Assembly: GCF_002778315.1 (NCBI RefSeq)
Contig: NZ_NESA01000004.1
Span: forward strand, 124,001 to 188,000
DNA: 64,000 bases
DNA from: Limnohabitans sp. JirII-31
Lineage (GTDB): Bacteria; Pseudomonadota; Gammaproteobacteria; Burkholderiales; Burkholderiaceae_C
Direction of reading: 5' to 3'
Part shown: positions 1 to 64,000 of the stretch, in pieces
How positions within the stretch are numbered: the first letter of the stretch is position 1
Layout of the letters: each line of letters starts with the position of its first letter
Program-made: the position numbers and the translations under genes
The notes under the pieces: model-generated
Databases searched by the model: none
Told to the model about the DNA's origin: nothing
The model's input: the letters and a program-made list of their open reading frames with translations, nothing else

Positions 1-826
1 TGCTCAATTGTAGGCGTGGCAGTGCGGCACATGCATTGGCACGGGTGGCATGTGCCAGCTCAGCCAAAGGCATGCCGCGCAAGTCGGCCAGCACTTGCGC
101 AATGCGTGGCAACTCAGCCGGCGTGTTGCGACCTTGTGGCTGGCCGGCGCTGCGTTGGGCTGCGGTGGCATACAGCCAGTGCGGTGGAATGTCGGGTGCG
201 TCTGTTTCGAGCACGATGGCCGACAGCGGCAACTCGGTGGCCAAGCGGCGCAACTGCAAGGCGCGGTCAAACGTGAGCGCGCCGCCAAAGCCCAATTTAA
301 ACCCCAGATCGATGAAGGCTTGCGCTTGTTGCAGGCTGCCGTTGAAGGCATGGGCAACGCCACCCACCACGGGGATGTCGCGCAGGCTCTTGAGCAAGCT
401 GTCTGCCGAGCGACGCACATGCAAGATCACCGGCAGTTGGTGGCGTTGCGCGAGCTTGAGTTGTGCGCGGTAAAACAGCAGCTGTTTTTGCCAAGCTTCT
501 GGCGTGTTCAGTGTGGGTACAAAACCGTCCAAGCCGATCTCACCCACAGCCACCAAACGACAGTCGTCACGTTGGGCATGCAGGCACTGGTCAACTTGTT
601 CGAGATCGCTCAGCGTGCTTTGTGGCGTGTAGAGGGGGTGAATGCCCAGCGCGTATGCGTCGCTACCTTGATGTGACAACGCGCGCACAGCGTCAAAGTC
701 AGCGGCTTGTACGGCGGGAATGACGCAACATGTCACGCCTTCCTCTCGTGCGCGAGCCCGAACCAGAGCGCGGTCAGTGGCGAATTCCGCAGCGTCAAGG
801 TGGCAGTGAGTGTCGATCCAGAACAT
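1..826 (-). CDS. tatD: TatD family metal-dependent hydrolase (3' end cut by window edge)
   Basis: Likely a TatD-type metal-dependent nuclease; family members are cytosolic 3'-5' exonucleases on DNA and RNA with an amidohydrolase barrel. The frame starts at the ATG at 826 and is still open at base 1, giving 275 codons; the family is about 260 aa, so only a short tail can be missing. FWIDTHCHLD holds the HxH metal pair (residues 7 and 9), GEIGLD the metal-bridging Glu, ILHVRR and VAHAFNG further metal His residues, and LETDAPD the C-terminal Asp. It lies upstream of a J-domain gene on the other side of a 49-bp gap. The family call is firm; the exact substrate is not shown by sequence. Confidence 0.9.
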   Translation of the reverse strand, partial: MFWIDTHCHLDAAEFATDRALVRARAREEGVTCCVIPAVQAADFDAVRALSHQGSDAYALGIHPLYTPQSTLSDLEQVDQCLHAQRDDCRLVAVGEIGLDGFVPTLNTPEAWQKQLLFYRAQLKLAQRHQLPVILHVRRSADSLLKSLRDIPVVGGVAHAFNGSLQQAQAFIDLGFKLGFGGALTFDRALQLRRLATELPLSAIVLETDAPDIPPHWLYATAAQRSAGQPQGRNTPAELPRIAQVLADLRGMPLAELAHATRANACAALPRLQLS

Positions 827-875
827 GGCCTTTGATTATCGAGGCCAAGCGCATAGCGCAGGTGCGGAGGATCGC

Positions 876-1220
876 TCAGATGTAGGCGTGCAATCGACCC
901 CGACGGTCGTAGGTGGTCAACACCCCGTGGTGGTCTGACAGGGCATGCGGGTCGTCAGCGTGGGCAGCGGGCTGGAGGATGGCACGAGGCCCCTGCACCT
1001 GGCGCAACCATTGGTCATAGGCGTAGCGCCGCTCAGGCGAAGACAGGGTGGCATAAGCGGCATTGAGTTCGGCCATGTGCTCACCACTGGCAGGCAGTTG
1101 GCCTGTCGTGCGGTCTGGGTGGTAACGCTTGGCCAAGGCGCGATAAGCCGCACGAATGACGTCGGGCTCCGCCGTCGGTGCCACGCCTAGCAATGCGTAA
1201 TGGTCTTGAAATCCGTCCAT
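876..1220 (-). CDS. J-domain (DnaJ-like) co-chaperone, small
   Basis: A 114-aa protein that is mostly one J domain: helix II, then the HPD tripeptide at residues 34-36 (YHPDR) that stimulates DnaK ATPase, then helices III and IV. It lacks the Gly/Phe linker, zinc finger and substrate-binding domain of full DnaJ, so it is a minimal J protein that presumably directs DnaK to a particular client. The ATG at 1220 is preceded by an AT-rich 55-bp gap with a possible -35 (TTGTAA, 1255-1260) and -10 (TATACA, 1230-1235), spacing 19, which would give a very short leader. The client is unknown. Confidence 0.85.
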   Translation of the reverse strand: MDGFQDHYALLGVAPTAEPDVIRAAYRALAKRYHPDRTTGQLPASGEHMAELNAAYATLSSPERRYAYDQWLRQVQGPRAILQPAAHADDPHALSDHHGVLTTYDRRGRLHAYI

Positions 1221-1275
1221 GTGGCGGATTGTATAGAAAAACCAATAAAAAGTATTACAAATTAACAGAAGTGAA

Positions 1276-1995
1276 TTATTTGATTGAATTCAATTCGTCT
1301 TCGAGCTGGCCTTGGTTCAACTGCAATTGGCGGCTACACCGTGCGGCCAGTGCGGTGTCATGGGTCACCAAGATAAAAGCGGTGCCTTGCTCTCGGGCCA
1401 GTTGCAGCATCAAGCCAAACACTTGGTCGGCGGTGCTGCGGTCCAGGTTGCCGGTGGGCTCGTCGGCCAGCACACAGGCGGGACGTGTGACCAATGCACG
1501 GGCAATCGCCACGCGCTGGCGTTCACCGCCAGACAGCTCGGCAGGACGGTGGTGCAAGCGCTCCCCCAGGCCCACAGCACGCAAGATGGCTTGGGCCTGT
1601 ACCGTGGCCGCTTCGCGGTCTAGGCGACGAATCCACAGCGGCATGGCCACGTTATCGAGGGCGCTGAACTCGGGCAGCAGGTGGTGAAACTGGTAGACAA
1701 AGCCCAGGTGTTGGTTGCGTAACACGCCCAACTGGGTCACGCTGAGTCCTTGCAGTGGCTGCCCTGACCAAGACACGGTGCCTGAGGTGGGAGCATCCAG
1801 GCCACCCAGCAAATGCAGCAGGGTGCTTTTGCCAGAACCTGATGCGCCCACGATGGCCAAGGTTTCGCCTGCATGGACCGTCAAGTTGACGCCTTGCAAC
1901 ACGGTCACATCCAAAGGGCCTTCGCGAAAGCGTCGACCCAAAGCGCGTGCCACCAGCACGGGGTCTGATGGGACGATCTGGCTGTGTTCACTCAT
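1276..1995 (-). CDS. lolD: LolD, ATPase of the lipoprotein-releasing ABC transporter
   Basis: A 239-aa ATPase that powers release of outer-membrane lipoproteins from the inner membrane to LolA. Walker A is GASGSGKST (residues 50-58), followed by the Q-loop, the LSGGERQR signature and Walker [12 protein letters not shown], the last being typical of the MacB/LolD subfamily. The start is taken at the ATG at 1995, which overlaps the last bases of the upstream lolC gene (stop at 1988-1990). A longer frame exists but reads back into lolC. The 8-bp overlap implies translational coupling. The matching chaperone gene lolA lies elsewhere in this window, at 37292. Confidence 0.95.
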
Positions 1996-3256
1996 AGCGC
2001 AGCGCCTCGGCAGGGTTGATGCGGCTGGCGCGCCAGCTCGGGTACAGCGTGGCCACCAGTGCCATGGCCAGTGAGAGCAACACAATGGGCCAAATGTCGG
2101 CCGATTGCGGGTCGCTGGGCATGCGGCTGATCAGGTAAATGTCGCGCGGCAAAAAGCTCGCCCCCAAGGCGTTTTCGATGGCGGGCACGATGACGTCAAT
2201 GTTGAAGGCCACGCCCAAGCCCAGCAGCAAGCCCGCCAAGGTGCCGAGCACGCCCACGGTGGCACCTTGCACCACAAAGATGGTCATGATGCTGCGCGGG
2301 CTCGCACCCAAGGTGCGCAAGATGGCAATGTCGGCCCGCTTGTCGGTCACCGTCATCACCAGGGTGGTGACCAGGTTGAACGCTGCCACCGCCACGATGA
2401 GTGTGAGGATGATGAACATCATGCGTTTCTCCACCTGCACGGCCGCAAACCAGTTGCGGTTTTGTCGGGTCCAGTCGCGCACGATCACATTTGGTCCCAG
2501 TTGCGCTGCCAAGTCAGAGGCCACACTGCGGGCTTGTTGACTGTCTTTGAGTTTCAGGCGCACGCCACTCGGCGAGGTCAAGCGAAAGATGCGCTGTGCA
2601 TCGTCAATGTGCAGCAGCACCAGCGTGGCGTCGTATTCGTAGTGGCCTGAGTCAAACAGCCCGGCCACGGTGAGTTGTTTCAGGCGTGGCATCACGCCTG
2701 CGGGGGTGACCTGGCCGCCGGGTGCCACCAGCGTCACGCGGTCACCCACTTGCACGCCGAGTGCGCGTGCCAACTCGCCACCCAGCACCACGTTGAAGCT
2801 GCCGGGTTGCAAGGCATCGCGTACCGACGGAGGCAATTGCAAGGTGAAGTCAGTGACCTGGGTTTCCAGTTCAGGCGCAATGCCACGCACCATGGCGCCG
2901 CGCATGTCGTCACCACGCGCCATAAGCGCTTGCTGTGCCACAAAAGGCGCGGCTGCCAGCACCGAGGGGTGTTGGCGCGCTTGGGCCATCAAGCCCGTCA
3001 CATCCGCAAAGCCTTCACTGTCGGTGGCCAGTAATTCGATGTGGGCCACCACAGCCAACATGCGGTCACGCACTTCTTTTTGAAAACCGTTCATCACACT
3101 CAACACAATGATCAGCGCGGCCACACCCAGGGCTATGCCCAGCATGGACACACCTGAGATGAACGAGATGAAACCATTGCGTCCGCTGGAGCGGCCAGCG
3201 CGGGTATAGCGCCAACCAATCAGCAGCTCATAAGGAATTCGGGAGGGGGCAGTCAT
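1988..3256 (-). CDS. lolC: LolC/LolE family lipoprotein-releasing permease
   Basis: A 422-aa inner-membrane permease of the Lol exporter. It has one transmembrane helix near residues 28-55, a large periplasmic domain, and three C-terminal helices forming the FtsX-like core (roughly residues 275-415). The N-terminal segment with RYTRAGR and [15 protein letters not shown] is characteristic of LolC/LolE. Only one permease gene is present, directly upstream of lolD; E. coli has separate lolC and lolE. In many betaproteobacteria a single permease may act as a homodimer, so LolC and LolE cannot be told apart here. Confidence 0.93.
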
Positions 3257-3298
3257 GTCAGGCGCGATTGTGTCATCACATCACAGACAATCACGCCC

Positions 3299-4327
3299 AT
3301 GCCTTCTGTTTTGCCTGCGTCAGTTGCCCCTCTCACTGTGTTGCCCTATGCCTTGTGGACCGTGCACGAGAGTGAACAAGCCGCGTTGGCGCAAGTTCTC
3401 AATGCGCTGCCCCTGCCCAATCTGCGCGCTTGGGGTTCGCAGTCGCAACGCCGTGTCGTGGTGCAAGAACCGCCGACAGGGTGGGCACCCGCTGCGTTGT
3501 CGTTGCCGCACGAGCGCCTTCAGGCCCAAGCCCTGGGCTGGCCCGTGGTCGATGGCTGTCTGCCTTGGGCTGCGCAGCGCGCCGCTGAACTTGGGCTACA
3601 GGTCGCCTCGTCTGACACGGGGGCGCCCGCCGCCTGGGGCTTCATCAGCTTGTGCAATTGGCAAGTGAGCAATGGTCAAGTCACCCTGGGTCACCCGGCA
3701 CAGCTGGCGCTCGATGACGGCACCGACTCGGCGCTGTTCAACGCCATGGCCCCATTTTTTGCCGAAGACGGCTTCACGCTCCACCGCGATGTCCCGGGAC
3801 GTTGGCTGGTGCACTCGCCTGTGTTGGCCGATGTGCCCACGGCCTCGCTCGAGCGCGTGATCGGTCGCAACATCGACCCCTGGCTGGTGGGCGGTGACGC
3901 TCCGAGCGGGGTGGCCAAGTTGCTGCGACGTTTGCAAAACGAGATGCAAATGTTGCTCTACACCCATGCGGTCAACGCGCACCGTGCGGTGAGCATCAAC
4001 TCGTTTTGGTTGCATGGCACCGGTGCGTTGCCTGTGTCGTTGGCACACCAGCCCGTACCCATGCACTTGGTGAACCACTTGCGCGACAGCGCGATGCAAC
4101 AAGACCTGATGGCCTGGCTAGAGGCCTGGCAGCGCGTGGACGCGGAGGTCATTGCACCCTTGCTGGCTGCGGTGTCCCAAGGGCAGACGCCCCAGTTGGT
4201 GCTGTGCGGCGAGCATGAGCACCATGTGTACGACAGCGCCAAGCCAGGCTTGTGGCAACGTTTACGTGGCCACTTCAAGCCCCTCATCTTAGACACTGTG
4301 TTAGCGGTGACTGCCCCGAAAGAATGA
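3299..4327 (+). CDS. Conserved hypothetical protein upstream of recJ (possibly COG4255-like)
   Basis: A 342-aa soluble protein with no signal peptide or membrane helix. I do not recognise a catalytic motif with certainty. Proteins in this position, next to recJ in Burkholderiales, are often labelled phosphoglycerate-mutase-like or COG4255; that label is from memory and not shown by the sequence. Visible landmarks are a Trp-rich central part with NSFWLHGTGALP (around residues 233-244) and a C-terminal region ending in a basic tail. The ATG at 3299 has no strong ribosome site. It ends 4 bp before the recJ start, so the two are probably co-transcribed. Function unassigned. Confidence 0.75.
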   Translation: MPSVLPASVAPLTVLPYALWTVHESEQAALAQVLNALPLPNLRAWGSQSQRRVVVQEPPTGWAPAALSLPHERLQAQALGWPVVDGCLPWAAQRAAELGLQVASSDTGAPAAWGFISLCNWQVSNGQVTLGHPAQLALDDGTDSALFNAMAPFFAEDGFTLHRDVPGRWLVHSPVLADVPTASLERVIGRNIDPWLVGGDAPSGVAKLLRRLQNEMQMLLYTHAVNAHRAVSINSFWLHGTGALPVSLAHQPVPMHLVNHLRDSAMQQDLMAWLEAWQRVDAEVIAPLLAAVSQGQTPQLVLCGEHEHHVYDSAKPGLWQRLRGHFKPLILDTVLAVTAPKE

Positions 4328-4331
4328 CCCC

Positions 4332-6041
4332 ATGCAATTGATTCCACGCGATATGCCGCCTCGCAGTGTCTGGGCTTTGGAGCAAGCAGGCCTGCACCCA
4401 CTGCTGGCGCGTCTGTATGCCGCACGTGGCGTGAGCGATCCGCACGCCATGGACGTCTCGCTGGCGCATTTATTGTCCCCTGACGGATTGAAGGGCATTC
4501 AACAAGCGGCGGTGTTGTTGGCCGACGCGGTGGCTGCCGACCGACGGCTGTGCATCGTGGCCGACTACGACTGCGACGGGGCCACCGCTTGTGCCGTGGC
4601 GCTGCGTGGGCTGCGCATGTTGGGGGCACGTCATGTGTCGTACATCGTGCCCGATCGCGTGGTGGATGGTTATGGCCTGACGCCACCGATTGCCGAGCGC
4701 GTCAAGGCCAGTGGTGCGGATGTGTTGATCACCGTGGACAACGGCATTGCCAGTGTGGACGGCGTGGCCACGGCCAAAGCTCTGGGTCTGCAAGTGGTGG
4801 TGACCGACCACCATCTGCCTGCTGCGGTGTTGCCGCAAGCCGACGCCATCGTCAACCCCAACCAACCCGGCTGCACCTTTGCCAGCAAATCCCTGGCCGG
4901 GGTGGGCGTGATGTTTTATGTGCTGTTGGCACTGCGGTCTGAGCTGCGCACGCGTGGCGTGTTCGCCTTGGCGGCGCAGCCCAAGCTTGACAGTTTGCTG
5001 CCTCTGGTGGCGCTGGGCACTGTGGCCGATGTGGTCAAGCTCGACGCCAACAACCGCCGTTTGGTGGCGCAAGGTTTGGTGCGTGTGCGCAAAGGCCACA
5101 TGCCAGTTGGCATGACGGCTTTGTTTGTGGCAGCAGGCCGACAGAGCGCGCAATGCACCTCGCAAGACTTTGGCTTTGCCTTAGGGCCGCGCATCAACGC
5201 TGCGGGGCGTCTGTCGGACATGACCTTGGGCATCGAGTGCTTGAGCACCGACGACGTGGCGCGCGCCACCGAGCTGGCCACCCAGCTCGACCGCATCAAC
5301 CGAGAGCGCCGTGACATCGAAGGCGACATGCGTGAACAAGCGTTGGCCTTGGCGCAAGACATGTTCGACCCCGAGGAAGAACCGCCGTCGGCCTTGTGCG
5401 TGTTTGACCCCGACTTTCATGAAGGCGTGGTGGGCATCGTGGCCTCCAAGCTCAAAGACCTGCACCATCGCCCCACCTTTGTCTTTGCCCCCAGCCAAGC
5501 GAATGGCAAAAGTCATGAGCTCAAAGGCTCGGGCCGTTCCATTCCAGGTTTTCATTTGCGCGATGCCTTGGACTTGGTGGCCAAACGCCACCCCGGTGTG
5601 TTGCTGCGTTTTGGTGGACACGCCATGGCCGCGGGTTGCACGCTGGACGAAGAACACCTGGCCACCTTCGAAGAAGCCTTGCAACAGGTGGCTCAGGAGT
5701 GGCTCGATGCCGCCACCTTGCAACGCCGCCTGGAAACCGATGGCCCCTTGCTGCCTGAGTACCGCCGCCACGATGTGGCCCATACGTTGGCGCGTGAGGT
5801 TTGGGGCCAAGGTTTTGCGGCACCCACCTTCAGCGAAGAAGTCGAGGTCTTGGGTCAGCGGCTGGTGGGCGAGAAACACTTGGCCTTGAAGTTGCGCCAC
5901 CAAGGCCAACTGGTGGACGGCATATGGTTTGGCCGGGTTGACCCTTTGCCCTCTCTTGCCCATTTGGCTTTTCGCCTGGAAGCCGACGAGTGGCAGGGCA
6001 ACCAACGCGTGCGCTTTGTGGTGGAAGCCATGGGCGAATAA
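4332..6041 (+). CDS. recJ: RecJ single-stranded-DNA-specific 5'-3' exonuclease
   Basis: A 569-aa DHH-family nuclease acting in RecF-pathway recombination, mismatch repair and base-excision repair. DHH motif I is ADYDCDGATA (Asp 78, 80, 82), the signature TDHHLP places DHH at 159-161, and the DHHA1 domain carries GGHAMAAGC from residue 428. A C-terminal OB-like domain follows. The length matches bacterial RecJ. It starts 4 bp after the preceding gene, which suggests an operon. Confidence 0.97.
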   Translation: MQLIPRDMPPRSVWALEQAGLHPLLARLYAARGVSDPHAMDVSLAHLLSPDGLKGIQQAAVLLADAVAADRRLCIVADYDCDGATACAVALRGLRMLGARHVSYIVPDRVVDGYGLTPPIAERVKASGADVLITVDNGIASVDGVATAKALGLQVVVTDHHLPAAVLPQADAIVNPNQPGCTFASKSLAGVGVMFYVLLALRSELRTRGVFALAAQPKLDSLLPLVALGTVADVVKLDANNRRLVAQGLVRVRKGHMPVGMTALFVAAGRQSAQCTSQDFGFALGPRINAAGRLSDMTLGIECLSTDDVARATELATQLDRINRERRDIEGDMREQALALAQDMFDPEEEPPSALCVFDPDFHEGVVGIVASKLKDLHHRPTFVFAPSQANGKSHELKGSGRSIPGFHLRDALDLVAKRHPGVLLRFGGHAMAAGCTLDEEHLATFEEALQQVAQEWLDAATLQRRLETDGPLLPEYRRHDVAHTLAREVWGQGFAAPTFSEEVEVLGQRLVGEKHLALKLRHQGQLVDGIWFGRVDPLPSLAHLAFRLEADEWQGNQRVRFVVEAMGE

Positions 6042-6062
6042 ACCGACACATCCGAGATACCC

Positions 6063-6821
6063 ATGGCGACCCATAAAAAGCAGCAGCTCCCCGACGTGAA
6101 TTTTTCCGAGTACGGACCCGTGCGCTATTTGCACCTGGGCACCGAGTGGATTCAAGGCTCGATGCTGATTGACAAGCCGTTCGACATTGAGCTGGAGTAC
6201 GTGCAGCGCATGATGGCGTGGCTGCTGTTTGTCGAGCCCGACCGCGTGGCCAAACTGCATGCCATGCAACTGGGCTTGGGGTCTGCGGCGCTGACCAAGT
6301 TTTGCCACAAACATTTGCGCATGAAGACCACGGCCATCGAGCTCAACCCGCAGGTCATTGCGGCGTGCCGCCTGTGGTTCAAGCTGCCCGCTGACACGGC
6401 CAAGCTCAACGTGGTGTTGGGCGATGCGGCCGAGGTGGCCAAGCATGCCCATTGGCAAGGTCAAATCGATGCCTTGCAGGTGGATCTCTACGACCACGAA
6501 GCCGCCTCACCCGTGCTCGACAGCGCCGAGTTTTATGCCGACTGCCGCCGCTTGCTGACCGACGACGGGTGCATGACGGTGAATTTGTTTGGTCGCAGCT
6601 CCAGCTTTGCCCAGAGCGTGGAAAAAATGGCACAAGCCTTTGGCGCCGATGCCTTGTGGGCTTTCAAGCCGACACGCGAGGGCAACACCATTGTGTTGGC
6701 GCAACGCACGCCCAAGGTGGTGAAGCGGGCCGAGTTGATGGCCCGGGCGGAAGCCATCCAAGCCCGTTGGCCATTGCCTGCGACCAAATGGGTGCGTGTC
6801 TTCAAACCCTTGAGCCCCTGA
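6063..6821 (+). CDS. Spermidine-synthase-like SAM-fold protein
   Basis: A 252-aa Rossmann-fold protein resembling the catalytic half of spermidine synthase. QLGLGSAALTKF fits the nucleotide-binding glycine loop, IELNPQVI the acidic residue after strand 2, and ALQVDLYDHEAASPV the position of the catalytic Asp segment. It lacks a recognisable N-terminal beta-strand domain of full length, and such stand-alone homologues are often of unproven polyamine activity. It follows recJ by 21 bp on the same strand. A 131-bp gap without a visible gene follows, before the transporter operon. Confidence 0.8.
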   Translation: MATHKKQQLPDVNFSEYGPVRYLHLGTEWIQGSMLIDKPFDIELEYVQRMMAWLLFVEPDRVAKLHAMQLGLGSAALTKFCHKHLRMKTTAIELNPQVIAACRLWFKLPADTAKLNVVLGDAAEVAKHAHWQGQIDALQVDLYDHEAASPVLDSAEFYADCRRLLTDDGCMTVNLFGRSSSFAQSVEKMAQAFGADALWAFKPTREGNTIVLAQRTPKVVKRAELMARAEAIQARWPLPATKWVRVFKPLSP

Positions 6822-6952
6822 GCGCCAAGCCGCACCAGATCAGGGTTTACCCGGTTTCCCGACGTGACAGGGCGTAGGTGGAACCCACATCATGTGTAAG
6901 CACTGTGACCCGCACAATTCGCGCCATGTTCGCTGTTCTTTGAGGAGAAGAA

Positions 6953-7438
6953 ATGATCAAAAGTCAAAAAGACTTTTTCTCCGGCCTAATGTTCACATTG
7001 GTCGGTGGTGGTTTTGCTGTAGGTGCCATGAATTACTCCGTGGGTACCGGTGCTCGCATGGGCCCTGGGTACTTCCCGTTGTTGTTGGGCATCGTGCTGG
7101 CCGTGTTGGGTGCCTTCATCATCTTTTATTCGCTGGTAGAGCACGCCGAAGACGGTGACAAGGTGGGCAAGTTCGCTTGGCGGCCTATCTTTTACATCTT
7201 GGGCTCTAACTTGGCGTTTGGTGTGTTGTTGGGTGGTCTGCCCAGCATCGGTCTGCCAGCCATGGGCTTGATCATGGCGATTTATGCCTTGGTTTTGATT
7301 GCCAGCAAAGCGGGTGAAAACTTCGTCCTCAAAGACGTGTTGGTTCTTGCAACCATTCTGTCGGTTGGCAGCTACTTGGCGTTCATCGTTCTGCTCAAAC
7401 TGCAGATGCCGGTGTGGCCTACCTTCATCACTGGTTGA
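6953..7438 (+). CDS. tctB: TctB-like small membrane subunit of a tripartite tricarboxylate transporter
   Basis: A 161-aa membrane protein with four hydrophobic helices, matching the 4-TM small subunit of TTT carriers, which stabilises the large TctA channel for sodium- or proton-coupled carboxylate uptake. The start ATG at 6953 is preceded by a good ribosome site (gaggagaag). The tctA gene follows after a 17-bp gap. The periplasmic TctC gene that usually leads such operons is absent immediately upstream; the nearest Bug/TctC gene is at 10362, past a DUF3422 gene. Confidence 0.9.
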   Translation: MIKSQKDFFSGLMFTLVGGGFAVGAMNYSVGTGARMGPGYFPLLLGIVLAVLGAFIIFYSLVEHAEDGDKVGKFAWRPIFYILGSNLAFGVLLGGLPSIGLPAMGLIMAIYALVLIASKAGENFVLKDVLVLATILSVGSYLAFIVLLKLQMPVWPTFITG

Positions 7439-7455
7439 GTCGGGAGAATAAAAAA

Positions 7456-8967
7456 ATGGATCTGCTTTCAAACCTTTCTTTGGGTTTTGGCGTGGCCTTC
7501 ACGCCCATCAACCTGATGTACGCCTTGGTCGGTTGTATCTTGGGCACGCTGATTGGCGTGTTGCCAGGCATCGGCCCAGTCGCCACCATCGCCATGTTGT
7601 TGCCTGCCACCTATGCGCTGCCCCCTGTGTCAGCGCTGATCATGTTGGCCGGTATTTACTATGGCGCCCAGTATGGTGGTTCGACCACCGCGATTTTGGT
7701 GAACTTGCCGGGTGAGTCGTCGTCCGTGGTGACCACCATTGACGGCTACCAAATGGCTCGTAAAGGCCGTGCGGGCCCTGCACTGGCTGCTGCTGGTCTG
7801 GGTTCGTTCTTTGCTGGCTCCGTGGGTACTTTGATCTTGGCTGCGTTCGCACCGCCTTTGACCGAGTTGGCCTTCAAGTTCGGTCCTGCCGAGTACTACT
7901 CGCTCATGATCTTGGGCTTGGTGGGTGCTGTGGTGTTGGCTTCGGGTTCGTTGCTCAAAGCCATTGCGATGATTGTGTTGGGTTTGCTGATGGGCCTGAT
8001 TGGCACCGACGTGAACTCTGGCGTGGCGCGCTTTAGCTTTGACATTCCTGAGTTGACCGACGGTGTGGGCTTTGTGGCTGTGGCCATGGGTGTGTTTGGT
8101 TACGGCGAGATCATCTCGAACCTGTCGCAACCCGAAGACGAGCGTGAAGTGTTCACTGCCAAGGTGGAGGGCTTGTTCCCCACCAAGGAAGACTTCAAGA
8201 ACATGATTCCTGCGGTGCTGCGTGGCACGGCTTTGGGTTCTATTCTTGGCGTGTTGCCAGGTGGCGGTGCTTTGCTGGCAGCGTTTGCGGCTTACACGAT
8301 TGAGAAGAAAACCAAGCTCAAGCCTGGCGAAGTTCCTTTCGGTCAAGGCAACATCCGCGGTGTGGCGGCACCTGAGTCGGCCAACAACGCCGGTGCACAA
8401 ACCTCCTTCATTCCCTTGCTGACCTTGGGCATTCCACCCAACGCTGTGATGGCCTTGATGGTGGGTGCCATGACGATTCACAACATCCAGCCGGGTCCTC
8501 AGGTGATGACCAGCAACCCTGAGTTGTTCTGGGGTCTGATTGCCTCGATGTGGATTGGTAACCTGATGCTCGTGATCTTGAACCTGCCTTTGATTGGCAT
8601 GTGGATCAAGCTGTTGTCGGTGCCTTACCGCTTCTTGTTCCCCGCCATTGTGTTGTTCTGCGCCATTGGTGTGTACTCGACCAACAACAACACCTTCGAC
8701 ATCTGGTTGGTGGCAGCCTTTGGTTTCATCGGCTACCTGTTCGTGAAGTTGGGTTGCGAGCCTGCGCCTTTGCTGCTGGGTTTCATCTTGGGCCCCATGA
8801 TGGAAGAGAACTTGCGTCGTGCCCTGCTGCTGTCACGCGGTGACTGGTCGGTGTTCGTGACCCGTCCTCTGTCGGGTGGTCTGTTGGCTGCTGCACTCTT
8901 GCTGCTGATCATTGTGCTGTTGCCATCGATCCGCTCCAAACGCGAAGAAGCCTTCGTGGAAGAGTGA
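7456..8967 (+). CDS. tctA: TctA-like large membrane subunit of a tripartite tricarboxylate transporter
   Basis: A 503-aa integral membrane protein with about eleven to twelve helices. It shows the duplicated TTT motif: GTLIGVLPGIGP near the N terminus and GSILGVLPGGGA in the second half, the two halves of the substrate path. The start is the ATG at 7456; a longer frame would begin inside tctB. The gene is followed by a strong terminator at 8991-9015, so the transcription unit is tctBA only. The substrate depends on the Bug partner and is not deducible here. Confidence 0.94.
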   Translation: MDLLSNLSLGFGVAFTPINLMYALVGCILGTLIGVLPGIGPVATIAMLLPATYALPPVSALIMLAGIYYGAQYGGSTTAILVNLPGESSSVVTTIDGYQMARKGRAGPALAAAGLGSFFAGSVGTLILAAFAPPLTELAFKFGPAEYYSLMILGLVGAVVLASGSLLKAIAMIVLGLLMGLIGTDVNSGVARFSFDIPELTDGVGFVAVAMGVFGYGEIISNLSQPEDEREVFTAKVEGLFPTKEDFKNMIPAVLRGTALGSILGVLPGGGALLAAFAAYTIEKKTKLKPGEVPFGQGNIRGVAAPESANNAGAQTSFIPLLTLGIPPNAVMALMVGAMTIHNIQPGPQVMTSNPELFWGLIASMWIGNLMLVILNLPLIGMWIKLLSVPYRFLFPAIVLFCAIGVYSTNNNTFDIWLVAAFGFIGYLFVKLGCEPAPLLLGFILGPMMEENLRRALLLSRGDWSVFVTRPLSGGLLAAALLLLIIVLLPSIRSKREEAFVEE

Positions 8968-8990
8968 TCAGGGCTCACGCCTTGTCTTGA

Positions 8991-9015
8991 AACGGCACCT
9001 TCGGGTGCCGTTTTT
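8991..9015 (+). terminator. Rho-independent terminator of tctBA
   Basis: A 9-bp stem AACGGCACC / GGTGCCGTT closed by the stable TTCG tetraloop and running into five T residues, 23 bp after the tctA stop codon. Confidence 0.92.
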
Positions 9016-9065
9016 CATAGGGCTTGAGTTTTGCGACACAATCTTTCTAAACAGAAAGGCTGCCC

Positions 9066-10340
9066 ATGATGGATCACTCGCAACGCCTCGCATTGCACAA
9101 CGAAGTTCATGCACGCCCGCCTGAACCTATGCACGCACCCTTGGCGATCTCGCACGTGGTGATGTGGGTTGACCGTGACACGGCCCAAGCCAGTCGGGCC
9201 CATTTGGCGCGTTTGCTGCGAGATCACCATTTGCCAGCACCCGACGTGCACACCAACCACGTGCGCATGGACCTGGGGGCCTTTCGCCTGCGCTGGGAAT
9301 TGCACACCGAGTTCGTGTCGTGGACGTTCATGCGAGCGGGGTCCTCGCAGATGTTGACGCAGAGCAACCTGGTCACGGCGATTGAAGGCGTGCCCCAGCA
9401 GTGGTTGTCCGATTTGCCGGGTCAGTGTTTGGCCCGCTTGCATTTGTGGTTGCTTGCCACCGGCGGTCACGACATGCATGACATGTTGCCGCGCATGCTG
9501 CACGAGGACACCTTGGTCGCATCTACCGTGGCCGAAGGCCATGGCGAGGTCTACACCGACTTTCAGTTGCACCCCGATGGGTATTCCCGCATCGTGTTGC
9601 TGGCGGGCTCTTTGTCGCCCCGTCGCCAAGGACGTTTGGTGCAGCAACTGCTGGAGATCGAGACCTACCGCATGGCGGCCTTGCTGGGTTTACCGGCGGC
9701 CCGTGAGGCATCTGCGGCCTTGGCCGATGCCGAGCGTGAGCTGGCAGCCTTGGCCCACGCGGTGCGTAGCGCCCAGACCCAGCACGAGGCAGGTCTGTTG
9801 GACCGATTGACCCGTTTGGCGGGTGAGGTGGAAGGTCAATACGCGGCCACCCATTCGCGCTTCTCGGCCACCCGCGCTTATTTTGAGTTGGTCGATCGCC
9901 GCATCCGTGACATTGCCGAATCGCGCATGCCTGGCATGCAAACCATCGGCGAGTTCATGGAGCGACGTTTGTCTCCTGCGCGCAGCACTTGCGACTGGGC
10001 GGCGCGGCGACAAACGGCGTTGTCCGAGCGGGTCTCGCGTATGAGCAACTTGTTGCGCACGCGGGTGGACTTTGAGCAGCAAGAAAGCAGCCAAGCGCTG
10101 CTGGCAGCCATGAACCAACGCCAAGGTTTGCAACTCAAGTTGCAGTCCACGGTGGAGGGTTTGTCGGTGGCCGCTATCACGTACTACATCACGGGCTTGG
10201 TGAGTTATTTAGCCAAGGGCGCGGTGCATTCTGGCTGGCCTTTTTCACCCGATTTGACGGCGGCTTGTGCGTTACCGTTGGTGGCTGCTGCGGTGTGGTG
10301 GTCGATGCGCCGTCTGCACCACAAGGTCTTTCAAGCTTAA
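9066..10340 (+). CDS. DUF3422 family membrane-anchored protein
   Basis: A 424-aa protein of the DUF3422 family (predicted membrane-anchored, function unknown). The N-terminal HNEVHARPPEP segment and the RWELHTEFVSWTF segment are the most recognisable parts. The middle is helical and probably coiled (residues 210-350). Two hydrophobic helices near the C terminus (about 365-385 and 395-412) would anchor it in the inner membrane. The start is ATG at 9066 or the next codon pair at 9069. It lies between a transporter terminator and a Bug receptor, but nothing shows a functional tie. Confidence 0.88.
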   Translation: MMDHSQRLALHNEVHARPPEPMHAPLAISHVVMWVDRDTAQASRAHLARLLRDHHLPAPDVHTNHVRMDLGAFRLRWELHTEFVSWTFMRAGSSQMLTQSNLVTAIEGVPQQWLSDLPGQCLARLHLWLLATGGHDMHDMLPRMLHEDTLVASTVAEGHGEVYTDFQLHPDGYSRIVLLAGSLSPRRQGRLVQQLLEIETYRMAALLGLPAAREASAALADAERELAALAHAVRSAQTQHEAGLLDRLTRLAGEVEGQYAATHSRFSATRAYFELVDRRIRDIAESRMPGMQTIGEFMERRLSPARSTCDWAARRQTALSERVSRMSNLLRTRVDFEQQESSQALLAAMNQRQGLQLKLQSTVEGLSVAAITYYITGLVSYLAKGAVHSGWPFSPDLTAACALPLVAAAVWWSMRRLHHKVFQA

Positions 10341-10361
10341 GCACATACAGGATTTGCGATC

Positions 10362-11333
10362 ATGACTCTTTCACGTTGGGTGCGACTGTGCACCGCACTG
10401 GCGCTGGCTGCATGCGCCCTACCTAGCCTGGCACAAATCTACCCGAACAAACCGATCCGTCTGATCGTGCCGTTCCCGGCGGGCGGCGCCACCGACATTT
10501 TTGCGCGCGCTTTATCGATCAAGTTGCCGGAGAAATTAGGTACCTCGCTGGTGGTGGAAAACCGCCCAGGCGCTGGCGGCACCTTAGGTACCGACTTGGC
10601 CGCCAAAGCGCCCGCCGATGGCTATGTGTTGCTGCTGGCCACCACCAGCACCCACACCATCGGGCCAGCCTTCAACGCGCGCTTGCCGTATGACGCGGTG
10701 CGCGACTTCACGCCCATTGTTCATGTGGGCAATGCGCCCAGCATCATGCTGGTGCCCAACAGCTCGCCCGCACACAGTGTGAAAGAGTGGATCGCCTATG
10801 CCCGCGCCAACCCCGGCAAACTCAATTACGCCTCCAGTGGCAACGGCACCATCGTGCAGCTCACGGCCGAGCTGTTCAAGGCGGAGACCGGTTTGTTTGT
10901 GGTGCACATTCCCTACAAAGGCACGGCCTTGTCGATTCCCGATTTGGTGAGCGGCAAACTGGATGTGCTGTTTGACTCTTTACCCAGCGGTATTCCCCAT
11001 GTGCGTGATGGTCGCTTGCGCGCTTTGGGCGTGACCAGTGCCAAGCGCACGCCTTTGGCACCCGATTTGCCCGCCATCTCCGAGACCGTGCCGGGTTACG
11101 AATCGAACACCTGGTTTGGCTTGTATGGCCCCAAAGGCTTGCCCGCCGAGGTGGTGGCCAAAGTCAATGCGGCCGTGAACCACACCTTGGCAGACCCAGA
11201 AGTCAAAGACAAGTTGTTTCGCCTAGGCATCGAACCCGTCGGGGGCACACCCGCAGAGTTCAGCGCCATGCTGGCACGCGAATCCACCAAGTGGCGCAAG
11301 ATCATCGTCGACAGAAAAATCACCGCAGAGTAA
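10362..11333 (+). CDS. Bug/TctC family periplasmic solute-binding protein
   Basis: A 323-aa binding protein of the Bordetella-uptake-gene family, which captures organic acids or amino-acid derivatives in the periplasm. An N-terminal signal segment is followed by the family opening YPNKPIRLIVPFPAGG and the ENRPGAGG loop; both form carboxylate-binding loops in solved homologues. The signal ends in ALAACALPSLAQ, so both signal peptidase I cleavage after AQ and a lipobox-like LAAC can be argued. It is 8 bp upstream of a gamma-glutamyltransferase-like gene, which hints at a glutamyl or N-acyl amino-acid ligand (inference). Confidence 0.93.
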   Translation: MTLSRWVRLCTALALAACALPSLAQIYPNKPIRLIVPFPAGGATDIFARALSIKLPEKLGTSLVVENRPGAGGTLGTDLAAKAPADGYVLLLATTSTHTIGPAFNARLPYDAVRDFTPIVHVGNAPSIMLVPNSSPAHSVKEWIAYARANPGKLNYASSGNGTIVQLTAELFKAETGLFVVHIPYKGTALSIPDLVSGKLDVLFDSLPSGIPHVRDGRLRALGVTSAKRTPLAPDLPAISETVPGYESNTWFGLYGPKGLPAEVVAKVNAAVNHTLADPEVKDKLFRLGIEPVGGTPAEFSAMLARESTKWRKIIVDRKITAE

Positions 11334-11341
11334 ATAGAAAA

Positions 11342-12964
11342 ATGAACTTCAATTTCAACAACCCCTACACCTCCACCCGTTTGCCCGTGTTCGCCCGCAA
11401 TGTGGTGTCTACCTCTCATCCCTTGGCTGCCCAGGCCGGCTTGCGCATGCTGTGGCAAGGTGGCAATGCGGTGGACGCGGCCATTGCAGCGGCAGCCGCC
11501 ATCACCTTGACCGAGCCGGTGAGCAACGGTTTGGGGTCGGACGCGTTTTGCATTTTGTGGGATGGCAAAGAACTGCATGGTTTGAACGCCTCTGGTCGTG
11601 CGCCGCAAACATGGACGCCTGAATACTTTCAGCGCAAATACGGCGCTGATGCCAAAACGCCGCCCAAGCGCGGCTTTGACTCGGTCACCGTGCCCGGTGC
11701 CGTGGCCAGTTGGGTGGCGATGAGTGAGCGCTTTGGCAAGCTGCCCTTTGAAGACCTGCTGCAACCCGCCATCGAGATTGCCGAACGTGGCTACTTGCTG
11801 CCCGTGGTGGTGCAACAAAAGTGGGCCGCCGCCACGCCCGAGCTGCAAGGCTTGCCCGGCTTTGCCCAAAACTTTTTGCCCTGGGGCCGTGCGCCCCATG
11901 TGGGCGAGTTGTTCAAGTTTCCCGCTGCGGCCAAAGGCCTGCGTGCCATTGCGCAAACCAAAGGGGCGGCTTTTTATGGCGGTGAGATCGCACATGCGAT
12001 TGAGAAATTTGCCGCCGCCAACGGTGGCAGCATCACCGCCCGTGACTTTGCAGACTACAAAGCCGAATGGGTCACGCCCATTGCACAAAACTACCGTGGC
12101 TACACCTTGCACGAGATCCCACCCAATGGCCAAGGCATTGCAGCGCTGATTGCGCTGGGCATCTTGGAGCACTTTGACGTGGCCAGTTTGGCGGTGGACG
12201 GTGTGGACTCACAGCACTTGCAAATCGAAGCCATCAAGCTCGCGTTTGCCGATGTGTACCGCTACGTCGCCGAGCCCCAGCAGATGGAAGTCACCCCGGC
12301 CCAAATGCTGGACCCCGCGTACTTGAAGAGCCGCGCCCAACTCATCCACATGAAGAAGGCGCAAGACTTTGGTGCTGGCAACCCCGTCAAAGGCGGCACG
12401 ATTTACCTCAGCACCGCCGACGAAAACGGCATGATGGTCAGCTTCATCCAGAGCAACTACATGGGCTTTGGCTCGGGCTGTGTCGAGCCCAACTTTGGCA
12501 TCAGCTTGCAAAACCGCGGTCACGGCTTCAGCCTGGATGCGCAGGGCCTCAACCCCGCCAACTTGGTGGCCCCTGGCAAGCGGCCCTTCCACACCATCAT
12601 CCCGGCCTTCCTCACCCAAAACGGCCAACCCGTGATGAGCTACGGCGTGATGGGCGCCAACATGCAACCGCAAGGCCACATGCAGACCTTGGTGCGCATG
12701 CTGGACTACGGACAAAACCCGCAAGCGGCGTGCGACGCGCCGCGCTGGCGCTACAACGCGGGGCTAGAGATCAACGTCGAGTCCAGCCTGAACCACGACA
12801 CCGTGGCGGGCTTGCAGGCACGCGGTCACCGCGTGGAGGTGATCAACGACAGCTACCAAGACTTTGGGGCCGGTCAGTTCATCTGGCGCGCTGGCGACCC
12901 CAAGGTCGAAGGCTATGTGGTGGCCAGCGACGCACGCCGTGACGGTTTGGCCGCAGGCTTTTAA
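11342..12964 (+). CDS. Gamma-glutamyltransferase family protein, cytosolic, non-canonical
   Basis: A 540-aa Ntn-hydrolase of the gamma-glutamyltransferase superfamily. The N terminus has STSHPLAAQAGLRML and GGNAVDAAIAAA, as in the family. The self-cleavage nucleophile should be Thr353 in GGTIYLS, where the usual T-x-H-x-S has Tyr in place of His. There is no signal peptide, unlike classical periplasmic enzymes, so it probably works in the cytosol, as expected of YwrD-like acylases. The ATG at 11342 follows the Bug receptor by 8 bp; a longer frame starts inside the receptor gene and is rejected. Confidence 0.88.
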   Translation: MNFNFNNPYTSTRLPVFARNVVSTSHPLAAQAGLRMLWQGGNAVDAAIAAAAAITLTEPVSNGLGSDAFCILWDGKELHGLNASGRAPQTWTPEYFQRKYGADAKTPPKRGFDSVTVPGAVASWVAMSERFGKLPFEDLLQPAIEIAERGYLLPVVVQQKWAAATPELQGLPGFAQNFLPWGRAPHVGELFKFPAAAKGLRAIAQTKGAAFYGGEIAHAIEKFAAANGGSITARDFADYKAEWVTPIAQNYRGYTLHEIPPNGQGIAALIALGILEHFDVASLAVDGVDSQHLQIEAIKLAFADVYRYVAEPQQMEVTPAQMLDPAYLKSRAQLIHMKKAQDFGAGNPVKGGTIYLSTADENGMMVSFIQSNYMGFGSGCVEPNFGISLQNRGHGFSLDAQGLNPANLVAPGKRPFHTIIPAFLTQNGQPVMSYGVMGANMQPQGHMQTLVRMLDYGQNPQAACDAPRWRYNAGLEINVESSLNHDTVAGLQARGHRVEVINDSYQDFGAGQFIWRAGDPKVEGYVVASDARRDGLAAGF

Positions 12965-13002
12965 GCCCATCACACAAGCTCACATTGCCAACGCCCCACT
13001 GC

Positions 13003-14835
13003 ATGCATGCTTTGAGCGGTGACAGCCCGTGTCAGCTCAGCCCAACGTGGCGTGCCCTGGGTGTTGGCTGGTTGGTGTGCTTGCTGTGTGTGGGCGCTGC
13101 ACCCGCCGCGCTGGCGCAAGCGCCTGAGCAACCAGAAATCGCCACCGGCTTGCAACACAAGACCGAGGTGGTTCGTGCGCATTGGGCGGTGGCGGCGGCG
13201 CACCCGCTGGCCACACAGGCGGGTTATGACATCTTGCAAGCCGGTGGCTCTGCGGTGGACGCGGCGGTGGCCGTGCAAATGGTGTTGGGTTTGGTCGAAC
13301 CGCAGTCCAGCGGTTTGGGCGGTGGCGCTTTGTTGCTGCACAGCCAAGGCACACAGGTGGAGGCCTTCGATGGCCGCGAAACCGCCCCTGCCACAGCGAG
13401 CGAAGATCTGTTTCTCAATGCCCAAGGGCAGCCCCTGCTTTTTTACCAAGCGGTGGTCGGCGGCCGCGCGGTAGGCACACCGGGTGTGTTGCGCATGCTG
13501 GCGCTGGCACATGCACGTCATGGCCAGTTGCCCTGGGCGCGTTTGTTTGAACCTGCGATACGTTTGGCGCAGCAAGGCTTTGCCATCAGCCCGCGCTTGC
13601 ATGCACAACTCAAAGCCGATGCTTACCTGCGCCTGGACCCGGTGGCCCGCGCTTATTTTTACCAAGCCCATGGCGCGCCTCACCCCGTGGGTCATGTGCT
13701 GCGCAACCCGGCCTTGGCGGCTTTGCTGCAACGCATTGCCACCGAGGGGCCCCAAGCGTTTTACACCGGTGAGGTGGCGCAAGCCATGGTGCGCAAAGTG
13801 CAGCAGCACCCCAGCAACCCAGGCCGTTTGAGCCTGCAAGACTTGGCGCAGTACCAAGCCCTGGAGCGCGAGCCTGTGTGCTTTGCGCACCTTGCCATGC
13901 AACGCCGCTACCGCATTTGCGGTTTTCCGCCGCCGAGTTCTGGCACCTTGGCCATTGGCCAAATCTTGGGACTGTTGCAGCACACGGCCGTGTCCGACAC
14001 GCCCTTGCGCGATGGCCTGCCCACACCAGAGTGGCTGCATGCTTACAGCGAGGCCTCTCGCCTGGCCTACGCTGACCGCGCGCAGTATGTGGCAGACCCT
14101 GCGTTTGTTGCGGCACCCGGCGGCGATTGGCGGCACATGCTCAAGCCCACTTACTTGCGCGAACGTGCAGCCTTGATTGGGCCCACACGCATGCCCCAGG
14201 TCACCTACGGCAACCCCGTGCGGGACGAACACACCCAGTACGCGCCCAGCCCAGTGCAGCCCGAGTACGGCACCTCACACCTGAGCATCGTGGACGGGCA
14301 GGGACGTGCCGTGGCCATGACCACCACCATTGAGAGTGCGTTTGGCGCGCGCCAGATGGTGCATGGGTTCTTGCTCAACAACGAACTCACCGATTTCACT
14401 TTTGTGCCGCGTGATGTCCAAGGTCGCCCGGTGGCCAACCGGGTCGAGCCACGCAAGCGGCCACGCTCATCCATGTCGCCGTTGCTGGTGTTCGACCAAG
14501 ACACGGGTGCGTTGGTGATGAGCCTGGGCAGCCCCGGTGGCGAGATGATCATTCATTTCACCGCCAAGGTGTTGCTGGGGGTGCTGCACTGGGGGCTCTC
14601 GCCGCAGCAGGCGGTGGACTTGCCCAACTTTGGCAATCTCGGTGGCCCCATGGTGTTGGAGACACAACGCTTCAGTGCTGCCAGTGTGGAGGCTTTGCGC
14701 GCACGCGGCGGTGACGTGCAAACACGCGACCTCACCAGTGGCACTCAAATCTTGCAGCGCCAGACGCGCGAGGGGCGTGCGGTGTGGGTGGGCGCGAGTG
14801 ACCCACGCCGCGAAGGCGTGGTCATGGGCCAGTGA
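13003..14835 (+). CDS. ggt: Gamma-glutamyltransferase, secreted
   Basis: About 610 aa, exported to the periplasm, where such enzymes hydrolyse or transfer the gamma-glutamyl group of glutathione. A hydrophobic signal segment ends APAALAQA, followed by the family block GGSAVDAAVAVQMVLGLVEP. The predicted nucleophile is Thr424 in GTSHLS, the canonical motif, and FLLNNELTDF is the conserved small-subunit segment. A TTG at 12985 would lengthen it by six residues; the ATG at 13003 fits the signal peptide better. It starts 38 bp after the cytosolic paralogue. Its TGA abuts the stop of the convergent exporter gene with no base between. Confidence 0.92.
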   Translation: MHALSGDSPCQLSPTWRALGVGWLVCLLCVGAAPAALAQAPEQPEIATGLQHKTEVVRAHWAVAAAHPLATQAGYDILQAGGSAVDAAVAVQMVLGLVEPQSSGLGGGALLLHSQGTQVEAFDGRETAPATASEDLFLNAQGQPLLFYQAVVGGRAVGTPGVLRMLALAHARHGQLPWARLFEPAIRLAQQGFAISPRLHAQLKADAYLRLDPVARAYFYQAHGAPHPVGHVLRNPALAALLQRIATEGPQAFYTGEVAQAMVRKVQQHPSNPGRLSLQDLAQYQALEREPVCFAHLAMQRRYRICGFPPPSSGTLAIGQILGLLQHTAVSDTPLRDGLPTPEWLHAYSEASRLAYADRAQYVADPAFVAAPGGDWRHMLKPTYLRERAALIGPTRMPQVTYGNPVRDEHTQYAPSPVQPEYGTSHLSIVDGQGRAVAMTTTIESAFGARQMVHGFLLNNELTDFTFVPRDVQGRPVANRVEPRKRPRSSMSPLLVFDQDTGALVMSLGSPGGEMIIHFTAKVLLGVLHWGLSPQQAVDLPNFGNLGGPMVLETQRFSAASVEALRARGGDVQTRDLTSGTQILQRQTREGRAVWVGASDPRREGVVMGQ

Positions 14836-15777
14836 TCAAGGCTCGGGCGCGGCGATGGGCTTGCGTTGCCCTTCGCGTCGGGCAATCCACAGCGTGGACA
14901 GCAAGATCACCGAGGCACCTATCCAGGTGGTTTCGCTGGGCACCTCGGTGAACACCCACCACCCCATGAGTGACGACCACACTAAGTCCAGGAACCGCAT
15001 CGACTGCGTGGCCGAGATGTCGGCTACGTGGAAGGCGCGCGTCAAGCAGTAATGGGCGACAGTGCCCATGATGCCTGCGGCAAAAAAGTTGGCCCATTGC
15101 CAGGCGCTGGGATTTTTCCAGTGCAACACGGCCATGGGCAAACTGAAGATGGCCACTGTGATGGCTTGCCACAGCACGATGACCCCAGGGCTTTCGTAAC
15201 GGGTCAAGGCTTTGGTGATCAAGAACGAGGCCGCAAACACCGGCGCTGACGACAGCATGACCAAGTGGTACACCCCGCCATTGTTGGAGAGGTGCGGCAG
15301 CAGCACCACCAAAACACCTGCAAAGCCAAACAATGCGGCAATCCAACGGTCACGGTGCATGCGTTCGCCCAAGAACCAGGCTGCGCCGATCATGATGAAG
15401 ATGGGGCCAGTGAAGCTGATGGCCGTCATGTCGGCCATGGGAATATGCGGCAGGGCGATGAACCACAGCATCAGGCCCGCCGCATGCACGCCGCCGCGCC
15501 AGAACTGACCTTTGATGTCTTTGGGCCAATAGGCTGCAGCCCCCGATCGCCACACCACAGGCAGCAACACCAGCAGGCCACAGAGATAGCGCAAGAACTG
15601 GGTTTCAAATGCATCGAGCTCGATGGACATCTTGCGTGAAATCACATTGAGCATGGAAAACATCATGCCGCCGGCCATCATCCAAAGCATGCCCTGCAAG
15701 GGGCGCGGCAGTCTGCCTGCGGCGCGGTGAGTGCGGTGTTGGGCCAGGCGCAAGCGCCGTCCGAAAAATTGGGTCAT
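14836..15777 (-). CDS. EamA/DMT family transporter
   Basis: A 313-aa inner-membrane exporter-type protein with ten hydrophobic helices arranged as two EamA repeats of five, preceded by a basic N-terminal stretch of about 30 residues. Motifs such as PLQGMLWMMAGGMMFSMLNV and the acidic residue after helix 2 fit the drug/metabolite transporter superfamily. The substrate is unknown. The stop codon lies back to back with that of ggt in the palindrome TGATCA (14833-14838). Confidence 0.88.
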   Translation of the reverse strand: MTQFFGRRLRLAQHRTHRAAGRLPRPLQGMLWMMAGGMMFSMLNVISRKMSIELDAFETQFLRYLCGLLVLLPVVWRSGAAAYWPKDIKGQFWRGGVHAAGLMLWFIALPHIPMADMTAISFTGPIFIMIGAAWFLGERMHRDRWIAALFGFAGVLVVLLPHLSNNGGVYHLVMLSSAPVFAASFLITKALTRYESPGVIVLWQAITVAIFSLPMAVLHWKNPSAWQWANFFAAGIMGTVAHYCLTRAFHVADISATQSMRFLDLVWSSLMGWWVFTEVPSETTWIGASVILLSTLWIARREGQRKPIAAPEP

Positions 15778-15825
15778 GTGGAAAAAAAGGTGAGGGTGGT
15801 CGCTAGGGCAGACACTGGGTGTACG

Positions 15826-17583
15826 TTAAGGTGCAGCGTCATCCTGAGGCTTGGGACTCTCGCGCATCAGGGCATAGCGGCTCATTCGCTGCGCTTGCAC
15901 CAAGCGGAATACCCGCTTGAGGGGCGTGCCGATCAGGGCCAAGGTCTGGCTGGCCAGCATCAGGCTGCCTTCAATCACTTCAGGCACCACCTCGGCAGCG
16001 CCTGCGGCGCGCAGTTGTTCTAAGTCTTTGTCGTCATGGGTGCGCACCACCACCGGCACATGGGGCGCGTGCTCTTTGACCCACGCCAGCACTTTGAGTG
16101 CAGACGCGGTGTCGGGGTAGGTCACCACCACCGCCGCGGCGCGGGCCAAGCCCGCAGACATCAAACTGGTGAAGCGCGTGGCATCGCCAAACTCCACATG
16201 GTGGCCCATGTTGCGGCCGCTTTGCACTTTGTCGGGGTCGCTGTCGAGCGCTACATACGCGACGCCTTCCAGACTCAACAGGTCTACCAAGTTGTGGCCG
16301 CTGCGCCCGTAGCCACACACAATGACGTGGTTCTCCGTCTGCAAGGTGCGCTGCGCCATGCCGGTGAGGGCCAACGATTGTTCGAACCAGTCGGTGCTGA
16401 CTAAGCGGCTGACGATGCGGTCAGCATTCATCACCAAAAAAGGTGTGGCAATCATCGACAGCACCATCGACGCCAAGATAGGGCTGATCCAAGCCGATGG
16501 GATCAACCCGTGGCCTTGACCCAAAGACAGCAACACAAAGCCGAACTCACCCGCCTGGGCCAAATAAATGCCGGTGCGCAAGCTCACACCAGCCGTTGCG
16601 CCGTGCAGCCGCGCCAACACAAACACCACTGCGGCTTTCATCACCACCGGCACCAGGGTGAGCCCTAGCACCCAGGCCCAGTTGTCGACCACCACCTCCC
16701 AGTCCAGCTTCATGCCGATGGTGATGAAGAACAGGCCCAGCAGCACATCGTGGAAGGGGCGGATGTCGGCTTCCACCTTGTGCTTGAAATCGGTTTCGGC
16801 AATCAACATGCCGGCCAAGAAAGCTCCCATGGCCAGCGACAAGCCAGCCCACTCCGTCAACCAAGCCAGCCCCAATGTCATGAACAACAGGTTGAGCATG
16901 AACAACTCGTCGCTCTTGCGCCGCGCCACCAGCATCAACCAATGGCGCATCACGCGCGGGCCGCCCCACAGCAGCACACCCACCAACACAGCGGCTTTGA
17001 GCGCGGCGATGGACAGGGCGCGCCACAAGTTGTTGTCGCCCATGTCGGCCAACGCAGGAATCAGCACCAGCAAGGGCACCACAGCCAAGTCTTGAAACAG
17101 CAACACGCCCATCACCCTCTGGCCGTGTGGCGATTCAAGCTCCACCCGGTCAGCCATGAGCTTGACCACAATGGCCGTGCTCGACATGGCCAGCGCACTG
17201 CCCATCGCCAAGGCGGTTTGCCAACTCACATGCCAGGGGCGGGCGAGTTGTGTCATCAACCAAGCAATGCCCAGGTTGAGCACCCAGGTGCCCAGCAAGG
17301 TCAGCACCACTTGGCCGAGCCCCAGCCCAAACACCACCTTGCGCATCTTGTTGAGCTTGGGCAGGTTGAACTCCAGCCCGATCACGAACATCAAAAACAC
17401 CACACCAAATTCGGCCAAGTGCTCAACGGCAGTGGAGTCTTTGGCCAGCGCCAAAGCATTGGGGCCAATCACCAAACCTGCCAGCAAGTAGCCCAGCATG
17501 GCCGGCAAATTCAGCAAGCGACACCCCACCACGCTGACGACTGCGGCGCAGAGATAGAGCAGGGTCAGTTCGAGGGAAGACAT
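15826..17583 (-). CDS. Kef/YbaL-type monovalent cation:proton antiporter (CPA2)
   Basis: A 585-aa membrane protein: about twelve helices of the Na+/H+ exchanger domain (residues 1-380), then a cytosolic TrkA-N/RCK domain that binds NAD(H) through VIVCGYGRSGHNLV (around residue 418). GLVIGPNALAL and the acidic EFGVVFLMFVIGLEF segment are typical of KefB/KefC. No KefF/KefG ancillary oxidoreductase gene is adjacent, so this is more like YbaL or a generic potassium efflux system. A short C-terminal tail replaces a full TrkA-C domain. Confidence 0.92.
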   Translation of the reverse strand: MSSLELTLLYLCAAVVSVVGCRLLNLPAMLGYLLAGLVIGPNALALAKDSTAVEHLAEFGVVFLMFVIGLEFNLPKLNKMRKVVFGLGLGQVVLTLLGTWVLNLGIAWLMTQLARPWHVSWQTALAMGSALAMSSTAIVVKLMADRVELESPHGQRVMGVLLFQDLAVVPLLVLIPALADMGDNNLWRALSIAALKAAVLVGVLLWGGPRVMRHWLMLVARRKSDELFMLNLLFMTLGLAWLTEWAGLSLAMGAFLAGMLIAETDFKHKVEADIRPFHDVLLGLFFITIGMKLDWEVVVDNWAWVLGLTLVPVVMKAAVVFVLARLHGATAGVSLRTGIYLAQAGEFGFVLLSLGQGHGLIPSAWISPILASMVLSMIATPFLVMNADRIVSRLVSTDWFEQSLALTGMAQRTLQTENHVIVCGYGRSGHNLVDLLSLEGVAYVALDSDPDKVQSGRNMGHHVEFGDATRFTSLMSAGLARAAAVVVTYPDTASALKVLAWVKEHAPHVPVVVRTHDDKDLEQLRAAGAAEVVPEVIEGSLMLASQTLALIGTPLKRVFRLVQAQRMSRYALMRESPKPQDDAAP

Positions 17584-17678
17584 AGGTGAATGGTATCAAC
17601 CGCCCGAATTGACCTCGACACAAACCGGTCATCCCCAGGCCATTAAACTTGAGGGCCATCGAACCCAAGGAACCGTTG

Positions 17679-17855
17679 ATGTTGTTTCAAACCATCATGC
17701 AAACCAGTCTGCGCAAGCTCAGGGCCAAGTTGCATTTGTCGCCACGTCCTGTGGTGACGTCCAACGAGCCCGCGCCCAAACACGGCCTTTGGTTGTTCAT
17801 CGCCGTGGTGTTGGCAGCCTTGGCTTTGGCGGTGGTGTTGTCGCGTTTTTTCTGA
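17679..17855 (+). CDS. Small single-pass membrane protein, uncharacterised
   Basis: A 58-aa protein: a basic amphipathic N-terminal third (SLRKLRAKLHLSPRP), a short linker, and one C-terminal hydrophobic helix (residues 38-55) ending in SRFF. The ATG at 17679 has an AGGAA ribosome site; a start at 17649 would add ten residues without such a site. Its stop is 3 bp from the start of the next gene, an exporter, which argues that it is a real co-translated gene. I do not recognise the family. Confidence 0.6.
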   Translation: MLFQTIMQTSLRKLRAKLHLSPRPVVTSNEPAPKHGLWLFIAVVLAALALAVVLSRFF

Positions 17856-17858
17856 GGC

Positions 17859-18767
17859 ATGCCACACACCATCAAACCCAGCGTACCGGGGCTCTTGCTG
17901 GCATCTGCAGGTGCCATTGCCTTCAGTGGCAAAGCCATCATCGTCAAGCTGTCTTACCGTTATGGCGTGGATGCGGTCACCATCATCATGTACCGCATGC
18001 TGTTTGCCTTGCCGTTTTTCTTATTGCTGGGCTGGTGGTCTGAGCGCCAGGCGCATGCCCGTGCCAACCCGCTGACCCGTGCCGACGCTGCGCGCATTGC
18101 TGCACTGGGTTTTGTGGGGTACTACCTGTCGAGCTACCTCGATTTTTTGGGGTTGCAATACATCACCGCCAGTTTGGAGCGTTTGATTCTGTACCTCAAC
18201 CCCACCCTGGTGGTGTTGATCGGTTGGCTGTTGTACAAAAAACCCATTCAACCCATCCGCATGTTGGCCATGGCAGTGAGTTACAGCGGCGTGTTGCTCG
18301 TGTTTGCGCATGAACTGTCGTTTGCGGGTGCCGATGTGCTGCTGGGCGGCAGCTTGGTGTTTGCCAGTGCACTGACCTATGCGATGTATTTGATTTACAG
18401 CGGTCAGTGGGTGCAACGCATTGGCGCCATGCGCTTGGTGGGATGGGCCACCAGTGTGGCCTGTGTGTGTTGCATCGTGCAGTTTGTGGTGCTGCGCCCT
18501 TGGTCGGCAGCCGATGTGCCCGTGGATGTGTTGTGGCTGGCGGGCTTGAATGCGGTGGCTTGTACCGTGGCTCCGGTGCTGATGGTGATGATGGCCATTG
18601 AGCGCATTGGTGCCGCCTTGACAGCGCAAACTGGCATGATCGGCCCCATGGCCACCATTGCCCTGGGCGTAATGGTGCTGGATGAACCACTCAATCTGTG
18701 GATTGGGTTAGGAACCCTGCTGGTGTTGAGTGGTGTGTTTATCGTTTCAAAGTACGGAGCAAAGTGA
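17859..18767 (+). CDS. EamA/DMT family transporter
   Basis: A 302-aa inner-membrane protein with ten helices in two EamA repeats; the second repeat contains MVMMAIERIGAALTAQTG, typical of the family. It is sandwiched between a small membrane protein (3 bp upstream) and an SDR gene whose ATG overlaps the stop codon by one base (18767), so the three genes probably form one operon. Substrate unknown. Confidence 0.88.
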   Translation: MPHTIKPSVPGLLLASAGAIAFSGKAIIVKLSYRYGVDAVTIIMYRMLFALPFFLLLGWWSERQAHARANPLTRADAARIAALGFVGYYLSSYLDFLGLQYITASLERLILYLNPTLVVLIGWLLYKKPIQPIRMLAMAVSYSGVLLVFAHELSFAGADVLLGGSLVFASALTYAMYLIYSGQWVQRIGAMRLVGWATSVACVCCIVQFVVLRPWSAADVPVDVLWLAGLNAVACTVAPVLMVMMAIERIGAALTAQTGMIGPMATIALGVMVLDEPLNLWIGLGTLLVLSGVFIVSKYGAK

Positions 18768-19561
18768 TGGATTTAGGTCTCAAAGGTAAGTGGGCGTTGG
18801 TGGGTGGTGCAAGCAAGGGTCTGGGCTTGGGCTGCGCGCAATCGCTGGCGCGAGAAGGCGTTAACGTGGTGATCGTGGCGCGTGGTGCAGAGGCGCTGAA
18901 CGCGGCTGCAGTGGAGCTGCGTAAATTTGGCACCACCATTTTGACCGTGCCCATGGACATCACAACCCCTGAGGGGCGTGAAGCTGTTTGGTCGGTGGCG
19001 GGTGGCCCTGGCAAAAGCTTTGACATCGTGGTGACCAATGCTGGTGGGCCACCTCCTGGCGACTTTCGCAACTGGGAGCGTGAGGATTGGGTCAAAGCTT
19101 TGGACGCCAACATGCTGACCCCGATTGAACTGATCAAAGCCACGGTAGACGGCATGGCCGAGCGTGGCTTTGGCCGTATCGTCAACATCACGTCGGGCGC
19201 GGTGAAGGCACCGATCGATGTGTTGGGCTTGTCCAACGGCGCACGTTCGGGCCTGACTGGTTTTGTGGCGGGTTTGGCGCGCCAGCCTAAATTGGCGTCA
19301 CGCAACGTCACCATCAACAACTTGTTGCCAGGTGCCTACGACACAGACCGCATCCGCACCACCTTGAAAGGCGCGGCAGAAAAAACGGGCAAGTCGATTG
19401 AGGAAGTGGCTGAAGCACGCAAGAAAACCATTCCGACGGGGCGCTTTGGCCACCCTTCGGAGTTTGGCGACACCTGTGCGTTTTTGTGTTCGGCACAGGC
19501 GGGGTACATCACGGGACAAAACGTGTTGACCGATGGCGGGGCCTACAGCGGCACGTTCTAA
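18767..19561 (+). CDS. SDR-fold oxidoreductase with substituted catalytic Tyr and Lys
   Basis: A 264-aa classical-SDR-sized protein. The cofactor loop GGASKGLGLG (residues 13-22), NAGG after strand 4, and NITSGAV with the catalytic-type Ser are intact. The YxxxK pair expected about 13 residues after that Ser is replaced: the aligned segment reads SNGARSGL, giving Ser for Tyr and Arg for Lys. The C-terminal LTDGGAYSGTF is normal. It may bind NADP(H) but use altered chemistry or a regulatory role; 3-oxoacyl-ACP reductase labels for this subgroup are therefore doubtful. The start was chosen at 18767, overlapping the preceding stop. Confidence 0.88.
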   Translation: MDLGLKGKWALVGGASKGLGLGCAQSLAREGVNVVIVARGAEALNAAAVELRKFGTTILTVPMDITTPEGREAVWSVAGGPGKSFDIVVTNAGGPPPGDFRNWEREDWVKALDANMLTPIELIKATVDGMAERGFGRIVNITSGAVKAPIDVLGLSNGARSGLTGFVAGLARQPKLASRNVTINNLLPGAYDTDRIRTTLKGAAEKTGKSIEEVAEARKKTIPTGRFGHPSEFGDTCAFLCSAQAGYITGQNVLTDGGAYSGTF

Positions 19562-19580
19562 AGAAACCTGCTCGACCCAC

Positions 19581-19615
19581 AGCCCTTGATGCGCCTAAGC
19601 ATCAGGGGCTTTTTT
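19581..19615. terminator. Terminator between the SDR gene and the convergent exporter gene
   Basis: A 12-bp stem (AGCCCTTGATGC paired with GCATCAGGGGCT, one G-T pair) with a six-base loop and a following T tract at 19610-19615. It lies 19 bp after the SDR stop and just past the end of the minus-strand gene. Confidence 0.9.
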
Positions 19616-20522
19616 ATCGCCGCGACGACACCACGATGCCGCCCACAATCAGCGCGAATGCGGCCATGTGGTACCAAGCGGGCAACTCACCCAAGGTCAA
19701 GACAGATAGCAGGGCCGCAAACAAGGGCGTGAGGTTGGCAAAGAAACCCGCGATGTTGGGCCCGACTTGTTGCACACCCAGACCCCAGCAGCGGTAGGCC
19801 AGCATGGCCGGGCCCACGGCCACAAACACCAACGCAGCCACCAGCGGCCAGCTCCACAGAATGTGCGCGTCGGTGATGGCCCATTCACCTGCGGTGAACA
19901 GCCCTGACCACACCAGCCCCAATGCGATTTGTGCCATCAAGAAGTTGGCCCAATCGTTTCGCACCTCGGTGGGCTCGGTGGTTTTTGCCAGCAGCCAGCT
20001 GTAACCCGCCCATGAGGCGGTGGCGATGAGCACGAACACATCGCCCATCACCAACTGCACTTGCAGCAAGGCTTGCCAATCGCCTCGGCACAACACCAGC
20101 AACACGCCGGTGATGGACAACAAGGCCCCAACAATTTGTCGTTTGCGAACGGTTTGTTTGAAAAAGAGGGCGCCAATGCCCAGCATGAACACCGGGTTGC
20201 TAGATGCCACCAAGGTGACGTTGATGGGGGTGGAGGTTTGCAACGCCAAATACTGCAAGCTGTTGTAGCAGCCGACGCCCAAGAAAGACAGCACGGCATA
20301 GCGCTTCCAGTGCGACCACAAGGGGCTGTGACGCCGCAACACCTGGTAGGTAAAGGGCAAGAGCAGCAGCCCGGCCAAGACCCAGCGCACAAAGTTGAGC
20401 GTCATCGGCGGGATCATCGCGTGGATCATGCGACCCACGATGACGTTGCCGGCCCAAAGGAGTGGAGGTATCAACAAAAGCGCCGCAGAGCGCGGCGTCA
20501 GGGCTTGGGCAGAAAAATGCAT
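19614..20522 (-). CDS. EamA/DMT family transporter
   Basis: A 302-aa protein with ten hydrophobic helices in two EamA repeats, starting LLLIPPLLWAGNVIVGRM. It is the third EamA exporter in an 8-kb interval, but sequence similarity to the other two is only family-level, so this is not a recent duplication. The substrate cannot be told. It is convergent with the SDR gene and shares its terminator region. Confidence 0.88.
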   Translation of the reverse strand: MHFSAQALTPRSAALLLIPPLLWAGNVIVGRMIHAMIPPMTLNFVRWVLAGLLLLPFTYQVLRRHSPLWSHWKRYAVLSFLGVGCYNSLQYLALQTSTPINVTLVASSNPVFMLGIGALFFKQTVRKRQIVGALLSITGVLLVLCRGDWQALLQVQLVMGDVFVLIATASWAGYSWLLAKTTEPTEVRNDWANFLMAQIALGLVWSGLFTAGEWAITDAHILWSWPLVAALVFVAVGPAMLAYRCWGLGVQQVGPNIAGFFANLTPLFAALLSVLTLGELPAWYHMAAFALIVGGIVVSSRR

Positions 20523-20633
20523 GGGCTGGACTCTAACCGAGCATGAATAACCGAGGTGACACCCGAGGTACGGCGTTTCATGGCAGGATGCCGAACCTTA
20601 AATTTTTTGCCATTCCCCTCAGGAGCTCATCCC

Positions 20634-21617
20634 ATGACCCAAGCAGTCATCATTGAAAAACACGGCGGTCCCGAAGAAATGAAATTGGTCGATGTGACCG
20701 TGGGCGAACCAGGCCCCGGTGAAATCCGCATCCGCCACAAAGCCATTGGCTTGAACTTCATCGACGTGTACCAACGCATTGGCTTGTACGCCGCGCCCAT
20801 GCCACTTCGCTTGGGCATGGAAGCTTCCGGCATTGTGGAAGCCGTAGGCGAAGGCGTGACCCATTTGAAGGTCGGTGACCGTGCAGCCTACGCCAGCCAC
20901 CCCTCGGGCAGCTACTGCGAAGTGCGTGTGATGCCTGCCAAGTGCGTGTGCAAATTGCCTGACGCCATTTCGTTTGAAACCGGTGCCGCCATGATGCTCA
21001 AGGGCTTGACGGCCCAGTACCTGCTCAAGCGCACTTTGCCCCAAGGTGGCTTGAAAGCTGGTGACTTCATCTTGTTCCACGCCGCCGCGGGTGGTGTGGG
21101 CTTGATCGCCTGCCAATGGGCGCGTGCCCTGGGCTACCAACTGATTGGCACCGCAGGCAGCGAAGCCAAATGCAAGCTGGCCAAAGACAACGGCGCGGCC
21201 TTTGTGATCAACTATTCCACCGAGGACTTCTTGGCTCGCGTGAAAGAAATCACCGGCGGCAAAGGCGTGAAAGTGGTCTATGACTCGGTGGGCAAAGACA
21301 CCTGGGACAAATCGCTCGACTGCATCGCCCCCTTTGGTCTGATGGCCAGCTTTGGCAATGCATCGGGCCCCGTGCCCCCATTTGCCCCTGGCATCTTGGG
21401 CAACAAGGGTTCGATCTATGTGACCCGTCAAACCTTGTTCAGCCACATCGTGACTCGCGAGAGCACGCAAGAAATGGCCGACGATTTGTTTGAAGCCGTC
21501 ACCAGCGGCAAGGTCAAGATCCACATCGACCAAACCTACAAGCTGGCCGACATTGCCCAAGCGCACCGCGACTTGGAAGCACGCAAGACCACCGGTTGCA
21601 CCATCATCACGCTGTGA
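20634..21617 (+). CDS. NADPH:quinone oxidoreductase, zeta-crystallin type
   Basis: A 327-aa medium-chain dehydrogenase/reductase without zinc ligands. GLNFIDVYQRIGLY and the nucleotide-binding loop HAAAGGVGLIACQWAR are characteristic of E. coli Qor, which performs one-electron quinone reduction with NADPH. The ATG at 20634 has an AGGAG ribosome site 8 bp upstream; the longer frame from 20556 is unsupported. It ends before a strong terminator. Confidence 0.92.
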   Translation: MTQAVIIEKHGGPEEMKLVDVTVGEPGPGEIRIRHKAIGLNFIDVYQRIGLYAAPMPLRLGMEASGIVEAVGEGVTHLKVGDRAAYASHPSGSYCEVRVMPAKCVCKLPDAISFETGAAMMLKGLTAQYLLKRTLPQGGLKAGDFILFHAAAGGVGLIACQWARALGYQLIGTAGSEAKCKLAKDNGAAFVINYSTEDFLARVKEITGGKGVKVVYDSVGKDTWDKSLDCIAPFGLMASFGNASGPVPPFAPGILGNKGSIYVTRQTLFSHIVTRESTQEMADDLFEAVTSGKVKIHIDQTYKLADIAQAHRDLEARKTTGCTIITL

Positions 21618-21642
21618 TCTGATTGTTCAACCTGAGTTGGTA

Positions 21643-21674
21643 AAAAGCCCTGCTGGTGACAGCAGGGCTTTTTT
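21643..21674 (+). terminator. Rho-independent terminator after the quinone oxidoreductase
   Basis: A 12-bp perfect stem, AAAAGCCCTGCT paired with AGCAGGGCTTTT, a six-base loop GGTGAC, and a run of six T residues ending at 21674. It is only 17 bp upstream of the hicB start. Confidence 0.93.
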
Positions 21675-21690
21675 AAAGCGAGAACACACC

Positions 21691-22083
21691 ATGAAGTACC
21701 CGATTGCCATTGAACCTGAAAACGCCACGACCTCGTGGGGCGTTGTGGTGCCCGATTTGCCGGGCTGTTTTTCTGCCTCTGATTCCGGCATGGATGAGGC
21801 CATTGAAAATGCCAAAGAGGCGATTGAGCTTTGGATTGAAACAGCGTTGGATTTGGGACAAACCATTCCTGCTGCGAGTTCGATCACGCAGTTGCAAAGA
21901 AAACGTGAATTCAAAGGCTGGGTTTGGGCTGTGGCAGAGATTGATCCGGCCTTGTTGTCCGACGAGATCGAGCGTGTGAATATCACGCTGCCCAAGCGTG
22001 TGCTGGCCCGTTTGGATGCCAAGGCCAAGGCATTTGGCGAGTCTCGTTCAGCCTACATCGCGCACTTGGCCATCAGCGCTTGA
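21691..22083 (+). CDS. hicB: HicB-like antitoxin, without a HicA partner
   Basis: A 130-aa protein with the HicB partial RNase H-like fold at the N terminus (YPIAIEPENATTSWGVVVPD, then LPGCFSASDSGMDEAIENA) and a ribbon-helix-helix DNA-binding C terminus (NITLPKRVLARLDAKAKAFG). HicB normally neutralises the HicA mRNA interferase encoded next to it. No HicA-like frame occurs between the upstream terminator and this gene, nor between it and lspA, so it is an orphan here. It may repress other targets or be a remnant. Confidence 0.85.
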   Translation: MKYPIAIEPENATTSWGVVVPDLPGCFSASDSGMDEAIENAKEAIELWIETALDLGQTIPAASSITQLQRKREFKGWVWAVAEIDPALLSDEIERVNITLPKRVLARLDAKAKAFGESRSAYIAHLAISA

Positions 22084-22097
22084 TGGCGTGCGTGGGT

Positions 22098-22586
22098 TCA
22101 ATGCCCACGTCGCACCCGCAACACCTCATCCAGCACCAAACAGGCGGCGCCCAAGGTGATGGCGCTGTCGGCCAGGTTGAACGCTGGAAAGTGGATGCCT
22201 GCGTGGTGAAAGTCCAAGAAGTCGACCACATAGCCGTAGAGCACGCGGTCGATCACATTGCCCACCGCACCACCCAAGATGCAGGACAAGGCCAAGCCAA
22301 ACAGTTGTTGTCCGGGATGTTTTTTCAGCATCCACACGATCACGCCTGCCGAGACCAGCCCGAGCCCGGTAAAGAACCAGCGCTGCCAGCCGCCTGCGCT
22401 GGCTAAAAACGAAAACGCAGCACCTTCGTTGTGAACACGCACGATGTTGAAAAAATCGGTGACTGCAAAGCCCTCACCCAAGCCATAGCGGCCCACGATC
22501 AACACCTTGGTGAACTGGTCGGCCAGCACCACCACCAAGGCCAAGCCGAGCCAAAGCCAATGGGACGGGGTGTGGTGGCGTGTCAT
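22098..22586 (-). CDS. lspA: Lipoprotein signal peptidase (signal peptidase II)
   Basis: A 162-aa inner-membrane aspartyl protease that removes the signal peptide from diacylglyceryl-modified prolipoproteins. Four helices are visible; the two catalytic Asp lie in GNVIDR and FNLADS. The [14 protein letters not shown] segment is also conserved. It lies 23 bp downstream of ileS, the conserved ileS-lspA pairing of proteobacteria. Confidence 0.97.
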
Positions 22587-22609
22587 ATGTCAGGTGTGAT
22601 TGAAAGGCT

Positions 22610-25462
22610 TCAAGCGCAGTGGCGTACTTCGCCGTCGCCATACAGGTTGCTGGTGCAGCGACCACACAAGGTGGGGTGTGCTGCGTCGTGACCCACGTCG
22701 TCGCGGTAGTGCCAGCAGCGCTCGCATTTGGCATCGGAGCTCACGCTCACTTGGGTGGCCAGGGCTTCGCCTTGTGTCAAGACAATGGCGGAGGTGATGA
22801 AGACAAATTTCAAATCTTCACCCAGACTGCTCAACAGGGTGTAGTCGCTCGCGTTGGCTTGCAACGCGATGTTGGCTTGCAGCGACGAGCCCAATTTGCC
22901 ATCAGCACGCACGGTCTCGATGTCTTTGTTGACTGCGTTACGAATCTCGCCAATGCGTGCCCACTTGGCCAGCAATGCGGTGTCGGCCTGACCCAAATCT
23001 ACAAAGGTTTCCAGGAAGATGGATTCGGAGTTGCCAAACAAACCCCACGCCTCTTCGGCGGTGAAGCTCAAGAACGGTGCCATCCAGCGCAGCATGGCGT
23101 GGGTGATGTGGTGCAACGCGGTTTGCGCACTGCGGCGTGCCAGCGATTTAGGTGCTGAGGTGTACAGGCGGTCTTTGAGCACGTCCAGGTAAAACGCTCC
23201 CAAGTCTTCTGAGCAATAGACCTGCAATTTGGACACCACGGGGTGGAACTCGTACACATCAAAGTGCGCACGGATATCGGCTTGCAGTTGCGCGGCGCGT
23301 GACAGCGCGTACTTGTCAATCTCCAGCAAATCGTCAAACGCTACCGCGTCTTGTGCCGGGTCAAAGTCGCTCACGTTGGCGAGCAAAAAGCGCAAGGTAT
23401 TGCGAATGCGGCGGTAGGCGTCGACCACGCGGGCCAAGATTTTGTCGTCGATGTTGAGGTCACCCGAGTAGTCGGTGGAGGCCACCCACAGACGCACAAT
23501 TTCTGCGCCCATCTTCTCTGTGACTTCCTGGGGCGCGACCGTGTTGCCCAGGCTTTTGCTCATCTTGCGGCCTTGACCGTCGGTGGCAAAGCCGTGCGTC
23601 AACAGGCCTTTGTAGGGCGCGCGGTCATACAAGGCGCAGCCCAACAACAGCGAGCTGTGGAACCAGCCCCGGTGCTGGTCGTGGCCTTCGAGGTACAGGT
23701 CGGCTTCGGGGCCTTCTGCGTGGAAAGGCGCGCGGTCATAGGCGTTTTTGTGGCTACCGCGCAGCACGTGTTGGAAGGTCGAGCCCGAGTCAAACCACAC
23801 CTCCAAGATGTCGGTGCTCTTGGTGTACTGGGCTGCGTCGTCGCCCGCTTGGTTCAAGATGTCTTCCACCGTCACGCGGCTCCAGGCTTCGATGCCGCCT
23901 TGTTCCACGATGTCAGCCGCTTGGTCCAAGATGGCCATGGTGCGTGGGTGCAACTCGCCACTGTCTTTGTGCAAGAAGAACGGCACCGGCACGCCCCAGC
24001 TGCGTTGGCGCGAGATGCACCAGTCGGGGCGGTTGGCAATCATGTCGCGCAAACGCGCTTTGCCGTTTTCTGGGTAGAACTGGGTGTGTTCGATCGCGTC
24101 GAGTGCGAGTTGGCGCAGCGTCTTCGGGGCTTTGTCGGTGGTGAAGACACCTGGGCCTTCGTCCATGCGGATGAACCATTGCGCTGCGGCGCGGTAGATG
24201 ACGGGCGTTTTGTGCCGCCAGCAATGCGGGTAGCTGTGGGTGATGGTTTGTGTGGCCAGCAAACGTCCGGCACTTTTCAAGGTTTCCAAAATCACAGGCA
24301 CAGCTTTCCAGATGTGCAGGCCACCGAACAAGGGGAAGTCAGCGGCATACGCGCCGTTGCCTTGGACCGGGTTCAAGATGTCGGTGTACTTCATGCCGTG
24401 CGCCATGCAGGAGTTGAAGTCATCCACGCCATAAGCCGGGGCGCTGTGCACGATGCCGGTGCCGTCGTCGGCGGTGGCGTAGTCGGCCAGGTACACCGGT
24501 GCGGTGCGTTGGTAGCCTGCGTCCACGTGTGACAGCGGGTGGTGGAATGCGATGTGGTCGAGTGTTTTACCCAAGGTGGTCGCAACGACGGCGCCGCTGA
24601 GTTGCCAGCGCTCCAGACATTTCGCCACCAAGGACTCGGCGCACATCAACAAACCACGTTCGGTGTCGACCAAGGCGTAGGTCAACTCTGGGTTGAGGTT
24701 CAAAGCCTGGTTGGCAGGAATGGTCCATGCGGTGGTGGTCCAGATCACGGCATAAGCGTCTTTGTCGAGCTTGGGCAGTCCGAAGGCTGTGGCGAGCTGG
24801 TCGGGTTGGGCGCATTGGAAGGCCACATCCAGGGTTTCGCTTTTCTTGTCGGCGTATTCAATTTCAAACTCGGCCAAAGACGAGCCGCAGTCAAAGCACC
24901 AGTAGACGGGCTTCAAGCCACGGTAGACAAAGCCACGCTCGATCACGCGTTTGAAGGCGCGCAGTTGGCCCGCTTCGTTGGCTGGGTCCATGGTGCGGTA
25001 GGGGCGCTCCCAGTCGCCCAGCACGCCCAGGCGTTTGAAGTCCTCGCGCTGTTGCTCAATTTGTTCGGTGGCAAAGGCGCGGCTTTTGGCTTGCATGTCA
25101 TCGCGGCTGAGCTTGCGTCCGTGCAGTTTTTCAATCGCGTTTTCAATCGGCAGGCCATGGCAGTCCCAGCCGGGGATGTACTGCGCGTCAAACCCCGCGA
25201 GTTGCTTGGACTTGACGATCATGTCCTTGAGCACTTTGTTGAGCGCATGGCCAATGTGCAGTTTGCCGTTGGCGTAGGGCGGGCCGTCGTGCAACACAAA
25301 CAAGGGTGCGCCTCGGCGCGCCACACGCAGCTTTTTGTACAAACCTTGTTCGTTCCACTGCTTGACCCAACCGGGCTCGCGCTTGGGCAAATCGCCACGC
25401 ATGGGGAATGGCGTGTCCATCATGTTGATGCGTGTGTCGGGGGAGGCGGTTTTGTCGGTCAT
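22610..25462 (-). CDS. ileS: Isoleucyl-tRNA synthetase
   Basis: A 950-aa class I synthetase that charges tRNA-Ile. The ATP-binding HIGH motif appears in [12 protein letters not shown] near residue 64, KMSKS in [10 protein letters not shown] near residue 630, and the C-terminal zinc-binding module with CERCWHY and CGRC ends the protein. Length is normal. It is flanked by ribF upstream (104-bp gap) and lspA downstream. I see no T-box-like or other leader element in the gap. Confidence 0.98.
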
Positions 25463-25566
25463 GGCAGTTTCAAATCGGGCAAGGCGGGTTGGGCGAAGGC
25501 TCGCTGAAGGGGCGGGCTTAGGGCTTCAAGGACAGACGCGGGGCAAGGTGCGTCGGGCGTGCCCCG

Positions 25567-26544
25567 TCAAATTCGGGCGCTGAGGGCCCAGGCACGCGCG
25601 TCCTCACAGTCTTGGCGTATGCCTTGTTGCAAGGCTTCCAGACCGTCGTATTTGCGCTCGTCGTGCAATTTATGTAGCAGTTCCACGCGGATGATTTTAC
25701 CGTAGCCCCCTTCGTCGCCTAGGCGAGTCGGCCAGTCCAGGCAATGGGTTTCCAGCAGCACTCGGCCCCCGTTCACATCGTTGGCGTCAAGCGAGGGTCG
25801 AATGCCTAAGTTGGCCACCCCGGTCAAGGTGGTGTCGCCCAGGCCATGGACGCGCACCACGAAGATGCCACTGGCAGCAGGTTTCCAGTGCGAAAAGCGC
25901 AAGTTCAGGGTGCGGCAGTTGAGTTCGCGTCCGAGTTTGCGCCCATGCACCACATGGCCTGAGATGGCGTAGGGACGCCCCAGCAACTGAGCCGCTGCGT
26001 GCATGTCGCCCCGCGCCAAGGCATCCCGCACGGCTGAACTCGATACGCGCAAGCCATGTACCTCGTAGCTGTTCATGCGTGCCACGTCGAAGCCCAGTTT
26101 CGCCCCTGCGGCATCGAGCATGGCGTAGTCGCCCGCACGCTTGGCACCAAAGCAGAAGTCGTCGCCGACCAGCACGTACTTCACGCCCAGGCCTTGGCAC
26201 AGCACGTCCTGGATAAAAGCTTCAGGTTGTTGAGAAGCGAAGGCGTGGTTGAAAGGCAGCACCACGCATTGGTCGACGCCGCAGGCCCGTAATTCGTTGA
26301 GTTTGTCGCGCAACGTGGCGATGCGCGCAGGCGCCAGTTCGGGCTGTTGAAAGCGTTGGGCGAAGAAGTCGCGTGGATGCGGCTCGAACGTCATCACGCA
26401 ACTGGGCACGCCCCGGTGGCGGGCTTCGTTTTGTAGCAAGGCCAGCATGGCCTGGTGGCCTCGATGCACACCGTCAAAGTTGCCGATGGTCAGGGCGCAG
26501 GCAGGTGCGAGCGCACGGTGGTGAAAACCTCTGAAAACTTGCAT
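25567..26544 (-). CDS. ribF: Bifunctional riboflavin kinase / FMN adenylyltransferase
   Basis: A 325-aa enzyme making FMN and FAD from riboflavin. The N-terminal adenylyltransferase domain has TIGNFDGVHRGHQAML (with the HxGH-like motif) and a C-terminal flavokinase domain starts around residue 185 (GRPYAISGHVVHG, then TGVANLGIRPS). The start is the ATG at 26544; the longer frame to 26784 would read through the divergent HNH gene. Order ribF-ileS-lspA matches other proteobacteria. Confidence 0.95.
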   Translation of the reverse strand: MQVFRGFHHRALAPACALTIGNFDGVHRGHQAMLALLQNEARHRGVPSCVMTFEPHPRDFFAQRFQQPELAPARIATLRDKLNELRACGVDQCVVLPFNHAFASQQPEAFIQDVLCQGLGVKYVLVGDDFCFGAKRAGDYAMLDAAGAKLGFDVARMNSYEVHGLRVSSSAVRDALARGDMHAAAQLLGRPYAISGHVVHGRKLGRELNCRTLNLRFSHWKPAASGIFVVRVHGLGDTTLTGVANLGIRPSLDANDVNGGRVLLETHCLDWPTRLGDEGGYGKIIRVELLHKLHDERKYDGLEALQQGIRQDCEDARAWALSARI

Positions 26545-26567
26545 GGTGCTGAATAGTTGGTGCGTGA

Positions 26568-26604
26568 CAAGGACTTGACACGCAATCGCTGTATATTGTC
26601 CTTG
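26568..26604. promoter_or_regulatory. Inverted repeat between divergent ribF and HNH gene
   Basis: CAAGGAC (26568-26574) is mirrored by GTCCTTG (26598-26604) with a 23-bp spacer in the 114-bp divergent gap. A consensus TTGACA at 26575-26580 abuts the left arm, but I find no well-spaced -10. It could be an operator; nothing more can be said. Confidence 0.35.
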
Positions 26605-26658
26605 ATAGACGTGTGCATTCCGAATCGGTGTTTTGAACTCGAATGATGGAGGTGTGTT

Positions 26659-27216
26659 GTGAAGGTCTTGAAACTCTCGGCCCAGGGGCTGCCCCAATCC
26701 TGGATCTCGCTGGAAGAAGCGGTCATCCATTACGCAGCGGGAGACGTGCGCTGGGAGTCTGGCGGCGAGGTGGCGGTGTTTCATGGCGGTACCAATGCCA
26801 TCACGGGCGAGTTGTCGGTGATTGCTGTCAACAGCATCATCGGCACGCGAGGTGTGCCCAACATCAACCCTTTTGATTTAAAGCCCGGCCTGACCAACGC
26901 CAAGTTGTTTGCCCGTGATCGCAATATTTGTGCTTACTGCGGCGACCATTTTCACGACACCGAACTCACGCGTGAGCACATTCGGCCCTTTGGCCAACAA
27001 GGCATGGACCACTGGATGAATGTGGTCACGTCGTGCAAGTCATGCAACCACCGCAAAGGCAACCGCACGCCGGAACAGGCGCATATGCCTTTGCTGTATG
27101 CCCCTTACGTACCCAGCCTGTGGGAAGACTTCATCTTGCGCAACCGCCGCATCCTGTCCGATCAGATGGAGTTTTTGATGGCGCATGTGCCCAAGAGCTC
27201 TCGGCTCTTGGCTTGA
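26659..27216 (+). CDS. HNH endonuclease family protein
   Basis: A 185-aa protein with a C-terminal HNH domain: CAYCGDHF, then the catalytic-type His in TREHIRPFG, a middle Asn in MNVVTSCKSCNHRKGN with its CxxC zinc pair. Such small chromosomal HNH proteins are widespread and of unproven function; they may cut DNA in repair or defence. Translation starts at a GTG at 26659 supported by a GGAGG site at 26648-26652. The stop is one base from that of the convergent purN gene. Confidence 0.9.
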   Translation: MKVLKLSAQGLPQSWISLEEAVIHYAAGDVRWESGGEVAVFHGGTNAITGELSVIAVNSIIGTRGVPNINPFDLKPGLTNAKLFARDRNICAYCGDHFHDTELTREHIRPFGQQGMDHWMNVVTSCKSCNHRKGNRTPEQAHMPLLYAPYVPSLWEDFILRNRRILSDQMEFLMAHVPKSSRLLA

Positions 27217-27217
27217 G

Positions 27218-27805
27218 TTATTGCAGCAGTTGCGCCACTGTTTTCGGGTACATCACATGCTCTTGCGCCAGCACGCGCTCGGCCAAGGTGTCTGGGGTGT
27301 CACCGACTAATACGGGCACCACCGCTTGCGCCAAGATTTCCCCGTGGTCTAACTCTGCGGTCACGCGGTGCACGGTGGCCCCAGCGAATTTGCAACCGGC
27401 TTTCAGCGCACGTTCGTGGGTGCGCAGTCCCGTGAACGCGGGCAGCAGCGAAGGGTGAATATTGATCAAACGCCCGGCGTAATGCGTCACAAATCCAGGG
27501 GTCAGGATGCGCATGAAACCCGCCAGCACCACCAGATGCGGTTGATAGGTGTCGATCACGGCCATCAAGGCGGCGTCAAAGGCCTCACGTGGTTGCGCGT
27601 GTGCGGCAAAAGCGGTGTGCTCGACCACTGCGGTGGCAATGCCTTGGGACTTGGCCAAGGCCAAGCCGGGCGCGTTGGGGCGGTTGCTGATGACGGCGCT
27701 GATGCGCGCGTTCAGGTGCTTGGCCCATTGCTCGGCTTGTGCGGTTTGCACGATGGCAGCCATGTTGGAGCCGCTGCCAGAAATCAGGATCACGATATTT
27801 TTCAT
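27218..27805 (-). CDS. purN: Phosphoribosylglycinamide formyltransferase (PurN)
   Basis: A 195-aa enzyme that transfers a formyl group from 10-formyl-THF to GAR in purine synthesis. The nucleotide loop GSGSNMAAI starts at residue 9, the catalytic block is MRILTPGFVTHYAGRLINIH followed by HPSLLPAF, and HRVTAELDHG holds the conserved Asp. The start ATG at 27805 matches the family N terminus; an upstream extension to 27886 is rejected. Confidence 0.96.
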   Translation of the reverse strand: MKNIVILISGSGSNMAAIVQTAQAEQWAKHLNARISAVISNRPNAPGLALAKSQGIATAVVEHTAFAAHAQPREAFDAALMAVIDTYQPHLVVLAGFMRILTPGFVTHYAGRLINIHPSLLPAFTGLRTHERALKAGCKFAGATVHRVTAELDHGEILAQAVVPVLVGDTPDTLAERVLAQEHVMYPKTVAQLLQ

Positions 27806-27887
27806 CTGGTCCGAATTATCCAGGGGTAAAAAATCGCACGGTCGTGCTAAAAACGAGGAATCACGTTTTGGCGAAGGAAGTACCACG

Positions 27888-29108
27888 ATGGATTTGGCTT
27901 TTACCCCCGAAGAAGAGGCGTTTCGTCAAGAAGTGCGTGCATGGGTGCACGCCAATTTGCCGCCTGACATTTCGCACAAAGTGCACAACGCCTTGCGCTT
28001 GACGCGCGACGACATGCAGCGTTGGGCCAAAATTTTGGGCCAAAAGAACTGGTTGGGTTACGGCTGGCCCAAGCAATTTGGTGGCCCAGGCTGGACAGCG
28101 GTGCAAAAACATTTGTTCGAAGAAGAGTGTGCGTTGGCAGGCGCGCCACGCATCGTGCCGTTTGGCCCGGTCATGGTGGCCCCGGTGATCATGGCCTTTG
28201 GCAATGCCGAGCAACAGCAGCGCTTTTTACCCGGCATCGCCAGCGGTGAGGTGTGGTGGAGTCAGGGCTACAGCGAGCCTGGCTCCGGCTCAGACCTGGC
28301 CTCGGTCAAAACGCGTGCCGAGCGTGTGGGCAACCACTATGTGGTCAATGGCCAAAAAACTTGGACCACCTTGGGTCAATACGGCGAGTGGATTTTTTGT
28401 CTGGTGCGCACCAGCAACGAGGGCAAACCGCAAACCGGTATCTCCTTTTTGCTGATTGACATGAAGTCGCCTGGCGTGAGTGTGCGCCCCATCAAGCTGC
28501 TGGACGGCGAGTGCGAGGTCAACGAGGTGTGGTTTGACAACGTGCAGGTACCCGTTGAAAACCTGATTGGCGAAGAGAACAAAGGCTGGACTTACGCCAA
28601 GCATTTGCTGGCGCATGAGCGCACCAACATTGCCGACGTCAACCGTGCCAAGCGTGAATTGGAACGCTTGAAGCGCATTGCCAAAGCCGAGGGCGTCTAC
28701 GACCCGGCCACAGGCGGTGTGGAGGCCCTGCGTTTTCGCGATGAAATTGCCAAGCTCGAAGTGGATGTGGTGGCGCTGGAGATGCTGGTGCTGCGCGTGC
28801 TGTCCGCCGAGAAGTCGGGCAAACAAACGCTCGACATCGCTGGCCTGCTCAAGATCAAAGGCAGCGAAATTCAGCAGCGTTACACCGAGCTGATGATGCT
28901 GGCCGCTGGGCCTGCCAGTGTGCCGTTCATCGAAGAAGCGATGGAGGCGGGCTGGCAGGGCGACCCTGCGCTCAGTGGCTTGTGGACGGGCGGTGCCATG
29001 CATGCTGCGCCGCTGGCATCGAGCTACTTCAACATGCGCAAGACCACCATTTACGGTGGCTCCAACGAAGTGCAGCGCAACATCGTGGCCCAAGTGGTGC
29101 TCGGATAA
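27888..29108 (+). CDS. Acyl-CoA dehydrogenase, PimC-like large subunit
   Basis: A 406-aa flavoprotein that introduces an alpha-beta double bond in an acyl-CoA. QGYSEPGSGSDLAS and GQKTWTTLGQYGEWIF are the FAD/substrate core, and IYGGSNEVQRNIV the C-terminal motif. In canonical enzymes the residue before GT(S) in that motif is the catalytic Glu; here it is Gly, as in paired large subunits. The closest known type is the pimeloyl-CoA dehydrogenase large subunit. The start ATG at 27888 is preceded by GAAGGAAG. The small-subunit partner follows 9 bp downstream. Confidence 0.9.
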   Translation: MDLAFTPEEEAFRQEVRAWVHANLPPDISHKVHNALRLTRDDMQRWAKILGQKNWLGYGWPKQFGGPGWTAVQKHLFEEECALAGAPRIVPFGPVMVAPVIMAFGNAEQQQRFLPGIASGEVWWSQGYSEPGSGSDLASVKTRAERVGNHYVVNGQKTWTTLGQYGEWIFCLVRTSNEGKPQTGISFLLIDMKSPGVSVRPIKLLDGECEVNEVWFDNVQVPVENLIGEENKGWTYAKHLLAHERTNIADVNRAKRELERLKRIAKAEGVYDPATGGVEALRFRDEIAKLEVDVVALEMLVLRVLSAEKSGKQTLDIAGLLKIKGSEIQQRYTELMMLAAGPASVPFIEEAMEAGWQGDPALSGLWTGGAMHAAPLASSYFNMRKTTIYGGSNEVQRNIVAQVVLG

Positions 29109-29117
29109 GGAACAGAC

Positions 29118-30233
29118 ATGGACTTCAATTTTTCAGACGAACAAGAGCAACTGCGTGATGCGGTACGCAAGTGGGTCGACAAAGGCTACGACTTTGAGCG
29201 TCGCCGTGCGGTGGTGGCCGAGGGCGGTTTTTCGCGTGCCGCTTATGGCGAATTGACCGATTTGGGGCTGGGCGGCCTCTACATTCCTGAAGCCTTGGGT
29301 GGCTTGGGGATGGGGCCAGTCGAGGGCATGGTGGTGATGGAAGAGTTGGGGCGTGGCATCGTGCTCGAACCTTTGGCGCAGACCTTGATCGCCGGGGCAG
29401 TGCTCTCAGGCTATGCCCCTGCCGAGGTGCAAGCGGCATGGTGCGAGAAGGTGGCCACGGGTGAGGCTTTGGTGGTGCTGGCGCATCAAGAGCGCGCCGC
29501 GCGTTACCAATTGGCCCATTGCCAGACCACTGCCGAATTGCAAAACGGGCAGTGGACCTTGACTGGTGCCAAGAGCGTGGTGCCTGCGGGTGACCAGGCC
29601 GATGCGTGGCTGGTGCCTGCCATGGCTAAGGGCCAAATGGGGCTGTATTTGGTGGAGCGCAACGCCGCTGGCGTGGCGACCCGGGGTTACCTCACGCAAG
29701 ACGGCAGCCGTGCGGCTGAGCTGAGCTTGCACCAAACGCCAGCCACCTTGGTGACCGCCGACGGCATGACGGCTTTGCTGCACGCGCAAGACATTGGCAT
29801 TGCGGCTGTGTGTGCCGAGGCCGTGGGGGTGATGGACAAAACCGTGGCTATCACGGTCGAGTACATGAACATGCGCAAGCAGTTTGGTGTGGCCATCAGC
29901 AGTTTTCAGGCCTTGCGCCACCGCGTGGCCGACATGAAGATGCAACTGGAGTTGGCCCGCTCCATGAGCTACTACGCATCCCTCAAGCTCAACGCCCCGC
30001 AGGACGAACGTCGCCGTGCCATGGCGCGTGCCAAGTACCAGTTGGGCACGTCGATGCGCTTTGTGGGCCAACAGGCGGTGCAGCTGCATGGCGGCATTGG
30101 GGTGACCGATGAATACATCGTGAGCCACTACTTCAAGAAGCTCACGCAGCTTGAGCTGAGCTTTGGCGACACCCTGCACCACTTGGGCCAGGTCTCGGCG
30201 CAAATGCAAGACACCGCCGGCGTATTTGCCTGA
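29118..30233 (+). CDS. Acyl-CoA dehydrogenase, PimD-like small subunit
   Basis: A 371-aa acyl-CoA dehydrogenase-fold protein shorter than the usual enzyme, with a compressed middle domain. The N terminus NFSDEQEQLRDAVRKWVDKG and the C-terminal QLHGGIGVTDEYIVSHYFKK are typical of the small subunit of pimeloyl-CoA-type dehydrogenases. It probably forms a heteromer with the gene 9 bp upstream and electrons would go to ETF. The acyl substrate is not shown by sequence; a dicarboxylyl-CoA or another bulky acyl-CoA is possible. Confidence 0.87.
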   Translation: MDFNFSDEQEQLRDAVRKWVDKGYDFERRRAVVAEGGFSRAAYGELTDLGLGGLYIPEALGGLGMGPVEGMVVMEELGRGIVLEPLAQTLIAGAVLSGYAPAEVQAAWCEKVATGEALVVLAHQERAARYQLAHCQTTAELQNGQWTLTGAKSVVPAGDQADAWLVPAMAKGQMGLYLVERNAAGVATRGYLTQDGSRAAELSLHQTPATLVTADGMTALLHAQDIGIAAVCAEAVGVMDKTVAITVEYMNMRKQFGVAISSFQALRHRVADMKMQLELARSMSYYASLKLNAPQDERRRAMARAKYQLGTSMRFVGQQAVQLHGGIGVTDEYIVSHYFKKLTQLELSFGDTLHHLGQVSAQMQDTAGVFA

Positions 30234-30290
30234 AGGGCCTTGCCAGCCCCTCCGTTCGCCCTAGCGCAGGGCTTTCAGTTCAGGGCCTTT

Positions 30291-30527
30291 TCAGTTGGCG
30301 CGCTGAAAGCGCGGTTGCAGCAGGCCGTCGATCACCACCTGTTCGGTGAACATGGTGGCTGGACGTACCCACAAACCATGGGCACCATAGAGTGCGCGGT
30401 ACACCGTCATGGGCTCTAGCGTTTCGCTGTGGCGCGCGGTGCCAATCACCTCGTACATGCCGCCTTTGTAGTGGCGGTACAGGCCGGTGGGGGTTTCTTC
30501 GAGAGGGGGTAGGTCTTGGTCGTTCAT
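30291..30527 (-). CDS. DUF1653 domain protein
   Basis: A 78-aa protein matching DUF1653: GLYRHYKGGMYEVIGTARHS, then YRALYGAHGLWVRPATMF. The fold is a small beta barrel of unknown function. Start at the ATG at 30527; a longer frame begins inside the divergent methyltransferase gene. The two start codons are 19 bp apart, so the promoters must overlap the coding regions or be very compact. Confidence 0.82.
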   Translation of the reverse strand: MNDQDLPPLEETPTGLYRHYKGGMYEVIGTARHSETLEPMTVYRALYGAHGLWVRPATMFTEQVVIDGLLQPRFQRAN

Positions 30528-30546
30528 GGGTGGGACAATACACCCT

Positions 30547-31902
30547 ATGCACCCAAAAGCCCTGTTAGAAGCTTGTACCGAGCTTGTTCGCCTCACCTTG
30601 AAGTTTGACCATCCGGCTGACGCCGTGGTTTCTAAGTTTTTCCGTGATTACCGTAAAACCTATGCCTTTGGCCCGCGTGAGCGTGCCGCTCTGGCCGAGA
30701 CGGTTTACAACGTCTTGCGCTACAAATTGCGCTACGACCACTTTGCACCCTCAGGCTCTGGCCCCAAAGAGCGCCGCTTGGCCATTTTGGGCTTTGCGGA
30801 GCACTTAGACCAGCAAGCGCCGATGGCGGCAGGCGGTCCTGGCAACAAGCCTGCCCCCGGCAAGCGCAAAGCCGACAGCTCGGGTCCGCGCGACTTTTTG
30901 AAGAGCGCCCTGAGCGACCCAGAAATTGTCTGGCTCGACGCCTGTGCCCAAGTGCAAACGGCCGATTTGATGGAGCGCCATCGCCACAACCTGCCCGAGT
31001 GGCTGGTGGCCCCGCTCAAAGCCCAAGTGGGCGATGGGTTTTGGCCCTTGGTGGCGCGCCTCAATGGTTCCGCTCCGCTGGACTTGCGCGTCAACACTTT
31101 CACCGACAAACGCAGCGATGTGCAGCATGAACTCAAACTGGCAGGTATCAAGGCCGAGTTGACGCCTTATTCCCCCTGGGGCTTGCGCATTGACGGCAAA
31201 CCAGCCCTGAGCCAACTCGATGCCTTTGCCCGTGGTGCCATCGAGGTGCAAGACGAGGGCTCGCAGCTCTTGGCTTTGTTGCTCGACGCCAAGCGAGGCG
31301 AAATGGTGGTGGACTTTTGTGCCGGTGCCGGTGGTAAGACCCTGGCCATTGGTGCGGCCATGCGCAGCACTGGACGGTTGTACGCGTTTGACACCTCCGC
31401 CCACCGTTTGGAAGCTTTGAAGCCACGCTTGGCCCGCAGCAAGCTCTCCAATGTGCACCCTGCGGCCATTGCCCATGAACGTGATGACCGGGTGAAACGC
31501 TTGAGTGGCAAGATTGACCGTGTGCTGGTCGATGCGCCTTGTTCGGGCCTGGGCACCTTGCGCCGCAACCCTGACATGAAATGGCGTCAGTCCCCGCAAG
31601 CGGTGGCCGAGTTGACCGTCAAACAAACGGCTATTTTGGCCAGCGCCGCACGCTTGCTCAAATCCGGTGGTCGTCTGGTGTACGCCACATGCAGTGTGTT
31701 GCCTGAAGAGAACGAAGCCATTGCCCAAGCTTTCAGCGCCGCCCACCCAGACTTTGTTCCGATGTCGGCAGCCCAGACCCTGGCCGAGCTGAAGGTGGAA
31801 AACGCCGCCTCTCTTTGCACGCCAGATGGCTTGTATTTGCGCCTTTGGCCCCATCTACATGCCACGGATGGCTTTTTTGCGGCCGCCTGGACCCGCAAGT
31901 AA
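30547..31902 (+). CDS. RsmB/NOP2-family rRNA m5C methyltransferase
   Basis: A 451-aa SAM-dependent RNA cytosine-5 methyltransferase resembling RsmB. An N-terminal RNA-binding part is followed by the Rossmann core from about residue 240: VVDFCAGAGGKTLAIGA binds SAM, VDAPCSGLGTLRRNPDMKW contains the PC motif Cys, and YATCSVLPEENE the catalytic TC Cys. A linker of about 30 residues, PGNKPAPGKRKADSSG, is basic and low-complexity and is not part of E. coli RsmB. Start at 30547. Confidence 0.9.
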   Translation: MHPKALLEACTELVRLTLKFDHPADAVVSKFFRDYRKTYAFGPRERAALAETVYNVLRYKLRYDHFAPSGSGPKERRLAILGFAEHLDQQAPMAAGGPGNKPAPGKRKADSSGPRDFLKSALSDPEIVWLDACAQVQTADLMERHRHNLPEWLVAPLKAQVGDGFWPLVARLNGSAPLDLRVNTFTDKRSDVQHELKLAGIKAELTPYSPWGLRIDGKPALSQLDAFARGAIEVQDEGSQLLALLLDAKRGEMVVDFCAGAGGKTLAIGAAMRSTGRLYAFDTSAHRLEALKPRLARSKLSNVHPAAIAHERDDRVKRLSGKIDRVLVDAPCSGLGTLRRNPDMKWRQSPQAVAELTVKQTAILASAARLLKSGGRLVYATCSVLPEENEAIAQAFSAAHPDFVPMSAAQTLAELKVENAASLCTPDGLYLRLWPHLHATDGFFAAAWTRK

Positions 31903-31937
31903 AATTATCAAATATTCATTGAAACTGGAAACTTCGC

Positions 31938-33149
31938 ATGTTGTTACCCAATTGGCCTTGGCTTGACGCAACCCTGTTTTGGTTGGGCCACGGCCTGCTT
32001 GACCTGACCTGGTGGCAAGTGGTGTTGGTGACCTTAGGGTTGACGCACATCACCATCGCCAGCGTGACGATTTATTTGCACCGTTATTCCGCACACCGTG
32101 CGCTGGACTTGCACCCCATCGTGTCGCACTTCTTTCGCTTCTGGCTGTGGTTGACCACGGGCCAAGTGACCAAAGAGTGGACCGCCATTCACCGCAAACA
32201 CCACGCCAAGTGTGAGCAAGCCGAAGATCCGCACAGCCCCCATGTGTACGGCATCAAAACCGTGCTGCTGACCGGTGCTGAGCTGTACCGCAAAGAATCC
32301 AAAAATCTCGAGACCCTGGCACGTTATGGCCATGGCACACCGGACGACTGGATTGAGCGCAACGTCTACACCCGTTTTTCTTGGCAGGGCGTGGCCCTGA
32401 TGCTGATCATCAATTTGGCCTTGTTTGGGGCCATCGGTCTGACCATTTGGGCCGTGCAGATGATGTGGATTCCTGTCACTGCCGCGGGCATCATCAACGG
32501 TGCGGCGCATTACTGGGGGTACCGTAACTTTGAGGCCCCTGACGCCAGCACCAACATTTCCCCCTGGGGCATCATCATTGGTGGCGAAGAGTTGCACAAC
32601 AACCACCACACCTACCCCACTTCGGCCAAGCTGTCGGTCAAGCCCTATGAGTTTGATCTGGGCTGGGCGTACATCCGTATTTTGGAAACTTTCGGTTTGG
32701 CCACGGTCAAGAAAACGCCTCCTAAGCTGGCGTTTGGCGACATCAAGCCTGTGGCTGATGAGAAGACTCTGGAAGCCGTGATTGCCAACCGCTACGAAGT
32801 GATGGCCAATTACGCACGCCAATTGCGCAGTGCCATGCAGCAAGAGATTGCCAGCTTGCCAGCCAAGCCTGCCGAATCTGTGTTGGCTGCCGCCAAGCGC
32901 TGGATGCACCGTGATGCAGAGAAAATCCCTGCGGCGGTGGTGGCCCAACTCGCCCAAGCCCGTGCGGTGCTGCCTGTGGCAGACAAGATGGTGCGTATGC
33001 GCGAAGAACTGCGTCAGCTGTGGCTCAACACGGGCCACAACCGCGCCCAGTTGGCGCTGGACCTGCAAGCCTGGTGCAAGCGCGCTGAAGACAGTGGCAT
33101 TGCTGCGTTGCAAGAGTTCTCTGTGCGATTGCGTGCCGTGCACGCTTAA
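31938..33149 (+). CDS. Membrane fatty-acid desaturase (acyl-CoA/lipid delta-9 type)
   Basis: A 403-aa di-iron membrane desaturase. The three histidine boxes are HRYSAHR, HRKHHAKC and HNNHHTYP, with hydrophobic helices between the first and second and before the third. It introduces a cis double bond in acyl chains using O2 and an electron donor. The last 115 residues or so, after the third box, form a helical hydrophilic extension longer than in many homologues; its role is unknown. A bidirectional terminator follows. Confidence 0.9.
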   Translation: MLLPNWPWLDATLFWLGHGLLDLTWWQVVLVTLGLTHITIASVTIYLHRYSAHRALDLHPIVSHFFRFWLWLTTGQVTKEWTAIHRKHHAKCEQAEDPHSPHVYGIKTVLLTGAELYRKESKNLETLARYGHGTPDDWIERNVYTRFSWQGVALMLIINLALFGAIGLTIWAVQMMWIPVTAAGIINGAAHYWGYRNFEAPDASTNISPWGIIIGGEELHNNHHTYPTSAKLSVKPYEFDLGWAYIRILETFGLATVKKTPPKLAFGDIKPVADEKTLEAVIANRYEVMANYARQLRSAMQQEIASLPAKPAESVLAAAKRWMHRDAEKIPAAVVAQLAQARAVLPVADKMVRMREELRQLWLNTGHNRAQLALDLQAWCKRAEDSGIAALQEFSVRLRAVHA

Positions 33150-33166
33150 GCGTCGCTCCTTCAAAC

Positions 33167-33201
33167 AAAAACCCGCTGTTCTTGCGATCAGCGGGTTTTT
33201 T
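33167..33201. terminator. Bidirectional terminator between desaturase and rpmG
   Basis: An 11-bp stem (AAAACCCGCTG with CAGCGGGTTTT), a ten-base loop, and six T residues on the plus strand and five on the minus strand. Confidence 0.92.
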
Positions 33202-33217
33202 ATTGGGCCAGTCTGAA

Positions 33218-33388
33218 TTACTTCAGCTTGGTTTCCTTGTATTCCACGTGCTTGCGAGCTTTGGGATCAAACTTCATGATCAACATTTTCTCGGGCATGG
33301 TTTTCTTGTTTTTGCTGGTCGTGTAAAAGTGACCGGTGCCGGCTGTCGATTCCAGCTTGATTTTCTCGCGTCCGCCTTTGGATGCCAT
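33218..33388 (-). CDS. rpmG: 50S ribosomal protein L33
   Basis: A 56-aa basic protein beginning [20 protein letters not shown] and ending YKETKLK. It has no CxxC pairs, so it is the zinc-free form of L33. It lies 70 bp downstream of rpmB, the usual rpmB-rpmG pair. Both belong to the large ribosomal subunit. Confidence 0.97.
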
Positions 33389-33458
33389 GATCGTTTCCTT
33401 AAATTGATTTAGTCAGTTGAGGACAGAGCTTGCAAGCTTCGGTCTGTCCCGCAAATCA

Positions 33459-33692
33459 TCAAGCCTGACCGCGGGCGCGCAAATCGGCCAGCACAGAGTC
33501 AATGCCATTTTTGTCGATCAGGCGCAGAGCCGCGCTCGACACGCGCAAGCGCACCCAACGGTTTTCGGTCTCCACCCAGAAACGGCGGTATTGCAGGTTC
33601 GGCAAGAACCGGCGCTTGGTTTTGTTGTTGGCGTGGGAAACGTTGTTCCCCGTCATCGGGCCTTTGCCCGTTACTTCACATACGCGTGCCAT
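33459..33692 (-). CDS. rpmB: 50S ribosomal protein L28
   Basis: A 77-aa basic protein starting [20 protein letters not shown] with the family segment [15 protein letters not shown]. Only one Cys is present, so no zinc site. It leads the rpmBG unit and has an unusually structured 130-base leader (see the upstream regulatory entry). Confidence 0.97.
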
Positions 33693-33833
33693 GTGGACAC
33701 TCCATGATTTTCTATACGGCAGCTCGTTGTCACGAGCGCCTCACCTCGCCAGAAAGGGTGGCGGTAACCCGACATTTGCAGCTTTGCCCCCATCTGAAAG
33801 ACGGGGCCATATTCAACAAAGCCTGAAATTATA
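33693..33833 (-). promoter_or_regulatory. rpmB leader with -10 box and two hairpins
   Basis: On the minus strand a consensus -10 TATAAT lies at 33828-33833 just past the trxB stop, with no good -35. A hairpin follows (GCCCC...GGGGC around 33784-33808, with one G-U pair) and a second perfect 6-bp hairpin GCTCGT-GACA-ACGAGC at 33722-33737. The leader to the rpmB ATG would be about 128 bases. This could be an L28 autoregulatory leader or simply spacer; no known family is recognised. Confidence 0.4.
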
Positions 33834-33841
33834 GCGTTTTA

Positions 33842-37251
<3,410 letters not shown>

Positions 37252-37291
37252 CGTCACACCTCCACCGCATGACAAACCTCAACTGTTCGCC

Positions 37292-38017
37292 ATGAATAAC
37301 CCAGCTCTTGAGGTGTCGCTCGCACAGACTCTGGGCAGCTTGAAGCGGTGGACACACGCGATCCTGCATGCGGTGATGGGGTGGGCTTTGGCTGGGGCGT
37401 GTGCGTGCGTCGGCGTGGCGCATGCCAACAGCCTAGACACCTTGGCTGTTTTCTTGAAAACCACCCAAAGTGGACGTGCCGACTTCACCCAGGTGGTGAC
37501 GTCCCTGGCTAGGCCCGACCAAGCGGTGCGCAGCAAAACCTCGGTGGGCAGCTTTGCGTTTGTGCGGCCCTTGCGCTTTCGCTTTGATTACCAAAAACCA
37601 TTTCCCCAAACCATCGTCGCCGATGGACAAACCTTGTGGTTGTATGACGCAGACCTGGCCCAGGTGACAGCCCGCAAGCAAGCCCAAGCCTTGGGCAGCA
37701 CGCCCGCCGCCTTGATTGCCACTGCCGCCGATCTGGCAGCCTTGCAAAAAGAATTCACCTTGCAAGCCGAGCCCGACGCCAACGGCTTGCAGTGGGTGCA
37801 AGCCACACCCAAGAGTCGCGACAGTGCCTTGCAGTCGGTGCGCATTGGCTTGCGTGTGCAAGCACAGGGCACAGCCTTGGACAAGCTCGACATCTTGGAC
37901 GCCTTGGGTCAGCGCTCGGTGCTGAGCTTTGAGCGCTTCGAGATCAACCCTGCCAATCTGGGTGTGGCGCAGTTCAACTTTGTGCCGCCCAAGGGCGTGG
38001 ACGTGGTGCGGCCCTGA
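37292..38017 (+). CDS. lolA: LolA, periplasmic lipoprotein carrier
   Basis: About 241 aa. An N-terminal signal segment ends around GVAHANS, followed by the LolA fold: a barrel that shields lipoprotein acyl chains between LolCDE and LolB. TTQSGRADFTQVV, FRFDYQKPFPQTIVADG and LWLYDADLAQVT are characteristic. The start is uncertain: ATG at 37292 gives an N-region of plausible length, while an ATG at 37244 overlaps the ftsK stop. The exporter genes lolD-lolC are at the left end of this window. Confidence 0.9.
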   Translation: MNNPALEVSLAQTLGSLKRWTHAILHAVMGWALAGACACVGVAHANSLDTLAVFLKTTQSGRADFTQVVTSLARPDQAVRSKTSVGSFAFVRPLRFRFDYQKPFPQTIVADGQTLWLYDADLAQVTARKQAQALGSTPAALIATAADLAALQKEFTLQAEPDANGLQWVQATPKSRDSALQSVRIGLRVQAQGTALDKLDILDALGQRSVLSFERFEINPANLGVAQFNFVPPKGVDVVRP

Positions 38018-38053
38018 GCCCAGCCCAGCTTGGCCGTTGGTGGCCCTTTATCC

Positions 38054-38590
38054 ATGACACGCCACCCGACGCCGCAGCCCACGCTGCAAGGCCTGCCGCC
38101 TTTGCTCAGCGCCAACACCCGCTTGGTCGTGTTGGGCAGTTTTCCGGGTGTGGCCTCGCTGCGCGCTCAGCAGTATTACGGCCACCCACAGAACCATTTT
38201 TGGAAAATCGTGGCCACCTTGTTATCGCCCGACCCAGCGGCTGTGCTGGCGCAGCACTACGACGCACGTGCTCAGTGGTTGCTCGCCCATGGCGTGGGCC
38301 TGTGGGATGTGTACGCCGCGTGTGAGCGTGAGGGTAGCTTGGACAGCCAAATTCAAAATGCCCAAGTCAACGATTTACCCAGCCTGCGCCAGCGTTGCCC
38401 GGCCTTGGCGGGCGTTGCCCACAACGGTGGCGAGAGCTTTCGCCATGCCCGCATCACGCAGGCTTTGGGACTGCCGGTGTACCGTCTGCCCTCCACCAGC
38501 CCGGCCAATGCCAGCTGGTCGTTCACGTGCAAGTTGGCTGCGTGGTGCGAGGTGTTTGAGGCGGTGGGCTTGATCAAGCCTGGCGCTTGA
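38054..38590 (+). CDS. DNA-deoxyinosine (hypoxanthine-DNA) glycosylase, UDG superfamily
   Basis: A 178-aa protein of the hypoxanthine-DNA glycosylase branch of the uracil-DNA glycosylase superfamily. LVVLGSFPGVASL is the motif I segment, YYGHPQNHFWKI follows, and LPSTSPANASWSF is motif II. The enzyme removes deaminated adenine. The ATG at 38054 was taken; its 3' end overlaps the convergent acetyltransferase gene by 17 bp. Confidence 0.85.
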   Translation: MTRHPTPQPTLQGLPPLLSANTRLVVLGSFPGVASLRAQQYYGHPQNHFWKIVATLLSPDPAAVLAQHYDARAQWLLAHGVGLWDVYAACEREGSLDSQIQNAQVNDLPSLRQRCPALAGVAHNGGESFRHARITQALGLPVYRLPSTSPANASWSFTCKLAAWCEVFEAVGLIKPGA

Positions 38591-38975
38591 TCACAAACGC
38601 GTTGTCTGCCGCTGTGAATCCCACCTTGGGGTAGTAGCCCATAGCCCCCGGAGCGGACAGCAAAATCAGCGACACCCCGTCGCCCATGGCGTGGCGTACC
38701 TGGGTGATCAAGGCGTCGCCGATGCCCTGGCGCTGGTAGGCATGGTCCACGGCCAGATCAGACAGGTAGCAGCAATAACAAAAGTCGCTCAATGCCCGCG
38801 CCACGCCCACCAAGTGGTCGCCGTCCCATGCGCTCACCACCACATTGGCGTTGGCAAACATCAGGGCGATGCGCGCTGCATCTTGCGTAGGGCGTGTGAT
38901 GCCTGAGTTGTTGAAGACACGGATGATGTCAAATGTGTTCAACGCAGTGTTGAGTCGGTAGTCAATCTTCGGCAT
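38574..38975 (-). CDS. GNAT family N-acetyltransferase
   Basis: A 133-aa acetyltransferase. The acetyl-CoA binding motif A is LSDLAVDHAYQRQGIGDALI (Q/RxxGxG/A type), and the C-terminal part with GAMGYYPKVGF is the usual beta4-alpha4 region. Substrate unknown. It ends by overlapping the glycosylase gene on the other strand. Confidence 0.88.
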   Translation of the reverse strand: MPKIDYRLNTALNTFDIIRVFNNSGITRPTQDAARIALMFANANVVVSAWDGDHLVGVARALSDFCYCCYLSDLAVDHAYQRQGIGDALITQVRHAMGDGVSLILLSAPGAMGYYPKVGFTAADNAFVIKRQA

Positions 38976-38989
38976 GGCTGGCCTTTCAG

Positions 38990-39139
38990 CTAAATCGCTG
39001 CCATCAAATCCAGTTCAACGGTCGCGCCCTTGGGCAACTGGGCCACGCCAACCGATGTTCGCGTATGACGGCCTGCTTCTCCCAACACCCGAAACAGCAC
39101 GTCGGATGCGCCGTCGCTCACTTCACTGTGTAGCCTCAT
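38990..39139 (-). pseudogene. 3' fragment of a RidA-family (reactive imine deaminase-like) gene
   Basis: Reading the minus strand, 49 codons end at the TAG at 38990-38992. The protein DGASDVLFRVLGEAGRHTRT followed by SVGVAQLPKGATVELDLMAA is the C-terminal third of the RidA-like family of about 150 aa. The first 100 or so residues, including the substrate-binding part, are missing: the frame breaks 14 bp before the end of the antitoxin gene. The gene was probably cut when the toxin-antitoxin segment arrived. The only ATG in frame is internal, so no function is expected. Confidence 0.75.
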
Positions 39140-39152
39140 GGATGCATCTTGC

Positions 39153-39482
39153 TCACGCTGCCTTAGCGCGCGTTCGCTGGGGGGTAGTCTTCAAACGAAT
39201 TTCCACCGTTCTTCCCACTGCGCTTGCCGCCTTGATCAAGGTGTCCAGCTGAATGGACAAGTTGCTCGGGTCAAGCACGCGGTCAAGCTGGGAGCGGCTG
39301 GTCGCCATCCGTTGCGCCATGCTGACTTTGCTGATCTTGCCGCTTTGCATGGCGTCGTCTAATTGCTCGGCCAATGCTCGCTTGAGTGCACGGGCCTGTA
39401 CCTCTTCATAGATGCCATCCTCTTTGAGGAAGTCATCAAAACTGCTGCCCATATGGGGGTTCGGCTTAGTTGTCTTGGCCAT
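39153..39482 (-). CDS. higA: HigA-like antitoxin (XRE-type helix-turn-helix)
   Basis: A 109-aa protein. The C-terminal half has SMAQRMATSRSQLDRVLDP, a helix-turn-helix of the XRE class, and NLSIQLDTLIKAASAVGRTV. The N-terminal SSFDDFLKEDGIYEEVQARA is typical of antitoxins paired with Gp49/HigB toxins. ATG at 39482 has an AAGGAG site and overlaps the end of the toxin frame by 17 bp, the usual layout. The toxin itself is broken, so this antitoxin has no working partner here. Confidence 0.85.
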   Translation of the reverse strand: MAKTTKPNPHMGSSFDDFLKEDGIYEEVQARALKRALAEQLDDAMQSGKISKVSMAQRMATSRSQLDRVLDPSNLSIQLDTLIKAASAVGRTVEIRLKTTPQRTRAKAA

Positions 39483-39686
39483 GTTGCCACTCCTTGAATC
39501 GTTTGTTTGCCAACTCGATATCGGCTGGGTTGGTTTGCCGATCGGCCACTTGTACTGCACGTATGCAATGTCTTCCCCGATGCTCTGCCGATCTGATTTG
39601 TCCAGTCCCTTCAACCAGTCACGGACGGGTTCATCGCCACTCGCAGTGCAATAAAAAATTGCTGGAATTTTTCTATAAGAAGACAC
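39466..39686 (-). pseudogene. HigB/Gp49-like toxin with frameshifting internal deletion
   Basis: From a GTG at 39686 the frame reads RKIPAIFYCTASGDEPVRDW and then LKGLDKSDRQSIGED...VQYKWPIGKP, the first 45 or so residues of a Gp49-type mRNA interferase. At IGKP the frame is lost; the correct C-terminal end (QTNPADIELANKRFKEWQ, then HGQDN and a stop at 39466) continues in another frame. The central strands of the toxin, about 45-50 residues, are absent. The 221-bp length is not divisible by three. The antitoxin is intact, so the pair was disarmed. Confidence 0.8.
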
Positions 39687-39728
39687 ACTTAAATTGTACC
39701 TTATGAGGTTCTTTTTTTGGACATGTGA

Positions 39729-39890
39729 ACCGCCAAGCATTACCCGCTTGAACCCCTTCGCTGCACTTTGGCTATCACCCGATTCCTCATTCCCAACCAC
39801 ATCCCCCTCGCTGAACGCCTGCGCCCAAGCAGCTTGGGCGAGGGCATGGCCTCTGAGACTTGCCTTCCAGTCAGGCAAACCGACAAGATC
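39729..39890 (+). pseudogene. Decayed second copy of the rarA 5' region
   Basis: From 39729 the sequence follows 41164 onward: the upstream bases ACCGCCAAGC, the TTG-started peptide MAITRFLIPN, and HIPLAERLRP are all shared with rarA. Relative to the functional gene this copy lacks 12 bp (exactly the GTGTCTTCCACC that contains the alternative GTG start) and about 34 bp lying between two TGGGCGAG repeats. Beyond 39890 similarity fades. It is truncated well before Walker A and is not a gene. Confidence 0.8.
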
Positions 39891-39922
39891 GCCCCCATCA
39901 TTGGCCCGTTTAGACCTCCAAC

Positions 39923-39974
39923 GACGATGGCAGCGACGATGGCAGCGACGATGGCAGCGACGATGGCAGCGACG
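39923..39974. repeat. 12-bp tandem repeat, 4.3 copies
   Basis: Four perfect units of GACGATGGCAGC (39923-39970) followed by GACG. The array is non-coding in any convincing frame and has no CRISPR-like spacers. It lies between the rarA remnant and the hip operators. Confidence 0.9.
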
Positions 39975-40032
39975 GGTTGACTGCCGTTTCTAGGTTGAAT
40001 CACTTAAACAAGGACGCAAGGGAATAATAATT

Positions 40033-40142
40033 TCCCGTTCGGGATTTTTTCTGACACGGCTTGCGTGAGTATTCACTTATATCCCTATCGGGAAATATTC
40101 TTGCCGTGCAGAGAAAACCCCCGGATAATTTACCGAACGGGA
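40033..40142. promoter_or_regulatory. hipB promoter with three operator-like palindromes at 49-bp spacing
   Basis: Three matches to TCCC-N4-GGGA occur: TCCCGTTCGGGA at 40033-40044, TCCCTATCGGGA at 40082-40093 and the degenerate TACCGAACGGGA at 40131-40142. Both intervals are exactly 49 bp. A promoter with -35 TTGCCG (40101-40106) and -10 GATAAT (40124-40129), spacing 17, lies between sites 2 and 3, so site 3 covers the predicted start of transcription. HipB of E. coli binds TATCC-N8-GGATA type sites and autorepresses; these resemble that arrangement. Confidence 0.7.
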
Positions 40143-40148
40143 AATTGC

Positions 40149-40397
40149 ATGACAACCATCACATCGGCTCAACAGCTGGGCCAAGCCATTCGCTCAACGC
40201 GCAAACATCTGCGGCTCACACAGCCCCAACTGGCATTGACAGCAGGCGTGGGGGTGCGCTTTATTGTTGAGTTAGAAGCTGGCAAACCAACTGTGCGACT
40301 CGATGCGGTGATGCGCGTGATCGCCTCTCTCGGTGGGGTGATCCACGTGGAGGGTTTGACATCACCTGAACATGAGAACACAAGAGATGCCGCATAA
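40149..40397 (+). CDS. hipB: HipB-like antitoxin / repressor
   Basis: An 82-aa XRE-family protein with LGQAIRSTRKHLRLTQPQLA (helix-turn-helix from residue 10) and IVELEAGKPTVRLDAVMRVI, matching HipB, the DNA-binding antitoxin of the HipA kinase. The ATG at 40149 sits 6 bp after the third operator. hipA starts within its last codons. The gene looks intact, although its toxin partner is truncated. Confidence 0.88.
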   Translation: MTTITSAQQLGQAIRSTRKHLRLTQPQLALTAGVGVRFIVELEAGKPTVRLDAVMRVIASLGGVIHVEGLTSPEHENTRDAA

Positions 40398-40749
40398 ATT
40401 AAAAGTCTGGCTCTTCAATGAACCCGTGGGCACATTGGGTTTGGTCAACGGACGACTCAGCTTTGAATACGCGCAGGAGTGGCTGCAAAACCCCCAAGCC
40501 ATGGCCATCTCTTGCGCCTTGCCACTCCAAGCCGCCACCTTTGATGACCATCTGAGCCGCCCTTTCTTTGCGGGCCTACTGCCCGAGGGAAAAATGCGCC
40601 AACTCATAGCTCAGCAGCTGCATGTCTCGGGCCAAAACGACTTTGCATTGCTCGACCATCTCGGCGGAGAGTGTGCAGGTGCCATCTCCCTGCTGGAACA
40701 AGGGCAACAGCATTCAGTGCTGGGCCAAACAATGGGGCATCCGGTTTGA
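40387..40749 (+). pseudogene. HipA toxin, N-terminal stump
   Basis: From the ATG at 40387 the frame encodes the HipA N-subdomain: HKLKVWLFNEPVGTLGLVNG and RPFFAGLLPEGKMRQLIAQQ, then HLGGECAGAISLLE. HipA is a Ser/Thr kinase of about 440 aa that phosphorylates glutamyl-tRNA synthetase; here only about 115 residues are homologous, with no kinase lobe, ATP loop or catalytic Asp. After position 40724 the DNA changes to transposase sequence in another frame and a stop follows at 40747. It cannot be toxic as a kinase. Confidence 0.85.
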
Positions 40750-40879
40750 ATACATCCAGCCAGGCAAACCGCAGCAAAACGCTTATGTCGAACGGTTTAA
40801 CAGAACTGTTCGGTATGAATGGCTGTCCCAGTACTACTGGGCTGATCTACAGGAGGTTCAGATGTTCGCGACCCAGTGA
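40724..40879 (+). mobile_element. IS3-family transposase C-terminal remnant
   Basis: In the second frame the DNA encodes AKQWGIRFEYIQPGKPQQNA, then YVERFNRTVRYEWLSQYYWA, then a stop after MFATQ at 40877-40879. This is the last third of an IS3-type OrfB integrase core, with the third DDE acidic residue in YVERFNR. The upstream catalytic part, OrfA and inverted repeats are not visible, so only a stump remains. It marks the event that cut hipA. Confidence 0.82.
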
Positions 40880-41203
40880 GTAGGCATCCCCCTGTTGGCC
40901 CACACTGGGCATCATAGAACTGAGGTGGTGCTGCAAGTCGAGTCAGTGCAGGCAATCAAGGAGTGGGCGTGGCCCGCCGAGTGAGACCTAACCCTTCACA
41001 GGGACTTCCCAAGTAGTCAAGCACTCGCAGGCGCGAGTTATTCACTGTTGACGGCTTTCTTGCACGGGCATGACGGCCTTGTTGCGCCTTAGTGGGCGCG
41101 GACCCAGATACGAACCGCTCGGCAGGGCCCCATTCCGTTCCCGTGGTCATGGCTGCCCCATTTAACCGCCAAGCCTCTCCCGCTTGACCCCCTTCGCTAC
41201 ACT
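40880..41203. other. Gene-poor stretch upstream of rarA
   Basis: 324 bp without a convincing gene. A 64-codon minus-strand frame (40956-41150) has no recognisable motif or ribosome site. The last 40 bp are the rarA 5' flank that is duplicated at 39729. No insertion-sequence ends are visible. Confidence 0.6.
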
Positions 41204-42523
41204 TTGGCCATCACCCGATTCCTCCTCCCCAACGTGTCTTCCACCCACATCCCCCTCGCCGAACGCCTGCGCCCACGCATCTTGGGCGAGGTCATTGGTC
41301 AGCAGCATTTGCTGGGCGAGGGCATGGCATTGCGAGTGGCGTTTGAGTCGGGCCAACCACACAGCTGCATTTTGTGGGGCCCGCCCGGTGTGGGCAAAAC
41401 CACCATCGCGCGTTTGATGGCCGATGCGTTTGATGCACAGTTTTTGTCCATCAGCGCGGTGTTGGGCGGTGTGAAAGAAATCCGTGAAGCGGTGGAGATG
41501 GCGGTGGCCGTGCGCGATGGCTTGGACCCTCGGCGCACCATCATGTTTGTGGACGAGGTGCACCGTTTCAACAAAAGCCAGCAAGACGCGTTTTTGCCGC
41601 ATGTCGAGTCGGGGCTGTTCACCTTCATTGGTGCGACCACCGAAAACCCCTCGTTCGAGGTGAACTCGGCCTTGTTGTCGCGTGCCGCGGTGTATGTGTT
41701 GCAACCCTTGTCCGTGGACGACCTGGGCCAAATCATCGCCAAGGCGCAAGCCATTGACGCGGTGCCCGCCCTGGACGAAGCAGCACACCAACGTTTGGTG
41801 GCCTATGCCGATGGCGATGCCCGCCGCTTGCTCAACACCCTAGAAACCTTGGCTGTTGCGGCCACACGTGAAAAGCTTCCAGAGATCAACGACGTTTGGT
41901 TGATGCGTGTGCTCGGCGAGCGCATGCGCCGCTACGACAAAGGCGGCGAACAGTTCTACGACACCATCAGCGCCTTGCACAAGTCGGTGCGTGGCTCCGA
42001 CCCCGATGCCGCGCTGTATTGGCTGGTGCGCATGCTCGATGGTGGGGCCGAGCCCAAGTACATGGCGCGTCGTTTGATTCGCATGGCCAGCGAAGACATT
42101 GGCTTGGCCGACCCACGTGCCCTGCGTTTGGCGCTGGACGCCGCCGAGGTGTACGAGCGCTTGGGCAGCCCCGAAGGCGAGTTGGCCCTGGCCGAGTGCG
42201 TGGTGTACCTAGCGGTGGCGCCCAAGTCGAACGCGGTCTACAAGGCCTACAACGAGGCGCGCGCGCTCATCAAAAAAGATGGCACCCGCCCGGTGCCCAT
42301 GCATTTGCGCAACGCGCCCACGAAGATGATGAAAGACATGGACTGGGGCAAGGGCTACCGCTACGCGCACGACGAAGAAGACGGCTTTGCCGCCGGAGAA
42401 ACCTACATGCCTGAGGGGCTGCACAATCCGGGCTTCTACCGCCCGGTAGAGCGCGGTTTGGAAATCAAAATAGCCGACAAGTTGCGCCAGTTGCGTGACA
42501 AAAACCAACAAGCAGGTCAGTGA
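41204..42523 (+). CDS. rarA: RarA/MgsA, replication-associated recombination ATPase
   Basis: A 439-aa AAA+ clamp-loader-like protein acting at stalled forks. Walker A is GPPGVGKTT, the sensor and Walker B are FVDEVHRFNKSQQDAFLPH, and GATTENPSFE is the arginine-finger region. Start choice: TTG at 41204 adds MAITRFLLPN, whereas GTG at 41234 gives MSSTHIPLAERLRP, closer to the E. coli protein; neither has a clear ribosome site. livH starts 7 bp after its stop. Its 5' end is duplicated upstream. Confidence 0.95.
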   Translation: MAITRFLLPNVSSTHIPLAERLRPRILGEVIGQQHLLGEGMALRVAFESGQPHSCILWGPPGVGKTTIARLMADAFDAQFLSISAVLGGVKEIREAVEMAVAVRDGLDPRRTIMFVDEVHRFNKSQQDAFLPHVESGLFTFIGATTENPSFEVNSALLSRAAVYVLQPLSVDDLGQIIAKAQAIDAVPALDEAAHQRLVAYADGDARRLLNTLETLAVAATREKLPEINDVWLMRVLGERMRRYDKGGEQFYDTISALHKSVRGSDPDAALYWLVRMLDGGAEPKYMARRLIRMASEDIGLADPRALRLALDAAEVYERLGSPEGELALAECVVYLAVAPKSNAVYKAYNEARALIKKDGTRPVPMHLRNAPTKMMKDMDWGKGYRYAHDEEDGFAAGETYMPEGLHNPGFYRPVERGLEIKIADKLRQLRDKNQQAGQ

Positions 42524-42529
42524 ACCCCT

Positions 42530-43459
42530 ATGGATGTTTTGCTTCAACAGGTCATCAATGGTCTCGTGCTGGGCAGCATGTATGCGCTGGTGGCCTTGGG
42601 CTACACCATGGTCTACGGCATCATCAACCTGATCAACTTTGCGCATGGCGAGGTGTTGATGGTGGGCGCGTTGTGCAGCTGGTCGATGATCGGTTGGTTG
42701 CAGCCCTTGTTGCCCAACACGCCGGGTTGGGTGATTTTGTTGCTCTCCATGGTGGTGGCCTGTGTGGCCGCAGCGGCCTTGAATTTGGCGATTGAAAAAA
42801 TTGCCTACCGCCCATTGCGCAACGCGCCCAAGTTGGCACCCTTGATCACCGCCATTGGCATCTCGATCTTGCTGCAAACCTTGGCCATGATCATCTGGAA
42901 GCCCAACTACAAGCCTTACCCCACGCTGTTGCCCAGCACGCCGATACCCATTGGCGACGCGGTGATCACGCCCACCCAACTGATGATCTTGGCGGTCACC
43001 GCCATGGCGCTGGCCGTGCTGTCGTGGTTGGTCAATGCCACGTCGCTGGGGCGCGCCATGCGGGCCACGGCCGAGAACCCGCGCGTGGCGAGCTTGATGG
43101 GCGTCAAACCCGATGTGGTGATTTCGGCCACCTTTGTCATTGGTGCGGTGCTGGCCACCATTGCGGGGGTGATGTGGGCGTCGAACTACGGCACGGTGCA
43201 GCACGCGATGGGCTTTTTGCCCGGCCTCAAAGCTTTCACGGCGGCTGTGTTTGGTGGCATTGGCAACCTCACGGGCGCGGTGGTGGGCGGCTTGTTGCTG
43301 GGCTTGATCGAGTCCATCGGCTCGGGCTACCTGGGTGAGTTGACAGGTGGTGTGCTGGGCAGCCAGTACACCGACATCTTGGCGTTTCTGGTGCTCATCT
43401 TGATCTTGACCTTGCGACCCTCGGGCTTGCTGGGTGAGCGTGTGGCGGACCGCGCATGA
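42530..43459 (+). CDS. livH: Branched-chain amino acid ABC permease LivH
   Basis: A 309-aa inner-membrane permease with eight or nine helices; NGLVLGSMYALVALGYTMVY and INLINFAHGEVLMVGA are the family signature. It pairs with LivM. The ATG at 42530 follows the rarA stop by 6 bp. The operon livHMGF has no substrate-binding gene in the window. The family also includes permeases for urea, amides and aromatic acids, so the substrate is open. Confidence 0.94.
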   Translation: MDVLLQQVINGLVLGSMYALVALGYTMVYGIINLINFAHGEVLMVGALCSWSMIGWLQPLLPNTPGWVILLLSMVVACVAAAALNLAIEKIAYRPLRNAPKLAPLITAIGISILLQTLAMIIWKPNYKPYPTLLPSTPIPIGDAVITPTQLMILAVTAMALAVLSWLVNATSLGRAMRATAENPRVASLMGVKPDVVISATFVIGAVLATIAGVMWASNYGTVQHAMGFLPGLKAFTAAVFGGIGNLTGAVVGGLLLGLIESIGSGYLGELTGGVLGSQYTDILAFLVLILILTLRPSGLLGERVADRA

Positions 43460-44541
43460 CACGTCACCTGTCGAACCGCTGGCTCATGGCCGCCTTGCTG
43501 CTGGCGCTGCCCTTGGTGTTGCAAAGCTTTGGCAATGCCTGGGTGCGCATTGCCGACATGTCGTTGCTCTATGTGTTGCTGGCGCTGGGCTTGAACATTG
43601 TGGTGGGTTATGCGGGCTTGCTCGACCTGGGCTATGTGGCGTTTTTTGCGGTGGGTGCGTACTTGTATGGACTGCTCGCCTCACCGCATTTGCTGGAGAG
43701 TTTTCCGGCCATGGCCGCACTCTTTCCACAAGGCCTGCACCTGAGTTTGTGGCTGGTGCTGCCGCTGGCCGCTGGCTTGGCTGGACTGTTTGGCGTGCTG
43801 CTGGGTGCGCCCACCTTGAAGCTGCGGGGCGACTACTTGGCCATCGTCACACTGGGCTTTGGTGAAATCATTCGCGTGTTTTTGAACAACCTCGACCAAC
43901 CCGTCAACATCACCAACGGACCCAAAGGCATTGGGCCGATCGATGCGGTCACGGTGTGGGGCTATCCCTTGTCGCGGCGTTTGGATTTGGGCTTCATCGA
44001 ACTGCCTGGCGTCACCTTGTATTACTACCTCTTCCTCACCCTGGTGGTGGCGAGCGTGGTGGTGTGCCACCGGCTGGAAAACTCGCGCATTGGACGCGCC
44101 TGGATGGCGATTCGTGAAGACGAAATTGCCGCCAAGGCCATGGGCTTGAACACGCGCAACTTGAAGCTCATGGCCTTTGGCATGGGCGCCACGTTTGGCG
44201 GCATGTCGGGGGCCATGTTCGCGGCCTTCCAAGGCTTTATCTCGCCGGAGTCGTTCAGCCTCATGGAGTCGGTGATGATCGTCGCCATGGTGGTGCTGGG
44301 TGGCTTGGGCCATTTGCCCGGCGTGATTTTGGGGGCTGTGTTGCTGGCCGCTTTGCCCGAAGCCCTGCGCTATGTGGCGGGCCCCTTGCAAGAAATGACC
44401 GATGGTCGTTTGGACGCGGCCATCCTGCGTCAGCTGTTGATTGCCTTGGCCATGGTGGGCGTCATGCTGTGGCGGCCGCGTGGTCTGTGGCCCAGCCCTG
44501 AGCACGGCCAACACCTGCCCCAGCCAGGAGCCAAGCCGTGA
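43456..44541 (+). CDS. livM: Branched-chain amino acid ABC permease LivM
   Basis: A 361-aa permease with about ten helices. YVLLALGLNIVVGYAGLLDL and GYVAFFAVGAYLYG match LivM, and SRIGRAWMAIREDEIAAKAM (SRIGR appears here as NSRIGRAW) is the EAA-like loop that contacts the ATPases. It overlaps livH by 4 bp (ATGA) and livG overlaps its stop, giving tight coupling. Confidence 0.94.
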   Translation: MTRHLSNRWLMAALLLALPLVLQSFGNAWVRIADMSLLYVLLALGLNIVVGYAGLLDLGYVAFFAVGAYLYGLLASPHLLESFPAMAALFPQGLHLSLWLVLPLAAGLAGLFGVLLGAPTLKLRGDYLAIVTLGFGEIIRVFLNNLDQPVNITNGPKGIGPIDAVTVWGYPLSRRLDLGFIELPGVTLYYYLFLTLVVASVVVCHRLENSRIGRAWMAIREDEIAAKAMGLNTRNLKLMAFGMGATFGGMSGAMFAAFQGFISPESFSLMESVMIVAMVVLGGLGHLPGVILGAVLLAALPEALRYVAGPLQEMTDGRLDAAILRQLLIALAMVGVMLWRPRGLWPSPEHGQHLPQPGAKP

Positions 44542-45401
44542 CCACTGCCACATCAACCACACATGAAACGTCGGCCACGCTTGCCATGACCCAGCCCGCC
44601 ATGACGGCGGTGTCGCCCCCATCGGCCCTGTCGCCCGATTGGGTGCTCCAGGTGTCGGGCATTTCCAAACGCTTTGGTGGCTTGCAGGCCTTGAGCGATG
44701 TGGGCATGCAGATTGCGCGTGGTCAGGTGTATGGCTTGATTGGCCCCAACGGCGCGGGCAAGACCACCTTCTTCAACGTCATCACCGGGCTGTACACGCC
44801 CGACACTGGGCGCTTTGAGTTGGCGGGGCGTCCCTACCAACCGACGGACGTGCACCGCGTGGCACAGGCGGGCATTGCCCGCACGTTTCAAAACATCCGT
44901 TTGTTTGCTGAGATGACAGCATTGGAAAACGTCATGGTGGGTCGCCATGTGCGCACGGGCTCTGGCTTGCTGGGTGCGATCTTCAAAACCCGCCACTTCA
45001 TGGCCGAAGAGGCCGCCATTGAACAACGCGCCCACGAGCTGCTCGATTACGTGGGCATTGCCCCCTTGGCCCATTACAAGGCGCGCACGCTGAGCTATGG
45101 CGACCAGCGCCGCTTGGAAATTGCCCGAGCCTTGGCCACCGACCCGCAACTCATTGCGCTGGATGAACCCGCTGCGGGCATGAACGCCACCGAGAAGGTG
45201 CAGCTGCGTGCGCTGATCGACAAAATTCGCCACGACCACCGCACGGTGTTGCTGATTGAGCATGACGTGAAATTGGTGATGGGCCTGTGCGATCGCGTGA
45301 CGGTGCTGGACTACGGCAAGGTGATCGCGCAGGGCACGCCCGCCGAGGTGCAACGCGACCCTCAGGTCATCGAGGCCTACTTGGGCACAGGAGGCCACTG
45401 A
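44538..45401 (+). CDS. livG: Branched-chain amino acid ABC ATPase LivG
   Basis: A 287-aa ATPase. After a Thr/Ser-rich leader of about 30 residues comes the ABC domain: Walker A GPNGAGKTT, signature LSYGDQRRLEIARAL and Walker B LIALDEPAAGMN, the last two typical of LivG. The extra N-terminal leader is not part of the family core; a start at an internal ATG (44586) would shorten it, but the overlap with livM favours 44538. Confidence 0.94.
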   Translation: MTTATSTTHETSATLAMTQPAMTAVSPPSALSPDWVLQVSGISKRFGGLQALSDVGMQIARGQVYGLIGPNGAGKTTFFNVITGLYTPDTGRFELAGRPYQPTDVHRVAQAGIARTFQNIRLFAEMTALENVMVGRHVRTGSGLLGAIFKTRHFMAEEAAIEQRAHELLDYVGIAPLAHYKARTLSYGDQRRLEIARALATDPQLIALDEPAAGMNATEKVQLRALIDKIRHDHRTVLLIEHDVKLVMGLCDRVTVLDYGKVIAQGTPAEVQRDPQVIEAYLGTGGH

Positions 45402-45402
45402 C

Positions 45403-46134
<732 letters not shown>

Positions 46135-46168
46135 GTCGGGCGAGAGTGTGGGTGGGGGGCGGTGACGC

Positions 46169-46369
46169 TCAAGGCGTCATGATCCAAATTAGCACCTGCT
46201 TGGCAATGAAGCCAATCATGCCAAAGGCCAGCACCAAAAACAGCACAAAGGTGCCGAACTTGCCCGCTTTGGACTCTCGTGCCAACGAGTAAATGATGAA
46301 CAGCATGTAGAGCATGAAGCCCCCCACGCCGAAGGTCAGGCCAAATTGGGCGAATTGTTCTTCGGTCAT
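46169..46369 (-). CDS. DUF2788 small membrane protein
   Basis: A 66-aa protein with two hydrophobic helices (residues 10-29 and 40-62) joined by a short basic loop ARESKAGKFG. The size and pattern match DUF2788, a small family found in beta- and gammaproteobacteria with no assigned function. It lies 6 bp downstream of the DUF2189 gene on the same strand, so they are probably expressed together. Confidence 0.8.
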   Translation of the reverse strand: MTEEQFAQFGLTFGVGGFMLYMLFIIYSLARESKAGKFGTFVLFLVLAFGMIGFIAKQVLIWIMTP

Positions 46370-46375
46370 ACCCGC

Positions 46376-47152
46376 TCAATGCGCGTCCGGGTCATGGCTG
46401 ACCAAATCGCGGTAGGCATGCCAACTGGCGTGTCCCAACATGGGCACCACCGCCAGCAACCCCAAGAAGGCAGACCCAATGCCCAGCGCGGTGAACAAAC
46501 TCAGCAGCGCCGCCCACAGCGCCATGGCCAAGGGGTTGAGGGCCACCACCCGCCAGCTGGTGAGGATGGCTTGTTGCAAGCTCAGGGTGGGATGGTCGAG
46601 CAAGAGGGGAATGGTCACCAAGGTGGAGGCAAACATGGGGGCGGCCAGTACCGCGCCCATGAGCACCCACAGCTCAAACAAACCAAAGTTGGGTTGCAAC
46701 ACCACCAGTCGCACAAAGTCGGCGGGCGAGTACACGCTGGCGGGCAGCATCCAATGGATGAGTGCGGCAGAGCACACCAGCCAGCCCACGCTGGTCAGCG
46801 CCAACAGCAGGCCAAATTGACGCAGTCGGCGGTCGCCGCTGAACCAAATGCGAAACGCGTCGGCCACGCTGGCGTCTTCGCCGCGCTCTAGCCGACGACT
46901 GATGTCGTACAGGCCCGAGGCGAGCAAGGGGGCAATGGTCATGCACACCGACAGCATGGCGGCCAGCCACCAAAACGCATGCCGTGCAAACCAAAACAAG
47001 GCACCCCCCACGAGGGCCAAGATCAGGCCATGCATCACGCCTGCCGTGGGGCAGCGCTCCATGTCGCGCCACGCCAGCGCCAGCCAATGCAAAGGTCGCA
47101 AGAGCTCCACCTCTCGGGCGTGCAGTTCGGGGTGGCGCGGTGGTGTGGGCAT
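46376..47152 (-). CDS. DUF2189 family membrane protein
   Basis: A 258-aa protein with six hydrophobic helices, matching DUF2189 (loosely compared with cytochrome oxidase subunit I but without heme-ligating His pairs). The N-terminal WLALAWRDMERCPTAGVMHG is typical. Role unknown. The downstream neighbour is a DUF2788 protein. Confidence 0.8.
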   Translation of the reverse strand: MPTPPRHPELHAREVELLRPLHWLALAWRDMERCPTAGVMHGLILALVGGALFWFARHAFWWLAAMLSVCMTIAPLLASGLYDISRRLERGEDASVADAFRIWFSGDRRLRQFGLLLALTSVGWLVCSAALIHWMLPASVYSPADFVRLVVLQPNFGLFELWVLMGAVLAAPMFASTLVTIPLLLDHPTLSLQQAILTSWRVVALNPLAMALWAALLSLFTALGIGSAFLGLLAVVPMLGHASWHAYRDLVSHDPDAH

Positions 47153-47156
47153 GGGC

Positions 47157-48209
47157 TCAGTCTACTTTGGCGCCGCTGGCCTTGACCACCCGTTCATAGG
47201 CCGACAACTCAGACACCATGAACTGGCCAAAGGCCTGCGGCGTGCTGGGTGCAGGCTCGGCCATCAACACCGCGAAACGTTGCCGTGTTTCGGGCGCGTT
47301 CAAGGCTTGGGTGAAGGCGAGGTTGAGGCGCTCAATCACTGCTGTGGGCGTGCCTGCGGGTGCCACCAGGCCCCACCAGGTGTCAACCGAGAAGTTGCTC
47401 AGTGTCTCGGCCACGGCGGGCACATCGGGCATGTGGGGGCTGCGTTGGCGTGTGGTCACGGCCAGTGCCAGCAACTTGCCGCTCTTGATGTTGGGGGCTG
47501 CGGTGGCCAGGTTGTCGAAGTTGAAATCCACCTGGCCCGACAGCAGCGCCAGCTGCGCGGGGTTGCCCCCGTTGTAGGGAATGTGCACCGCAAAAATGCC
47601 GGCGCGGGCTTTGAACAATTCACCCGCCAGATGCCCGGCGCTGCCGTTGCCCCCCGAGCCAAAGTTGAGTTGCCCCGGATGGGCCCGTGCGTAGCGCAGC
47701 AAGTCGGCCAGCGAGGCAATCTGCAAGCGTTGGGCGGTGGCTGCGTTCATCACCAGCACGTTGGGCACGCGCAGCATTTGGGTGATGGGCGAAAAGTCGT
47801 TGGCCGCGTTGTAGGGCATGCGGCTGTAGAGCCAGGGGTTCACCGCATGGGTGGCGGTTGCGGCAATGCCGATCACCGAGCCATCAGGCGTGGCCTTGGC
47901 CACGGCGTCAGCGCCGATGTTGCCGCCAGCGCCCGGTCGGTTGTCGATGATCACCGGGCCCAAGGTGTCTTTGACGCGCTCGACCAGGGCGCGTGCCGTC
48001 ACATCAATGGGACCGCCTGCGGCGTAGGGCACGATCAAGCGGATGGGCTTGGTGCTCGGGGCTTGGGCCATGACCGCCATGGGCAGCAGCAGCGCGAGCA
48101 GCAGGTGCAGCTTTGAGCGTGCTTGAAGGGGCTGTGGTGGGTGCTGTGGTGGGTGCTGTGGGTGCGCCCGCGTGATGACGTGCAGGCGAGGGCGCGAGGT
48201 GTGAAACAC
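47157..48209 (-). CDS. Bug/TctC family periplasmic solute-binding protein
   Basis: A 350-aa binding protein. A Pro/His-rich N-terminal stretch precedes a hydrophobic signal ending PMAVMAQA; the mature part opens KPIRLIVPYAAGGPIDVTAR and has DNRPGAGGNIGAD. The GTG at 48209 is chosen because a TGAGG site lies just upstream and the upstream gene stops at 48218; the longer frame reads into that gene. The N-region is unusually long (about 35 residues) for a Sec signal, so a later start is possible. Confidence 0.88.
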   Translation of the reverse strand: MFHTSRPRLHVITRAHPQHPPQHPPQPLQARSKLHLLLALLLPMAVMAQAPSTKPIRLIVPYAAGGPIDVTARALVERVKDTLGPVIIDNRPGAGGNIGADAVAKATPDGSVIGIAATATHAVNPWLYSRMPYNAANDFSPITQMLRVPNVLVMNAATAQRLQIASLADLLRYARAHPGQLNFGSGGNGSAGHLAGELFKARAGIFAVHIPYNGGNPAQLALLSGQVDFNFDNLATAAPNIKSGKLLALAVTTRQRSPHMPDVPAVAETLSNFSVDTWWGLVAPAGTPTAVIERLNLAFTQALNAPETRQRFAVLMAEPAPSTPQAFGQFMVSELSAYERVVKASGAKVD

Positions 48210-48217
48210 AAGCCGCC

Positions 48218-49225
48218 TCAGTCGATGCGAGCGCCTGAGCGCTGGATGATGGGCGCCCACTTTGCGGACTCTTGGGCAATCAACTGAGTGAACTGCTCAG
48301 GCGTGCCGCCCACCGGGTCGAGGCCTGCGTTCTTCAAGCGTTCGCGCACTGCGGGGTCGTTCAAGGCGGCGTTGAGCGCGCTGTTGATGCGATCGACCAC
48401 CGCACGCGGTGTGCCCGCAGCCACCAACACGCCATTCCAAGCCAGCGCTTCAAAGCCTTTGAGTTCAGGCACGCCGCTCTCCGCCACGGTGGGCACATCG
48501 GGCAGCAGGGCGTAGCGGTGTGCGCTGGTGACGGCCAGGTATTTCAAGCGACCTTGTTTGACTTGCGGCGTGAGCGCGGTTGGCACCGAGGCCATGAGTT
48601 GTGTTTGCCCCGCCACCGTGGCCAGCACGGCAGGCGGGCTGCCGTTGAAAGGAATGTGCACGGCAAAGGTGCCGGTGACGGCCTTGATGTATTCCATCGT
48701 CAGGTGCGACGCACTGCCGTTGCCCACCGAGGCGAAGTTGTATTGGCCGGGGTGCTGTTTGAGCTGGCTCACCAATTCACGCATGGTGTTGGCCGGGAAC
48801 TGGGCGTTGGCAGCAATCACATTGGGTTGCGAGGTGGTGATCATCACCGGCTGCAAGTCGCGCAGCGGTTGGTAGGGCAGCTTGGGGTAGAGGTGCGGGC
48901 CAAAGGCCAGCGGGCCGTTGTACGACATGACCCAGGTGTGGCCGTCGGGCGCCGATTTGGCCACCTCGGCGGTGCCCAGCGTGCCGCCCGCCTGCGGCTT
49001 GTTGTCCACCACCACGGCTTGGCCCAGGTGGTCTTTGAGGTGTTCTTGCATGGCACGCGCAATCACGTCCAGTGACGAGCCCGCGGGCGCCACCACCACC
49101 CAGCGGATGGGCTTGTTGGGAAAGCTCTGTGCCCACCCACTGAGCGCGGTCATGCCCACGGCCCAAATGAGCAGCAGACGAGCCAGAGGGCGTGCGTGGG
49201 TGTGGGCGTGCAATGGGTGGAACAT
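48218..49225 (-). CDS. Bug/TctC family periplasmic solute-binding protein
   Basis: A 335-aa binding protein with signal segment LARLLLIWAVGMTALSGWAQ. The mature N terminus reads FPNKPIRWVVVAPAGSSLDV, where the usual FPAGG loop is APAGSS, so the carboxylate-binding loop is altered, and DNKPQAGGTLG follows. It is 8 bp upstream of the next Bug gene, forming a tandem pair. No TctAB genes are adjacent, so it may serve the TctBA at 6953 or one elsewhere. Confidence 0.92.
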   Translation of the reverse strand: MFHPLHAHTHARPLARLLLIWAVGMTALSGWAQSFPNKPIRWVVVAPAGSSLDVIARAMQEHLKDHLGQAVVVDNKPQAGGTLGTAEVAKSAPDGHTWVMSYNGPLAFGPHLYPKLPYQPLRDLQPVMITTSQPNVIAANAQFPANTMRELVSQLKQHPGQYNFASVGNGSASHLTMEYIKAVTGTFAVHIPFNGSPPAVLATVAGQTQLMASVPTALTPQVKQGRLKYLAVTSAHRYALLPDVPTVAESGVPELKGFEALAWNGVLVAAGTPRAVVDRINSALNAALNDPAVRERLKNAGLDPVGGTPEQFTQLIAQESAKWAPIIQRSGARID

Positions 49226-49240
49226 GGCGGGTGGTGCAGC

Positions 49241-50278
49241 TTAGGCGGTGACTTTGTCGGCCGCCGAGGTGAACGAGTCGGCATAGAACTCGTCGCTGGG
49301 CAAGCCCGCTGCGGTGTAGGCGCTGCGCGCCGAGTCCACCACGATGGGGGCACCGCAGGCATACACCTGGTAGTCGCTCAAATCGGGTGTGTCTTGCAAC
49401 ACTGCTTGGTGAACAAAGCCGGTGCGGCCAAGCCACGCGTCTTCAGGCAAAGCGTCCGAGATCACGGGCACATAGCGCAGGTTGGGCATCAAAGCCAGCT
49501 GGGCTTGCACCCAGTCGTTGAGGTACAAATCGCTGGGGCGTCTGCCGCCCCAGTACAGCGTGACAGGGCGTGTGATGGCCTTGTGTTGCATGTGCTCCAG
49601 CATGGCCTTGATGGGCGCAAAGCCTGTGCCCGAGGCCAGAAAGACCAAGGGCTTGTCCGAGTCTTCGCGCAAGTAAAAGCTGCCTTGGGGGCCTTCAATG
49701 CGTTGGATTTCTTTTTCCTTCATCGCACCAAACACGTGGTCAGTGAACTTGCCGCCGGGCATGTGGCGGATATGCAGCTCGATGGCGGGGCTGCCTGCCA
49801 CCAAGGTGTGGGGTGCATTGGCCATGGAGTAACTGCGGCGGTCGCCATCGCGCAACAAGAAGTCCACGTACTGACCGGCGTGGAACTTCATCACGTCGTT
49901 GGCGGGCAGTTGCAGTTGCACCACCATCACGTCGTGCGATTTCTTCTCCAGCGAAATCACGCGCACCGGCATTTTTTTGATCGGGAAGGCACCTTCTTCG
50001 GTCACTTGGCGCGACTCCAGCACCACATCGCTGTGCGCGCTGGCGCAGCAGGTCAGTACAAAGCCGTTGGCTTCTTCTTCGGCGCTCAGGGCTTTGTCTT
50101 GGTGGGTGCCGTGTGTCACATCGCCAGAGATTTTTTTGCACTTGCAGGAGCCGCAGGCGCCGTCTTTGCAGCCATAAGGCAATCCAATGCCTTGGCGCAG
50201 GCCAGCTGCGAGCAAGGTTTCGTCGGGGTTGGCGGTGAATGCGCGGCCACTGGGTTGGACCGTGATGTTGAAACTCAT
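49241..50278 (-). CDS. 2Fe-2S ferredoxin-NAD(P) reductase (CDP-6-deoxyglucose-3,4-glucoseen reductase-like)
   Basis: A 345-aa electron-transfer protein. A plant-type 2Fe-2S domain comes first with Cys 37, 42, 45 and 77 (GCKDGACGSCKC and TCCAS), then an FAD domain with RRSYSMAN and an NAD domain with GTGFAPIKAM and YACGAPIVV. The architecture fits AscD/RfbI-like reductases and oxygenase reductases; the partner is not in the window. Start at the ATG at 50278. Confidence 0.88.
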   Translation of the reverse strand: MSFNITVQPSGRAFTANPDETLLAAGLRQGIGLPYGCKDGACGSCKCKKISGDVTHGTHQDKALSAEEEANGFVLTCCASAHSDVVLESRQVTEEGAFPIKKMPVRVISLEKKSHDVMVVQLQLPANDVMKFHAGQYVDFLLRDGDRRSYSMANAPHTLVAGSPAIELHIRHMPGGKFTDHVFGAMKEKEIQRIEGPQGSFYLREDSDKPLVFLASGTGFAPIKAMLEHMQHKAITRPVTLYWGGRRPSDLYLNDWVQAQLALMPNLRYVPVISDALPEDAWLGRTGFVHQAVLQDTPDLSDYQVYACGAPIVVDSARSAYTAAGLPSDEFYADSFTSAADKVTA

Positions 50279-50312
50279 CTTTGGGTATCCTTGAACTTTT
50301 ACAAAGCGTATT

Positions 50313-51224
50313 TTGCCTTCCAACCAAACCCCTCTTGGCGCGCTGCCTGCGCGCTTTCGCCGTGAACGGCTGCTCATCGTGGGCTGTGGTGACGTGGGCC
50401 TGCGTGTGGCGCGTACCCAGCGTCATGTGCGCATCTTGGCGCTCACCTCCAGCGCGTCGCGTGTGCCAGCCTTGCGTGCCGCGGGCGTGACGCCCTTGAT
50501 GGGCAATTTAGACCAACCCGCAAGCGTGAAGCGCTTGGCCGGATTGGCCACGCGGGTGTTGCATTTGGCACCACCTCCTTTGCAGGGCCACACCGACCCG
50601 CGCACCTTGGCCCTTACCCGTGCTTTGTTGTTGCGCACGGCGCCACACAGCGTGGTGTATGGCTCAACCAGCGGTGTCTATGGTGACTGCGCAGGCGACT
50701 GGGTGAGCGAGACGCGTGCGCTCAACGCCACCACCCCGCGTGCCCAGCGCCGCGTGGACGCTGAAGCCCGGGTGCGCCATTTCGCACGCTTGCGTGCCGG
50801 TGTGCGGGCCAGTGTGTTGCGCATTCCGGGCATCTACGCGCCTGACCGCGAAGGCGGCACGCCGCGTGAGCGCTTGCTGCGTGGCAGCCCGGTGTTAGAG
50901 GCACCAGACGATGTGTTCACCAACCACATCCATGCCGACGATTTGGCGCGTGCTTGCCAGCTGGCCCTGTGGCGAGGCCAAACACAGCGGCGCTACAACG
51001 TGAACGACGATGCCCAACTGAAGATGGGCGACTACTTTGACTTGGCCGCGCAGATCTACAACTTGCCCAAACCACCGCGTATCAGCCGGGCGCAAGCTCA
51101 AATCGAATTGCCTGCGATGCAACTGAGCTTCATGAGCGAGTCACGCCGACTCGACAACCGCCGCATGAAGCGCGAGCTGCGCTTGCAACTGCGTTACCCG
51201 CAGGTACAAGACGGCTTGGTGTGA
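50313..51224 (+). CDS. NAD-dependent epimerase/dehydratase-like protein
   Basis: A 303-aa Rossmann-fold protein with the glycine loop LLIVGCGDVGLRVAR near residues 20-34. SVVYGSTSGVYGDCAG resembles the active-site strand of extended SDRs, but the YxxxK is not evident, so it may be an atypical member. Only the TTG at 50313 fits as a start upstream of the glycine loop; no ATG precedes it and no good ribosome site is visible. It diverges from the reductase gene, 34 bp apart. Confidence 0.75.
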   Translation: MPSNQTPLGALPARFRRERLLIVGCGDVGLRVARTQRHVRILALTSSASRVPALRAAGVTPLMGNLDQPASVKRLAGLATRVLHLAPPPLQGHTDPRTLALTRALLLRTAPHSVVYGSTSGVYGDCAGDWVSETRALNATTPRAQRRVDAEARVRHFARLRAGVRASVLRIPGIYAPDREGGTPRERLLRGSPVLEAPDDVFTNHIHADDLARACQLALWRGQTQRRYNVNDDAQLKMGDYFDLAAQIYNLPKPPRISRAQAQIELPAMQLSFMSESRRLDNRRMKRELRLQLRYPQVQDGLV

Positions 51225-51234
51225 GGACGCGCGT

Positions 51235-52260
51235 TCAGTCGAACTTGATGTTGCCCGCCTTGATGGCCTTGGCCCAACTGGCGGTATCGCGTTCCAACAG
51301 CTTGGTGGTGTTCTCGGGCGTGAGGTAGCGCACTTCCACACCGGCGGCATCGGCGCGTTGCTTGGTGTCAGGCGACTCCATGCTGCGCTTGACTTCTTGC
51401 GAAAGCTTTTGCACCACCTCTTTGGGCGTGCCTGCCGCTACATACAAAGCCACCCAGGATTCCAGCTCAAAGCCGGGCAAGCCCGCCTCAGACGCTGTGG
51501 GCACTTGCGGCAGTTGGGGGTGACGGGTTTTGCCAGTGACAGCCAGCGCTTTGAGCTTGCCGCTGAGCACATGGCCCATCACCGAAGGGGGTGTGGAGAT
51601 GAACACTTGCACTTGGCCCGCCAGCACGTCTTGGATGGCTTGGCCCGAGCCTTTGTAGGGCACATGCGTCATCTCAATACCGGTTTGCTGTTTGAAAATT
51701 TCGGTGCCAATGTGCGACACCGAGCCGTTGCCTTGCGACGCATAGTTCACCTTGCCGGGGTTTTGTTTGACCCAGGCGATGAAGTCTTTCAGGTTGTTGG
51801 CAGGCACTGAAGGGTGAACCGCAATGACGTTGGTGGCCACGGTGATCAAGCCCACGGGCGTGAGGTCTTTGAGTTCCCAGGGGAGCTTGTCCATCAGGAT
51901 CGGGTTGGCAATGTGGTAACCCGAGTAAGACACCAGCACGGTGTAGCCATCTTTCGGGCTGCGTGCCACCAGCGAGTAAGCCAGGTTGCCGCTGCCGCCG
52001 GGTTTGTTGTCCACCACCACCGACTGGCCTAGTGCGCGCGCCAGTGGGTCGCTGAGCAAACGGGCCGAGGTGTCCAACAAACCGCCGGGTGGGTTAGGAA
52101 CCACCAGGGTGATGGGTTTGCTGGGGTAGGTGTCTGCCTGCACTTGAGCAGGTAACGCAACGATGGCGCATAAGCTGGCAGACGCCAGCAGTGTGGACAC
52201 GACGCGGCGCGTGAAATCGCTCGTGGGTTGGCGGGTGGTGTGGGGCAGGGGGTGTGTCAT
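51235..52260 (-). CDS. Bug/TctC family periplasmic solute-binding protein
   Basis: A 341-aa binding protein with a signal ending LPAQVQADTYPS. The mature start is SKPITLVVPNPPGGLLDT and DNKPGGSGNLAYS is the second loop. It follows the Old Yellow Enzyme gene by 19 bp on the same strand, suggesting co-expression; a substrate reduced by that enzyme is possible (inference). Confidence 0.93.
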   Translation of the reverse strand: MTHPLPHTTRQPTSDFTRRVVSTLLASASLCAIVALPAQVQADTYPSKPITLVVPNPPGGLLDTSARLLSDPLARALGQSVVVDNKPGGSGNLAYSLVARSPKDGYTVLVSYSGYHIANPILMDKLPWELKDLTPVGLITVATNVIAVHPSVPANNLKDFIAWVKQNPGKVNYASQGNGSVSHIGTEIFKQQTGIEMTHVPYKGSGQAIQDVLAGQVQVFISTPPSVMGHVLSGKLKALAVTGKTRHPQLPQVPTASEAGLPGFELESWVALYVAAGTPKEVVQKLSQEVKRSMESPDTKQRADAAGVEVRYLTPENTTKLLERDTASWAKAIKAGNIKFD

Positions 52261-52279
52261 GAGAACTCCGATTCAAGCT

Positions 52280-53401
52280 TCAACGTTGGCCAATGCGCAC
52301 GGCACCAAAGATGCCTTGTGCTTCACGCGGCATGCAGCGCCAGTATTGTTGACTGGCTTGGACCGTGCCGCCCAGTGCAGCGGCAGCTTCCCACATCCAG
52401 CGGGGTTTGTAGAGGAAGGTGCGGGCCAGCGCCACCAGGTCGGCGTCACCACGCACCAAGATATCTTCGGCTTGTTGCGGTGTTGTGATGAGGCCCACGG
52501 TCATGGTGGGCAGTCCGCTTTTTTGTTTGACCAGTTTGGCAAAGGGCACTTGGTACTCAGGGCCGATGGCAATTTTTTGTTGTGGCGAGATGCCGCCCGA
52601 CGAGATGTGCACAAAGTCGGCACCGGCTTGCTTCAGTCGCAACGCCAAGTCGGCAGTTTCTTCGGGGGTCCAGCCGCCTTCGACCCAGTCTGTGGCAGAC
52701 AGGCGCATTCCCAGACTGCCTTTGAAAGCGGCTCGCACGGCTTGGAACACTTCGAGCGGAAAACGAATACGCCCTTCAAAGTTGCCACCATAGCCGTCGT
52801 TGCGTTGGTTCGACAAGGGCGACAAAAACTGGTGCAACAAATAACCGTGTGCACCATGCAACTCCACGGCCTCAATGCCCATGGCTTCGGCGCGTTGTGC
52901 CGCTTTGACAAACGCGGCCTGGATGTCTGCCAGTCCTTGTGTGCTGAGGGCGTCAGGCGGCGTTTCTTGCGCCAAGTGGGGAAGAGCTGAGGGGCCTTCG
53001 GGTTGCCAACCGCCGTGAGCGGCATCCAGCAACTGTCCGCCTTCCCAAGGGGCAGAGCTTGAGGCTTTGCGCCCGGCATGCGAGAGCTGGATGCACACCG
53101 GCACTTTGGGGGCCAAGTGCCGAGCACGATCCAGGGTGTTGCTCAAAGCAGCGGCCGTGGTGTCATCCCACAGTCCCAAGCATTGAGGGGTGATGCGGCC
53201 ACGTGCGGTCACCGCCGTGGCTTCGATGATGAACAAGCCGGCTCCGCTGTTGAGCATGTTGCCCCAGTGCATCAAGTGCCAATCTGTGGCGAGGCCGTTG
53301 TTGGCGGAGTATTGACACATGGGGGCCACCACAGCGCGATTGGCCAAGGTCAAGGGGCCGCGTGGGGAGGTCAGGGTGAATTCAGAAAAGAGGTGGCTCA
53401 A
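52280..53401 (-). CDS. NADH:flavin oxidoreductase, Old Yellow Enzyme family (YqjM-like)
   Basis: A 373-aa FMN-dependent ene-reductase. VVAPMCQYSANNGLATDWHL, with the Cys that tunes FMN in the YqjM branch, is followed by IQLSHAGRKASS and HGAHGYLLHQFLSPLSNQRN with the catalytic pocket residues. A terminator-like hairpin ends 16 bp before its ATG, so it should have its own promoter or depend on read-through. Confidence 0.9.
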   Translation of the reverse strand: MSHLFSEFTLTSPRGPLTLANRAVVAPMCQYSANNGLATDWHLMHWGNMLNSGAGLFIIEATAVTARGRITPQCLGLWDDTTAAALSNTLDRARHLAPKVPVCIQLSHAGRKASSSAPWEGGQLLDAAHGGWQPEGPSALPHLAQETPPDALSTQGLADIQAAFVKAAQRAEAMGIEAVELHGAHGYLLHQFLSPLSNQRNDGYGGNFEGRIRFPLEVFQAVRAAFKGSLGMRLSATDWVEGGWTPEETADLALRLKQAGADFVHISSGGISPQQKIAIGPEYQVPFAKLVKQKSGLPTMTVGLITTPQQAEDILVRGDADLVALARTFLYKPRWMWEAAAALGGTVQASQQYWRCMPREAQGIFGAVRIGQR

Positions 53402-53416
53402 AGGGACTCCAGAAAC

Positions 53417-53441
53417 AAAAATGCCTGCGATCGCGGCAGGC
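53417..53441 (-). terminator. Rho-independent terminator after the N-x-Q repeat gene
   Basis: On the minus strand, GCCTGC (53436-53441) pairs with GCAGGC (53423-53428) across a 7-base loop, followed by a T run (53417-53421). It lies between the stop of the repeat gene at 53503 and the ATG of the next gene at 53401. Confidence 0.8.
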
Positions 53442-53502
53442 GTTGATCGTAATCATTGTGTGTGTCGGTGTTTAGCAAACACGCGACAAGCCATGAGGCG
53501 CG

Positions 53503-54666
53503 TCAAGGCAGCTTTTGCTCAAAGTCAGTCAAGCGGTCATTCAGGTTGTCGACGTTGTGCTTGATGCCCAATAACCGACGCTGAAATGCTGCCGCAGCTT
53601 CTTCATGCTTGAGCTTTTTTTCTTCAGCGGTCAGGTTTGTGTGAGAAGGTGCGTCTGCCGACGAGCCCTGCGTGGGGTAGGTGTTTGTTTTGCTGGCAGC
53701 CTCGTGAGAAGCCGCGCTGGAAGGGGAGGCTTCGTCAGAAGCAAATGGGACCTGGGCGAGGGCAGTCTTTGCGCTCGGTAGCTTTTCCAAATGGTCAGCT
53801 ATTTTTTCTGCGTCGATCGCTTGGTGGTTGTCTGACAGCGCCGCCCCTTGGTCAACAGCTGTCGGATAGGCCTCTACTTGGAGCGTAGGGATCGGCTGCT
53901 CGTTGGTGCTGAATGCTTGGGTCAGACCTGGTTGACGGTTTGGCGCAGACACTGCATTGCTCAGGGCTTGTCGGTTGATGCCGACATCGTCTGTGGGCAC
54001 TGCTTGGCGATTGGACTCAGAACCTGCGGTGTCGATCACGACACGCGTGTCATCCAGCGTGTCTTGGGGGATGCCTTGTTTGTTGTCAGAGATCACCTCG
54101 TTGACGGGAACGTTTTGAACGTTCGATCCGGCAGTTGGAGCACCCGTGACCGCTTGTCGGTTGTCGGACTCGAGCTGACCCTTGCCGAGACTTTGCAGGT
54201 TGTCTTTGAGCGTTTCAGTCGGCAAAGCTTGCTTGTTAGCAGCGATGACCTCTGTGCTGACGTTTTGAACGTTGGCAGAGGTCGGCGCTGTTGTCGCGGT
54301 GGTTTGACGGTTGGTACCGATCAGGTCGTCTTGCGCAATCGCTTGACGATGGTCTTGCATCGAGTCGATGTTCACGTCTTGCTTATTGGGGGCAAGTACC
54401 GTGATGGGAACGTTCAAGACGTTGGCTTTGGCACTGTCTGACGCGGGGACTGCCACAGCGTTGGCGGGTTGCTGCGGGGTTTTGTCTTGTGCGGTGTCGG
54501 TGGAGACGTCGTGGACGTGGTCAAACGCTAATTTGCGTTCACGTGTTTCTTCGGGGTGAGAAACGACAACATTCTTCGGGGTTTTGGCATTGCCAGTGTG
54601 TTCGGAGACCGAGACATGGTGCTCAGAACCGCTGCGTACTACGAAGTCGGGGAAATCGTCGTTCAT
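53503..54666 (-). CDS. N-x-Q tandem-repeat protein of unknown family
   Basis: A 387-aa acidic protein with no Cys, no Trp, no signal peptide and no membrane helix. Residues 1-80 are low-complexity and polar. Residues 82-291 are about 17 degenerate units of 12-13 residues starting N-x-Q, such as NKQALPTETLKD, NRQAVPTDDVGI and NRQALSNAVSAP; NV(L/Q)NV recurs at 82, 132 and 182 and N-R-Q at 119, 169 and 219, a 50-residue higher-order repeat. A Ser/Ala-rich linker then leads to a charged helix (about 345-385). The ATG at 54666 is chosen; a longer frame would enter tRNA-Leu. It may be a solenoid or a flexible binding array; no family is recognised. Confidence 0.7.
   Translation of the reverse strand: MNDDFPDFVVRSGSEHHVSVSEHTGNAKTPKNVVVSHPEETRERKLAFDHVHDVSTDTAQDKTPQQPANAVAVPASDSAKANVLNVPITVLAPNKQDVNIDSMQDHRQAIAQDDLIGTNRQTTATTAPTSANVQNVSTEVIAANKQALPTETLKDNLQSLGKGQLESDNRQAVTGAPTAGSNVQNVPVNEVISDNKQGIPQDTLDDTRVVIDTAGSESNRQAVPTDDVGINRQALSNAVSAPNRQPGLTQAFSTNEQPIPTLQVEAYPTAVDQGAALSDNHQAIDAEKIADHLEKLPSAKTALAQVPFASDEASPSSAASHEAASKTNTYPTQGSSADAPSHTNLTAEEKKLKHEEAAAAFQRRLLGIKHNVDNLNDRLTDFEQKLP
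53794..54423 (-). repeat. Coding tandem repeat array (12-13 residue units, 50-residue super-repeat)
   Basis: The array encodes residues 82-291 of the repeat protein. Three consecutive 150-bp blocks (starting 54423, 54273 and 54123) share the order NV-x-N-V, NKQ, then a third unit, then NRQ. Within a block the units differ; between blocks the equivalent units match better, as expected if a four-unit block was duplicated. After the third block single 12-residue units continue. Confidence 0.75.
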
Positions 54667-54717
54667 GGAGTTTCTCTGAAAGCCAACAGGCTGCTTGGCC
54701 TGCGCTACGTTTACCAG

Positions 54718-54802
54718 TGGTGCCCGGGGCCGGAATCGAACCGGCACGCCTTGCGGCGGGGGATTTTGAGTCCCCTGCGTCTACCAATTTCACCACCCGG
54801 GC
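54718..54802 (-). tRNA. tRNA-Leu (anticodon CAA)
   Basis: The minus strand folds as a class II tRNA. A 7-bp acceptor stem pairs GCCCGGG with CCCGGGC, discriminator A, and CCA is encoded (54718-54720). The anticodon stem-loop has CTCAAAA in the loop, giving CAA, which reads UUG, the common leucine codon in this genome. GGTTCGATTCC is the T arm and a long variable arm is present. The 5' end is 22 bp from the cysM start on the other strand. Confidence 0.96.
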
Positions 54803-54821
54803 ACTGGAGAGAACGACCGAT

Positions 54822-54850
54822 ATTATGGCACAGTCCAAGCCTATGAACGA
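54822..54850 (-). promoter_or_regulatory. Candidate tRNA-Leu promoter overlapping the cysM start
   Basis: On the minus strand an extended -10, TGC then CATAAT (54822-54827), lies about 20 bp before the tRNA 5' end and has TTCGTT 18 bp upstream (54846-54851) as a weak -35. These bases include the cysM ATG at 54825. Confidence 0.4.
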
Positions 54851-55757
54851 AAAAAACTTGTACCCCACGATTGAAGATGCGATTGGCAAAACACCTCTGG
54901 TGGCTTTGCAGCGTATTGGTGCCGCTGACAACGCGCGGCGCGGCAATGTGATTTTGGGAAAGCTCGAAGGCAACAACCCGGCGGGTTCAGTGAAAGACCG
55001 ACCTGCCTTGTCGATGATTCAGCGCGCGCAAGAGCGTGGTGACATTCATCCGGGCGACACCTTGATTGAAGCCACCTCCGGCAACACAGGCATTGCGCTG
55101 GCCATGGCCGCAGCCATCAAGGGCTACCGCATGGTGTTGATCATGCCCGAGGACTTGTCGATTGAACGCGCCCAGACCATGAAGGCGTTTGGTGCTGAGT
55201 TGATCTTGACGCCCAAGAGTGGCGGCATGGAATACGCCCGCGACTTGGCTGAGCGCATGCAGCGTGAAGGCAAGGGCCGTGTGCTCGACCAATTTGGCAA
55301 CGACGACAACCCGCGCATCCACTTTGAAACGACGGGCCCTGAAATTTGGCAAGACACACAAGGCCGTGTGACCCACTTTGTCAGTGCCATGGGCACCACG
55401 GGCACCATCACCGGCGTGTCGCGTTATTTGAAAACCCAAAACCCGAATGTGCGCATCATTGGCGCACAGCCCAGCGAAGGCTCACGCATTCCGGGTATTC
55501 GCAAATGGCCGCAAGAGTATTTGCCCAAAATTTACGACCCCAGCCATGTGGACGAGTTGGTCTATGTGAGCCAAGACGATGCCGAAGAGATGTGTCGCCG
55601 GCTGGCACGCGAAGAAGGTATTTTTGCGGGCATCTCGGCAGCGGGTGCTTGCTGTGTGGCGCAACACATTGCCGAGCAGGTGGAGAACGCGACCATTGTG
55701 TTCATCGTCTGTGACCGGGGGGACAGGTATCTCTCAACCGGTGTGTTTCCCGCATGA
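54825..55757 (+). CDS. cysM: Cysteine synthase B (O-acetylserine sulfhydrylase, CysM type)
   Basis: A 310-aa PLP enzyme making cysteine from O-acetylserine or O-phosphoserine and sulfide or thiosulfate. IGKTPLVALQRIG, then EGNNPAGSVKDRPALSMI with the Schiff-base Lys, and EATSGNTGIALAMAAAIKGY for phosphate binding are the CysM hallmarks. Start is the ATG at 54825; an in-frame ATG at 54843 would give a more E. coli-like N terminus. The next gene overlaps its stop by 4 bp. Confidence 0.94.
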   Translation: MAQSKPMNEKNLYPTIEDAIGKTPLVALQRIGAADNARRGNVILGKLEGNNPAGSVKDRPALSMIQRAQERGDIHPGDTLIEATSGNTGIALAMAAAIKGYRMVLIMPEDLSIERAQTMKAFGAELILTPKSGGMEYARDLAERMQREGKGRVLDQFGNDDNPRIHFETTGPEIWQDTQGRVTHFVSAMGTTGTITGVSRYLKTQNPNVRIIGAQPSEGSRIPGIRKWPQEYLPKIYDPSHVDELVYVSQDDAEEMCRRLAREEGIFAGISAAGACCVAQHIAEQVENATIVFIVCDRGDRYLSTGVFPA

Positions 55758-56296
55758 GTGCGTTTCGTTTTTGCCCAAGTTGCGCCACACCCCTGAGCCT
55801 GATTGCCAAAGAAGAAGACGGTGGGCTGACCGAGCGTTTGCGTTGTGTCGCCTGTGATTGGACCCACTGGAACAATCCGACACCCGTGTTGGCGGCCATC
55901 GTGCAATACCGGGGTCAAATTTTGCTGGCACGCAATGCCGCATGGACCGGGCGGCGCTTTGCTTTGATCACCGGATTCATGGAGGCGGGTGAATCACCCG
56001 AAGATGGCATTCGCCGTGAGATTGCCGAAGAAACCCACTTACAGACCGAATCCTTGAGTTTGGTGGGGGTGTATGACTTTCAGCGCATGAACCAAGTCAT
56101 CATTGCCTACCATGCGGTTGCGGATGGTGACATTGCACTGTCGCCAGAGTTGGTAGAGTACAAGCTTTACCGCCCCGAAGATGTGATTTGTTGGCCTGCT
56201 GGCACCGGTTACGCCATGGCCGATTGGCAGCGTACGCAAGGCATTGAGCCACGCTTCATGGAGTGGGCGGAGCGTGAAAAACTGAACCTAGATTGA
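55754..56296 (+). CDS. NUDIX hydrolase with N-terminal zinc ribbon
   Basis: A 180-aa pyrophosphohydrolase. The N terminus has CPSC and CVAC, a zinc ribbon as in NudC-type NAD diphosphatases but without their long N domain. The NUDIX box is GFMEAGESPEDG followed by IRREIAEETHL, with Thr where the consensus has Gly. It overlaps cysM by 4 bp (ATGA) and precedes tusA by 6 bp, giving a sulfur-linked operon. The substrate is unproven. Confidence 0.88.
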   Translation: MSAFRFCPSCATPLSLIAKEEDGGLTERLRCVACDWTHWNNPTPVLAAIVQYRGQILLARNAAWTGRRFALITGFMEAGESPEDGIRREIAEETHLQTESLSLVGVYDFQRMNQVIIAYHAVADGDIALSPELVEYKLYRPEDVICWPAGTGYAMADWQRTQGIEPRFMEWAEREKLNLD

Positions 56297-56302
56297 CTTG
56301 AT

Positions 56303-56530
56303 ATGCACATTGACCAAGAACTCGACACCCGTGGCCTGAATTGCCCCTTGCCGATTCTCAAAGCCAAAAAGGCACTGACCACCATGCAAAGCGGTGAGCT
56401 GCTGCGTGTCACGTCGACGGATGCCGGGTCGATGCGCGATTTTGCGGCGTTTGCCAAGCAGACGGGTAACGAACTCGTGTCCCAAGAAACCTCGGGCAAC
56501 GACTTCATTCACGTGCTCAAGAGACGTTGA
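56303..56530 (+). CDS. tusA: TusA-like sulfurtransferase
   Basis: A 75-aa sulfur carrier: [19 protein letters not shown] holds the persulfide Cys in CPxP. TusA passes sulfur to tRNA thiolation or to molybdopterin synthesis. Position after cysM and NUDIX fits a cysteine/sulfur role. Its 3' end overlaps galU on the other strand by 14 bp. Confidence 0.9.
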
Positions 56531-57401
56531 GTTGCTGGAGGTAGTCGCGGAACTCGGCACCGACCTCAGGGTGTTGCAAGGCCAACTCGACCGTGGCCTG
56601 TAAAAAGCCTTGCTTGCTGCCGCAGTCATAACGTTTGCCTGCGTAAGAAAACGCCAACACCTTTTCTGTGGCCAGCAAACCGGCAATGCCGTCGGTGAGT
56701 TGAATTTCGCCTTGCACGCCACGTCCGCCCGCGCGGATGCGTTCAAACACGGCAGGGGTCAAGATGTAGCGCCCCGCCACGGCCAGACGCGAAGGGGCCA
56801 CCTCGGCCTTGGGTTTTTCGACCATGTGCTGCACGTCCACCAACCCTTGCCCCATGTCATGGCCCGCCACGATGCCGTAGCGGTGCACATGGTCGAGCGG
56901 TACTTCTTGTACAGCCAGCACCGACGAGCGGGTGCGCGCAAATACCTCGGCCATTTGTTTCAGCACGCCGGGTCCTCCGGCCTGACCTTGCATCAGGTCA
57001 TCGGCCAGCAACACTGCAAATGGCGCATCCCCCACCAAGTGCTCAGCGCACAACACGGCATGACCCAACCCCAAGGCTCGCGGTTGGCGCACATACACGC
57101 ATTGCATGTCGCTGGGTTGTACGCTGCGCACCACCTCGAGCAAGGCGTGTTTGCCCGCGGCTTCGAGTTCGGTTTCCAACTCGTAGGCCGTGTCGAAGTG
57201 GTCTTCAATGGCCCGTTTGCTGCGGCCCGTGACAAAAATCATTTCACGAATACCCGCCTCATAAGCCTCTTCCACCGCGTACTGAATCAGCGGCTTATCG
57301 ACCACGGGCAGCATCTCTTTGGGGCTGGCTTTGGTGGCAGGTAGAAAACGGGTGCCCATGCCCGCGACGGGGAACACGGCTTTGGTCAAGACTGGTTTCA
57401 T
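56517..57401 (-). CDS. galU: UTP-glucose-1-phosphate uridylyltransferase (GalU)
   Basis: A 294-aa nucleotidyltransferase making UDP-glucose for cell-surface polysaccharide. The N-terminal [18 protein letters not shown] is the UTP and Mg loop, [18 protein letters not shown] follows, and [20 protein letters not shown] is the sugar-phosphate region. The ATG at 57401 is chosen; the longer frame reads into valS. It begins 25 bp after the valS stop. Confidence 0.96.
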
Positions 57402-57426
57402 GCGAATCTCTGATTTTTTACAAAGC

Positions 57427-60400
57427 TTACTTGGCGAGCCGTTGCAACTGGTCTTGCACCTTGGCCAAGGTGGCGGTGAAGTCGGCCACGCGTTTTTTCT
57501 CTTGCTCAATCACGGCAGGAGGGGCTTTGGCCACAAAGGCCTCGTTGCTGAGCTTGGCGTGGGCTTTGGTGATCTCGTTTTGCAAACGGTCAGCCTCTTT
57601 GCCCAAACGCACTTTTTCGGCGGCCACATCGATCTCGATGAACAAGCACAAGCGCAGTTCACCCACCACGGCCACTGGGGCGTCCTGTGCGGCGGAGCCC
57701 CAGGCGGAGGCGTCGTCAAAGACCTTGACTTCACTGAGCTTGGCCAGTGCTTGTAGCACGGGCGCGGCGGACTGCATGAAGGCCACATCTTGCGGGTTGC
57801 TTGCCAACGCAAACAAAGGCATGCGGGTGGCGGGTGACACATTCATTTCACCGCGCAAATTGCGACAGGCATCCACCAAAGACTTCAAGCGCGCCACATG
57901 CGCTTCGGCTTTTTCGTCGATGCGCTCGGGTTGGCTCACCGGGTAGGCGCTGACGCTGACAGATGCGTGCGCTGCATCTGCAGGCAAACGCCCCGCCACC
58001 AGTGCCACTTTTTGCCACAGCTCTTCGGTGATGAACGGGATGATGGGGTGGGCCAAACGCAAAATGGTTTCCAGCACCCGAATCAGGGTGCGGCGGGTGC
58101 CGCGTTGCTGGGCCTCGCTGCCCGTGTTGATTTGCACCTTGGCAATTTCCAGGTACCAGTCGCAGAACTCGTTCCAGACGAAGTCGTAGACGGTGTTGGC
58201 CACGTTGTCGAGGCGGTATTCGGCAAAGCCTTTGGCCACCTCGGCTTCGACGCGCTGGAGTTGCGACACGATCCAGCGGTCGGCTTGGCTAAACGACAGG
58301 TAGCCGTGGAACGGCCCTGCTGCAGTCGCGTTGCCTGCGGTGTCAACGCCAGGTGCGGCGCACTCCGCTTTGGTGTGCTCTTTCAGACCGCAGTCTTGGC
58401 CCTCGCAGTTCATCAACACAAACCGGGTGGCGTTCCACAGCTTGTTGCAGAAGTTGCGATAGCCCTCGCAGCGTTTGCTGTCAAAGTTGACGCTGCGGCC
58501 CAAACTGGCCAGTGCTGCAAAGGTGAAGCGCAGCGCATCGGCGCCGTAGGCGGGAATGCCTTCTGGAAATTCTTTTTCGGTTTGCTTGCGCACCTTGGGT
58601 GCGGTTTCGGGTTTGCGCAGGCCCTGGGTGCGTTTGTCGAGCAAAGGCTCGAGCGAGATGCCGTCGATCAAGTCCACCGGGTCGAGCACGTTGCCTTCGG
58701 ACTTGCTCATTTTTTTGCCTTGCGCATCGAGCACCAAGCCGTGGATGTAGACATGCTTGAACGGCACACGACCCGTGAAGTGGGTGGTCATCATGATCAT
58801 GCGGGCGACCCAGAAGAAGATGATGTCGTAGCCGGTGACCAGCACGCTGGAAGGCAAGTACAGGTCGTAGTCGTTGGTTGGGCTCTCAGTGGTTCCGAGG
58901 TCGTGGGCGCCGGAGACGGTCTTGCTCCTCTTCGCTTCGCTCAGAATGTCGCTGCGGCCATCCCCAGCGCCCGCGCCCTCAGAGTCGGCGCTCCATCCCA
59001 ACGTGGAGAAGGGAACCAAGGCAGACGAATACCAGGTGTCCAACACGTCTTCATCGCGCTTGAGCGTTTTGCCGGGAGCTTGGGCTTGCGCTTCGGCTTC
59101 GTTGCGGGCCACATAGACTTGGCCGTCTTCGTCGTACCAAGCCGGAATTTGATGGCCCCACCAGAGCTGGCGGCTGATGCACCAGTCCTGGATGTTGTTC
59201 ATCCACTGGTTGTAGGTGTTGATCCAGTTCTCAGGCACAAACTTGACCTGACCCGACTGCACCGCGTCAATGGCTTTTTGGGTGATGCTCTTGCCGGTGG
59301 CGTCGCCCTTGCCCACTTGGTTCATGGCGACAAACCATTGGTCGGTCAGCATGGGTTCAATCACTTGGCCGGTGCGTGCGCAACGCGGCACCATGAGTTT
59401 GTGTTTCTTGACTTCCACCAAGTGACCTGCGGCTTCGAGGTCGGCCACCACAGCCTTGCGGGCTACAAAGCGGTCTAAGCCACGGTATTTTTCGGGGGCG
59501 TTGGTGTTGATTGTGGCGTTGAGGTGGAGCACGCAAATCATGTCGAGCTTGTGGCGCTGACCGACGGCGTAGTCGTTTTGATCGTGCGCCGGGGTGACTT
59601 TGACCACGCCCGTGCCAAATGCTTTGTCCACGTAGTCGTCGGCAATGACGGGGATGGTGCGGTCGCACAAAGGCAGTTTGACCTGCTTGCCGATCAGGGC
59701 TTGGTAGCGCTCATCTTCGGGGTGAACCATCACAGCCACGTCACCCAGCAATGTTTCGGGGCGGGTGGTTGCCACGACCAAGCCTTGCACGCTTTCGCCG
59801 TTGACGGTTTGTGGACCGTCGACCAAGTCGTAGCGGATGTGCCACAGCGAGCCGTCTTCTTCTGCGCTTTCGACTTCCAAGTCAGACACCGCGCTCATGA
59901 GTTCCGGGTCCCAATTGACCAGACGCTTGCCACGGTAGATCAGACCTTGTTGGTACAGCTTCACAAAGGTCTCGGTCACGGTTTTGGACAACTTGGGGTC
60001 CATGGTGAAGTACTCACGGCTCCAATCCACGCTGTCGCCCATGCGGCGCATTTGGCTGGTGATGGTGCTGCCCGATTGCTCTTTCCACTCCCACACTTTG
60101 GAGACAAAGTTTTTACGTGCTTCGGCGGGCGTCGGGCCCATGTCGTGGCGGCTGATGCCTTGGGCTTGTAACTGGCGCTCCACCACGATTTGGGTGGCAA
60201 TGCCTGCGTGGTCGGTGCCTGGAATCCACGCTGTGTTGAAGCCCATCATGCGGTGGTAGCGCGTGAGGCTGTCCATGATGGTCTGGTTGAAGGCGTGGCC
60301 CATGTGCAAGGTGCCGGTCACATTGGGTGGTGGCAGCTGGATGGAAAAAGCGGGTGCACCTGCTTGTGGAGCCTGGGTGCCACGAAAACCGGCCACGCCG

Positions 60401-60516
60401 TAGCCACGTTTTTCCCACTCGGGGCCCCAATGGGCTTCCAGCGCAGCGGGCTCGAACGATTTGGACAGGCTCTCTAGGCCTGGTTGTGCGGCTTTGGGGG
60501 TGGACGAATTGCTCAT
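57427..60516 (-). CDS. valS: Valyl-tRNA synthetase with an in-frame insert
   Basis: A 1029-aa class I synthetase, longer than the usual 950. [14 protein letters not shown] is the HIGH motif, and [10 protein letters not shown] the KMSKS motif; a coiled C-terminal arm ([20 protein letters not shown]) is normal. About 37 codons at 58882-58992, between LGW and PTNDYDLYL, have no counterpart in other ValS and carry [14 protein letters not shown]. The start is the ATG at 60516; the frame is open upstream but through a hairpin leader. It charges tRNA-Val. Confidence 0.96.
58882..58992 (-). repeat. In-frame palindromic-element-like insert in valS
   Basis: A 111-bp segment interrupts the conserved run between LGW and DYDLYL in the synthetase domain. 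Its core TTCTGAGCGAAGCGAAGA (58929-58946) is a short self-complementary motif that I recall as common in dispersed repeats of several bacteria, reading as SEAKRS in this frame. It keeps the frame open, so the protein is presumably still active. Confidence 0.6.
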
Positions 60517-60536
60517 GGACACGGCTTTGGGAAATG

Positions 60537-60565
60537 AAAAACGGCAAGCCAAAAAGCTGCCGTTT
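60537..60565 (-). terminator. Terminator-like hairpin in the valS leader (possible attenuator)
   Basis: On the minus strand AAACGGCA (60558-60565) pairs with TGCCGTTT (60539-60546) across an 11-base loop and is followed by a T tract (60537-60541), 21 bp before the valS ATG. The gene upstream is divergent, so there is nothing to terminate other than a valS transcript. Confidence 0.6.
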
Positions 60566-60658
60566 GAGACTGGAAATAAGGTGATCACATTCTACCTAGC
60601 GGGGTTTAGGTCTGACGCTTCTTGTCGCAGGCGTCAAACACCGTTACGCTTTAGCGGT

Positions 60659-60679
60659 CTTTGACAGCAATGGTCAAAG
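60659..60679. promoter_or_regulatory. 21-bp palindrome upstream of rubrerythrin
   Basis: CTTTGAC (60659-60665), a 7-bp spacer, and GTCAAAG (60673-60679) form a perfect inverted repeat 30 bp before the rubrerythrin ATG. The layout is that of a dimeric repressor or activator site; it is not an exact FNR, Fur or OxyR consensus. Confidence 0.55.
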
Positions 60680-60708
60680 CATTTGTTCAACCCTTAGGAG
60701 ATATTCCC

Positions 60709-61131
60709 ATGGCAGCACTCAAAGGCTCACGCACGGAGCAATGTTTGAAAGACGCCTTTGCCGGCGAATCTCAGGCCAACCGTCGCTACTTGTATTTCGC
60801 GAACAAAGCTGACGTTGAAGGTCAGAACGATGTGGCTGCGCTGTTTCGCTCCACCGCCGAAGGCGAAACAGGCCACGCCCATGGACACCTGGAGTTTTTG
60901 GAACAGTCGGGTGACCCCGCGACGGGCCTACCCATTGGTTCAACGCGTCAAAACCTGGCGTCTGCTGTGGCAGGCGAAACCCATGAGTACACCGACATGT
61001 ACCCTGGTATGGCCAAGACCGCACGCGATGAAGGTTTTGATGAGGTCGCCGACTGGTTTGAAACCCTGGCCAAAGCAGAGCGCTCGCATGCCAACCGTTA
61101 CCAAAAAGCCTTGAACGAACTGGTGGATTGA
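60709..61131 (+). CDS. Rubrerythrin-type diiron protein without rubredoxin domain
   Basis: A 140-aa four-helix ferritin-like protein. The diiron ligands appear in [32 protein letters not shown] and [10 protein letters not shown], all of the ExxH type. No C-terminal CxxC rubredoxin module is present, so electrons must come from another protein. Rubrerythrins reduce hydrogen peroxide. The ATG at 60709 has AGGAG upstream. The following genes, an Fe-S oxidoreductase and a DUF3501 protein, form its operon and may supply electrons. Confidence 0.92.
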
Positions 61132-61176
61132 TCTCATTGCCGCAATCGCTGTGTGCTTGATGAGAAGGAGACCCAC

Positions 61177-62526
61177 ATGGCCACCGAAGGCAATTTGCAA
61201 GCCCCCACCCGACATGCTCTTGATTGGCGCAATCCTGACTTTTATGACGAAGCGCAGTGCGTCCAGGAGTTGGAGCGCATCTTTGACATCTGTCACGGTT
61301 GTCGCCGCTGTGTGAGCCTGTGCGGCGCGTTTCCCACCTTGTTTGATTTGGTGGATGGCAGCGCGACGCTAGAAGTCGATGGCGTGGACAAAAAAGACTA
61401 CTGGCGTGTGGTGGATCAGTGCTACATGTGCGATCTGTGCTACATGACCAAGTGCCCATACACCCCGCCGCACGCCTGGAACCTGGATTTTCCGCACACC
61501 ATGTTGCGCGCCAAGGCCATCCAGTTCAAAAAGGGCGAGGTGGGCATGGCTGAGCAACTGCTTGCCTCGACCGATGTGCATGGTTCTTTGGCCGGCATTC
61601 CCATCGTGGTGCAGGCGGTCAATGCGATCAACCACAGCCAACTGGGCCGCAAAGTCTTGGAGTCGGTGGCTGGTGTGGACAAGAACGCTTGGTTGCCTTC
61701 GCTGGCCACGCGCAAGTTCCGCTCAAGCGTGGACGAGGCACAAAGCACACAGGTGGTGAACGGTGCCAAGACGCCGGGCAAGGTGGCTGTTTATGCCACC
61801 TGTTACATCAACTACAACGAGCCCGGTATTGGCCACGACTTGTTGAAAATCTTGGACCACAACGACATTCCGTATGTCTTGGTCGAGAAAGAAAAATGCT
61901 GTGGCATGCCCAAGCTTGAACTGGGTGATTTGGACGCCGTCCATGCGGCGAAAGAGGCCAACATTCCTGTGCTTGTTGAGTATGCGAAAGCGGGCTACGC
62001 CATCATGGCGGCAGTGCCCAGCTGTGCGCTGATGTTCAAGCAAGAGATTCCACTGATGTACCCCGAATGTGCCGATACCCAGTTGGTCAAGCAGCACATG
62101 TGGGACCCGTTCGAGTACTTCATGGCGCGTAAGCGCGACGGGTTGTTGAAAACAGATTTTGTGCAACCACTGGGCAAAGTGAGTTACCAAATTCCATGTC
62201 ATGGGCGCGTGCAAAATATCGGCCGCAAGACCGAAGAAATGCTCAAGATGATTCCAGACACCGAGATCAACACAGTGGAGCGTTGCTCGGGCCATGCGGG
62301 TACGTACGGCGTGAAAAAAGCTTCGCATGCTTATTCGATGAAGATTGGCAAACCTGTCTTCAAAGCCATGGCCACCATGAAAGATGGCAGCCATCCCGAC
62401 TACATCAGCTCCGACTGTCCCTTGGGCGGGCACCACATTGCCCAAGGTTTTGAGGTCAATGGTTTGGGGTCTCCAGAGTTGAACCATCCACTGACGCTGG
62501 TGCGCAAAGCTTACGGATTGACATGA
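61177..62526 (+). CDS. Fe-S oxidoreductase of the heterodisulfide-reductase/GlpC type
   Basis: A 449-aa protein with two 4Fe-4S sites, CHGCRRCVSLC (Cys 39, 42, 45, 49) and CYMCDLCYMTKC, then two CCG-type domains: EKCCGMPKLELGD and, less canonical, ERCSGHAGTYG. Such proteins move electrons between quinones or ferredoxins and redox partners. No membrane segments. It lies 45 bp after rubrerythrin and overlaps the DUF3501 gene by 4 bp (ATGA), so it is a likely reductase for the diiron protein (inference). A GAAGGAG site supports the ATG at 61177. Confidence 0.88.
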   Translation: MATEGNLQAPTRHALDWRNPDFYDEAQCVQELERIFDICHGCRRCVSLCGAFPTLFDLVDGSATLEVDGVDKKDYWRVVDQCYMCDLCYMTKCPYTPPHAWNLDFPHTMLRAKAIQFKKGEVGMAEQLLASTDVHGSLAGIPIVVQAVNAINHSQLGRKVLESVAGVDKNAWLPSLATRKFRSSVDEAQSTQVVNGAKTPGKVAVYATCYINYNEPGIGHDLLKILDHNDIPYVLVEKEKCCGMPKLELGDLDAVHAAKEANIPVLVEYAKAGYAIMAAVPSCALMFKQEIPLMYPECADTQLVKQHMWDPFEYFMARKRDGLLKTDFVQPLGKVSYQIPCHGRVQNIGRKTEEMLKMIPDTEINTVERCSGHAGTYGVKKASHAYSMKIGKPVFKAMATMKDGSHPDYISSDCPLGGHHIAQGFEVNGLGSPELNHPLTLVRKAYGLT

Positions 62527-63119
62527 CGATGCAATTGACCGGATACATCACGCCAGAGAGCCTCATGTCCTTAGAGGCCTACACCAAGTGGCGCAAAGTT
62601 CACAAGCCAGAGGTCATCGCCCACCGCAGGCTGCGTAGCGTGCAGCTGGGTGAGCACCTCAATTTGCAATTTGAGAGCGAGACCACGATTCGCTACCAAA
62701 TTCAAGAGATGTTGCGCATTGAAAAAGTGTTTGAAGAAGAGGGCATTGCGCAAGAGATTGAGGCGTATGCGCCTTTGCTTCCCAGTGGCTCCAACTGGAA
62801 AGGCACGTTGATGCTTGAATACACCGACATCCACGAGCGCAAGCGTGAGCTGGCCCGGCTGATCGGTATTGAAGACCGAATGTTTGTCGAGGTCGAGGGC
62901 TCCCCGCGTGTCTACGCCATTGCGGACGAAGACCTGGACCGCGAGAACGATGAAAAGACATCGGCAGTGCATTTCGTGCGCTTTGAGCTCACGCCTGCCA
63001 TGCGCGCTGCGGTGAAGGCAGGCGCTGCGGTCAAACTGGGTTGTGACCACACCCACTACCCAGCACATACCCAGATGGCAGCGGACACTTTGGCGTCACT
63101 GGCGGGGGATTTGAAATAA
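62523..63119 (+). CDS. DUF3501 family protein
   Basis: A 198-aa soluble protein of DUF3501. SLEAYTKWRKVHKPEVIAHR and IRYQIQEMLRIEKVFEEEGI are conserved, and HFVRFELTPAMRAAVKAGA then GCDHTHYPAH close it. The family is usually encoded next to rubrerythrin and a GlpC-type Fe-S protein, as here, but its function is not known. The single Cys and the His pair in CDHTHY might bind metal. It overlaps the upstream gene by 4 bp. Confidence 0.88.
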   Translation: MTMQLTGYITPESLMSLEAYTKWRKVHKPEVIAHRRLRSVQLGEHLNLQFESETTIRYQIQEMLRIEKVFEEEGIAQEIEAYAPLLPSGSNWKGTLMLEYTDIHERKRELARLIGIEDRMFVEVEGSPRVYAIADEDLDRENDEKTSAVHFVRFELTPAMRAAVKAGAAVKLGCDHTHYPAHTQMAADTLASLAGDLK

Positions 63120-63199
63120 GTCCCCGCGCAGCCATCGGTCGGTGCTGCGCCGCCATAATTCAGGCTTCCCTGTGAAGCCTTTCTTTTTTTGAGCTGTCC

Positions 63200-63973
63200 A
63201 TGCTGTTCTTGCTGTCTCCTGCCAAAGCCCTTGACTACGACACCCCTGCGGGTGATGTGCCGCACACGCAGCCGTTGTTTGTCAAACAATCGGTGGCGTT
63301 GATCGATATCTTGAAAGACAAGTCACCCCAAGACATCGCCAGCTTGATGGACTTGAGCGATGCCTTGTCTGCGCTGAATGTGGCGCGCTATCAGGCTTGG
63401 TCGCCCAAGTTCACGGCTAAGAATTCCAAACAAGCCGTGTTGGCTTTCAATGGCGATGTGTACGAAGGCTTAGACGCCAAAACCTTGAGCGCCAAAGACT
63501 TGGCGTGGGCCCAGGACCATGTGGCGATTCTGAGTGGCTTGTATGGCGTGTTGCGCCCGCTCGACTGGATGCAGCCTTACCGCTTGGAAATGGGCACGTC
63601 CTTAGCCAATGACCAAGGCAACAACCTGTACAAATTTTGGGGCACGCAGATTGCCGATTACCTCAACACCCGCTTGGGTGATGCCCGCGAACCCATCGTG
63701 GTGAATTTGGCCTCGCAGGAGTATTTCAAATCGGTGGACCGCAAGGCCCTGAAGGCACGCGTGATCGACTGTGTGTTTGAAGATTACAAAGGTGGCAAAT
63801 ACAAAATCATCAGCTTTTTGGCCAAACGTGCACGTGGCTTGATGACCCGTTATGCCGTCACGCATCAAGTGAAAACACCCAAAGGCTTGCAAGGTTTCAA
63901 CCTGGAAGGCTATGCCTATGATGCCGCCGTGTCTGAGCCTGACCGTTTGGTGTTTCGTCGCAAGCTGAGTTGA
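63200..63973 (+). CDS. yaaA: YaaA family peroxide-stress protein
   Basis: A 257-aa protein starting [16 protein letters not shown], with [11 protein letters not shown] and [20 protein letters not shown] and the C-terminal [10 protein letters not shown], all characteristic of YaaA (DUF328). In E. coli YaaA limits intracellular iron and Fenton damage during H2O2 stress and binds DNA. It follows the rubrerythrin operon by 80 bp on the same strand, consistent with shared oxidative-stress control. Confidence 0.94.
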
Positions 63974-64000
63974 ATGTGAGATGAGTGCCGAACACCCCAT

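Follow-up and report, generated by a model that had tools for sequence, protein, structure and literature searches.

N-x-Q repeat proteins of Limnohabitans as candidate disordered, multivalent scaffolds

Introduction

PopZ and CsoS2 are bacterial scaffold proteins which are disordered and multivalent and have a helical end for self-association. Another kind of repeat architecture is built on carboxamide ladders, which give a periodicity of fixed Asn and Gln residues along with hydrophobic ones. In our study, a 387-residue protein (P0001) encoded in a 64,000-nucleotide stretch of the genome of Limnohabitans sp. JirII-31, referred to here as the window, has been examined. A first-pass annotation made from the letters of the DNA had described it as an array of about 17 N-x-Q units arranged in a 50-residue super-repeat, and had proposed an intracellular scaffold or binding array rather than an enzyme.

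Results

The gene of P0001 occupies positions 53503..54666 of the window and lies on the minus strand, an orientation which the first-pass annotation had left unstated, with the ATG at 54666 and the stop codon at 53503-53505; a plus-strand reading of the same interval is ruled out by stops inside the frame. In alignment, the N-terminus of P0001 lines up with the MNDD/MQDD-type starts of its relatives. A tRNA-Leu (CAA) gene is located at 54718..54802 on the same strand, 51 nt 5' of the ATG. Across the genome collection, tRNA-Leu(CAA) was found upstream and on the same strand in 19 of 23 related loci, and in 17 of those 19 it stands 39-68 nt before the start. In L085 the first ATG of the frame is 96 nt away and the start which aligns with the other members 216 nt, and in L083 the distance is 359 nt. 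The exceptions are L082, a locus rearranged in one lineage, where the tRNA is found about 4 kb off and on the opposite strand; L089, a second copy within one genome; and the remaining two loci (L090 and L092), which are contig-end fragments without the tRNA. The repeat gene may be co-transcribed with tRNA-Leu(CAA).

Farther upstream and divergent is the gene of a pyridoxal-phosphate enzyme (PALP), which we take to be cysM-like. On the downstream side an intrinsic-terminator-like hairpin followed by a T tract is present 3' of the gene at 53423..53441 (minus strand), and past it lies an NADH:flavin oxidoreductase gene. Four such terminator-like sites occur in the region on both strands against 2.8 expected from shuffles, so this one counts as weak evidence. 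Further downstream, three minus-strand genes of one blast cluster (c0) stand close together at 47160-48080, 48221-49225 and 51238-52260; presumably they encode TctC solute-binding receptors. The position of the gene at tRNA-Leu raised the idea of a mobile element, which was rejected: the most regular relative of P0001 (L002) found no match when searched against plasmids, none of the 310 pattern stretches in IMG/VR was confirmed, and most of the loci compared share their downstream genes.

The repeat array extends over residues 82-291 (53794..54423, minus strand) and comprises 17 register positions. The earlier count of about 17 units thus holds for the register, whereas an exact N-x-Q is found at only 13 of these positions (residues 94, 119, 132, 144, 156, 169, 182, 195, 219, 231, 243, 255 and 280) and the other four are degenerate (NVL at 82, HRQ at 106, TRV at 207 and a position without the motif at 267/268). 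The NV-x-N-V segments at 82, 132 and 182, and the NRQ motifs at 119, 169, 219, 231 and 243 together with NEQ at 255, are present as had been described. The 12-residue period is exact over residues 219-255, but the array as a whole mixes spacings of 12 and 13. Three copies of the 50-residue super-repeat were delineated on the minus strand, covering residues 82-131 (54274..54423), 132-181 (54124..54273) and 182-231 (53974..54123).

In 20,000 shuffles of the whole protein, N-x-Q occurred 2.09 times on average and 10 times at the maximum, and 13 was never reached; the nine N-x-Q spacings of 12 or 13 residues seen in P0001 were likewise attained by none of the 20,000. Comparison of residues 81-300 with themselves gave z = 5.6 at lag 12 and z = 5.0 at lag 50. 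In 1000 shuffles, the top z at any lag from 5 to 79 had a 95th percentile of 3.4 and a maximum of 4.75; both lags exceed this maximum, so that the periodicity stands clear of shuffled sequence. Chance or an open reading frame artefact is ruled out by these shuffles along with the existence of relatives at the same tRNA locus.

The statement that no known family has this pattern is borne out in the libraries searched (Pfam, NCBIfam, PDB and PHROGs). With P0001, Pfam returned nothing significant, the only entry being Nitroreductase at E 0.54, under the cut-off, and TerB (PF05099) was not found up to E 10; NCBIfam gave no match, and the best hit among solved structures in the PDB had an E value of 1.3. 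PHROGs gave best entries of unknown function for both P0001 (E 0.17) and L002 (E 0.029). Among phage records, L002 found a single weak match, to a Halorubrum virus hypothetical protein (26% identity, E 1e-3). The titles and abstract openings covered by a literature search contained nothing on an N-x-Q repeat.

The genome of JirII-31 has one copy of the repeat gene. With P0001 as query, 15 of 61 genomes were matched, its own included, and all of them are Limnohabitans. Profile A1 matched 75 of 84 Limnohabitans genomes and 37 of the 40 good-quality ones, a count which takes in genomes matched via TerB fusions or other repeat proteins; no match to this profile was found in nine Limnohabitans genomes, three of which (G035, G017 and G545) are at least 95% complete. 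The genome sets outside Limnohabitans are samples of the family, order and phylum and not whole groups. In the family samples, the protein of a relative matched 4 of 299 genomes, profile A2 matched 6 of 399 and the repeat profile A3 matched 5 of 399 (missing G549, of the same genus); every one of these is Limnohabitans, which for A2 means one genus out of 141. The phylum-wide search recovered the own genome alone out of 398, and the order-wide search with L002 gave two of 200, namely the own genome and one weak match, L039 (E 4.6e-4). L039 was rejected as a family member from outside the genus, as its DNA reads as an apparently unrelated gene, presumably of a flagellar hook-associated protein. 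The N-x-Q family is real, restricted to the genus in the samples searched, and cannot be assigned to a known family by these searches.

A set of 37 distinct open reading frames was collected in which [N/D]-x-Q motifs stand 12, 13, 24 or 25 residues apart four or more times; three of these frames are TerB fusions and some are cut by contig ends. Successive motifs are spaced by 12 residues 361 times and by 13 residues 142 times. The 12-residue unit reads N, any residue, Q, a small residue, I/V/L (92%), G/P/A, any residue, D/E (62%), any residue, I/L/A/V, any residue and D/A. From 8 to 30 N-x-Q motifs are present per frame, and even relatives which are 71-80% identical differ in unit number (for example 19/16, 25/20, 20/24 and 24/27). 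The unit is thus conserved while its copy number varies, which the first-pass annotation had named as support for a functional array. The strongest period varies by lineage: 50 stands out in P0001, L064 and L065, nine members have 37 as their leading period, the leading periods of other lineages are 24, 25, 61 or 62, and in L008 a period of 49 is second to 12. The 50-residue super-repeat is therefore real in P0001 but is a lineage-specific duplication and not the unit of the family.

Outside the array, conservation is concentrated at the two ends of the protein. The N-terminal motif covers residues 12-34 (SGSEHHVSVSEHTGNAKTPKNVV; 54565..54633, minus strand), in which S12, G13, V20, S21, E22, T24, G25, N26, A27, K28, P30, K31, N32 and V34 are invariant in seven aligned members. 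The C-terminal helix that had been suggested earlier is predicted by AlphaFold2 at residues 347-385 (53512..53628, minus strand), with ten-residue block means of 87-96 from residue 351 on. The residues F361, L365, I368, V372, L375, L379 and F382 of this helix follow a 4-3 spacing, as expected for a coiled coil, and F361, R364, I368, K369, V372, N376, L379 and E383 are invariant in 24 aligned members; the helix may self-associate.

The rest of the chain is predicted to be largely unstructured. The AlphaFold2 models of P0001 (24 alignment rows) and L002 (11 rows) have mean pLDDT values of 47.4 and 46.1 and pTM values of 0.19 and 0.18, respectively. The array blocks score 36-44 in P0001 (residues 81-280) and 31-49 in L002, with strands in neither, and the C-terminal helix appears in both (residues 347-385 and 344-387), with block means of 84-96 past its first residues. 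A further helix at residues 39-51 of P0001 is of low confidence (53-57). As the alignments are shallow and repeats misregister, a real fold of the array could be missed by such models. By charge and hydropathy the array of P0001 is borderline (boundary 0.07 versus |R| 0.06). The protein has neither Cys nor Trp, as had been noted; it is polar and acidic (pI 4.97) and rich in Ala, Asn, Gln, Asp, Ser and Thr. No hydrophobic stretch was found in P0001, N-terminus included, the top 19-residue Kyte-Doolittle mean being 0.78, and the protein is probably cytosolic.

The strictness of N and Q and the hydrophobic residues at positions 5 and 10 of the 12-residue unit would also suit a beta-solenoid or a stack between chains, in which carboxamide ladders of N and Q hold together a structural filament or a functional amyloid-like assembly. 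We consider this unlikely, as no strand was predicted in the two arrays modelled, that of the most regular member included, although at low confidence (mean pLDDT 46-47). Moreover, the spacing is 12 or 13, Pro or Gly is often found at position 6, degenerate units are placed inside the array, and nothing in Pfam matches significantly, its curated solenoid and curli repeats included.

The constraint on N and Q was measured in the 14 most similar of the 190 pairs among 20 type-A proteins; these pairs are 71-80% identical and involve 13 sequences. P0001 is at most 41% identical to its relatives and so is in none of the 14 pairs, and its conservation is deduced from that of the relatives. The motif N was changed at 4 of 258 sites (1.6%) and the motif Q at 3 of 258 (1.2%), whereas elsewhere in the middle regions of the same pairs N was changed at 70 of 194 sites (36%) and Q at 59 of 182 (32%). 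When only sites without a gap within 15 columns are considered, the motif figures are 2 of 160 for N and 0 of 165 for Q, whereas N and Q elsewhere were changed at 40 of 120 and at 27 of 97, respectively. Along the unit, positions 1 and 3 change at 1% and the other ten at 20-36%. Some sequences enter more than one of the 14 pairs, which are therefore not independent, and the motif sites were taken from the N-x-Q of a single member of each pair, which brings some bias; the contrast is too large to come from either, but the precise values call for a cautious reading. Synonymous differences are present at 33% of the kept N codons and 15% of the kept Q codons, so the DNA is not frozen. The ends also change less than the rest, at 12% of residues for the N-terminal 36 and 20% for the C-terminal 48.

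These rates bear on two other explanations. P0001 may be a hydrophilic stress protectant or an entropic spacer, LEA-like or hydrophilin-like, in which composition matters and not the motif; its polar and acidic character, the lack of Cys and Trp and the low-confidence array fit such a protein. It would, however, predict neither the retention of motif N and Q against a 36% and 32% change elsewhere nor the strongly conserved ends, and it is quite improbable. Alternatively, the unit may be a selfish or drifting repeat which replication slippage expands without any function of its own. Copy number and super-period do vary by lineage, and near-identical tandem units are seen in some relatives (L007 and L015). 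Yet no tandem array of 36 nt or 150 nt was detected in the DNA of the P0001 gene, which has one weak 12-nt match, and still N and Q are present, so that the repeat appears to be old and maintained at the protein level. Together with the strong positional constraint in the relatives, this makes pure drift highly improbable.

The same repeat is also carried by other proteins of the genus. In Limnohabitans TerB fusions, two TerB-like stretches precede an N-x-Q array (all four scanned), and the TerB domain scored 39-60 bits against the Pfam cut-off of 24.4 in each of these four fusions from relatives. The fusion of Limnohabitans sp. Jir61 as query matched 55 of 84 Limnohabitans genomes, some of them via the repeat or a short TerB-like frame alone. 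Its best 30 loci (L131-L160), one per genome, were examined with flanks of up to 1.5 kb, and nine such loci also in 19-kb views (L161-L169). A histidine-kinase gene is present in the flank of 21 of the 30 and neither kind of kinase in nine, a figure which comes without a background rate of kinase neighbours and from related species, some loci being cut by contig ends. Seventeen of the flanking kinases are of one kind, upstream and co-directional in the loci checked, and four are of a second kind, three of them divergent; kinase and response-regulator domains were confirmed by Pfam in one example of each kind. In one locus without a kinase neighbour (L144, seen as L167 in a 19-kb view; L167:4534-14079), the TerB/N-x-Q gene follows hrcA, and the same stretch has genes for an NAD kinase, an SMC/RecN-like protein and a RelA/SpoT protein. 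In 13 of the 30 fusions the 19-residue window of highest hydrophobicity follows the array on its C-terminal side, where it could be a membrane anchor, and in the other 17 it falls within the TerB region. In the genome of JirII-31 there was no TerB match, and the Jir61 fusion found the P0001 gene alone.

Two further types of standalone protein were found. Type B (L122-L124, and L125 by position) begins with MATPPPLIRS or similar, and its neighbours are genes of a CNNM/CBS protein and of a B12-binding-domain protein (by blast clusters in four of four loci, by Pfam on L122 only), the latter possibly a light or cobalamin sensor. Type C (L126:6447-7919 and L127:6136-7680; MSENKPFIVRNDTPHNVEVV) lies beside a gene which we take to encode a Kup potassium transporter. 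The profile of the type-A C-terminal helix matched all four proteins given to it, two of type C and two of type B, with domain E values of 2e-12, 2.5e-12, 3e-10 and 9e-8. Against the TerB fusions the same coil profile reached 20 of 30 at E 10 or below, the best at 0.011, as compared to 3.3 for the best unrelated frame and 5.1 for the best shuffled one, which is suggestive only of a homologous coiled coil. An N-terminal motif common to types A, B and C was rejected: the three look alike by eye, but the type-A N-terminal profile did not recover B and reached C only at E 4.7, below unrelated frames. Jir61 also has an extra small N-x-Q protein on the minus strand of L186, a frame of 254 residues with few units, whose C-terminal helix is similar by eye.

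Discussion

The reading that we favour, at about even probability, is that P0001 is an intracellular, largely disordered and multivalent scaffold, oligomerised by its coiled coil and using N-x-Q as a recognition motif. The C-terminal coiled coil of about 3.5 heptads would gather several chains and so multiply the arms, and the conserved N-terminal peptide would serve as one docking site. The middle would then be a flexible string of about 17 short linear motifs of the form N-x-Q-small-[ILV]-x-x-[DE]-x-hydrophobic-x-x, each unit a weak site that is recognised through its N and Q. Copy number would set the avidity or the reach, and would drift between lineages. A binding array rather than an enzyme, as had been proposed, is what we infer from the variable copy number and from N and Q being nearly fixed within a fast-changing region that is predicted to be unstructured.

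The array of such a scaffold probably recruits a partner common to the scaffold and the TerB proteins, because the TerB proteins, many of them beside sensor kinases, carry the same repeat. This kinase neighbourhood suggests a common ligand with a part in signalling or in stress physiology, which may be situated at the membrane. As no TerB protein is detectable in the genome of JirII-31, the signalling link is not essential to P0001, and the scaffold must work without it. It can be speculated further, as a tentative and somewhat doubtful possibility, that N-x-Q is the ligand motif of a Limnohabitans-specific system in which one receptor reads the scaffolds of types A, B and C as well as the kinase-linked TerB proteins. 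If true, array length would tune both the site at which a common client gathers and the strength with which it does so.

The family, which the searches made here left unassigned, belongs to a freshwater genus from which named isolates exist. Its sequence rule is sharp, with N and Q fixed and the remaining positions free to change, and the number of units varies in nature. It thus offers a clean natural test of the relation between motif number and function in a disordered chain. The second home of the repeat, in TerB proteins beside sensor kinases, gives a starting point for finding that function.

In comparison with the known systems, P0001 resembles curli and other functional-amyloid repeat proteins in the short period of its units and in their conserved Asn and Gln, whereas it differs from them in having no significant Pfam match, no signal-like N-terminus and no predicted strands. 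The TerB (PF05099) proteins with N-x-Q arrays share with it the same 12-residue repeat and the same genus, although P0001 itself is without the TerB domain. Unlike PopZ and CsoS2, it has its own N-x-Q unit, a restriction to one genus and a place at a tRNA-Leu locus, and no Pfam or PDB match. With these two scaffolds it would nevertheless have in common a short conserved N-terminal motif, a long, repeated and disordered middle, a segment for self-association and multivalency. Of the readings considered, the one in which the N-x-Q family works like the known disordered scaffolds is the most probable.
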